Shown here: positions 1 to 39,361 of the stretch, in pieces
Position numbering within the stretch: position 1 is the first letter of the stretch
Layout of the letters: each line of letters begins with the position of its first letter
Source: Methanosaeta sp. PtaU1.Bin060
Lineage (GTDB): Archaea; Halobacteriota; Methanosarcinia; Methanotrichales; Methanotrichaceae
Assembly (NCBI GenBank): GCA_002067365.1
Contig: MVRK01000111.1
Span: forward strand, 1 to 39,361
Length of the DNA stretch: 39,361 nucleotides
Reading direction: 5' to 3'
The notes under the pieces: generated by a model
What the model was told of the DNA's origin: nothing
The model's input: only the letters and a program-made list of their open reading frames with translations
Database searches by the model: none
Translations under genes and position numbers: made by a program

Positions 1-91
1 GTCCTGGATGTGTATAGTCCTGGATGTGTATAGTCCTGGATGTGTATAGTCCTGGATGTGTATAGTCCTGGATGTGTATAGTCCTGGATGT
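1..91. repeat. Tandem array of a 16-bp unit (5.7 copies visible)
   Basis: The unit GTCCTGGATGTGTATA repeats perfectly five times (1-80), followed by an 11-base partial copy (81-91). The array starts at the first base of the window, so its full length is unknown. There are no spacers, so it is not CRISPR. It lies just beyond the 3' end of the CoA-transferase gene on the opposite strand. Its function is unknown. Confidence 0.95.
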
Positions 92-119
92 TCGGACTTT
101 GTATACCCTGTCTGGTTCT

Positions 120-2006
120 CTAATCAAAATCCTTGAAAAATATTCTCATCTCGCACACACCTAGCTCATTTCTCTTCTGGACACGAAATCCCATCTTATT
201 GAAGAGAGTGAAGACCGGCTGATTCCCCCTGAGGACTTCAGCCGTAAATCCCAAGAGACCCTCTCTTTTGGCCAAGTGCGTGAGATACTTGATCAGCTCT
301 GTGCCGACCCCCTGATTCTGATACTGATCACTCACCGCCAGAGCCATGTCCGCAGTATGCATATCTCTGTTCAAGCTGTACTGTCCTACGCCGACTATTG
401 TCTCATGGCCAGCCTCGCCAAGCACCGCCAGGATCACCATCTGCAAAGAATAATCGATGACCACAAAATTTTGCAGAATCTCATGGGGCATGTCTCTACG
501 AGCTGACATGAACCTCTGATACATGCTCTCGTCAGATAGGGAGTAGAAGAAATCCTTGAGCATAGGCTCATCGCTTATCTTCACAGGCCGAAGCATCAGC
601 TTAAGTCCCGTCTTTGTGGTCCTGTGTGCCTCCAGCTCATCAGGATACTCCCCCTTCATGCCGGCGATGAACTCCTGATCCTTGAATATCAGTGAGAACT
701 TCTTGGCCTCTTCTATCAGCCAGGGCCTGAACTTCGGATGAGCTATGGCAATCAGTTCCATTGCACGCTCCCGAATGCTCTTTCCGTGGAGATAGGCTAT
801 GCCAAACTCCGTCACAACATAATGAATATCGCCCCTCGTGAGGGTGACGCCGGAGCCCTCTCTCAAGAACGGCACAATTCGGGATGCACTTCCATCATCG
901 GCCGTTGAGGGCAGGGCCAGAATCGTCTTGCCGCCCGGAGCGAGCACTGCACCACGCATGAAATCCGCCTGTCCCCCTATGCCGCTGTAGAACAGCTTTC
1001 CTATCGATTCAGCCGTGGCCTGACCTGTCAGATCGATCTCAAGAGCGCTGTTTATCGCAGTCATCCGCTTGTTCTTGGCGATGACCAGAGGATTATTGGT
1101 ATAATCGATGGTCCTGAACTCGACAGATGGGTTATCATCGATGAAATCATATGTATCCTTTTTCCCCATACAGAATGTGGCGATGGTCTTTTTCGGGTTG
1201 AGGGACTTCTCCGTGTTGTCAACGATGCCCAGCCTCATCAGCTCGGCGATCCCATCGTTCAGGAGTTCAGTATGGATTCCGAGGTGCTTCTTGCCGCCAA
1301 AGCCAGAGACGATCGCATTGGGTATGCTCCCGTATCCAACCTGGATGGTGGAGCCGTCTTCGATTATCCTCGCAACATAGCCACCGATCTGCCGGGCCAC
1401 ATCCCCAGGCACCTGCTCCAGGTACTCGAGTACAGGCTCGTCATAGGGCACGATGTAGTCCACATCATCGATCTTTATCTTCCCATCCCCCTGGACGCGA
1501 GGCATATTGGAGTTAGCCTGAGCCACAACCAGATCCGCCCCTTCGAGGGCAGCCTTGACGATATCCACGCTCACACCAAGGTTCATCTCGCCGTCTATGT
1601 TTGGGGGTGTCGTCTGAATCAGAGCCACATCGATATGCAACCTGTCAGTGCGGATCAGATCAGGAACTGCGGATAGGAATATGGGGGTGTAATCTGCAAC
1701 GCCCCTGTTCACGGCCCGCCGGGTGCTGTTGCCGATGAAGAACGAGTTCAGTCTGAAGTTATCTCTGAACTTCTCATCCAGATAGGGAGCGACACCCAGG
1801 TTTACTATGTTTATTAGCTCAGTATCCAGAAATGCCTTGGGATTCTTCTGGACGTGGTTTATCAATGACTGTACGAGATACTGAGGCTCGCCGCAACCTG
1901 TGCCTATGAAAATAGTATCTCCAGGATGGATCTCCTGAAATATGAAGCGTTCAAGTTTGAACTTTTTAGGCCAATCCTCTCGAATCTTATCCCAATCACA
2001 TCTCAT
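120..2006 (-). CDS. Acetyl-CoA hydrolase/CoA-transferase family protein with C-terminal GNAT acetyltransferase domain
   Basis: This 628-residue fusion protein has a CoA-transferase/acetyl-CoA hydrolase module at about 20-450 and a GNAT acetyltransferase at about 468-628. The transferase part carries the family segments GIHTE (Glu247, the probable catalytic glutamate that forms the CoA thioester), GIGGQADF (342-349) and VTEFGIAYLHG (398-408). The GNAT part has the acetyl-CoA loop QNQGVG (563-568). Relatives of the first module move CoA between acetate, 4-hydroxybutyrate or similar acids, or hydrolyse acetyl-CoA. The GNAT domain may acetylate a protein lysine or a small molecule. The physiological substrate cannot be read from sequence. 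In an acetate-using methanogen a role in acyl-CoA balance is plausible but inferred. The gene stands alone, with no co-directional neighbour close by. Confidence 0.88.
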   Translation of the reverse strand: MRCDWDKIREDWPKKFKLERFIFQEIHPGDTIFIGTGCGEPQYLVQSLINHVQKNPKAFLDTELINIVNLGVAPYLDEKFRDNFRLNSFFIGNSTRRAVNRGVADYTPIFLSAVPDLIRTDRLHIDVALIQTTPPNIDGEMNLGVSVDIVKAALEGADLVVAQANSNMPRVQGDGKIKIDDVDYIVPYDEPVLEYLEQVPGDVARQIGGYVARIIEDGSTIQVGYGSIPNAIVSGFGGKKHLGIHTELLNDGIAELMRLGIVDNTEKSLNPKKTIATFCMGKKDTYDFIDDNPSVEFRTIDYTNNPLVIAKNKRMTAINSALEIDLTGQATAESIGKLFYSGIGGQADFMRGAVLAPGGKTILALPSTADDGSASRIVPFLREGSGVTLTRGDIHYVVTEFGIAYLHGKSIRERAMELIAIAHPKFRPWLIEEAKKFSLIFKDQEFIAGMKGEYPDELEAHRTTKTGLKLMLRPVKISDEPMLKDFFYSLSDESMYQRFMSARRDMPHEILQNFVVIDYSLQMVILAVLGEAGHETIVGVGQYSLNRDMHTADMALAVSDQYQNQGVGTELIKYLTHLAKREGLLGFTAEVLRGNQPVFTLFNKMGFRVQKRNELGVCEMRIFFKDFD

Positions 2007-2495
2007 CTTCTACATCCAGGCCGTGGGACGAGGAGCAAGCCAACAGCGGTTTGATCCGAGCCTTATGGCGGCTGAACTGCCTGCCAGTTTATCCAGGAGC
2101 TTTCTCACCCCCTTAAGCCTTTAAGCGACAGTTACCCGTGCTCATCAGGTTCAAGGAAGTAGCTGATGCATACTGATATTGTGTTTCCTGATCTCTACAC
2201 TTAAATATAGGTATGTTTTCATATAAGTAATTTACGCTGGAATAAATGCGTTTAATCGCTGTTCTTAGCATCTTTTTATTTCATAATGTAAAAGATAATC
2301 GTCGCTATTTTCTGATACTCGGCCGTTGTATGCCTTTTGAGCAACTCCGGCATGTACTTGTAATCCTGTGGCGATTTTTGATTGATGGATGAGCCATCCC
2401 TTCAAAGAGGCCCTCAGGATCCCTGAAGAAAGCTCGGGCGAGGATCGGCCATCTCGCACCGCCTGCCTTATAGTGGTGGATGCAGTTGCCTGAAT
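2007..2495. other. Intergenic region without a supported gene
   Basis: About 490 bases lie between the RNase P gene and the CoA-transferase gene, both on the minus strand. A 64-codon minus-strand ORF (2265-2459) and shorter alternatives in other frames have no recognisable domain and no convincing ribosome-binding site. The part at 2200-2280 is AT-rich and may hold promoter or terminator elements. The paired TTAA motifs at 2112-2122 could be the TATA region of the CoA-transferase gene. I see no tRNA or clearly structured RNA. Confidence 0.5.
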
Positions 2496-3209
2496 TTATA
2501 CCATCCTGTCCTCTTCCATCTCATCAACGGGCAGTCCGGGCAGGGCGTTCATGTATTCCCTGATCATCCCGGGAAAAGATCTCGACTCCATGAACCTGAG
2601 GCCGAGCTGCTCAGCCCATCGCTGAATTCCCAGGTCCTGGGAGACTACAGCAGCGTCCAGCTCCTTGGCCAGGAGAAGAACATCGATATCAGGCGCACTG
2701 TCCAGGATGCCGTAGCGAAGAGCCGCCCTGTATTTTTCCCTGAACTTGCGGATGATGCTCCCCACTGTCTCGCGCTCGATCTCCTCCTTCATATCTTTGA
2801 GGGATGCACCGCTCTCGCTCAGGGTGATGCACCTGGAAACAGACTCCCAGATGGCCTCCTCGGATATGTTCATCCCCTTGTTTATGCGGCTGCGCATGTA
2901 GTCCACATACTCATAGAAGATCTTCGAGGGCACCTTGACCTTATACCTGTCAGGGGTCTTCTTCACAAGCCATGTGTCCACCTTGCCGAGAACCGCCGAG
3001 CTGCAGTTGTTGTGCCTCGCAAAATCCTTTATCTCGCTGTAGACTGAGGGATAGGGGATGTAGCAGCTTATTCCCAGGTGAAGCCTTCCTTCTGCCACGC
3101 GGTCCAGGATGGCGCTCATGCCCTCGCAGATGGTCGCAGCACCCTCGCCCTCCCAGGCCAGAGAATCGGTGAGGGCCGTGGTGTCCAGCACAAACCTTTG
3201 GCGCAGCAT
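2496..3209 (-). CDS. Protein-only RNase P of the HARP family (PIN domain; formerly 'RNA ligase partner protein')
   Basis: This 237-residue PIN-domain protein matches the HARP family (homologs of Aquifex RNase P; older names UPF0278 or RNA ligase partner protein). The family cleaves the 5' leader from precursor tRNA without an RNA subunit. The first strand carries RFVLDT (Asp9). The C-terminal half has the acidic metal-binding set Asp170, Asp174, Asp176, Asp185 and Asp192 in the stretches SAPDIDVLLL and VVSQDLGIQ. The helical insertion between them (about 90-165) is typical of the family and used for oligomerisation. The length is normal. The ATG at 3209 lies about 25 bases from a TATA-like element at 3230-3239, so the transcript may be leaderless. 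Archaea also have RNA-based RNase P, so the protein is probably an accessory enzyme here. Confidence 0.88.
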   Translation of the reverse strand: MLRQRFVLDTTALTDSLAWEGEGAATICEGMSAILDRVAEGRLHLGISCYIPYPSVYSEIKDFARHNNCSSAVLGKVDTWLVKKTPDRYKVKVPSKIFYEYVDYMRSRINKGMNISEEAIWESVSRCITLSESGASLKDMKEEIERETVGSIIRKFREKYRAALRYGILDSAPDIDVLLLAKELDAAVVSQDLGIQRWAEQLGLRFMESRSFPGMIREYMNALPGLPVDEMEEDRMV

Positions 3210-3229
3210 TGCAAATAGTATGCAAGAAG

Positions 3230-3240
3230 TGATATAAGAC
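3230..3240. promoter_or_regulatory. AT element between divergent genes, possible shared TATA box
   Basis: The sequence GTGATATAAGA is TATA-like on both strands. Read leftward, it sits about 25 bases before the RNase P start codon at 3209. Read rightward, it sits about 45 bases before the NrpR-domain gene at 3279. The intergenic gap is only 69 bases, so one element could serve both. This rests on position and composition only. Confidence 0.35.
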
Positions 3241-3278
3241 TGCTTCTGAAAACTCCCGATGATTTCTGTGGGTTTCTG

Positions 3279-4058
3279 ATGAGCTTTTTCGTGGATGAAA
3301 GGCTAATAAATCCCAAAGGAGATTACAGGGCTGTGAAACCCTCAGCCCCTCTCGTCTTCACCCTGGCAAGGATTGAGAACCTCATGCTGCAGGTGAGCTT
3401 CGATCCCGCGAGGATGAAAGGCAAGATCATCACCAACACATCCCTCGTGAGAAAGGAGCACCTTCTCCAGACGCTCAATATCTTTTACGATACCATCCAA
3501 AGCGGCCTCGCAGTCTCTCCAATGATCAAGATCGAGGATGCCGATGAGAGGGTGATGATCAAAACCGCCTGCAGCCTGACGATCGACGGTGTCCTCCTCA
3601 AAGCAGGAGTGCCTATGCGCCCCAAAGGTGGAGGCATCATCGAGGTCGTGAAGCGCGAGCCGACGAGGTTCACTGAGATGCTGATGTACTGGGCCACGAC
3701 TATCGATCCCATCGATATCCTCACGGCGCAGGGGCTGACGGATATACTGGGCATGATCCAAACCGGCAGCGGCCGAATTCTCGGCAACCTCCAGGAGGCT
3801 CCGATGCTCGCCAGGGAGAGGATCGAGGATGTCCTGGAGCAGATGGCCTCGGCGGAGTTCACGGGCGTCCTTGAGCTGGGTGAGCCGAATATGAATGTTC
3901 TTGGCGTATCTGTGGAAAGAGACCGCCTTGGCATCGCCCTGGTAGGGGGCACCAACCTCGTGGCAGCGGCCCGGGAATGCGGGATCGAAGTCGAGCACGA
4001 GTCCATCAGCGACCTCACAGATATCTCTGAGATGAGGCACATTGAGACATTGATCTAG
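3279..4058 (+). CDS. NrpR-domain (DUF128) transcriptional regulator without HTH, NrpRII-like
   Basis: This 259-residue protein consists of one NrpR regulatory domain. The C-terminal part has the family signature GIALVGGTNLVAAARECGI followed by a short acidic tail, and the middle has the conserved run of MPRPKGGGIIEV type seen here as MRPKGGGIIEV. NrpR represses nitrogen-assimilation genes and senses 2-oxoglutarate through this domain. The winged-helix DNA-binding domain is absent. In Methanosarcina the function is split between NrpRI, which has the HTH, and NrpRII, which lacks it and helps contact the basal transcription machinery. This gene resembles the second kind. No nif or glnA gene is in the window, so its targets lie elsewhere. 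Polymerase X follows 38 bases downstream on the same strand. Confidence 0.8.
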   Translation: MSFFVDERLINPKGDYRAVKPSAPLVFTLARIENLMLQVSFDPARMKGKIITNTSLVRKEHLLQTLNIFYDTIQSGLAVSPMIKIEDADERVMIKTACSLTIDGVLLKAGVPMRPKGGGIIEVVKREPTRFTEMLMYWATTIDPIDILTAQGLTDILGMIQTGSGRILGNLQEAPMLARERIEDVLEQMASAEFTGVLELGEPNMNVLGVSVERDRLGIALVGGTNLVAAARECGIEVEHESISDLTDISEMRHIETLI

Positions 4059-4064
4059 CCGAGG

Positions 4065-4074
4065 TACTTAATAC
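4065..4074 (+). promoter_or_regulatory. Putative TATA box of polX
   Basis: TACTTAATAC lies in an AT-rich stretch in the 38-base gap after the NrpR-domain gene. Its centre is about 27 bases before the GTG at 4097. No Shine-Dalgarno sequence is present there, so a leaderless transcript starting at or next to the GTG is likely. Confidence 0.45.
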
Positions 4075-4096
4075 TAATACGATTATTTTCGGTCCT

Positions 4097-5824
4097 GTGA
4101 ACAAGGCCACAAAGAATCGGGAGGTCGCCGCAGTTCTCTACGAGATGTCGGAGCTGCTTGAGCTTCATGCCGAGAACCGCTTCAAGATAATTGCGTATGG
4201 CCGAGCCGCTAGGGCCATCGAATCCCTGAAAGAGGACATCGAGCAGGTCTGCCGCGAGAAGCGTCTCAACTCCATTCCGGGCGTGGGAAAAGCCATCGCC
4301 CAGAAGGTCGAGGAGTACCTGCGCACTGGAAAGATCCAGGCCCATGAGGATCTCCTGAAGGAGACTCCAGCGGGCTTGGCGGAGCTTCTCAAGATCTCGG
4401 GCCTCGGCCCCAAGACCATCTTCATGCTGCACGAGAAGCTGAACATCACCGACCTCGACGATCTTGAGAGAGCTGCCAAGGAGCACCGCATCCGCAGGCT
4501 GCCCCGCATGGGTGCCACGAGCGAGAACAACATCCTGAAATCCATCGAGAGGTACAGGAAGCGCAGCACTCGAATACTGCGGAGCGTGGCCGAGCCGATT
4601 GTAAATGAGATCCAGGATTATCTGAAGCGAATGAACGGCATAGAGAATACAATCGCTGCGGGCAGCTTCCGCCGCGGAAAGGAGACTGTGGGCGACATCG
4701 ACATCCTGGCCACAGCCTCCCGCCCCGAGGAGATCATCACAGCCTTCGTGCGCATGCCGCTGGTGGAAGAGGTTCTGGGCAAAGGCCCTACCAAGGCCAG
4801 CATCATAGTACAAGAGACGATTCAGGTCGACCTGAGGATCGTGGAGCAGAGGTCCTACGGCACTGCGCTTCAGTACTTCACAGGCTCCAAGGACCACAAT
4901 GTCAGGCTGCGCCAGCTGTCCCTTGATAGGGGTTACTCCCTGAGCGAATACTCTCTGAAGCACCTGGCCGACGGCCATGAGATCTTCTTCGAGAGCGAGG
5001 AGAAGGTCTACTCGACCCTCGGGCTGCAGTACATCCCTCCGGAGCTGAGAGAGGACGCGGGCGAGATCGAGGCGGCCCTGCGGGAGAGGCTGCCGAAGCT
5101 TGTGGAACTGAAGGACATCCGAGGAGATCTGCATGTGCACAGCGATTGGTCCGATGGCAAGGGCTCCATTGAGCAGATGGCCAGGGCAGCCAGGTCCCTG
5201 GGATACGAGTACATAGCGCTCTCTGACCATTCGCCCTCCATAGGAATAACGGGCGGCCTCAAGCCCGAGCAGCTGGACAGAAAGATCGAGGCTGTTGAAG
5301 CCGCCAACGAGACCCTGGAGGGCATTACTCTTCTCATGGGAACCGAAGTGGACATCAAGGCCGATGGCAGCCTCGACTATCCAGATGATCTCCTGGCGAG
5401 ATGCGATGTGGTGGTGGCCTCGGTGCACACAGGCCAGCAGCAGAAGGAGAGGGCGATTACCGGCAGGCTGATCTCGGCCATCGAGAACGAGAACGTTGAT
5501 ATCATAGGGCACCCCACGGGGCGAATCATCGGCAGACGCGATCCTTACGACGTGGACATGCAGGCGGTTCTCGAAGCTGCTTCGAGGACGGGCACCGCCA
5601 TGGAGATCAATGCCTATCCGAACAGGCTCGACCTGAATGATCTCTGGGCCCGGAGGGCCAAGGAGATTGGGGTGAAGATGTCGATCGATTCGGACGCACA
5701 TGAGCCCGCAAAGCTCGACGTCATGAGGTATGGTGTCACTGTGGCGAGAAGGGGTTGGCTTGAGAAGGAGGATCTGCTGAACACTCTAGACCTGCAGGAT
5801 CTGATGAAGGCCTTAAAGAGCTAG
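4097..5824 (+). CDS. polX: DNA polymerase/3'-5' exonuclease PolX
   Basis: This 575-residue family X polymerase acts in base-excision repair, filling short gaps and trimming 3' ends. The N-terminal part (about 1-150) has helix-hairpin-helix motifs at 58-72 (IPGVGKAIA) and 99-110 (KISGLGPKTIF). The nucleotidyltransferase core has the catalytic pair GDIDIL (Asp200, Asp202) and the third carboxylate in VDLRIV (Asp245). The C-terminal PHP domain (about 340-575) supplies the metal-dependent 3'-5' exonuclease. Its ligands appear in DLHVHSDWSDG (344-354), SDH (376-378), GTEVD (415-419), His444, GHPTG (471-475) and DSDAH (531-535). Length and domain order are those of bacterial and archaeal PolX. Translation starts at a GTG with no ribosome-binding site. 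A 548-codon antisense ORF overlaps it and is judged a shadow. Confidence 0.95.
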   Translation: MNKATKNREVAAVLYEMSELLELHAENRFKIIAYGRAARAIESLKEDIEQVCREKRLNSIPGVGKAIAQKVEEYLRTGKIQAHEDLLKETPAGLAELLKISGLGPKTIFMLHEKLNITDLDDLERAAKEHRIRRLPRMGATSENNILKSIERYRKRSTRILRSVAEPIVNEIQDYLKRMNGIENTIAAGSFRRGKETVGDIDILATASRPEEIITAFVRMPLVEEVLGKGPTKASIIVQETIQVDLRIVEQRSYGTALQYFTGSKDHNVRLRQLSLDRGYSLSEYSLKHLADGHEIFFESEEKVYSTLGLQYIPPELREDAGEIEAALRERLPKLVELKDIRGDLHVHSDWSDGKGSIEQMARAARSLGYEYIALSDHSPSIGITGGLKPEQLDRKIEAVEAANETLEGITLLMGTEVDIKADGSLDYPDDLLARCDVVVASVHTGQQQKERAITGRLISAIENENVDIIGHPTGRIIGRRDPYDVDMQAVLEAASRTGTAMEINAYPNRLDLNDLWARRAKEIGVKMSIDSDAHEPAKLDVMRYGVTVARRGWLEKEDLLNTLDLQDLMKALKS

Positions 5825-5846
5825 ACAGAGCATATATAATCCCTGA

Positions 5847-8837
5847 TCAATCTCCTTCATCAAATCCCTTCTGAGGTCGCTGGTACTGGCGCAGCTTTTG
5901 GGCCAGCTCTGCCATCCTCACGGGCTTGCTGATGTAGTCGTCCATGCCCGCCTCGATGCACATCTCGCGATCTCCCTGAAGGGCGGACGCCGTCACTGCA
6001 ATCACCTTTGGTCCCTTCGGCCATCTGCGGCGAATCGCCCTGGCAGCCTCAAGGCCGTCCATCTCAGGCATCTGCACGTCCATCAGAACCAGATCGTAAT
6101 GCTGGCGCTCCAGCGCCGCCAGGACCTCGATGCCATTTGAGACCACGTCAGCCCTGCATCCCAGCTTATTGAGCATCTGCAGGGTCACCCTCTGGTTGAC
6201 GATGTTGTCCTCTGCCACAAGTATGTGCAGGTCGCAGCCAAGATCCGTCTGAAGATCGCTTCTGGCACAGGAAGCAGGCTTGAGGGTGGCGGAGACGGCA
6301 GGAATAGTGAAATGAAAAGTGGTGCCAGCCCCAGCCTCGCTCTCGACCCAGATCCGCCCCTCCATAAGCTCCACAAGCTTCTTGCTTATAGCCAGGCCTA
6401 GGCCAGTTCCTCCGTATCTGCGCGTGGTCGAGGCATCGACCTGGCTGAAGGGCTGAAACAGCCGATTTATCTTCTCCTTGGGAATCCCGATGCCAGAGTC
6501 CTTTACTGAAAAATGAATCTCATAGCGATCGTCTTCAAGCTTTCTGCTCGAGATGTATACAGCAACCTCGCCCTCATCTGTGAACTTCACTGCATTGCTG
6601 AGGAGATTGACGAGGATCTGACGGAGCCTTCCAGCATCGCCCAGAATTGCAGCAGGGGTGAGGCCATCGACGGTGCATGCCATCTTCAGCCCCTTCGCCG
6701 AAGCGCTTACAGCCACCAGATCCATGGCATCATCGACGCAGCTTAGAAGATCGAAAGGACGATGCTCCAATTCCATCATCCCGCCCTCGAATTTTGATAG
6801 ATCGAGGATGTCGTTTATGATAGAGAGAAGCACCTCACCGCTGTTCCGGATGGTCTCGATGTGTTCCATCTGCTCAGAATTGAGGCCATCGTCGAGGAGA
6901 AGGTCGGTTATGCCTATGACAGCATTCATGGGTGTGCGGATCTCATGGCTCATGTTGGCCAGGAACTCCGCCTTAGCGCGCGCAGCATCCTCCGCGGCTT
7001 CTTTGGCACGAAGAAGCCTCTCTTCTATCTGCTTGCGCTCAGTTATATCCAGGATGACGCCGACAAGCCCGGCCAGCACGCCGCTGGCATCCGCATAAGT
7101 TGCCTTGTAGAAGATCACATCGTGCCTTGTGCCATCGGCATGGACAAGAGAGTGCTCGTAGATCTGGACGCCGGGCGCGTCGAAGAGGGCCTTGTCCATC
7201 TCCACATCAGCATCAGCCAGATCACGTGGAGTGATGTCGTGCGCCGATTTTCCGATGATCTCCTCCCCAGTCATCCCCATGAGCCTCTCGAAGGCCACAT
7301 TGCAGCCCCGATAGACACCTTTAGTGTCTTTGCTGAAGATCGGGTTCGGGATGGTGTCGATCAGGCGCTGAAAGAAACATAGGTTCTCCCGCAAGGCGAT
7401 CTCGGCCTGCCTGCGTTCGGTGATGTCCTCTCCGGAACTCAGAGTTCCTGTGATCAGGCCACGTTCATCTTTTACAGTGGCCGTGTGCCATGCTATGAAG
7501 CGCTCTTCGCCCTTTTTCGTGAGAACATAGCTCTCATAGTACTCGAAGGGCTCCATCTCGCCGGCGATGATTTTTCTGTTGACCTCACAGACAGAATCAT
7601 GATCATCAGGGCGCAGGCAGACGGCGATCCAGTCCTTGCCCGTGAGTTCACCCTCGCTGTAGCCAAGGATATTGTACCCCTTCCTGTTGAGGAGGGTGAT
7701 TCTGGCGTTTCTGTCGAGGGCCACGAGGATGACCTCGGCGATGTTCAAATATCTCTCAGCCCTGTCCCTTTCAGCCTTGAGGGCCTCCTCGGCGGTCTTG
7801 CGTTCCTCGATCTCCGAGAGAGCCAGAGTGAGCAGATGGTCGCTATCCATAAAGGCCACCTTCTGGCGGATGAACATCAATCCGATGATGATCCCGATGA
7901 ACCCGACGAGGGTGAGATGATTGACAGACCCCAAGTCCTCATGGCTGTAGATGGGCAGGATGAAGGCTGCTCCGATTCCGAGATATGGCAGGTAGCGAAG
8001 CCATGCAGACATTTTATCGTGATCGGCACCTGAAAGGGCTGATGCATCAAGCTGTCGAGGGCTTGCCTGCAACACTCCTGCGAGCCCCATCAAAAGGTAT
8101 GTCACAAGCCAGCCGGTGTCCAGGAGGCCGCCAGAGACGAATGTTCCATCGTCTGTCTGGATGCTGAAGATCGCGTCGGTTATCACAAGTATGGCCATGC
8201 TGAGGGCCAGAAGCAGAAGCTGAGGGCGCCCGTGTGGCTCAAGCTTTCTGAACAGCAGCTCGATCAAAGCGAAGAGAAGAACCAGCCCCATGATCGGATA
8301 GGCCACTGAGACTGCCAGATCCAGGGTGACGACCTCGTGGGATGCGACTATTGGGACGATGAGGAAGATCCAGAAGACAAGGGCTGCCGATGCTATGAGG
8401 ATGGCGGCATCGAGGAGGATCTTGATTCTCTCGCGAGAGGAGAGGGGCACCTCCGGCAGGAGGAAGATGCCGGCGGCAAAGATGGGATAGAAGAGGAGAT
8501 AGCCGACGTCTGCCACGGATGGAAAGGGATTCTGGTGAAGGACGACCTCGATCACCCCCCAGGCTGCCTCTCCGAAGGTGTTGAAAGCCAAGGCAGCAGC
8601 CAGGACGAGCCAGGCGCTCTTAGATCTCCCCGAGGAGTGCCAGGATGCATAAAGCATGCCAGCCGCAGCCAGCCCGCTCGTCACAACCATGAAGAGGTCA
8701 TCGATCGGACGCAGCACATCTTTATCCTCTATGAGGACCAAGAGCGCCAGGAAGATCAAGAATGTTGATACAGCTAAGATGACAGCCACACGAAAAATTT
8801 GGTGCTCAACACCTTCAGAAGATTCTGCCATCTTCAT
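5847..8837 (-). CDS. Membrane-bound hybrid histidine kinase (two PAS domains, HisKA, HATPase, receiver)
   Basis: This 996-residue sensor kinase starts with about nine hydrophobic segments (16-36, 45-66, 73-96, 110-128, 139-165, 175-196, 204-225, 240-257 and 282-325). Two PAS domains follow (about 362-478 and 486-602), each ending in DITER. The HisKA H-box [10 protein letters not shown] puts the phosphorylated histidine at His631. The ATPase has the N-box [13 protein letters not shown] (741-753), the G1 box DSGIGIP (780-786) and the G2 box GGTGLGLAI (809-817). A C-terminal receiver (about 870-985) has acidic Glu876/Asp877, phospho-acceptor Asp920 in [13 protein letters not shown], and Lys971. 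The second start-region ATG (8831) is an alternative. A GGTGGG stretch precedes the first ATG. No cognate response regulator is adjacent, so the output partner and the signal are unknown. Confidence 0.93.
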
Positions 8838-9007
8838 CTCATCCCACCCTGCGGTTAATTCAAAGATGCAACTAAAAAGTTTTTGGTAATTAGCACTTGG
8901 TCTTCAGGGATCAGTTACAAATCGGAAAATCAAAAATCGGTCAGCCATCAATTAGATAGCGCCTTGCCGAATCTTTTTGGCATTATTGCACAACTAAAGG
9001 CATAATC

Positions 9008-9015
9008 TTTATATG
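9008..9015 (+). promoter_or_regulatory. Putative TATA box of the Tes-type radical SAM gene
   Basis: TTTATATG is a good match to the archaeal TATA box. It lies about 32 bases before the ATG at 9044, so the transcript would have a very short leader or none. Confidence 0.5.
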
Positions 9016-9043
9016 TCTTTCCAGGGAGAATAGGCATGTTGCT

Positions 9044-10534
9044 ATGCATCCGACGAACTTCGAAAAGACTGCATTCTCCCTCTGTCCCATTTGCCTCAAG
9101 GTAGTTCCGGCTCGAATCTTCAATGATGGCGACGATGTCTTCATGGAGAAGCGATGCGAAGAAGATGGAGACTTTCGGGAGCTTTTATGGCATGATGTAT
9201 CGCTGTACAAAAGGTTTTACAGTTATCTCTCAGATGGGCAGGGCCTGAAGGACCCTCTGGCCGAAAGAACGGGCTGTCCCTACGATTGCGGCATCTGCAG
9301 CCACCACAAGACCAGCACACTCCTGGGCAACATCGACGTCACAAACAGGTGCAATATGGCCTGTCCTGTGTGCTTCGCAGATGCAGGAGGCCGCGTTTAT
9401 GAGCCGAGCATCGACCAGATCAAGGCGATGATGCAGAATCTACGATCCGAAGAGCCCGTACCCTGCCCTGCAGTCCAGTTCTCAGGAGGCGAGCCGACCA
9501 TCAGGGACGACCTGCCCCAGATAATCGCCCTGGCGAAGGCCATGGGCTTCGCCCAGGTCCAGGTGGCAACCAATGGCTTGCGCCTCGCCGAGAGCATAGA
9601 TCTATGCAGAGACCTTATGGACAGAGGCCTTTCCACAGTCTATCTTCAGTTCGATGGCGTCACCCCCGAGCCCTACCTCATCAACCGCGGTCGGGATCTG
9701 CTGCCCGTCAAGCTGAGAGCCCTCGAAAACTTTCGAACAGTCGGCCTGAGAAGCGCTGTCCTAGTCCCGACCCTTGCCAGGGGCGTAAACGACCAGCAGG
9801 TGGGAGGGATAGTGAGATTCGCCGCCAAAAACATGGATGTCATCAGGGGCGTGAACTTCCAGCCGGTCTCTTTCGTGGGGAGGATCGATGCCCTGGAAAG
9901 AGCAAAAAGAAGGGTTACAATACCGGATCTCTTCGCCCTTCTGGAGGAGCAGATGGACAACGAGATAACGAGGGAGGACTTCTATCCGGTGCCCTTCGTC
10001 GTCCCAATATCCCAGATCATCGCAGCCCAGACTGAGGAGGCTAGGCCGACATTCACAATCCATCCCTGCTGCGGCGCAGCCACTTATGTTTATAAGTTAG
10101 ATGACCATCTGATACCAATAACCAGGTTCATAGACGTCGAAGGCCTTCTGGAGACGATAAAAAGAGAGGTCGAGAACTACGATGGCTCCAGCCTCGGCAA
10201 GATCAGGATGAATGGAGTGATCCTGAAGGATCTGCATAAATTCGTGGACGAGACCAAAGTGCCTCGTGACCTCAATATCGCCCGCTTGCTCCTGGGTGTC
10301 CTGCGCAGTGGCACTCACGAATCTCTGGCAGACTTCCACGCCAAGACCCTCTTTTTGGGGGCGATGCACTTTCAGGACCCGTACAACATCGAACTGGACA
10401 GGCTGCAAAGATGCGGCATTCACTATGCAACCCCTGATGGCCGCATAATCCCCTTCTGCGCCTACAACACCCTTCATCGCCAGGCTGTCGAGAAGAAGTT
10501 CTCAGTTCCCCGGACGGATGCAACGAAGCAATAA
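9044..10534 (+). CDS. Radical SAM protein of the tetraether lipid synthase (Tes)/MJ0619 family
   Basis: This 496-residue radical SAM enzyme has the cluster motif CNMACPVC (Cys103, Cys107, Cys110) and the SAM-contact motif FSGGEPT (146-152). Before the core lie extra cysteine sets: CPIC (14-17) and Cys38, which look rubredoxin-like, and CPYDCGIC (78-85). The C-terminus carries HPCC and a further pair in RCGIHYATPDGRIIPFC. This arrangement matches the family of M. jannaschii MJ0619 and Methanosarcina Tes. Tes joins the phytanyl chains of two archaeol lipids into the biphytanyl chains of tetraether membrane lipids. MJ0619 was earlier proposed to methylate the pterin of methanopterin. Sequence alone does not fully separate these roles, but the Tes assignment is favoured. 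The gene is monocistronic and converges with the ATP synthase operon. Confidence 0.82.
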   Translation: MHPTNFEKTAFSLCPICLKVVPARIFNDGDDVFMEKRCEEDGDFRELLWHDVSLYKRFYSYLSDGQGLKDPLAERTGCPYDCGICSHHKTSTLLGNIDVTNRCNMACPVCFADAGGRVYEPSIDQIKAMMQNLRSEEPVPCPAVQFSGGEPTIRDDLPQIIALAKAMGFAQVQVATNGLRLAESIDLCRDLMDRGLSTVYLQFDGVTPEPYLINRGRDLLPVKLRALENFRTVGLRSAVLVPTLARGVNDQQVGGIVRFAAKNMDVIRGVNFQPVSFVGRIDALERAKRRVTIPDLFALLEEQMDNEITREDFYPVPFVVPISQIIAAQTEEARPTFTIHPCCGAATYVYKLDDHLIPITRFIDVEGLLETIKREVENYDGSSLGKIRMNGVILKDLHKFVDETKVPRDLNIARLLLGVLRSGTHESLADFHAKTLFLGAMHFQDPYNIELDRLQRCGIHYATPDGRIIPFCAYNTLHRQAVEKKFSVPRTDATKQ

Positions 10535-10623
10535 CTGGTACATGAGTATGCTGTTCATCGGATAGACCCAGGCACTCCGATGGACGCTCTATCGTATGAC
10601 TGATCGACCCGCGGCAGACAACA

Positions 10624-10803
10624 TCATTTCGCTATTTCGTTCCACAGCTCGATGATGTACTCGCCATAGAGTATCCAGATTAAAACAAAGATTCCAAAAA
10701 TGATGTAGAGGTTGGTGATGTACACCAACCACTGAAGAAGACGCATCTTCTTCTCAGGCGTCCCGAACCAGTCCTCGGCTTTCCTCTCGAACAGGTTTGG
10801 CAT
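10624..10803 (-). CDS. ahaG: A-type ATP synthase subunit G (AhaG), small membrane protein
   Basis: This 59-residue protein is the last gene of the operon. It has a polar N-terminus, one long hydrophobic helix (about 22-48) and a short tail. The ATG at 10803 is chosen because it lies 10 bases after the ahaD stop. An upstream in-frame extension would run into ahaD and be basic and non-family-like. In Methanosarcina, ahaG closes the operon in the same place. Its product is not established as a component of the purified enzyme, and its function is unknown. Confidence 0.75.
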   Translation of the reverse strand: MPNLFERKAEDWFGTPEKKMRLLQWLVYITNLYIIFGIFVLIWILYGEYIIELWNEIAK

Positions 10804-10813
10804 CGCGGGCCGT

Positions 10814-11503
10814 CTAGGCAGAAGCTTTTGCTGCAGCTTCAGCCAATTTCTTTGCCTCTTCAGCCGCAACACGCCTCTGGGACTTGCCCTTCAGCATCTT
10901 CAGCTTGACCACGTTGTCCCTTTCCATCTCCTCCAGGGCCATGCCTATGAACTTGATGGTGTCCTTGATGTCGGGGATCACCTTGAACTCCAGAGCATTG
11001 ACGCGCCTCTTCGTGCTATCGATATCCTCGACTAGCCGAATAAGGGCGGTCTCCACCTCTGCAGCCAGGATGATCTTGTCAAGCAGGGTCTCGTAGGCCT
11101 CAGTCGCCTCGTCTATGGCGGCACTTGTGCCTATTATGCCATAGCCCCGCTCGTACATCTTCTTCTGCACCGACTCGGCTGCGATCTTGGGCACCACCAC
11201 GCCCATGATGTTCCTGGACTGGAGCTGGATGGAGGGCTCTGTCTGGAGAGCATAGGCCACGCTGTGGATGGCGACTGTGCCTTCGATGGCCATGGCCATG
11301 TGCAGCCTCTGCTCAGCCTTGACCAGAGCATCAACCAGCTCTTTTCGGACTGTCTTAGCCTTGTTTAACACCTCAAAAAATTCGATCATGAGGCCGTCGC
11401 GCTTCATCTTGAGGAGCGAGTGACCGGTCTTTGCTACCTTCATCCTCCTCTTGAGGGCGATCAGCACAGCCCTGGTCGGTTTTGTTCCTCGAATTACGGG
11501 CAT
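10814..11503 (-). CDS. ahaD: A-type ATP synthase subunit D (central stalk)
   Basis: This 229-residue subunit forms the rotating central shaft with subunit F and is the counterpart of F-type gamma. The N-terminus MPVIRGTKPTRA and the long coiled-coil segments at both ends match the family (compare the core ALEFKVIPDIKDTIKFI). The ATG at 11503 lies 4 bases after the ahaB stop. A longer ORF starting at 11665 is rejected because its first 54 codons overlap ahaB and have a non-native composition. The C-terminus is rich in Ala and Lys. Confidence 0.93.
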   Translation of the reverse strand: MPVIRGTKPTRAVLIALKRRMKVAKTGHSLLKMKRDGLMIEFFEVLNKAKTVRKELVDALVKAEQRLHMAMAIEGTVAIHSVAYALQTEPSIQLQSRNIMGVVVPKIAAESVQKKMYERGYGIIGTSAAIDEATEAYETLLDKIILAAEVETALIRLVEDIDSTKRRVNALEFKVIPDIKDTIKFIGMALEEMERDNVVKLKMLKGKSQRRVAAEEAKKLAEAAAKASA

Positions 11504-11507
11504 GATC

Positions 11508-12911
11508 TCACTTCTTTGGTGCTTCTGTAGCCTTGGCAGCGCCAGCGTACTTGGGGTGGTAAACCTTGATGAACTTATCGTCGATCCTGGTGAGCATCGA
11601 CTCGGGCAGATCAGCCAGCAGATCCCATCCGATCTGCAGCGTCTCGAAGATGGTCCTGTCCTCATCCCTGCCCTGGTTCACAAACCTCTTCTCAAACTTG
11701 TCTGCGAACTCCAGAACAAGCTTGTCGCGCTCGGAGAGAGCCTCCTTGCCGACGATGGCCGCCAGGCCGCGCAGATCGTTGCCCTCTGCATAGTAGGCAT
11801 AGAGCTGATCCGAAACGGCACGGTGATCCTCGCGGGTATGACCCTTGCCAATTCCTGAGTTCATCAGGCGGCTGAGGCTGGGGCGGATATCGATGGGCGG
11901 ATAGATGCCCTTCCTGTGCAGCTCACGGGAGACGATGATCTGGCCCTCGGTGATGTATCCGGAGAGGTCCGGGATCGGGTGAGTGATGTCGTCACCGGGC
12001 ATGGTCAGGATGGGGAACTGGGTGATAGAGCCCTTCTTGCCACGGATGATCCCTGCCCGCTCGTACTGAATGGCGAGGTCTGTGTACATGTATCCTGGAT
12101 AGCCGCGGCGTCCGGGCACCTCTTCACGAGCAGCGCCCATCTGACGGAGCGATTCGCAGTAGTTGGTCATGTCCGTGTAGATGATGAGCACGTGCATGTC
12201 CAGATCGAAGGCCAGGTACTCTGCTGTCGTCAGGCCGAGTCTCGGCGTCAGGATTCTCTCTACAGCCGGGTCGTCAGCCAGGTTCAGGAAAACGACCGCC
12301 CTCTCCAGGGCCCCTGTCCTCTCGAAGTCAGCCAGGAAGTGCTGCGCCTCCTCGTTGGTGATTCCCATGGCGCAGAAGATAACTGCGAAGGACTCAGCTT
12401 CGCCGAGCGTCTTGGCCTGCCTGGCGATCTGCAGGGCAACATCGTTGTGGGGCAGACCTGCTCCAGAGAAGATGGGCAGCTTCTGGCCGCGCACAAGCGT
12501 GTTTGTGCCGTCGATGGTCGAGATGCCCGTCTGGATGAAAGCCCTCGGCTTCTCACGACAGGCTGGGTTGATGGCAGCTCCTGCGATCTCCCTCAGCACT
12601 TCGGGCACTATCTCAGGTCCGCCATCTCTTGGCCTGCCTGACCCGGACAGAACGCGCCCGATGATCGATGGTGAGAGAGGCATCTTGATGACGTCTCCGG
12701 TGAACGTTACAGCGCTGTCCTTGGACAGGCCGCCTGTTCCCTCGAAGACCTGGACGACCACGATCTCGTCTGATGTATCCAGAACCTGACCTCTCTTCAG
12801 CTCTCCGCCAGTCCTGATCTCGACCAGCTCGTTGTAGCCAACCGGCTCGGTCTTCTCAACGAAGATCAGAGGCCCTTTAATCTCAGTAATCGTCTTGTAT
12901 TCCTTGGTCAT
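11508..12911 (-). CDS. ahaB: A-type ATP synthase subunit B (non-catalytic)
   Basis: This 467-residue subunit alternates with A in the A3B3 head and has regulatory rather than catalytic nucleotide sites. It begins [17 protein letters not shown]. The place of the P-loop holds the non-canonical family motif SGAGLPHN, and further conserved stretches include [10 protein letters not shown]-like [11 protein letters not shown] and [15 protein letters not shown]. The C-terminus has the helical domain (about 370-467). It sits 13 bases after ahaA. Length is normal for the family. Confidence 0.96.
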
Positions 12912-12924
12912 TCTTGAACCCTCC

Positions 12925-14655
12925 TCACTTCAGCGCCTTGAACTCGGAGTCCATCTCGGCCATTACCTTCTGAAGAACTGGCTCGTATTCCGACTCGAGC
13001 CTCACCTTTGCCAGGGCATCCTTGGCCGGGACTGACTTGATCTGGTCCACAGACATGCCCTTTGTCAGAGCATCGACTGCATAATCCCTGAACTTCAGGA
13101 TGGCCGCCAGCAGATCGAACTGCTTCTTGTAAGGACAGAATGTATCGACCGGGTGCATGGCGCTCTGAGCAAGCCAGAAGTTGATGATCATCCTTGCAAC
13201 CTCGAGGGTGATCTGCTGGTCCTCAGGCAGGGCATCGGAACCGACGAGCATCACGATCTCTTCAAGCTCGGCGTTCTCCTGCAGCAAGGCCATGGCGCGA
13301 CTCTTGTTCTTGTTCCACTCTGGGTTGATGTTATCCACGAACCAGGGCTCAAGGTCCTTATCGTACAGGGAGTAGGAGTCCAGCCAGTTGATGGACGGGA
13401 AGTGCCTGCGCTGTGTCAGCTTCGAATCCAGCGCCCAGAATACCTTGACCATCCTCAGTGTGTTCTGTGTGACGGGCTCTGTGAAGTCACCGCCGGGCGG
13501 GGATACTGCTCCGACGACGCTGACTGATCCCTGGCCGCCATCCAGAACATCTGCGCGTCCAGCCCTCTCGTAGAAGTCTGCGAGCCTAGCGCCGAGGTAA
13601 GCGGGGTAGCCTTCCTCACCAGGCATCTCCTCTAGACGGGAGGCTAGCTCTCTCATGGCCTCTGCCCATCTGGATGTGGAATCGGCAGTCATCATGACGT
13701 CGTAACCCATGTCCCTGTAGTACTCAGAGACAGTCATGCCGCTGTAAATGGATGCCTCTCTTGCAGCCACAGGCATGTTGGATGTATTGGCGAAGACGAT
13801 GGACCTCTCCATCAGGGGCCTGTTGGTCCTCGGGTCCACCAGTTCGGGGAATTCATGCAGGAGATCGGCCATCTCGTTGCCGCGCTCTCCGCAGCCCACG
13901 TAGACCACGATATCGACGTCTGCCCACTTGGAGAGGGTCTGCTGCATGACAGTCTTGCCAGTTCCGAATCCGCCTGGAATGGCAGCAGTTCCACCCTTGG
14001 CGAGCGGGAAGAAGCCGTCGATGACCCTCTGCCCGGTTCGGAGAGGAATTGTCGGTGCCAGCTTCTTTATCGTGGGTCGTGCTTGGCGCACTGGCCACTT
14101 CTGCAACATTGTGATCTTCGAGCCATCCTCGAGGACAGCGACTGTCTCATCGATTGTGAAGTTGCCCGCATAGATCTCCTTGATGGCTCCGCCCTTGTGC
14201 CTGGGTGGGACCATGATCTTGTGCTTGATCAGCAGCTGCTCTTGAACCTCACCGATGGTCTGGCCGGCCTTGACCACGTCGCCCTTTTTCACTATGGGCT
14301 TGAACTCCCACTTCTTCTTGTGATCGATGCCGTCCACGAAGAGACCTCTGCTGATGAAGTCTCCTGATTCCTCAGCCAGCTTTGTGAGCGGCCTCTGGAT
14401 CCCGTCGTAAATGGACGTCAGAATTCCCGGACCCAGCTGGGCCACCAGCGGTGCGCCTGTCTCCTTGACCGGCTCGCCTGGCCTGACGCCGCCGGTATCC
14501 TCGTACACCTGAATAACATGCTTGTTGCCGGAAATGCCGATGACCTCGCTCATCAGCCCTTCCTCGCCGACCAGGACCAGGTCGTACATGGAAGCCTTCA
14601 GGCCCGTGGCCTGAACCACTGGTCCGGCGACTCGCTTAACTTTCCCTACTTCCAT
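12925..14655 (-). CDS. ahaA: A-type ATP synthase subunit A (catalytic)
   Basis: This 576-residue subunit carries the catalytic nucleotide sites of the A3B3 head. The N-terminal beta barrel is followed by the non-homologous insert characteristic of A/V-type A subunits (about 110-190). The P-loop is GGFGTGKT (228-235, with Lys234), and the catalytic glutamate is Glu257 in GCGERGNE. Further family stretches are [17 protein letters not shown] and [15 protein letters not shown]-type [18 protein letters not shown]. Archaeal A subunits usually have GPFGSGKT, so the Gly for Pro and Thr for Ser changes are unusual. The gene overlaps the ahaF 3' end by 10 bases, which implies coupled translation. Confidence 0.96.
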
Positions 14656-14945
14656 AAATCAACACCTATCGCCCTTTTAATCTTCTCTCTCATCTCTGTG
14701 CTCTGCTCGGTTCCGATGGCAATAATAGTAGGCTTGATAGACTCTGATAGTTGCTCCTGAAGCCGTTTCGGCAACCGGCTGTAATCCGCCTGCTTCAACA
14801 CCAGGATTCCCACATTGGGATCCGACATGACAGTGCCGATCTTTGAGACCAGCTCCTCCTCGGTGTTAGCCGCATAGGATGTCTTCACTCCTGCCAGGTT
14901 GAACCCGAGGACGGACTCGCTCCCACCAACGAAAGCTATCTCCAT
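14646..14945 (-). CDS. ahaF: A-type ATP synthase subunit F (central stalk)
   Basis: This 99-residue subunit sits on the central stalk with subunit D. It begins [19 protein letters not shown], the typical start of A/V-type F with its Rossmann-like fold, and ends in a helix (about 82-99). Its ATG shares one base with the ahaC stop (TAATG), and its 3' end overlaps ahaA by 10 bases, so translation is probably coupled on both sides. Confidence 0.94.
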   Translation of the reverse strand: MEIAFVGGSESVLGFNLAGVKTSYAANTEEELVSKIGTVMSDPNVGILVLKQADYSRLPKRLQEQLSESIKPTIIAIGTEQSTEMREKIKRAIGVDLWK

Positions 14946-15994
14946 TAAGCCACCACCACTTGCTCCTCTATGAGTTCAGCAGGAAGTCCGGCCTCCTTTC
15001 CACGAACGATCTTCCTGATATTCGCAACTTCAGTCTCCTTGCTCACCATGTATCCGAGCACCGGCAGGATAGATAACGGATGATAGTTGGAAAGAGCCCA
15101 CGCATATCTGATGAGATAAGCCTTCAGTCTGGCCTCGATCCTGCTCACGGCATCGATATCCGCAGTTGCAATATCGGAGATCGAGGACCAGAAGGGATAA
15201 CCCTCCAGGGAACGCAGGAACTCGCCGAAAGGCTGGCCTGCCATGCGGCTCAGCTCATCGTGAAGCTTTCCTCCAGGAATGATGTTCTCCTGGATGACCG
15301 CGGCATCGACGCCCGCCTTGTTCATCCTGAAGAGAGTTATCAGATTTCTGATATCGATCTCTCTGCGGACGAACTTGAGCAGAAGGCCGCCACCCACAGA
15401 CAGCGTGCCGCCAACGGCACGCTCCATCCTGAAGTAGTAGAGCTTATCCAGAGCATTCTCGACCGATGCCAGGTTCTTGCCGTCGTACTGAGCCAGAGCG
15501 CTGGCATAATCAGTCCCATCGAAGGCGGATATGATATCCTGGATGGAATCCTTCTTGGCCAGCTCATCGAGGTACTCCGCAGACAACTCGCCCGCAGGCA
15601 CGAGATATTTCACTATCTCGGTGTCGCTGACACCGGCGAACTTGCCGCGCAGGAGGGTCTTGATGTTCCAGACATCCCAGCGCCGGAGAAACTCCAGGAT
15701 CAGGAAGGAGGGCTCATCTATGGAAACCTCCGAGAGCTTCCTGAAGGTCTTCGCCAGGTTGGCGAAGGTCGCGTGCTCTATCAGCTCCACTCCGGAGTAT
15801 TCCTTGGAGAGCGCGTCGATCTCGTCCTTATACTGGGTCTCTTCCAGGTATCGAGCGATCTCTGATGTATCCATAGCCATCATCCTTGGATACATCTCAC
15901 CAGGGATGAGCTTGGTCTTCATCGCCCGGACTCTGCCCGTGATGTAAGCGTACTTCACCGGTTTTCCGAACTTCGGCAAACGTAGTACAGGCAT
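14945..15994 (-). CDS. ahaC: A-type ATP synthase subunit C (V-type d-like, links rotor ring to central stalk)
   Basis: This 349-residue all-helical subunit connects the proteolipid ring to the D/F stalk. Family features include [12 protein letters not shown] near the start and the repeated helical pattern with [18 protein letters not shown]. The ATG at 15994 is preferred because GGTGAGG lies a few bases upstream. An in-frame GTG at 16003 that overlaps the ahaE stop would add three residues (Met-Arg-Thr) and cannot be excluded. Confidence 0.92.
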
Positions 15995-15999
15995 CGTCC

Positions 16000-16548
16000 T
16001 CACCCGAATAAGACCTTGGAAACCTCTTTCATGTGGTTATTGAAGACCTCACGCGCAAGAGTTTCGTAGGTTAAATCGTAACGCAGAGCCCCATCTTTGC
16101 TCTCAACCACCACGCCGCCGATGATGTCCAGGTTCCCGCCGTAATTGGGGGCGAGAGAGGATACGAAGGTCTCGTCTCTCTTGTTGGAGTAGACCTTCAT
16201 ATCCTTCAGATCATAAGGCTCGAGCAGCTTCTTGAGCAACGCCTCGTTCTCCTTCTTGGGAAGATTCTTGATCTTCTCCAAGAGCTTGACTCTGGCCTGC
16301 TCCAGGAGATCCTTGTGCACATTCAGCTCCGCCCTCTTTACCTCGAGGTTGGCGCTGGAGATCTCCCTGCGCTCTATGGCCTCTGTGGCGTGTCCGACCT
16401 CTGATTCCTTCCTGGACTTCGTCTCTGCGGCACGTTCCCGAGCTTCGTTGAGGATCCTTCCAGCTTCCTGGTCAGCCTCAGCGCTGATCTGAGCGACCTT
16501 ATCCTTGCTGGTTGCCAGGATCGACTCAACCACTGCATCTAGTGCCAT
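16000..16548 (-). CDS. ahaE: A-type ATP synthase subunit E (peripheral stalk)
   Basis: This 182-residue subunit pairs with H to form the peripheral stalks. The N-terminal half is a long, highly charged helix rich in Ala, Glu, Lys and Arg (about 1-105). The C-terminal globular part contains the family stretch [19 protein letters not shown]. It lies about 27 bases after ahaK, and its stop is adjacent to the ahaC start region. Length is normal. Confidence 0.93.
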
Positions 16549-16575
16549 TGCCTCTCACCCTTTGGATTGGCTTGC

Positions 16576-16842
16576 CTAGGGTGCTGCTACGAGGGAGGCG
16601 AAAGGTGTCCAGGCGAACATCAGGATCAGCGAGACTGCGAGGCCGAAGATGATCAGGGTCTCGGGCAGAAGCATGAGGAACAGACCCTTGCCGAGGAATC
16701 CGGGCTCCTCTGCCACGACGCCCACCACAGCAGCGCCGATACCCTGCTCACCAACACCTGCACCGATACCTGCGAGGCCAGTTGCCAGGCCCGCGCCGAC
16801 AGCCAACAATCCGTACAATACTCCCGCATCTGCTATTGCCAT
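16576..16842 (-). CDS. ahaK: A-type ATP synthase proteolipid subunit K (c ring)
   Basis: This 88-residue protein has two membrane helices (about 6-42 and 52-80), so each monomer is a single hairpin. The ion-binding carboxylate is the glutamate of LPETLIIFG in the second helix. The first helix is rich in glycine, as in other c subunits. The ATG at 16842 is preferred over an in-frame TTG at 16851 because AGGAGG lies about 10 bases upstream and the family starts near this Met. The Glu-Thr pair would be compatible with either Na+ or H+ coupling, so ion specificity is not assigned. Confidence 0.93.
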   Translation of the reverse strand: MAIADAGVLYGLLAVGAGLATGLAGIGAGVGEQGIGAAVVGVVAEEPGFLGKGLFLMLLPETLIIFGLAVSLILMFAWTPFASLVAAP

Positions 16843-16893
16843 TTTCCTCAATCCTCCTTTTTGTTAATATCACGTTCTAACTTAACCCTGAAC

Positions 16894-18918
16894 TTATGCT
16901 TTCAAGAACCTTCGGACATGTCCGAAGGGGCTGTACTCGACTCCACCGCCATGCGCGCTGTAGAACTTCGTGAACATCTCCACATAATGCAACCTCAGAG
17001 GATGCATGAATGGGGACAGGATTCCCAGCAGCATGTTGATGAAGTGCACAACTGTCAAGATAACTATGCCTACGATAGCCGCGATTATTGTGGGGCTCTC
17101 CGCGCCGCCGCTCAGCATCGGCATTATGACATAGAATGCCAGCTGGTTGGCAGCGAATGCCAGACCCACCGAAGCGAGACCAATGGCCAGAAGCCTCAGG
17201 TAGGATATCAGGTTGCTCACATAGAAAGGCACATGAGCCAGACCCATTGGCCCTTCAGGTCCCATGACCATCATCACAACGGAGACGACGATCACAATGC
17301 CGCCTGCGATCACCAGCGCACTCTGTCCCATGACCAGGCCGAGCAGGAACAAGGCGAAGAAGATCTGGAAGAGCATCACAGGAAGCCGCTCAAAGTAAGC
17401 ATGCTTCTTCTCGCCGTAGTTCAGCTCCGTCTTGATGCCAAGGATAGATCCGACAGAGCAGTGAATGACACCGATATAGATGCTGGTACCAATCAAGAGC
17501 AAAACCGCATTTGTCGCCAGTCTGTCCATCGGGAAGATGCCCAGCGGCCCCAATCTTCCAAGAGCGCCATAGACGCCTTCGCCGAAATAGAGCCCGTGTT
17601 CCTTCAAGAGCTCGATCTGCGCTTCGGGCAAACCTCCCATGACCTTCGTCCACAATCCGAGCGGACCGAAGATCTCGCCGAAGAAGAACCCGAATATTAT
17701 GGCCCAAACACTTGCGATCAGGACTATGTTGACCAGCTGCTGCCAGCCGGGGGTCCTGAACTTCTTCTTGAGCAGCAGGACTGCCAGCATTATCATTATG
17801 CCGTATCCGACATCTCCCAGGATCATGCCAAACATGATGGGGAAGAATACGAATATCAGCAGCGATGGGTCGAACTCCTTGTACTCTGGAACAGCGAAAA
17901 GCCTCGTGATCAGCTCGTAGGGCCTGACAAGGCTCGGGTTCTCGATCTTGGTCGGAACATCCTCGCCGCGCTCCACGAGGTCGTCTGCCTCTTTGTCGTC
18001 AAGGACCTGAACATCGATTTTTCCCCCAGCGGCGCTCTCAAGCTCGCTCTTCAGCCGTGAGACTTGATCCGAGGGTGCCCATCCGTCGATGACGAATGCA
18101 TTGGCGGTCTCTGCAAACCTGAGAGGTGCCTCAGTCTTTTGCGTCTGCATGGACAGGTACTCATCAGTCGCCAAAATCAGATCCTCGTACTGCTTCTTCG
18201 TCTCGGCGAGCTTCTTCTGAAGAGGCAATTTCTCGCCTTCCAGAGATTTGATGCCACCCTCCAGGGTTGCAATTGCCGAGTCTACGTTGCCCTCAAGCCT
18301 TGGAACGGACATCTCCGCAAATCCGTGCTCAGACAGGACAGAAGATACCTCGCCCGCCTTCTCTATGGGCACGAAAACTGCCACGATCGTCGCATTCTTG
18401 GTGCTCCCGGAGTAGACATCGTTTGCGGGGGAGACCCTGGCCACATCTGCATCGACTGGCGTTGCGACTCTGCCTACAAAGACTGCAAGAGAATCATAAC
18501 CATAGTAAGATTCTAAAGGCAGCGGCAGGACCGCCAGAGGCCTCAGAGTGGTTATCTGATCCTGCTTGGACTTTACTTCCGCCTCGATCGCTGTGATGCG
18601 CTCGTAGGTGGAAGAGACATCAGCGCCAACATTGTTGAGAAGATTGTCCTTCTCGGACAGGACCTGTGCTTCTGGATAGGTCTTTTCAGGCGCTTTGGAT
18701 TTGATGTCCAGATATCTGGCAAAGGATCTAAGCTTGATCAGATCCTCAGAGTATTCCTTGGCCTTGCCTATGGGCTTGCCCAGCCCAAACTCGGGCTGGC
18801 TGCCGTTATAGTTGACTATGTGCAGAAGGCGCAACTCGTGCAGCTTTTCAATAACAGGAGAAATCACGTCCTTTGACCCGGCGACGACTACGCGACTCAT
18901 CTTAACGGGTCTAAGCAT
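16894..18918 (-). CDS. ahaI: A-type ATP synthase subunit I (a subunit, ion channel)
   Basis: This 674-residue subunit forms the stator part of the membrane motor. The N-terminal cytoplasmic half (about 1-345) contains coiled coils that hold the peripheral stalks. The C-terminal half has about eight membrane helices starting at LLIFVFFPIMFGMILGDVGY (about 348). The essential arginine is in ISYLRLLAIGLA, facing the glutamate of the c ring. The ATG at 18918 is chosen because the family begins MLRPVKMSRV. It overlaps the ahaH 3' end by 8 bases. Confidence 0.95.
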   Translation of the reverse strand: MLRPVKMSRVVVAGSKDVISPVIEKLHELRLLHIVNYNGSQPEFGLGKPIGKAKEYSEDLIKLRSFARYLDIKSKAPEKTYPEAQVLSEKDNLLNNVGADVSSTYERITAIEAEVKSKQDQITTLRPLAVLPLPLESYYGYDSLAVFVGRVATPVDADVARVSPANDVYSGSTKNATIVAVFVPIEKAGEVSSVLSEHGFAEMSVPRLEGNVDSAIATLEGGIKSLEGEKLPLQKKLAETKKQYEDLILATDEYLSMQTQKTEAPLRFAETANAFVIDGWAPSDQVSRLKSELESAAGGKIDVQVLDDKEADDLVERGEDVPTKIENPSLVRPYELITRLFAVPEYKEFDPSLLIFVFFPIMFGMILGDVGYGIMIMLAVLLLKKKFRTPGWQQLVNIVLIASVWAIIFGFFFGEIFGPLGLWTKVMGGLPEAQIELLKEHGLYFGEGVYGALGRLGPLGIFPMDRLATNAVLLLIGTSIYIGVIHCSVGSILGIKTELNYGEKKHAYFERLPVMLFQIFFALFLLGLVMGQSALVIAGGIVIVVSVVMMVMGPEGPMGLAHVPFYVSNLISYLRLLAIGLASVGLAFAANQLAFYVIMPMLSGGAESPTIIAAIVGIVILTVVHFINMLLGILSPFMHPLRLHYVEMFTKFYSAHGGGVEYSPFGHVRRFLKA

Positions 18919-19237
18919 GCAACAACCCCATGAACTCCTTCATCAAATATTCGACTGCCTTGTCCAGCTTTGTGCTGGCGCTGCCGCTCAGGGAGCTTAC
19001 GTTCTTTGTGCCGCTCTGGATGATCGTCTGCTTCTTGGCTTTGACATCGCTCTCTGCCTTGGCGATGCTCTTGTCATAGTAATCCTGTGCGTCGGTATCC
19101 GCGGATTTGACGATGTTCCCTGCTTCAGTGGTGGCAGCGGCTATCTTCTTCTCCTTTTCCTCCAAGGCCTGCTGGACTGCAGCCTTGGCATCAGCCTCTG
19201 CCGCTTTGATCTTCGATAAGATATCGTCTCTAGCCAT
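18911..19237 (-). CDS. ahaH: A-type ATP synthase subunit H (peripheral stalk)
   Basis: This 108-residue, largely helical protein pairs with subunit E in the peripheral stalk. It is rich in Ala, Lys and Glu with a heptad-like pattern across most of its length (about 3-75), as expected of a right-handed coiled coil. It is the first gene of the ten-gene operon, matching Methanosarcinales order. The ATG at 19237 is about 100 bases downstream of a TATA element. Confidence 0.88.
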   Translation of the reverse strand: MARDDILSKIKAAEADAKAAVQQALEEKEKKIAAATTEAGNIVKSADTDAQDYYDKSIAKAESDVKAKKQTIIQSGTKNVSSLSGSASTKLDKAVEYLMKEFMGLLHA

Positions 19238-19338
19238 CTGATCCCTCTACATGTTCCCTCTCTACACCTCTCCGTGTTTTCAAACAGCGCTACATCACTT
19301 TGGCTCGTGATAAACGCTTCAGACCATCCTCATCTACC

Positions 19339-19346
19339 AATATAAA
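19339..19346 (-). promoter_or_regulatory. Putative TATA box of the aha operon
   Basis: On the minus strand TTTATATT is a near-perfect archaeal TATA box, preceded by the purine-rich CGAAGAG where a BRE is expected. It lies about 100 bases before ahaH. A start site about 25 bases downstream would give a leader of about 75-80 bases. No other promoter-like element stands out in the 157-base gap to the RuBisCO stop. Confidence 0.6.
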
Positions 19347-19394
19347 CTCTTCGGTTTTGCCTTCAGCACACTGTGCCCGAATCGATCTGGCACT

Positions 19395-20564
19395 TCAAGC
19401 CGCCCAATATTTTAAGGCTGTTTCTAGCTCTTTGTGGTCTTTCGCGTAAACTTCAAGAGGTATCTTCTTCTGCCACGCCTCCACCGCCTGAACCATGGCT
19501 CTCGCGCCTGCAGTCGTCCCATCGGGATGGCCGTGGACGCCGCCTCCTGCCTGGACGATGCAGTCGATGCCGTAGCCATCCAGGTTTGCAGAGACCTTGG
19601 CCGGGTAGATCCCACCAGATGCTACAGGGAAGACCCTCTTGAGCCCGTACCATTCCTCCCGCAAGGCATCCCTGGAGAGGTCGTTCTCCTCCCGCCCGCC
19701 CGCCATCTTGCCTGAGTAGCTGCCCGTGTGCAGGTTCGTTCCCCCTGCGAGCCGAACGAGCCTGGAGATCACGAGCATCGAGATCCCGTGGGCCCTGTCC
19801 CTCGTAAATGCGCCATGCATCGTCCTGTGGACATGCACTGGGACGTTCACATTCCTGGATAAAACCTCCAGGGCGGAGAAGCCTGCGGTGAGGACATCCA
19901 CCATGACCATGTTCGCCCCGTGATCGACCGCCTTCTCGGCCCTCTCCAGGATCTGGTCGGCCCCCGTGGTGACGTTGACGGCATAGAATGCCTTCTTTCC
20001 GGTCTCCTTCTCCACCCTCTCAAGAGCGCTCATGACCTCCTCAACCCTCGATGCGAGGGGGCAGAATTTCTGATCCGTCAGGGTCTCGTCATCCTTCACA
20101 AGATCCAGGCCCCCGCGAACGGCAGCCGCTGCCACCGCGGCCGTGCCGGCAGGGTCCAGGCCAACCTTGGGCTTCACAATGGTCCCCACCAGTGGCCTGT
20201 TGAAGACGCCCAGGATCTTTCGTGCGTCCTCGATTCCGAACCTGGGGCCCCTGTGAGCCCGCACCATGCCCTCAGGGAAGATGACATCCTCTAGGCGAAC
20301 CCGCTTCAGGGCACCGAGGCCGAAGAGGTTTCCCGCCACAACGGAGAGGTACTGGGGGATATTCCCCGGCTCGAAGATCTCCTCGGGAAAGCCGATCACT
20401 GCCTCCTTTCCCTCCGCAGAGATTACCCTGGCCGCGAGGGGATTGTCGGCACCCCGGACCTCTGTCCATGTGCCAGTTGACTGCTCCGCTGCAATGGCTG
20501 CAGCCGCCTTCTTTATGGGAAGGTCTGTTTCAACACGGTATTTCGCTATCAGCTCCATTCTCAT
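19395..20564 (-). CDS. Form III-type ribulose-bisphosphate carboxylase large chain (compact)
   Basis: This 389-residue protein is shorter than typical archaeal RuBisCO (about 415-430), mainly at the N-terminus. Residues aligning with the active site are present: Glu27, Thr32 and Trp33 (spinach 60, 65, 66), Asn79 (123), Lys131 in IVKPKVG (175), the metal set Lys157/Asp159/Glu160 in LVKDDE (201, 203, 204), His246-Arg247 (294-295), His279 (327), Lys286 in GKM (334), SGG at 316-318 and GGG at 340-342. Archaeal form III enzymes fix CO2 onto ribulose bisphosphate to give 3-phosphoglycerate, in AMP/nucleoside breakdown or in the reductive hexulose-phosphate pathway. Which applies cannot be read here. 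No phosphoribulokinase or AMP phosphorylase gene is in the window. A GGAG suits the ATG at 20558 slightly better than the first ATG at 20564 (residue numbers use 20564). Confidence 0.88.
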   Translation of the reverse strand: MRMELIAKYRVETDLPIKKAAAAIAAEQSTGTWTEVRGADNPLAARVISAEGKEAVIGFPEEIFEPGNIPQYLSVVAGNLFGLGALKRVRLEDVIFPEGMVRAHRGPRFGIEDARKILGVFNRPLVGTIVKPKVGLDPAGTAAVAAAAVRGGLDLVKDDETLTDQKFCPLASRVEEVMSALERVEKETGKKAFYAVNVTTGADQILERAEKAVDHGANMVMVDVLTAGFSALEVLSRNVNVPVHVHRTMHGAFTRDRAHGISMLVISRLVRLAGGTNLHTGSYSGKMAGGREENDLSRDALREEWYGLKRVFPVASGGIYPAKVSANLDGYGIDCIVQAGGGVHGHPDGTTAGARAMVQAVEAWQKKIPLEVYAKDHKELETALKYWAA

Positions 20565-20599
20565 AGCTCCTTTAGCGCGCCATTGTCGCCGATTACTGC

Positions 20600-20700
20600 T
20601 CTACAAAATTCCTAATATATCTCGTGCAAGGCAGATATAAGTACTTCCGCATGAGGAGTAGAATCATCAGACTGCAATAATGGTAAAGACTTAAATCGAG
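20600..20700. promoter_or_regulatory. Divergent promoter region between RuBisCO and FBP aldolase/phosphatase genes
   Basis: The 189-base gap holds several TATA-like elements. On the minus strand these are ATATATTA (20613-20620) and ACTTATATC (20634-20642), either of which could serve the RuBisCO gene. On the plus strand ACTTAAATCG near 20688-20697 is the best candidate for the aldolase/phosphatase gene, about 60 bases before its ATG. Which is used is unresolved. Confidence 0.35.
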
Positions 20701-20753
20701 GGAAAATGAAGGTTATGCCAACAGTCGTTGAAGTGCATTAGGAAAGGATCGAG

Positions 20754-21869
20754 ATGACCACTATTACTATTAGCTTGATCAAGGCCGATGTGGGCGGCTT
20801 TCCGGGCCACTCCGCGGTCCATCCAGCATTGATTGAGACTGCGGAATCAAAACTCAAAGAAGCGAAGAAGTCAGGCGCTCTGATCGACTTTAGGGTGATG
20901 TCCTGCGGAGACGACTTGGAGCTGCTGATGAGCCATAAGAAAGGCTGCGATAGCGGTGATATTCATGCCCTGGCCTGGGAGACCTTCGAGGAGGCCACTG
21001 AGACCGCTAAGAAGCTCAAGCTCTACGGCGCTGGCCAGGACCTTCTGGCGGACGCCTTCTCGGGCAATATCCGCGGGATGGGTCCAGGTGTGGCTGAGAT
21101 GGAGATCAACGAGCGAACCAGCGAGCCCGTCGTCGCCTTCATGATGGACAAGACTGAGCCCGGAGCCTTCAACCTGCCCATCTTCAAGATCTTCGCCGAT
21201 CCCTTCAATACAGCTGGGCTTGTGATCGATCCCGCGTGCCACCACGGCTTCACCTTCGAGGTCTGGGACATCATGGAGCATAAGAAGGTCTTCATGGACT
21301 GCCCGGGAGAGATGTATGATCTTCTGGCGCTGATAGGCGCTAAGAGCCGCTATGTGATCAAGAGGGTCTTCTGCAAGCCGGGCAGCAAGATCTCCGAGGA
21401 GGAGGCTGTCGCCGTCGTCAGCACAGAGAAGCTCTTCCAGACCGCAGGGACATATGTTGGCAAGGACGATCCCTGCGCGCTTGTCAGGTGTCAGTCGGGT
21501 CTGCCGGCCTTGGGAGAGGTGCTGGAGCCCTTCGCGCTCGGCCATCTCGTGAGCGGATGGATGCGCGGCAGCCACAACGGCCCGTTGATGCCCTGCTCCT
21601 TTGATAAGTCCCATCCCACCAGGTTCGATGGACCGCCGCGGGTGATTGCAGCTGGCTTCCAGATGGCCTATGGAAATTTCGTCGGCCCTGCTGACCTCTT
21701 CAACGACTCAGCCTTCGACCTGGCTCGCAAGAGGTGCCTTGAGATCACCGACTACATGAGGGCGCACGGGCCGTTTGAGCCACAGCGGCTGCCGATGGAG
21801 GACATGGAGTACACGACCCTGCCCCACGTGATGAAGAGTCTGGGTTCCCGGTTCGTGAAAGCAGAATAG
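20754..21869 (+). CDS. fbp: Archaeal bifunctional fructose-1,6-bisphosphate aldolase/phosphatase
   Basis: This 371-residue enzyme of the archaeal type makes FBP from dihydroxyacetone phosphate and glyceraldehyde 3-phosphate and hydrolyses it to fructose 6-phosphate in one active site. Metal ligands match the family: Asp12 and His19 in the N-terminal GGFPGHS region, and Asp53/Asp54 in SCGDDLELL. Tyr91 and Gln95 and the loop TYVGKDD, with Tyr234 and the Schiff-base Lys237, give the dual function. Length is normal. AAGGA precedes the ATG. It ensures one-way gluconeogenic carbon flow. It is divergent from RuBisCO, whose product 3-phosphoglycerate enters the same pathway upstream. Confidence 0.96.
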   Translation: MTTITISLIKADVGGFPGHSAVHPALIETAESKLKEAKKSGALIDFRVMSCGDDLELLMSHKKGCDSGDIHALAWETFEEATETAKKLKLYGAGQDLLADAFSGNIRGMGPGVAEMEINERTSEPVVAFMMDKTEPGAFNLPIFKIFADPFNTAGLVIDPACHHGFTFEVWDIMEHKKVFMDCPGEMYDLLALIGAKSRYVIKRVFCKPGSKISEEEAVAVVSTEKLFQTAGTYVGKDDPCALVRCQSGLPALGEVLEPFALGHLVSGWMRGSHNGPLMPCSFDKSHPTRFDGPPRVIAAGFQMAYGNFVGPADLFNDSAFDLARKRCLEITDYMRAHGPFEPQRLPMEDMEYTTLPHVMKSLGSRFVKAE

Positions 21870-21888
21870 CTTTTATCGATCTTTCAAA

Positions 21889-21895
21889 TTTTTTT
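21889..21895 (+). terminator. T-tract terminator after the FBP aldolase/phosphatase gene
   Basis: A run of seven T begins 20 bases after the stop codon. It lies between the short inverted arms GATCT and AGATC. T-tracts of this kind terminate archaeal transcription. Confidence 0.45.
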
Positions 21896-21906
21896 AGATC
21901 TGTCGA

Positions 21907-21934
21907 GCAGTTCTTTCATAGCAGTTCTTTCATA
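21907..21934. repeat. Two tandem copies of a 14-bp unit
   Basis: GCAGTTCTTTCATA occurs twice in direct succession, downstream of the FBP aldolase/phosphatase gene. The rest of the gap to 22158 is noncoding, with a 6-bp inverted repeat, AATAAT-C-ATTATT, at 22069-22081. No function can be assigned. Confidence 0.8.
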
Positions 21935-22158
21935 CATCATCCTAAAGCCTGAAAAAGCGGACTATTCATCAAATTGGCTTGAGAGACGACTATTTTAAGT
22001 GCTTGCCAGATGAAGATTCAAGACGGCAATTTTTTCGAGGGAGGCCTCATGATGATCATTGTTTAGCGAATAATCATTATTGGCGAAAATAAAATAGATT
22101 CTCCCTGCGAGATGGCTCCTTCGATGCTCGATTGCAGGGACTCTCCCATCGATCTATA

Positions 22159-22563
22159 TCACGCTACCTTCTTCCCCGCCGCAGGGCCCCACATGGCGTT
22201 GTAGATCTCTGTGATCTTGACCATCACACAGCTCTTGGCTGGCAGCTTCTCGTTGACGCCGTGCACCCACTTGCGCATCTGCTCGAAGTTCTCGCCCGCG
22301 ATGCTGACTGTGACATCGCCCTTGATCTGGAACGACTTCTTGGTCTCGCCGTTGTAGCAGAGGATGGAGATCTTGGGGTTCTCGGCGAGGTTTCGGGCGG
22401 TCTTGTAGAAGAAGTTGTCCGCGATCATCAGCGTCTCGTCATCGACGATCTTCAAGAGCCCGACGAAGACTACATTGGGCATTCCATCCTTGCTTGCGGT
22501 GGCAATCGGCACAGGCTTCTGCTTTTGCAGAGTATCCTTCACATCCGGTGGCATCTTCACCAT
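22159..22563 (-). CDS. Pyridoxamine 5'-phosphate oxidase-like flavin-binding split-barrel protein
   Basis: This 134-residue protein matches the PNPOx-like split-barrel family that binds FMN or a deazaflavin. It shows the typical N-terminal run PVPIATASKDGMPNVVFVG, the strand ADNFFYKTARNL with the flavin-contact helix, and NPKISILCYN. Small members like this are common in methanogens and have no established substrate. They are usually suggested to be flavin reductases or stress proteins. The ATG at 22563 is supported by GGTG seven bases upstream. The gene stands alone. Confidence 0.82.
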   Translation of the reverse strand: MVKMPPDVKDTLQKQKPVPIATASKDGMPNVVFVGLLKIVDDETLMIADNFFYKTARNLAENPKISILCYNGETKKSFQIKGDVTVSIAGENFEQMRKWVHGVNEKLPAKSCVMVKITEIYNAMWGPAAGKKVA

Positions 22564-22717
22564 CTAAAATCACCTGGGGAGGAATAGTGGTGCAATTTAT
22601 TTAGCTCTATCGTCCTTTGCCAGCACTGATGAAGGAGCATGAGATTTCGGCGATTCTGGGCTGATCCCATGGATAATTCTTAAATTCGATCCGGATAGAT
22701 CACTTCACGGCAAAATT

Positions 22718-22831
22718 ATGCTGGCAGCAGAAGATAGCGCGAAGCTCTCATCGATCGTGGATGAGGTCAGGGCTCTGCCACCGGGCGGCCCGTCGTTTAC
22801 TACCTGGACTTGTGTCTCCTGCACGCTTTGA
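22718..22831 (+). other. Short ORF (37 codons) running into the 3' end of cfbB, possible gene remnant
   Basis: The frame from the ATG at 22718 reads MLAAEDSAKLSSIVDEVRAL followed by PPGGPSFTT, which has protein-like composition up to about 22797. It then crosses the convergent cfbB stop and ends at 22831. It has no family match that I recognise. An AT-rich element (TTCTTAAATT) lies about 40 bases upstream. It could be a truncated gene start, a small protein or chance. Confidence 0.3.
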
Positions 22832-24203
22832 TGAACTCCGCAGGAAATCCCCGATATGATGCGCTGTGGATGTGCGAGTAGCTCGCCACCATCTTCCCCT
22901 CGCAGACGCCGTCCTGACCGCCCTTGATCCCAGTTCCTCGTGCAAGGCCGATGGCGTAATTCACCTTTTCTTTCTCGTCCATCAAGAGCTCAGAGTGATG
23001 AAACTCGTGGCCCATGATAGCCGAACCCGCGGGCCCGAGCACGCAGTCGCGCTGAATAGAGCCGTGCACATAGCTCACCACCCGGACATCCCCGCGGCGC
23101 ACAACCCCCGGAACCAGGCCGACCATCTCCCGCCTCTCGCCATCCCACTCGATCTCCCGCGCCAGGTACATCAGCCCGCCGCACTCGGCATATATGGGCA
23201 GGTCCCTCTCGTGCGCCCTCTCCAGCGACAGGATCATCCCGCGGTTCTCGCTGAGTTCGGAGGCATACAGCTCAGGATAGCCCCCGCCTATGTAGATCCC
23301 GTCCACATCCGGCAGGGCCTGGTCGTGCACAGGGCTGAAGGGAACGACTTTGGCCCCCGCCAGCTCCATCATCTCCAGGTTGTCGCGGTAGTAGAAGTTG
23401 AAGGCCTCGTCCATCGCCACGCCGATCCGAACGCCCTTCCCAAAATCGCTCTCGCGGTACAGATCCGCAGCGACGTCCGGCAGCGGCTCGGCCTCCCGGG
23501 CGATCTCAAGGATGCGCTCCAGGTCGAGGCTCTCCTCCACTATCTCGCGGATCCTCTGCACCCGCTCCTCAAAGCCCTCGTGCCTTGTCTTTCCCTCAAG
23601 GACAGGAACCAGGCCGAGGTGACGCATGGCCAGGTGCATCTCGTCGTTGCGCCGGATGACCCCGACCACCTCCACGCCGGCATACCTCTCTATCTCAGCT
23701 ATCGCCTTCTGGGCATGCCTCTCGCTCCCCACCTTGTTCAGGATGACACCCTTGAACTGAACCTCGGGATCGAAGTCCATGTAGCCCTTCACAAGGGCAG
23801 CGCAGCTTCGCGTGATGCTTCTGGCATCGACAACGAATATGACGGGAGCCGACAGCATCTTCGCGATCTGCGCAGTGCTTCCGAGGTCCCCATCATATCC
23901 CTCGTACAGGCCGCGCACCCCCTCGATCACAGCCACATCAGCGCCCTGCGCAGCATGCGCATAGATCTCCTTCACAGCGGCCGGAGGCATCAGGTATCCG
24001 TCCAGGTTTCGACAGGCCCTTCCTGTGATCCATGTGTGGTAGCTCGGATCGATGTAGTCCATGGCCACCTTGAAGGGCTGCACTTCCAGTCCCCTGCCCC
24101 GCAGGGCGGAGAGAAGGCCCGCAACGATGGTTGTCTTGCCGCTGGAGCTTCTGTCCCCTGCGAGGAGAACCCTTGGGCAGTCGGCTTTCGTCATCCTCAA
24201 CAC
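22800..24203 (-). CDS. cfbB: Ni-sirohydrochlorin a,c-diamide synthase (CfbB), CbiA family
   Basis: This 467-residue ATP-dependent amidotransferase amidates the a and c acetate side chains in coenzyme F430 synthesis. It has the N-terminal dethiobiotin-synthetase-like domain with P-loop [10 protein letters not shown] (16-25) and a C-terminal class I glutaminase domain. That domain has GGGYPELY (307-314), the nucleophile Cys341 in [10 protein letters not shown], and the catalytic histidine region SYSHIHSAS (441-449). The same fold makes cobyrinate a,c-diamide (CbiA). The direct neighbour cfbC makes CfbB the favoured reading, and the enzyme may act in both pathways. The listed start is a GTG with AAGGA five bases upstream. 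An in-frame ATG at 24194 is the alternative. The gap to cfbC is 17 bases. Confidence 0.9.
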
Positions 24204-24220
24204 TTCATTCCTTATGGCTT

Positions 24221-25015
24221 TCAGGTTCTGGTGAGCTCCAGCAGCCTCTCGTCGCTGAGGGGCTTCGGGACCCTCGGCTCAGCTCCAGACATGATCTCCC
24301 TCGCCAGGGCTCTGTAGACCTCGGCGATCTTCGAGTCCGGCGCACCCTCTATAGCAGTTACCGCCCGCCGCTCGCACTCCTGCACAATGGGGTCCTTGGG
24401 AATGAAGGCCACCAGCCTGCTTCCCAGCTCCCTCGCAAAGCTCTCCACGATCTCCCTCTCCCCCGCTGCCTCGCGCGAGTTGCAGATCACCCCAGCAAGG
24501 GGCGTGTTCAGGCGCTTCAAGCCCTTGCTGATGTTGTTTCCAGCATAAAGCGGCATGTACTCCCCGGAGGTGATGATGTATGCCTGGCTCACCAGCCCTT
24601 TCCTGATGGGCGCTGAGAACCCGCCGCATACGATATCCCCGGGCACGTCATATAGGACAAGGTCCACCTCCTCCATCGCCTTAGAGACCTTTCGAAGGAA
24701 GTCTATGGCCACGATTATCCCCCGCCCAGCGCATCCGACGCCAGGCTCCGGCCCTCCAACCTCTATGCACCTGACACCCTTGTAGCCCTGGAAGACCACA
24801 TCCTCCTCCTTGATCTCTCCCCCGCCCTGGATGAGCTCCATCATCGTGGGAATCCTGTGGCCGACCAGGGTTATGCTCGAATCGCTCTTCGGGTCGCAGC
24901 CCACCACCAGAACCCTGTGTCCCTCATCGGCGCAGGCTGCAGCGATGTTGGAGGCTGTGCATGATTTGCCGATGCCGCCCTTGCCGTATATCGCAACGTG
25001 TTTAATAGATGACAT
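24221..25015 (-). CDS. cfbC: Nitrogenase-reductase-like protein CfbC (F430 biosynthesis)
   Basis: This NifH-like ATPase of 264 residues has the P-loop GKGGIGKS (11-18), the switch stretch DPKSDSSI (41-48) and the two cysteines that bind the shared 4Fe-4S cluster, Cys95 in GVGCAGRG and Cys130 in GDIVCGGF. With CfbD it reduces Ni-sirohydrochlorin a,c-diamide and closes the lactam ring during F430 synthesis. True nifH is disfavoured because no nifDK or other nif gene is near and cfbB follows directly. GGAG four bases before the ATG at 25015 supports this start, with ATG 25018 possible. cfbD is not in the window. Confidence 0.92.
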
Positions 25016-25110
25016 CATTCTCCGCCAGAGCTTAAAGTCGTACATAGGATATACAGCTTACCCAGGAATGACTCTCAGAGAGGTGTTCGAAGATCAGGAC
25101 TATCTGGTTC

Positions 25111-27984
25111 ATGTTGGCGCTGGCTCTCCTTTCACTGCTTCCATTTCACATTCTTTATGCCTCTGCTCAGGAGCCTGTGGAGGCAGCTTTCATAAGGGGC
25201 CATCCGAGCACAGACAACGGCATCTGGCGCGCGGACGACTTCGGCGGATTCTACTACGATCTCGATAAAGACGAGGGCGGCGAACAGCTGACCATCAACG
25301 TCACGGGAAGGGCTGCGGAGAAAGGCCATATCGTTTATTCCTCCCGGGCATGGTCCAGACAGTTTGAGTACACAGGATGGGGGTCCTACAGCGCCGTCGC
25401 CTTCTTCGGACAGCTGTGCCTTGCCGGATATCCCGCGAGCGCCTTCACAGATGAGGTCAGCTCCCTTGGAAAAGGTGCCTTGAGGCTGGTTCTGATCGAC
25501 GAGAAGGACGTCCACACCCTGGACTACAACTCCACCCTCCCCCTCCAGGACGGCCTCGCCCTGGCTGTCAGGGAGGTCTCAAAGGACGTGGCTCATCTCG
25601 TTGTGCTGAAGAATGGGGTGCCCGTATACGATGCTGCTGTCAGCATCGGCGGAACATTAGCATACAAGGTCGACGACGTCCCGGTGCTCCTCGTCCACCT
25701 GGCAGACGCCATGAGCAGCGCAAGCTCGGGTTTTGCAGAGGTGGATGGGATATTTCAGGTGAGCAGCGAGCCGGATTTCACAATCTTCGAGAGCGGAAAG
25801 CTCTTGAATATGGAGCTGACGGATCTTTCTTCTGAGGGAATGGCATTTCAGAATGAGAAGGCTCTGACATTGACCCGGAACAGCATCATTCCTCTGGCTG
25901 GCAACCTCTTGATCGCTGTGGATGACCTTCCAGAGCTGAGGTATTACCCGGAGGGCATGATATCAGAATACGGGGTACACGTGATAAGGGGGCCAGCCTT
26001 CGGCGAAAGCTCAGAGATACCAGTGACGATGGGCGAGTACAATTCTTCAGTGGCAGCAAGATGGAACAGCGGAAACTACACAGGGTTCTACTATGATCCC
26101 GACAAAAGCCTAGGCTTCGAGACACTCGTCCTTTATGGTGTGCACGGAAGGACTGTCCTGCCACCTAGCAGGCCGAAGATAATAAACAACACAGCAGTTC
26201 AGGATGGTTTTCAGTACACCACCCTCCTGCAGCCGAAAGAGTTCGAGTTCAAGCCCTGGGGGCATTACTTCGTCATCAGCTTCATGGGGGAGCAGTGGTT
26301 TGCGGGATATGACTCAAGCCTTGAAGGGCAAAAAGCATCCCTGAGCCTGCTGGAGCATGAGCAGCTGGGAAAGGTGATCACCGACAGCGAGGTTCACGGA
26401 AATATCCTGGCCGGCAGCTATCCTCTGGATGAGGGATACGAGATGCTAATTCCCGACGTTGCAAACGACAGCATCTTCGTGCAGCTCTTAAAGGACGGAA
26501 AGCCGGTGGACAGCTCAGTGGTCAAATCCAACTCCACCTACATCTACAAGAAAGACCTGGGGGATGTGAAAGACATGCCGATAGTGATGATGCATATCAA
26601 CAATATCTTCTCAGACGGGCGAGAGCGGTTTGCCACCATCGACGGCATCTTCCAGATCTCAGACCAGATCGTTCTGCCGGTGGATCCAGGTCGGGGGATC
26701 GCGAAGCTGGAGATAGTCGCGACCCAGCCGGGCGGCATATTCATGGTGAACCCCGATACGATCTCCCTCAATCGCGACTCGACAGTCGCCATTGGTCCGG
26801 CCATGTATCTGATGATCGCTGACAATGATAGCCTCAGATACTATCTGTATACTCTGCAGTATGTGGTGCCTAGGCCAAGGCTTGCCGGCATTGAATATTC
26901 GAAGAACGTCTCTGCATCATCGAGGGAGAACTTCACAATGGCGGTCCAGGCAGGAGATATCAGCAGCGTCACAGCTGACATCATGGAATCCTCCACCAAC
27001 AGGACTGTTTACTCCATAGATCTCACGAACCTGGGAGTTGGCTCCGGGGACAGATGGCTCTTCTCCTGGAGCTGGAATGCAACAACCCTGCGCCTCAGCG
27101 ACGACGGCTCCCCTCTCATGGATGCCTATGGGGCAGCGATGCCTGCACTGCTCTATCTCAACAACTCCACCGGCCCAGTCCAGGTCTCCGTCCTCTTCGA
27201 CTCATCAGGCAGGATATCGAGGATCTCAAGCGGCAAAACCCTTTACTATGTATCCCCGCGGGGGTACAAAGACCTCAACTCCACTCTGAGCTACGAAGCA
27301 GTGCTCGCCAATAAAACGACAAGAGACCAGCTCATCAGGATAGAGCCTGGAAAGAGCATTCTCAAGCTCAGGGAGTTCGTCAACGGACAGTTCGTCCCAG
27401 AGAGATCCAACCACACTCTGACGGGAGACCTGGAAGCTCTGGAGCCGCATGCAGAGCGCATGCCAGCGCAGCCGGGGCGCTATGAGCTGAGGCCGAGAAT
27501 CGAGAACGCAGTAAATGCCCTCACAATCTCTGATGCATTCTACTTCAACGTCACTGCATCCAAGACTGTCTCCCTCGGATCTGTCAGGGCGAGGGCAGGC
27601 GAGACTGCGTCAGTCCCCCTGCTCGTTCCAGCCAAAGAGGAGAAAAGGCAGATAAATATCAGCTACGATCCTGTGGTGGTCAGGGCCACTGGGGTCACTG
27701 GCACCTGCTCCCCCTCGTGGAAGGCCGACCAGATGAGAGGTGTATTGAGCGTGATCCTTCCAGCGGGCTGCGGGGAGGCGAACCTCACTTTCACTGCAGA
27801 GAAGGAGAACGCCACCACAGACCTCAGGGTTGTGGATGTGACGGGCATGAGTCCAGAGGGAGTGACCAACGGCTCAATAACAGTCCTGCCGGGAAAGGCT
27901 GCTAGGAAGAGCAGCGGCCCGGGCAGCCTCGCCGCGATGGCGGCCCTGTTTATTGTGGCCTTGGCTGCCAGGAGAAGGAGATAG
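25111..27984 (+). CDS. S-layer protein with two Methanosarcina-type S-layer (DUF1608) domains
   Basis: This 957-residue secreted surface protein begins with a signal peptide (about 1-20). Two copies of the duplicated S-layer domain follow (about 28-270 and 305-575). They share GFYYD, GWGSYSAVAFFGQ/PWGHYFVISFMGE, FAGY-like LAGY/WFAGY, and AEVDGIFQVS/ATIDGIFQIS. A central region (about 600-820) is unassigned. A beta-sandwich-like segment near 830-925 (SVRARAGETASVPLLVP, then RVVDVTGM) resembles a cohesin-type domain. Many N-x-S/T sequons imply N-glycosylation. The tail has GPGSLAAMAALFIVALA and four arginines, a tripartite membrane anchor like PGF-CTERM but without the PGF triplet. It lies divergent to cfbC with a 95-base gap. 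Confidence 0.9.
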   Translation: MLALALLSLLPFHILYASAQEPVEAAFIRGHPSTDNGIWRADDFGGFYYDLDKDEGGEQLTINVTGRAAEKGHIVYSSRAWSRQFEYTGWGSYSAVAFFGQLCLAGYPASAFTDEVSSLGKGALRLVLIDEKDVHTLDYNSTLPLQDGLALAVREVSKDVAHLVVLKNGVPVYDAAVSIGGTLAYKVDDVPVLLVHLADAMSSASSGFAEVDGIFQVSSEPDFTIFESGKLLNMELTDLSSEGMAFQNEKALTLTRNSIIPLAGNLLIAVDDLPELRYYPEGMISEYGVHVIRGPAFGESSEIPVTMGEYNSSVAARWNSGNYTGFYYDPDKSLGFETLVLYGVHGRTVLPPSRPKIINNTAVQDGFQYTTLLQPKEFEFKPWGHYFVISFMGEQWFAGYDSSLEGQKASLSLLEHEQLGKVITDSEVHGNILAGSYPLDEGYEMLIPDVANDSIFVQLLKDGKPVDSSVVKSNSTYIYKKDLGDVKDMPIVMMHINNIFSDGRERFATIDGIFQISDQIVLPVDPGRGIAKLEIVATQPGGIFMVNPDTISLNRDSTVAIGPAMYLMIADNDSLRYYLYTLQYVVPRPRLAGIEYSKNVSASSRENFTMAVQAGDISSVTADIMESSTNRTVYSIDLTNLGVGSGDRWLFSWSWNATTLRLSDDGSPLMDAYGAAMPALLYLNNSTGPVQVSVLFDSSGRISRISSGKTLYYVSPRGYKDLNSTLSYEAVLANKTTRDQLIRIEPGKSILKLREFVNGQFVPERSNHTLTGDLEALEPHAERMPAQPGRYELRPRIENAVNALTISDAFYFNVTASKTVSLGSVRARAGETASVPLLVPAKEEKRQINISYDPVVVRATGVTGTCSPSWKADQMRGVLSVILPAGCGEANLTFTAEKENATTDLRVVDVTGMSPEGVTNGSITVLPGKAARKSSGPGSLAAMAALFIVALAARRRR

Positions 27985-28025
27985 GCTCTATGCTGGTTTT
28001 CAGACTTCGGCCTATCTTTTGGCCA

Positions 28026-28685
28026 CTATATTTCACGGCCGAGAAGCTTCAGCGCCACCTTGAGCTCCGATATGCTCATCTGTCCGGGTGCTGTCGGCCG
28101 TGAGACATATCCGTAGGTCAGGAGCGAGCCGTAGAGCGGGGCCACGGCCCTCAGATGCCTTCCAAGAGGCCCCATAGCGATCATGCAGAGGGGCGTCTTT
28201 GCCTCCAGAAGGAATTCAAGGATTATAAGATCGTCCTTCATCGTCGAAGGCGTCACAGCAATCTTCGAGATAGCTGCCCCTGTGCTCACCATCTCCTCTA
28301 AGATGGCCTCAAGCTGCTCATGGGACGGCATGCCGATAAAGTCGTGGTAGGAGACTATGGCTGGCTTTTTCACCTGCTTCAATACATCATCTCGTAGAGT
28401 CGCACGCAGCTCTATGTCCACCCAGTCGGCCAGCTTCGCTGCCTCGATGAGGATGCTGATGCGCTCCTCCTCGGAACCTCGCCATTGGCCGCCCTCGGCC
28501 TTCAGACGATTTGTGGCGATGATGGGCTTTTTCGTGGCCATCCGGAGAGCCTTGAGGACGTCAATAGGATCGCCCTTCGCCAGGTCTAGCCTGACCTCGA
28601 TCATGTCTGCGTCGCCCACTGCCACGACGTCCGGCGCTGCTGCCAGGGAGGCCACAATTCGCGGTTCAGGGATTATTTCAGCCAC
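28026..28685 (-). CDS. aroD: 3-dehydroquinate dehydratase, type I
   Basis: This 219-residue class I 3-dehydroquinase dehydrates 3-dehydroquinate in the shikimate pathway through a Schiff base. Active-site residues appear in IEVRLD (Glu30, Arg32), the general acid/base His114 in VSYHDF, the Schiff-base Lys141 in ISKIAVT, Arg176 in GPLGRHLR, and Gln202 in APGQMS. Length fits archaeal AroD. It stands alone, between the S-layer gene (convergent) and the symporter gene (divergent). No other aro gene is in the window. Confidence 0.95.
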   Translation of the reverse strand: MAEIIPEPRIVASLAAAPDVVAVGDADMIEVRLDLAKGDPIDVLKALRMATKKPIIATNRLKAEGGQWRGSEEERISILIEAAKLADWVDIELRATLRDDVLKQVKKPAIVSYHDFIGMPSHEQLEAILEEMVSTGAAISKIAVTPSTMKDDLIILEFLLEAKTPLCMIAMGPLGRHLRAVAPLYGSLLTYGYVSRPTAPGQMSISELKVALKLLGREI

Positions 28686-28825
28686 CTCAAGCCTATCTTG
28701 TCAAGAGTGGTTAATAGCTCCATCTATATGAGATTACAGAGGGCGTGAAGGAGTCCTTGGCTGCAATGCGATCAATTCCCCGATTGTGAGACATTGTGCA
28801 TCTTTCACCGCTATTTATGTCACAG

Positions 28826-28840
28826 CGAAAGCTTTATAAT
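28826..28840 (+). promoter_or_regulatory. BRE/TATA promoter of the symporter gene
   Basis: CGAAAGCTTTATAAT combines a good BRE (CGAAA) with a TATA box (TTTATAA). A start site would fall near 28860, giving a leader of roughly 70 bases. The leader region contains the short inverted arms TGTCAA (from 28841) and TTGACA (near 28873), a possible operator. Confidence 0.6.
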
Positions 28841-28934
28841 TGTCAACTACTTTCCCAAGAAAAGTTTACAATTTGACAGAATCCACGAGGCCGAGACGAG
28901 ATCTAGGCATCCATGAGACAGGGAAGGTGAGAGC

Positions 28935-30275
28935 ACGGATCAATCTGGCATCATCGTAATAATCTATCTTCTCGCAATGCTGGCCATAGGCGCTAGCGGG
29001 TCGAGGATCAGGAGGCTTGAGGACTTTCACCTGGCAGGCCGCAGAATCAAGCTGCTGCTCCTCACAGGCACCTTCTGTGCATCGATCATGGGAGCCTCGG
29101 CGACCCTCGGCATGACGGGCCTGGGCTTCAGCAAGGGGCTGCCAGGGGCCTGGTGGATGCTCTCAGGAACCGCGGGCCTTCTAGTGCTTGCTGCCTTCTT
29201 CGCAGAGAAGGCGAGGGCCACGGGATGCAGCACCCTCCCGGAACTTGTAGGCTCCTTCTATGGCGAGAAGGCGAGGGTCGCAGCCTCGTTGCTCATCGCC
29301 GTCTCGTGGGTCGGCGTGATCGCTGTGCAGATTGTGGCCTCGGGAAAGGTGCTCGGCGCTCTATTCGGTGCAGATGAGCTTCTTTTCATGGCGGCCTGCA
29401 CAGCGGTCTTCGTGCTCTACACGGCACACGGCGGTCAGAGCTCAGTGGTCAGGACAGACCTGGTCCAGCTCATGATAATAGTAGTGGGGATGGCAGTATT
29501 GTTCTCCAGGGCCGTGGCAGTCGCTGGCAGAGGGCCGCTCGTCGGCCAGAGCTTCCCGGTCTCAGCGCAGATGGGCGGGACAGATGTCATATCGATGATC
29601 CTTGTAGTGGGGTCTGCGTACCTCGTCGGACCCGACATGTACGCGCGCCTCTTCTCAGCCCAGAGCCCAAAAGATGCAAAGATCTCGGCTTTACTCTCTG
29701 CGCTCATCCTCGTGCCTCTCGCGTTCCTCATCACATCCTTGGGGGTCTATGCGCAGACCCTCTACCCCGCTGCCTCGCCAGAGCAGGCGATCACTGTGCT
29801 CATGACAGGATTGCTCAGTCCCTGGGCCGAGGGGCTGGTGGCAGCAGCCCTCCTCGCTGCATTCATGTCCTCGGCCGACACGAGCCTCATGACTGCAACT
29901 TCGGTCCTGACGCTAGACATCTACAGAAAGGTGGACCCGGGGGCCAGCTCGATCAGGATTATGAGGGTCTCGCGGGCTATGGTCCTCATGATAGGAGCCG
30001 CAGCACTGCTTCTTGCAGTCTCCCTTCCCACCATCATCCAGACGCTGCTCATCGCCTACTCAGTCTTCGCCGGCGGCCTTCTCATGCCTGTGATCGCAGG
30101 ATTTTACCGGGAGAGGCTGGGCCTGACGCCCTCAGGTGCTCTCTTCGCCCTGGTGGGTGGAGGCGGAACCTCTGCCCTCATGGGCCAGAGATATCCACTC
30201 CTGGGGTTTGCGGTCTCAGCTGCTCTTCTGTTTGGAGTGAGCTGGCTGGAGAGATGGCGGCTGAAGCGAGATTGA
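28935..30275 (+). CDS. Sodium:solute symporter (SSS) family transporter, probable non-ATG start
   Basis: This SSS-family transporter has about 12 hydrophobic segments. The Na+ site helix has the family motif MSSADTSLMTATSVLTLDIY. The first recognisable ATG is at 28977 (432 residues), but it lies inside the conserved N-terminus. The same frame upstream reads TDQSGIIVIIYLLA and joins directly to MLAIGA, the usual first-helix sequence of this family. No ATG, GTG, TTG or CTG lies between the stop at 28914-28916 and 28977. An SD-like GGAAGGTGAGAG at 28922-28933 points to ACG at 28935, which would give 446 residues. No ribosome-binding site precedes the ATG at 28977. The substrate could be an organic anion, amino acid or sugar and is not predictable. 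Confidence 0.85.
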   Translation, partial: TDQSGIIVIIYLLAMLAIGASGSRIRRLEDFHLAGRRIKLLLLTGTFCASIMGASATLGMTGLGFSKGLPGAWWMLSGTAGLLVLAAFFAEKARATGCSTLPELVGSFYGEKARVAASLLIAVSWVGVIAVQIVASGKVLGALFGADELLFMAACTAVFVLYTAHGGQSSVVRTDLVQLMIIVVGMAVLFSRAVAVAGRGPLVGQSFPVSAQMGGTDVISMILVVGSAYLVGPDMYARLFSAQSPKDAKISALLSALILVPLAFLITSLGVYAQTLYPAASPEQAITVLMTGLLSPWAEGLVAAALLAAFMSSADTSLMTATSVLTLDIYRKVDPGASSIRIMRVSRAMVLMIGAAALLLAVSLPTIIQTLLIAYSVFAGGLLMPVIAGFYRERLGLTPSGALFALVGGGGTSALMGQRYPLLGFAVSAALLFGVSWLERWRLKRD

Positions 30276-30313
30276 GGGATTTGGCAGCTGCTCGATTCGG
30301 CACGGAAATATCG

Positions 30314-30859
30314 TCATAGAGAGAACCTCATCAGGCACCTCTTGGCACCCTTACAGATCCTCTCCTCCTGCTCAAATCGCGCTCCTCCGAACTCCGAAGC
30401 CCACACTGAGTTCTCGACGCTGCAGATGACATCTCCCACCCTCTCAGAGAGATGCCCCCTTCCCGACTTCACCCTCAGATCGTGCCAAGGGCATCTGCTT
30501 ATTGCTACCACAAAGCCGCCCTCGGCTTTCGCTGTCTCGAAGAGAAAGCCTTCAAGCGTCAGCCTCGCTGTGATGGCCTCCTCCAGGCAGTCTATGCCGC
30601 TCTCAAGGCCCATCATGGCCTTGATCATCCTGGCCTGGATCTTGGGCAGAATCCTCCAGACAGCCTCATCCAGCTCCAGGGCGGCTTCGAAGCCGTACTT
30701 CTCCTCGGCCTTCATGAACCACAGTCCATCGACAGCTGCATAGGATCGATGAAAGTACTCACTCCTCTGCCTATCCGAGAGCCTGCTCGATGCGCTCTCT
30801 GATCGGTCTGAGACTCTATTCAGCAATTTGTCTTTCAGATCAATATCCCGGTTGGTCAT
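30314..30859 (-). CDS. Conserved protein of unknown function (DUF6125-like, Cys motif)
   Basis: This 181-residue soluble protein has conserved-looking stretches YAAVDGLWFMKAEEKYGFEA (about 40-59), CPWHDLRVKSGR, GDVICSVENSVWASEFG and a C-terminal EERICKGAKRCLMRFSL with two cysteines. It resembles archaeal DUF6125 proteins, which are distantly similar to the ATC-hydrolase/Cys-containing sensing group. I know of no established function. The cysteines in CPWH, VICS and CKGAKRC could bind a metal or cluster (inference). The ATG at 30859 lies one base after the TGA that ends the alternative frame of the TPR gene, so the two probably form one transcription and translation unit. Confidence 0.7.
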   Translation of the reverse strand: MTNRDIDLKDKLLNRVSDRSESASSRLSDRQRSEYFHRSYAAVDGLWFMKAEEKYGFEAALELDEAVWRILPKIQARMIKAMMGLESGIDCLEEAITARLTLEGFLFETAKAEGGFVVAISRCPWHDLRVKSGRGHLSERVGDVICSVENSVWASEFGGARFEQEERICKGAKRCLMRFSL

Positions 30860-30880
30860 CTCATCCCGTGGCTCTTGAGC

Positions 30881-32782
30881 CTAAAGCCCCTTTCGACTTC
30901 TTGCAGGCCTTGAAGATCCTCTTGCACGCCTCCATCGACCTGCGACAATCCTCAGCCCTTCTCCACACATCGGAAGCAAGGGGATCGCCCTCGGCGGCAA
31001 GCTGCTCGACGCCCTGGAGTAGATCCTGAAGGCTTTCTTGTAGGTCTTCAGCGCCCTCCTGGAGTTCTCGGCCCTCTCCTTTGCCCCTGCAAGGGTGAGA
31101 TAGGCGAAGGCAAGGTCGCAGAGGAGATCGGCATGCTCCAGGGGCGCAGAGCCCTCTGTATAGAACTCCAGGACAGATTCATATGCATCGACGGCCTTCT
31201 CGCAGTTCTCAGAGGTGTTCTCCTGCACCGCCAGGGCCGTGTAGGTGTAGCCGAGGTTCTTTTTGGCAGTGGTGCGGTCTCTGGGACTTACTCCCTCAGG
31301 GATATCCAAGGCCCTCTGGCAGGCGTCGATGGCCTTGTGAAGGTTCTTTGCCCCGTCCTCGACCTCGGAGAGGGCGGTGAAGGCGGCCCAGAGCAACGTA
31401 AGCGTCTCCGCGTGCTCTGCAGGCGATGAAGAGGCACTGTAGATCTGAAGGGCATCTTGACAGGCAGCCACAGCCTTTTTGCAGTCCTCGGCCTTGGCCT
31501 CTGTGGTCTCCTCGGCGCTCGCCAGCATGCTGTATGTGATGGCCAGATCCTTCTGGCAAGATGCATACTCAAGCGGCTGTGTCTCAGCCTTGAAGACGCT
31601 CAGCCGCTCCTGTGCGGCATCTATGGCCTGCAGGCAGTTCTCGGCCCGGGACTCTGTATCCGCCAGGGTGAGGTACGCCAGCCAGAGAATCCCCTGGGAC
31701 TCGGCAAAATCAGAGGGATGGCTCTCAAGGGCATAGTGCTTGAGAGCCTCCTCTGCAGAGAGTATGGCCTTGAGGCAGTTCTCGCTGCGCTCCCCGATCT
31801 CTGCGAGCGTGAGATAGGCGTGCCCGAGATTGTTTTGAGTCGCAGCATACTGTTCAGGGTACCGGCCCAGGGAGTAGATCTGAAGGGCGTCTCTGTAGGC
31901 CTCCAGGGCGTTCTCGCAGTTCTCAGCCCCGTCCTCGACCTCGGCCAGGACGAGGTAGGCGTTTCCGAGGTTGTTCTGGGTAGCAGCGTAGGGCAGCGGC
32001 AGCTTCTCCGGCCTTCTGACCTGCAGGGCGTCGCCGCATGCCACAATCGCACGCCTGCAGTTCGCTGCCTTCTCCTTCACCTCCGAGAGGGCTATGAAGG
32101 CTGTGGCCAGGTTGTTCTTGACTGCTGCATACTTCTCAGGGTAGCGCTCCAGGGCATAAACATCGAGGGCCCTCTCATAGGCGGCTATCGCCTCTATGCA
32201 GTTCAGCTCTTTCTCCTCCACCTCGGAGCGGGTCAGGTAAATGCTGCCGAGAATCATCTGGACGTCCGCGTATTTTTGGGGTGCGTCCTTGGGGTTGAAG
32301 ACCCTCAGGGCTTCCCTGCAGGCGGCCATCGCCAGGCCGTAGTTCTTCGCGGCATCCTCCAGCTCGGCCAGCTTCCTGTAGGCCGATCCCAGCTCGCTCT
32401 GAAGCGCGGCATAGTCCTGGGGAAAATTCTCCAGGGAAGAGAAGCTGAGGGCCTCCTGCCAGGCATCGATGGCGCGCACCAGGTTGTCGGCCCTCTCGTC
32501 CATCTCTGCCAGCAGGGAGTATGCAGCGCCAAGGCCGCTCAGAGTCTTCGCGCGCTGAGATGGATGATGCTCCCAGCTGAGGATCTCCAGGGCCTTCTGA
32601 TATGCCTGAAGGGCGAGGTCGCAGCTATCCCTGCTCTTCTCCTGCCTGGCGAATTCGAGATGGAGGTCGCCCATCTTCCGGAAGATGTTGCTCTTCTTCA
32701 CCGAGTCCATCTCGAAGGCCAGCATCCGCTCATAGGTTCCCAGCGCCTTTCGGTAATCCTCGACTTGATCAGGGACGTTCAT
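30881..32782 (-). CDS. TPR repeat protein with apparent 3' frameshift
   Basis: This protein (633 residues as read) consists of about twelve TPR-like units of roughly 48 residues. The second helix of each carries a pattern like AENCxxAxxAxxxAL (for example AENCENALEAYRDAL and AEDCKKAVAACQDAL). Such solenoids bind partner proteins. No catalytic domain, signal peptide or membrane segment is visible. The last 45 or so residues (SRASSSLPPRAIPLLPMCGE and on) are basic and unlike the rest. The next frame from about 31027 reads QGVEQLAAEGDPLASDVWRR and then AEDCRRSMEACKRIFKACKK, a thirteenth repeat, ending at a TGA at 30861-30863. The gene therefore looks frameshifted near 31,020-31,045, and its intact end would lie at 30861. 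Confidence 0.82.
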   Translation of the reverse strand: MNVPDQVEDYRKALGTYERMLAFEMDSVKKSNIFRKMGDLHLEFARQEKSRDSCDLALQAYQKALEILSWEHHPSQRAKTLSGLGAAYSLLAEMDERADNLVRAIDAWQEALSFSSLENFPQDYAALQSELGSAYRKLAELEDAAKNYGLAMAACREALRVFNPKDAPQKYADVQMILGSIYLTRSEVEEKELNCIEAIAAYERALDVYALERYPEKYAAVKNNLATAFIALSEVKEKAANCRRAIVACGDALQVRRPEKLPLPYAATQNNLGNAYLVLAEVEDGAENCENALEAYRDALQIYSLGRYPEQYAATQNNLGHAYLTLAEIGERSENCLKAILSAEEALKHYALESHPSDFAESQGILWLAYLTLADTESRAENCLQAIDAAQERLSVFKAETQPLEYASCQKDLAITYSMLASAEETTEAKAEDCKKAVAACQDALQIYSASSSPAEHAETLTLLWAAFTALSEVEDGAKNLHKAIDACQRALDIPEGVSPRDRTTAKKNLGYTYTALAVQENTSENCEKAVDAYESVLEFYTEGSAPLEHADLLCDLAFAYLTLAGAKERAENSRRALKTYKKAFRIYSRASSSLPPRAIPLLPMCGEGLRIVAGRWRRARGSSRPARSRKGL

Positions 32783-33242
32783 TCAAGCCAACTCGCTAGA
32801 GCATTACTATGGTTTGATATGAGGTGAGCGATATGAAGACTTCGATGGTATTTGACAATGACTTCATCCGTTGTAATTATTCCTTCCTGCTGAATTTGTA
32901 TTGAAGCTGCAGCCGCTAGACTCACGGGCCATGATAGGAATATTCATCGATTCAAAGCGCAATCGGTCGTCTACCTCTGTCGTCTTGATGAAGCAGAAAC
33001 CACAGCTTCAGATTACATGCTTGTGAGCCCTTTGATCTCCGCATGAAGGAGGGACCTGTACAAAGACTCGCGCAAAGCCGCGAAGAGGGAAGGACTGCCA
33101 AGACAATTGAGGCTGACTGGTGGCAGAATGGGGCTCAGCATCAGAGCAATAACAAAATTATCAATAGTAAAAATATTGAGAGTAAAATTAAAATATTGAA
33201 AATATTGATAATAAAAATAGAATTTAGAGGGAATTTGTAGTC
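32783..33242. other. Intergenic region with a 23-codon ORF, possible gene remnant, and T-rich tail
   Basis: On the plus strand a 23-codon ORF (32833-32904, starting MKTSMVFDNDFIRC) is preceded five bases upstream by AGGTGA, an excellent match to the 16S 3' end. This is unusual for a random ORF. The rest holds no supported gene. Plus- and minus-strand ORFs at 33013-33246 have no family match and run through low-complexity AT-rich sequence. Confidence 0.5.
33150..33240 (-). terminator. AT-rich (T-rich on minus strand) terminator region after the regulator gene
   Basis: This stretch has several T-runs on the minus strand, immediately downstream of the minus-strand regulator gene. The unit AAATATTGA (plus strand) occurs at 33171, 33191 and 33200. 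Multiple T-tracts after a stop codon are the usual archaeal termination signal. Confidence 0.5.
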
Positions 33243-34031
33243 TCAAGCCATTGTGAGATCGACCAGCTCGTATTTCAATCCATTCGACTCCAAACGTTCC
33301 AGAAGTTTAGGGATCTGCTCATCCACGCAGACGATTACTGAGCTCATCCCGTGGTAAGCAGCCTCTACAGCGGCCTCCATGGCCCCAAACATCATATCAG
33401 GCTCCCGGTCCACCTTCCTGAGGGCGACCAATGCCTCTATTCCCAGAGCACAGACCATTTTGTCACCCGAGATCCTGCTTCTCAGCAATTCTCTGTTGAT
33501 CTTTCGAGTCCCACCTGCCTGAACCCGCGGCACCTTGCAGATAACGACCTTTCCCTCCCCCAGCTTGATCATGCCCTTGAGATCAGAGACTCCTACGTCC
33601 TCACCGGCTGATGCATCTGAGACGGCCGTGCCATTAGCATCTATCCCCTCCTTTTTGTTGGCATATAGCAGACCACCACGCATCTCCAAGGAGACCCTCT
33701 CGCCTTTGGCCAAATCGACTTCAGCCAAAGCGGTCCATACTGAGACCTGCTCGATCACATCCTCCATGATCATTGTGGCATATCGCATTAGCTCAACAGT
33801 GCTTTCCATGAGCACCTCGACCCCCTCTTTGGTAATGCGGTAGCGTGTGGGGCCATCAGTCGCAACCAGACCTTCTGCCACCAATTCCCTTACATAATCA
33901 GAGATCGCCTGCGTGGTTACACCCAGGCTTAAAGCCACCTCTTTCTGGCGCAGACTTGGCTGATGGGCAGCTATTTCCACAAGGATCTGAAAACGAGAGC
34001 TTTCTCGCTTGCTCTGTAATATGTTAACCAT
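33243..34031 (-). CDS. Winged-helix transcriptional regulator (DUF7839-like), next to cbiZ
   Basis: This 262-residue protein has an N-terminal winged helix (about 12-75): RQKEVALSLGVTTQAISDYV is the helix-turn-helix and the wing follows in TRYRITKEGVEVL. The C-terminal domain (about 90-262) is of unknown function and conserved in methanogen regulators of this type; it contains GEGKVVICKVPRVQAGGTRK. The ATG at 34031 is supported by GAGGTG five bases upstream. The gene follows cbiZ by 12 bases, so it is probably co-transcribed and may regulate corrinoid or cobalt genes. That role is inferred from position only. Confidence 0.72.
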   Translation of the reverse strand: MVNILQSKRESSRFQILVEIAAHQPSLRQKEVALSLGVTTQAISDYVRELVAEGLVATDGPTRYRITKEGVEVLMESTVELMRYATMIMEDVIEQVSVWTALAEVDLAKGERVSLEMRGGLLYANKKEGIDANGTAVSDASAGEDVGVSDLKGMIKLGEGKVVICKVPRVQAGGTRKINRELLRSRISGDKMVCALGIEALVALRKVDREPDMMFGAMEAAVEAAYHGMSSVIVCVDEQIPKLLERLESNGLKYELVDLTMA

Positions 34032-34043
34032 CAAGGCACCTCA

Positions 34044-35255
34044 TCACGGGCTCGTTTCTTTGCACCTGATCGCAATGTCGCAGTCTATGCTCACATCTCC
34101 CGAGTCGCACCATTTTTCGCTGAAACCAAGGGCAAAAGCCCAATAGATGAACTCCAGAAAAGTATTGATATCCACTGTCGCCGTCAGCGATGAGAGGGCC
34201 TTCATATAAGCGGGGCGTCGGTCATATTTATTTGAAACAGTTGCCGATATCTGTGCGCCAAATATGCACATCACTTCTGGGGTGCAACCATCTGGAAGTA
34301 TGCCCCAAAGGAACTCGTCTCTGAGATGGACCAGAGAGGCAACAGCCGCGACTGTTAGAGGATCATCGGCTATGTTTATGAAATTGCGCTCGAAAAGGAT
34401 GGAGTTCTCCTCAGATAAGAGAGCTCCAACGCCTTCGCACATCCTCTTCCGGTCGACACCGAGACGCTCCAGATGAGCAAGAGTGGAGCACCGACCTGCA
34501 GGCGTCAGTCCGTTCTGAAGTGCCAGAGTCTTCTTGACAGCCTCATGCATCGACTGTCCTATAAGCTCGCCCAGCTTCGAATGCTTGCCAGCATAGGTTA
34601 ATGCACCGCCCCCAAGCCTAGAGGCTATTGCTATCTGGTCAGTCCCGGTGCCAGTCGCCAGGCCGTCCGAATAGCGAGAAGGCACCACTAGCTCCTGAAG
34701 AGCAGCGGTCTTCGCCTCAGTGGCAGTGATGACCGCCGTGACCATTGCACCAGGGTTCAGCTCATAATTGACGAAGATCATGGCGTTTATGGTCCCATGC
34801 TTCGGATCTTCATGGCATTCGAGCATGTCAACTGAGCCGCCCTCCTCATAATACGAAGCTGGATCGCCTGCCCGACCGGAATTAGCCTCGACACCGCCGG
34901 TGCAGACTGTTACGACCTCTAGACCGCGAAACTTTTTATGAGATACTGCCACGTTGTTCATATTGGCGGCAGTTCCTAGAGCTGCGCATTTCTCGGACGG
35001 CAGATGATAATGCTCGGCTATGACTCGCTTATATTCGTCAGGAAGATCTGTCGCCATCCTGTGCAGTTCAGCACTCATATGGTGCCCGGCGGGCTCGCAG
35101 GATTGATGGTTATAGATGTATGAAAGATCGTCACGCATCCCTCCGTTCGAGCTTAGACAGGTGGAAAGAACCCTATGAGGTGCCAAGAACTTTGCATAGA
35201 TAATCTTCTCCTCGCGGTGTATTTCGACGCCACCGTAGAATTCTGCCAGTTTCAT
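34044..35255 (-). CDS. cbiZ: Adenosylcobinamide amidohydrolase CbiZ with C-terminal extension
   Basis: This 403-residue protein has a CbiZ domain at about 1-235, with LSSNGGMRDDLSYIYNHQS near the start, VTVCTGGVEANSGRAGDP, then GTINAMIFVNYELNPGAMV and GLATGTGTDQIAIAS. CbiZ removes the aminopropanol side chain from adenosylcobinamide to give adenosylcobyric acid, which lets archaea salvage external corrinoids. The C-terminal part (about 240-403) continues beyond the core family domain and is unassigned. GGAG lies about nine bases before the ATG. It is divergent from a BtuF-like lipoprotein gene, which fits corrinoid uptake followed by salvage. Confidence 0.85.
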   Translation of the reverse strand: MKLAEFYGGVEIHREEKIIYAKFLAPHRVLSTCLSSNGGMRDDLSYIYNHQSCEPAGHHMSAELHRMATDLPDEYKRVIAEHYHLPSEKCAALGTAANMNNVAVSHKKFRGLEVVTVCTGGVEANSGRAGDPASYYEEGGSVDMLECHEDPKHGTINAMIFVNYELNPGAMVTAVITATEAKTAALQELVVPSRYSDGLATGTGTDQIAIASRLGGGALTYAGKHSKLGELIGQSMHEAVKKTLALQNGLTPAGRCSTLAHLERLGVDRKRMCEGVGALLSEENSILFERNFINIADDPLTVAAVASLVHLRDEFLWGILPDGCTPEVMCIFGAQISATVSNKYDRRPAYMKALSSLTATVDINTFLEFIYWAFALGFSEKWCDSGDVSIDCDIAIRCKETSP

Positions 35256-35314
35256 TCTTCAAATCTCCTCCTCCAGATTCGCCAAAGAAATATGGATTAA
35301 AGACAAGCAGTTTT

Positions 35315-35329
35315 GATTTAAAGCTTTTG
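35315..35329 (-). promoter_or_regulatory. Putative BRE/TATA promoter of cbiZ
   Basis: On the minus strand CAAAAGCTTTAAATC resembles a BRE (CAAAAG) plus TATA box, about 60 bases before the cbiZ ATG. A second TATA-like element (CTTATAAAT) lies just beyond it at 35334-35342. Confidence 0.45.
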
Positions 35330-35457
35330 GGGATTTATAAGCAGCACATGCCCACCCAGCCTTGCCGCCAAAATGGGCTTGCTCATCTCATTCACGAAGG
35401 AAATGCACAGACGTATTGGTCCCGGGCATAAACTACACAATTTTTCTTTTCTTAACG

Positions 35458-35469
35458 CTATATTTATTT
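35458..35469 (+). promoter_or_regulatory. Putative TATA box upstream of the btuF-like gene
   Basis: GCTATATTTATT is a good archaeal TATA match, about 165 bases before the btuF-like ATG. A start near 35487 would place the mini-ORF ATG at 35493 almost at the transcript's 5' end and leave a leader of about 140 bases. Confidence 0.5.
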
Positions 35470-35492
35470 ACTAACAGGAGGACGACTGAGAG

Positions 35493-35613
35493 ATGAACGA
35501 GATAAGGGTGTGGCCCGTTGCCGACCGATCTTAATGAGACGAGCGCGAAGGATGTTCTAAAGGCTCGACCCGGAGGAAACTTGGGCCTATCCAGAGATAT
35601 GAGTATCAGCTAA
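35493..35613 (+). pseudogene. Small ORF in the btuF-like leader, apparently frameshifted (or leader peptide)
   Basis: The frame from ATG 35493 reads MNEIRVWPVADRS and stops at 35534. One base shift after VAD gives DLNETSAKDVLKARPGGNLG then LSRDMSIS, stopping at 35611-35613, directly before the AAAGGAGG ribosome-binding site of the next gene. Joined, the two frames make a plausible small protein of about 39 residues. AGGAGG lies 11 bases before the first ATG. It may be a decayed gene, a small gene with a sequencing indel, or a regulatory leader. A second mini-ORF (MRRARRMF) overlaps the stop as TAATG. Confidence 0.35.
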
Positions 35614-35625
35614 AGGAGGCGAAAC

Positions 35626-36639
35626 ATGAACAAGAAGCTTTTAGGATATCTCCTCATCGCCCTAATGCTTTTGAGCTGCCTTGGGGCCTGCGAGGATGCA
35701 AAGGCAAAGACTGTAACTATCGCCGACGGCACCGGCCACTCGGTCGATGTGCCAGTCCCTGCGGAACGAATCGTCTCCATCGACTCGCATTTATCAGAGA
35801 TCATCTATGCCCTGGAGGCTGGCGATAGGATTGTCGGACGCGACTCATACACATATTTTCCGGCGTCTCTAAAGGATGTGCCTGTGGTGGCCGCAAGCTC
35901 CTATAAACCAGATGTAGAGGCGATCCTCAAAATCAATCCGGATCTGGTCGTTGCCGACAGTATGCTCTCCAAGGACGATCGCAAGAAGATCGAGGCTGCA
36001 GGCATACCGGTTATGGTTGAGACTTCCCTCGATCCCACGAATGTGGCCACCTTAGTGGAGCATCTAGGAGTAGTACTCGATAAAGAGGATCGAGCAAATG
36101 AGATCGTGCTCTTCATCAAGAGATATCAGGACATAGTCGATGAACGTATTTCCGGTCTGAAGGCGGCGGATAAGCCAGCAGTCTTCTTTGAGTGGGGGTC
36201 CAAGCCGTATAAAAGTGCTGGTTCTGGAACTATCTTCCACAATCTCACAGTTGCAGCGGGCGGGATGAATATTGTAGCCGATCAGACAGTTCAGTATCCC
36301 ACAGTTGACGCTGAGTGGATAGCGAAGAGAGATCCCGATATCATCGTACGTGACGTCTCTACCACAGCCGAAGAGAACCTAACTGATAAGATGATGCGAA
36401 CAAGAAATGAGATCATCTCCCGACAGGGATTGAGCGACGTTAAGGCGATAAAGGATGGTCGGGTTTATGCTCTAGGAGCCCCCTTGGCGGCCGGGATACG
36501 CTCGATAATAGGAGAGCTTTATCTTGCCAAATGGTTCCATCCAGACCTATTCGAAGATATCGATCCCGAGACCATAGATAAAGAGTTCCTCCAGAAGTTC
36601 TTCGGTGAAGAGCCAAAAGAGAAAGGCGTCTATCCGTGA
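35626..36639 (+). CDS. BtuF/FecB-like ABC transporter substrate-binding lipoprotein (corrinoid or metal-chelate)
   Basis: This 337-residue periplasmic-binding-type protein of cluster A-II has a lipoprotein signal (MNKKLLGYLLIALMLLSCLGAC, lipobox LGAC with Cys21). The mature part has the two-lobe fold with the family motifs PAERIVSID near the start, INPDLVVAD in the first lobe, a long linker helix, and a second lobe with RDPDIIV and the C-terminal AKWFHPDLF. Relatives bind vitamin B12, haem, siderophores or nickel/cobalt chelates. The cbiZ neighbour favours a corrinoid. No permease or ATPase gene lies in the window, so its partners are elsewhere. Strong GGAGG six bases before the ATG. Confidence 0.85.
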   Translation: MNKKLLGYLLIALMLLSCLGACEDAKAKTVTIADGTGHSVDVPVPAERIVSIDSHLSEIIYALEAGDRIVGRDSYTYFPASLKDVPVVAASSYKPDVEAILKINPDLVVADSMLSKDDRKKIEAAGIPVMVETSLDPTNVATLVEHLGVVLDKEDRANEIVLFIKRYQDIVDERISGLKAADKPAVFFEWGSKPYKSAGSGTIFHNLTVAAGGMNIVADQTVQYPTVDAEWIAKRDPDIIVRDVSTTAEENLTDKMMRTRNEIISRQGLSDVKAIKDGRVYALGAPLAAGIRSIIGELYLAKWFHPDLFEDIDPETIDKEFLQKFFGEEPKEKGVYP

Positions 36640-36658
36640 GCGACTATGAATAATTCGA

Positions 36659-36714
36659 TATCAAAAGAGATTGGGGTATCAAAGGGGGATTAGGATATCA
36701 AAGAGTATTAGATT
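36659..36714. repeat. Three degenerate tandem copies of an 18-19 bp unit
   Basis: TATCAAA followed by a purine run and ATT(A/G)G occurs three times, beginning at 36659, 36677 and 36696. It lies in the 219-base gap between the convergent btuF-like and cobN genes. No coding signal is seen in the gap. Confidence 0.6.
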
Positions 36715-36858
36715 ACTGGAAAAAGGGATTTATCGCTGTAGGGCAATCCCATGTGATCAGATACAAGGTCCCCGCGATTTACAGCGATTTTGACACTTTT
36801 TTATTCGATGATCTCTCTGGAGCTGAGAGATGCCAACGATATCATTTCTATCTGCCAT

Positions 36859-39361
36859 TTAGGTCGTACCTTCATCCTCGATCATCCCCTCAATCTCCAG
36901 ATACACGTCTCTTAGCTTCTCTTTCATCTCCTCAGTCGCCTGCCACATCCCGCGCTCTACAGCCTCCAGGAGGCGCTCGGAGATGTTCTGCAATGCATGA
37001 GGATTCACGTCTTTCAGCCACTCCTGCATCTTTTCGTCCAGAGCATACTTGTTCGCCAGCTCCTCATACATCCAGTCCTCCAAGACCTCGGCTGTTGCAT
37101 CCCAGCCAAAGGCTATGTCCACCATCCTGGAGATATCGCCCGCGCCCTTGTAGCCATGCCTCTGCATGCTCTCTATCCACTTGGGGTTCAGAATTCTGGC
37201 TCGGAAGATGTGCTTTGTCTCCTCGACTGTGCTCCTGTTCTTCACCCGATCAGGATCAGAGCTGTCGCCGCTGTAGGAGCAGGGAAGCTCGCCCTTGAAG
37301 GCCTTGACGGCCGCGATCATCCCGCCATGATAAGAATAGAAGTCGTCGCCGTCAAGCATATCGTACTCGCGGGTATCCTCGTTCTTGACAGTCACATCAA
37401 GCTGGCTCAGACGTCTCCTGAAATCGTCTGGAACTGTGATCCCGTAGTTCTCCCTGCCATAGGCATAGCCTCCCCATTTGAGGTAGACCTCGGCCAGGTC
37501 ATTCTCGTCCTTCCAGTTCTTGGCGTCTATGGCATGAGAGACACCGGCACCATAAGCCCCAGGACGGCAGCCGAAGACCCGGTAGCATGCCTCGATCCTC
37601 GCCTTCACGGGGTCTGTGCCGGATGACACCTTCAGGGCGGCATCTCTCCTGACATGCTCTGCCAGGAAATTCTCCTCGGCCGTCTCTGAGAGGGATGCCA
37701 CCAGTGCTACAGCCTCATCCAGCAGCTCAACCACATTGGGGAAGGCATCCCTAAAGAAGCCGCTGATCCTGAATGTGATATCGATTCGCGGGCGTCCCAG
37801 CTCCACCAGTGGCATCACCTCTATGCCCTCAACTCTGCCGCTCTGCTCCTCCCATACCGGACGAACGCCCATCAAGTAAAGAGCCTCTCCGACGCTCTCC
37901 CCCATCGTGCGCATTGTGTGACCACCCCAGACGACAATCCCAATGTTTTGTGGATAATCTCCCTTCTCCAGAAGGTATCTGCTGAGAAGATCATCACCCA
38001 GAGCCATCCCCACACGCCAGGCAGACGGGGAAGGAACCGCCCGGGGATCGAGAGAATAGAAGTTTCTCCCTGTAGGAAGAATGCTGGCCATGCCCCTGGT
38101 CGGAGCCCCGGAAGGTCCTGGCGGTATAAAGCCACCCTTCGATGCGCAAAGAGTGCTGGACAGCTCCTTCGTGGTCGCTGCTATGCTTGGAGCAAGGAAT
38201 CCTCCGATGTACTCCAGTATCTTCTCCACCTTCCCGCTTCTTTTGCCGAGCACCTCATCCTCCAGGGCCACTATCCTATCGGCATCGAAGTTCTCCTCAT
38301 GGAATCGCTCCACAAGCCTGAGGGAGAGGGCATGAATCTCCTCGATGATGTGGCCACCATCTCTTCCGCGGGCGTGCAGAAGCTCATCATACTCGTGGCC
38401 CATCAGCTCTGCCAGCGACTCTCTCAAGGAGGGCACGCTGCCGTTTGAAAGCCTGGTGAGAGAGACGAGAAACTCGTCCAGGCGCTTCCCTTCGGGCGGC
38501 TCTCCAAAGATGTGAAGTCCATCTCTTATCTGAGTGTCAGCCATCTCATGGATGTAGTCATGCAGCCTTTCGAGGAACTTATCGAAATCGGAAAATGCCG
38601 CCTCTTCGGCCACTTCTAGATCGTGGTTGAGGTTGGCTTCGCAGACCTTCTCCCAGATGAGCTTCCTCAGATGAGGCAGCCTTCCCTGGTCCAAGGTCTT
38701 TGCCTGGATGTACTCATTCAGCTGCACCTCCAGTTCGGCCATCCCCTCGTATGCATCGGCATTGTGCATCACAGGAACCAGATGGTCGATGATGCAGCAG
38801 TAGCTGCGCCTCTTGGCCTGGGTTCCTTCCCCGGGATTGTTTATGATATACGGGTAGATATTGGGCAGATCGGAGATGGCGATATCGGGAAAGCATGACT
38901 CAGACAGGCCTACAGACTTTCCTGGAAGCCACTCAAGGGATCCGTGCTTGCCGATATGCATGACCAGGTCAGCCTTAAAGACGTCCCGGATCCAGCGGTA
39001 GTATGCATAATAGTGATGCGGTATGGGATGATCAGGGCTGTGATAGATGGCTGCTGGATCCTCCAGGAAGCCCCTGGGTGGCTGGATGCCTATGAAGATG
39101 TTGCCATTCATGATGCCTGGGATTATCAATCTGCTATCATGAACAAAGAGTTCTCCAGGTGACTCTCCCCATGCATCCGTCATCCGCGCCTGAACGCCTG
39201 CAGGCAGCTCTTCGAACCATTCCTTGTACTGCCCTGATGAGATTGTGGCTATGGCCTTCCTGGCCATCTCGGCAGAGCTTGACCATCGCCTGTCATTTGT
39301 AACGCCATTTCGTACCTCTTCGATCAAGGCCTGCCCATCATCGGGCAGCCGATCGAGCTTG
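36859..39361 (-). CDS. cobN: CobN/BchH-type cobaltochelatase large subunit, 5' end outside window
   Basis: The gene is open to the right-hand edge, so only the C-terminal part (about 830 of an expected 1200-1300 residues) is visible. Family motifs are clear: VMHIGKHGSLEWLPGKSVGL, then SGAPTRGMASILPTGRNFYS, then VVWGGHTMRTMGESVGEALY, and near the C-terminus the stretch DVNPHALQNISERLLEA. CobN-type proteins are the porphyrin-binding subunits of ATP-dependent cobalt or magnesium chelatases. In methanogens, which insert cobalt early with CbiX/CfbA-type enzymes, the exact role of CobN homologs is less clear. The two smaller ATPase subunits are not in the window. It converges with the btuF-like gene. 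Confidence 0.9.
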   Translation of the reverse strand, partial: KLDRLPDDGQALIEEVRNGVTNDRRWSSSAEMARKAIATISSGQYKEWFEELPAGVQARMTDAWGESPGELFVHDSRLIIPGIMNGNIFIGIQPPRGFLEDPAAIYHSPDHPIPHHYYAYYRWIRDVFKADLVMHIGKHGSLEWLPGKSVGLSESCFPDIAISDLPNIYPYIINNPGEGTQAKRRSYCCIIDHLVPVMHNADAYEGMAELEVQLNEYIQAKTLDQGRLPHLRKLIWEKVCEANLNHDLEVAEEAAFSDFDKFLERLHDYIHEMADTQIRDGLHIFGEPPEGKRLDEFLVSLTRLSNGSVPSLRESLAELMGHEYDELLHARGRDGGHIIEEIHALSLRLVERFHEENFDADRIVALEDEVLGKRSGKVEKILEYIGGFLAPSIAATTKELSSTLCASKGGFIPPGPSGAPTRGMASILPTGRNFYSLDPRAVPSPSAWRVGMALGDDLLSRYLLEKGDYPQNIGIVVWGGHTMRTMGESVGEALYLMGVRPVWEEQSGRVEGIEVMPLVELGRPRIDITFRISGFFRDAFPNVVELLDEAVALVASLSETAEENFLAEHVRRDAALKVSSGTDPVKARIEACYRVFGCRPGAYGAGVSHAIDAKNWKDENDLAEVYLKWGGYAYGRENYGITVPDDFRRRLSQLDVTVKNEDTREYDMLDGDDFYSYHGGMIAAVKAFKGELPCSYSGDSSDPDRVKNRSTVEETKHIFRARILNPKWIESMQRHGYKGAGDISRMVDIAFGWDATAEVLEDWMYEELANKYALDEKMQEWLKDVNPHALQNISERLLEAVERGMWQATEEMKEKLRDVYLEIEGMIEDEGTT

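Follow-up and report, generated by a model that had tools for sequence, protein, structure and literature searches.

ACG as the probable start codon of a symporter gene, rare but apparently maintained in the genus Methanothrix

The window, by which we mean the whole stretch of 39,361 nucleotides analysed from Methanosaeta sp. PtaU1.Bin060 (contig MVRK01000111.1), contains on its plus strand a reading frame that runs uninterrupted from 28917 to a stop at 30273-30275 and encodes a symporter of the SSS family. After the TGA at 28914-28916 the frame reads GAC AGG GAA GGT GAG AGC, then ACG at 28935, then GAT CAA TCT GGC ATC ATC GTA ATA ATC TAT CTT CTC GCA, and only then comes an ATG, at 28977. A first-pass annotation had pointed out that a canonical start is missing upstream of this ATG, and we find indeed no ATG, GTG, TTG or CTG in frame from 28917 until 28977. 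The features of the locus, all on the plus strand, are the following:

28833 to 28840: TATA-like box TTTATAAT, from a pattern in orthologue leaders
28840 to 28871: conserved inverted repeat TTGTMAAC-N16-GTTTACAA, a putative operator, from a pattern in 18 of 26 genus genomes
28913 to 28930: out-of-frame mini-ORF of five codons (ATG...TGA) in the window leader, ending in the Shine-Dalgarno sequence
28924 to 28930: Shine-Dalgarno sequence AAGGTGA, with a spacer of 4 nt before the ACG
28935 to 28937: ACG, probable start codon of the SSS transporter, from the orthologue column and the onset of codon periodicity
28935 to 30275: SSS/SSF Na+:solute symporter gene, 446 codons plus TGA, from PF00474, dN/dS and Foldseek
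28977 to 28979: first in-frame ATG, read as an internal Met codon (codon 15), from the predicted helix 1 and the orthologue column

The naming of the product as an SSS transporter is borne out by a match to the PF00474 profile (E 5.3e-33, 114.9 bits against a cut-off of 22.8). It scores 120.4 bits with TIGR00813, below that model's own cut-off of 184, and stays under the cut-off of every NCBIfam model listed. The AlphaFold model has a mean pLDDT of 72.5 and a pTM of 0.78, with three weak segments, and its predicted first helix spans residues 3-21, numbered from the ACG. In Foldseek the top ranks are held by CHT1, SiaT and SGLT2 at probability 1.00, with a TMq of 0.78 for CHT1 and SiaT, and a profile of the orthologues aligns with vSGLT starting at profile position 5. 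By these profile and model comparisons the product is an SSS/SSF symporter with a LeuT-like SSS fold, similar in both sequence and fold to vSGLT, SiaT, CHT1 and SGLT, and Na+-coupled transport is predicted.

The SD-like motif that had been noticed before the ACG gives a duplex energy of -12.1 kcal/mol with AUCACCUCCU, where the assumed anti-SD letters were found at a 16S-like 3' end in five of the 26 genus genomes, in two places in G004, and were not found at such an end in the window's own draft. Of the proposed promoter, a TATA-like TTTATAAT begins 102 nt ahead of the ACG, and the inverted repeat sits between the TATA box and the start.

The search for orthologues covered the genome that the window belongs to and those of 40 relatives, of which 24 are from the same genus. 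Close orthologues are confined to the genus, with best matches at 63-76% identity among the 41 genomes searched. Once the loci were oriented by alignment, and the sister locus L043 (the same as G041) was added from a scan of named genomes, the start region could be read in 21 of the 26 genomes of the genus. Outside the 21 are G024, where a contig end truncates the gene, G007 and G010, which have fragments, and G018 and G005, which lack a close orthologue. Three loci without an N-terminus (L019, L023, L024) and the paralogues L025-L031 were dropped, and L251, which equals L043 over the 1300 bases compared, was counted once with it. The column of ACG 28935 holds ACG in ten genomes (the window's own L002, and L003, L008, L009, L013, L014, L015, L016, L020 and L022), ATG in eight (L004, L005, L006, L007, L012, L018, L021, L043) and GTG in one (L010), and in two the ATG is one or two codons off, lying two codons upstream of the column in L011 and at codon 2 in L017. 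One of the ACG rows, L020, belongs to G004, a genome in two contigs. Within the orthologue genes ACG makes up only 37 of 231 Thr codons (16%), so its presence in the same column of ten of the 21 exceeds chance. Among the non-ATG starts of the transporter family the ratio is ten ACG to one GTG; in relatives further away (57-66%) the start is TTG (L050), GTG (L053) or ATG (L051, L055).

The ten ACG rows show where coding begins. Counted by codon position, they differ by 0.36/0.14/0.52 over +3 to +62, whereas the values are flat, 0.55/0.58/0.56, over -30 to -1; codon constraint sets in directly after ACG 28935, and not before it. In eight orthologue pairs, each with an ACG gene, dN/dS is 0.10-0.30 (synonymous divergence is above 1 in four of them), which argues that the ACG genes are under purifying selection. 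From the upstream stop to the ACG there is no ATG, GTG, TTG or CTG in seven of the ten; the exceptions are an in-frame ATG six codons upstream in L009 and a GTG nine codons upstream in L013 and L022, none of them common to the other rows. In L014 a stop stands two codons before the ACG, and the next ATG, GTG or TTG comes only at codon 60. The first-pass annotation had left a choice between an ACG start, a mutated start codon and a missing base, and the comparison of orthologues favours the first. The mutated start codon is right in an evolutionary sense and wrong as a loss, the ACG genes having stayed under purifying selection.

On a protein tree, the ACG label needs seven changes on the best tree and at least five on well-supported branches. 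ACG is found on the first branch of the genus (L020) and on several long branches, and the simplest reading is therefore that the ancestor of the genus had ACG, and that it was replaced repeatedly by ATG and once by GTG, an ancestral state that depends on the midpoint taken as root. The sisters L014 (ACG) and L043 (ATG) have nearly identical leaders.

Shine-Dalgarno duplex energies lie between -12.1 and -6.6 in the ten ACG rows (median about -10) and between -12.1 and -2.7 in ten ATG rows of the transporter (median about -5.8), a difference with a Mann-Whitney p of 0.004 when the rows are treated without the tree. A comparison that takes the tree into account has only four supported independent pairs, about two for a stronger SD at ACG and none against, and the ATG gene L043 has an SD as strong as that of its ACG sister. 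At most, these rows hint that a stronger SD may compensate for the ACG in the transporter, and the moderate SDs of the second ACG family, described below, count against such compensation. Judged by eye, hairpins at the start do not differ clearly between ACG and ATG rows.

The exact pattern of the inverted repeat, TTGTMAAC-N16-19-GTTTACAA, is present in 18 of the 26 genus genomes, at a single place in each, and by coordinates all 18 are just upstream of the transporter gene. It is possibly a single-target operator with an unlinked regulator; among the 25 recurring ORF groups listed, no conserved neighbouring regulator was evident. We rejected an overlap with this operator as the cause of the ACG: a GTTTACG-like context occurs in just some ACG rows, and G004 has the ACG without an exact repeat, so that repeat and ACG are separable. 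In L017 the repeat arm GTTTACAA runs straight into the ATG start (GTTTACAATG), and repeat and start overlap. The leader of the transporter gene in the window is longer than in other rows. Its ATG at 28913, correctly described as out of frame, opens a frame of five codons that closes within the SD, and a coupling of this mini-ORF to the ACG was likewise rejected, as inspection by eye revealed the mini-ORF in this leader and no counterpart in the others.

ACG also stands at the head of a second gene family. Its seed is a gene of 238 codons in G004 (L278:6744-7457, i.e. G004:C1:1406744-1407457) with a signal-peptide-like N-terminus and no match in Pfam or NCBIfam. ACG is codon 1 in all 23 loci from 22 genomes (close orthologues, 61-68% identity), including the window's own genome (L347, G000:C23:39546-40256, minus strand), and not one ATG, GTG or TTG occurs between the upstream stop and the ACG in any of the 23, and L339-L341 have that stop at codon -2. 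By codon position, the rows differ by 0.27/0.09/0.41 after the ACG and by 0.48/0.43/0.45 before it. Codon 3 is Gly in 23 of 23, written with three synonymous codons, and codon 7 is Ala in 23 of 23, written with four, and since these residues are invariant while their codons vary, coding would start before codon 3. Against ACG speaks a TTG at codon 9 in 23/23 loci and at codon 8 in 17/23, and in L346 also at codon 2, but with a start at codon 8 or 9 the constrained codons 3-7 would not be translated. ACG accounts for 84 of the 413 Thr codons within these genes, and the SD energies are only moderate (-5.5 to -7.8). The family appears from its sequence to consist of secreted proteins unrelated to the transporter. 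Most of the genomes have many paralogues of it.

A wide survey of sampled stretches (756 ORFs in 320 families, with 487 ATG, 146 GTG and 123 TTG as aligned canonical starts) gave 17 ACG rows, of which eight belong to the transporter family and nine to other families, and four of the latter were taken further, among them the seed of the second family and the DUF4139 gene named below. One gene (L036:1240-1656, minus strand) has one ACG and 11 ATG among the 12 examined, for which only the hits L303-L314 were taken; another (L210:10164-10487, minus strand) has one ACG, 19 ATG and three TTG among 23, and in its ACG row, moreover, an ATG lies 13 codons upstream. L302, without an N-terminus, was dropped from these comparisons. 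In both of these genes, the ACG is limited to one species each. In a codon control on families besides the transporter, we counted CTG 8, ATA 5, ATC 4, GTC 4, ACG 3, CTC 3, fewer of others and no ACA, many of the non-ACG rows by eye sitting deep within ORFs. A scan of 393 families for shared codons found ACG in one family, the transporter, with 30 pair rows, and CAT, CAG, AGG and GCT in three families each (2-6 rows). The partial survey thus does not show ACG starts to be in general excess, and its family count for ACG does not exceed that of CTG or ATA. Of two narrower surveys, one (517 ORFs, with aligned canonical starts in 251 families) found ACG with an SD of -7 or below in the transporter family only, plus two rows with a weak SD, and recovered just five of the ten known transporter rows; the other gave the transporter only, besides five rows with a weak SD and two that belong to a single shadow ORF. 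In both, a low-complexity filter probably hid hydrophobic N-termini, and both are blind to families in which ACG is fixed. That the transporter is the sole gene with an ACG start was overturned by the wider survey and by the second family with ACG in 23 of 23, and a survey on SD alone, without orthologues, was discarded as too noisy. Two further observations come from the window's own genome: in a DUF4139 protein (L156:13232-14470, G000:C18), whose N-terminus resembles a signal peptide, an ACG preceded by an SD may be the start, and on the minus strand of L159 (G000:C40, near 11106 when counted on the reverse strand) a strong SD (-10.4) precedes a CTG that may start an ORF, where the orthologue in G004 has ATG.

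We conclude with good confidence that translation of the transporter starts at ACG 28935, and that Methanothrix maintains ACG as a start codon, though a rare one. The second family makes us slightly more confident of the ACG start, and the recurrence of ACG within the genus, together with its apparent use by at least a second gene family, goes beyond what the single window shows. The strong SD in the mRNA leader, 4 nt upstream, would position the ribosome at the ACG, and the ordinary initiator tRNA (anticodon CAU) could then sit on it, tolerating a C-A mismatch at the middle position. From this we infer the ribosome start at the ACG and the insertion of Met, which is probably the first residue. 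An anticodon stem of the initiator type (pattern GGGCTCRTAACCC, which we take to mark the initiator tRNA) is found once per genome and always with CAT in 22 of the 26 genus genomes; the four without a match are 58-77% complete, and the pattern would overlook a CGT tRNA whose stem differs. A special initiator tRNA with anticodon CGU was set aside, as this single pattern search gave CAT only. In the E. coli measurements excerpted from PMC6925171, a codon group that includes ACG gave 0.1-1.5% of the output of ATG, and a low output would thus be expected here.

The purpose of the ACG may be a low but sufficient rate of synthesis. GTG and TTG are common starts in the sampled genes and are also one mutation away from ATG. 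It is a doubtful but possible idea that ACG is kept on purpose in particular genes, either as a dedicated low-rate or conditional start that senses the state of initiation factors or initiator tRNA, or as a site of C-to-U editing of the mRNA at this one position, and that it has been maintained through the radiation of the genus.

That the mRNA is edited from C to U at the site, so that ACG becomes AUG as in plant organelles, is quite unlikely as an explanation of the start. We know of no C-to-U editing of archaeal mRNA, and among the literature matches listed there was no title on archaeal mRNA editing. Genomic ATG and ACG do alternate among the relatives, like plant editing sites, and the excerpted text of PMC9845219 describes chloroplast ACG sites that are edited to AUG, where the DNA likewise has ACG at the start and relatives have ATG. 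That is, however, a case of organelle editing, and the transporter gene bears no sign of wider editing: in its near-invariant columns no class of deviation is rarer than the one reversible by C to T, with 4 of 182 restoring changes, which argues against widespread editing and not against editing at a single site. The bases ahead of the ACG also vary, and they differ between the two ACG families.

A start at ATG 28977, or at some other internal codon, with the ACG as part of the leader, is very unlikely. It is the first canonical start, and its column is ATG or GTG in seven of the ten ACG rows, but in the other three it is no start codon (GTT in L014, ATC in L015, ATT in L020), which goes against orthologues beginning at this position, the finding that would have contradicted the earlier annotation. 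Starting there, at residue 15, would moreover delete most of the predicted helix 1, while the coding constraint begins at the ACG and the SD adjoins it. It is highly improbable that another near-cognate or upstream start is used; ATC or ATT stands directly before the ACG (at -3) in L014, L016 and L049, and L009, L013 and L022 have the upstream starts given above, but no such alternative is shared, the window has none upstream, and ACG is the sole candidate common to the ten rows. Just as hard to credit is a decaying transporter gene that has simply lost its start codon. The second copies L049 (G022) and L059 (G010), which were excluded from the tree and from the count of ten in 21, do combine an ACG at the start with a frameshifted or degraded frame, but the frames are 445-459 codons long in eight of the ten ACG rows (the remaining two end at contig ends), the low dN/dS values speak against decay, and the early stop that we found is in an ATG row, L021. 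An error of assembly or sequencing, i.e. a missing base or a T read as C, could be imagined in a draft of 136 contigs but is so improbable that it can be dismissed, the ACG being repeated at the same place and in the same frame by nine other assemblies of the genus.

An ACG start at 28935 has some resemblance to known systems. In E. coli, infC and pcnB use AUU starts, infC being an autoregulated translation factor, and they are alike in that a rare start is conserved in particular genes, and differ in the codon and in being bacterial. Eukaryotic ACG starts rely on initiation by scanning; they and the viral ones share the near-cognate ACG, whereas here the genes are archaeal, cellular and preceded by an SD. 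GUG and UUG starts come with stronger SD sequences according to the text consulted of Belinky et al. 2017 (PMC5622118), and are thus similar in being suboptimal, in often having a stronger SD and in switching with AUG among close relatives; ACG does not occur in the main text of that paper, and the mismatch of the ACG described here falls on the middle base, in certain genes in which a single genus retains it. Among the matches listed from the open-licence PMC literature we found no report of an ACG start in archaea, and in the excerpts of PMC4574771 and PMC5316973 the letters ACG appear only as part of a leader or an adapter.

The ACG start looks like a real and lasting way of starting proteins and not like a sequencing error. 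Gene finders limited to ATG, GTG and TTG would cut both short, the transporter within its first membrane helix and the proteins of the second ACG family within their signal peptide. An archaeal ACG start that is retained across a genus, with sister species carrying ATG as natural controls, would be a system for measuring start-codon choice in archaea.
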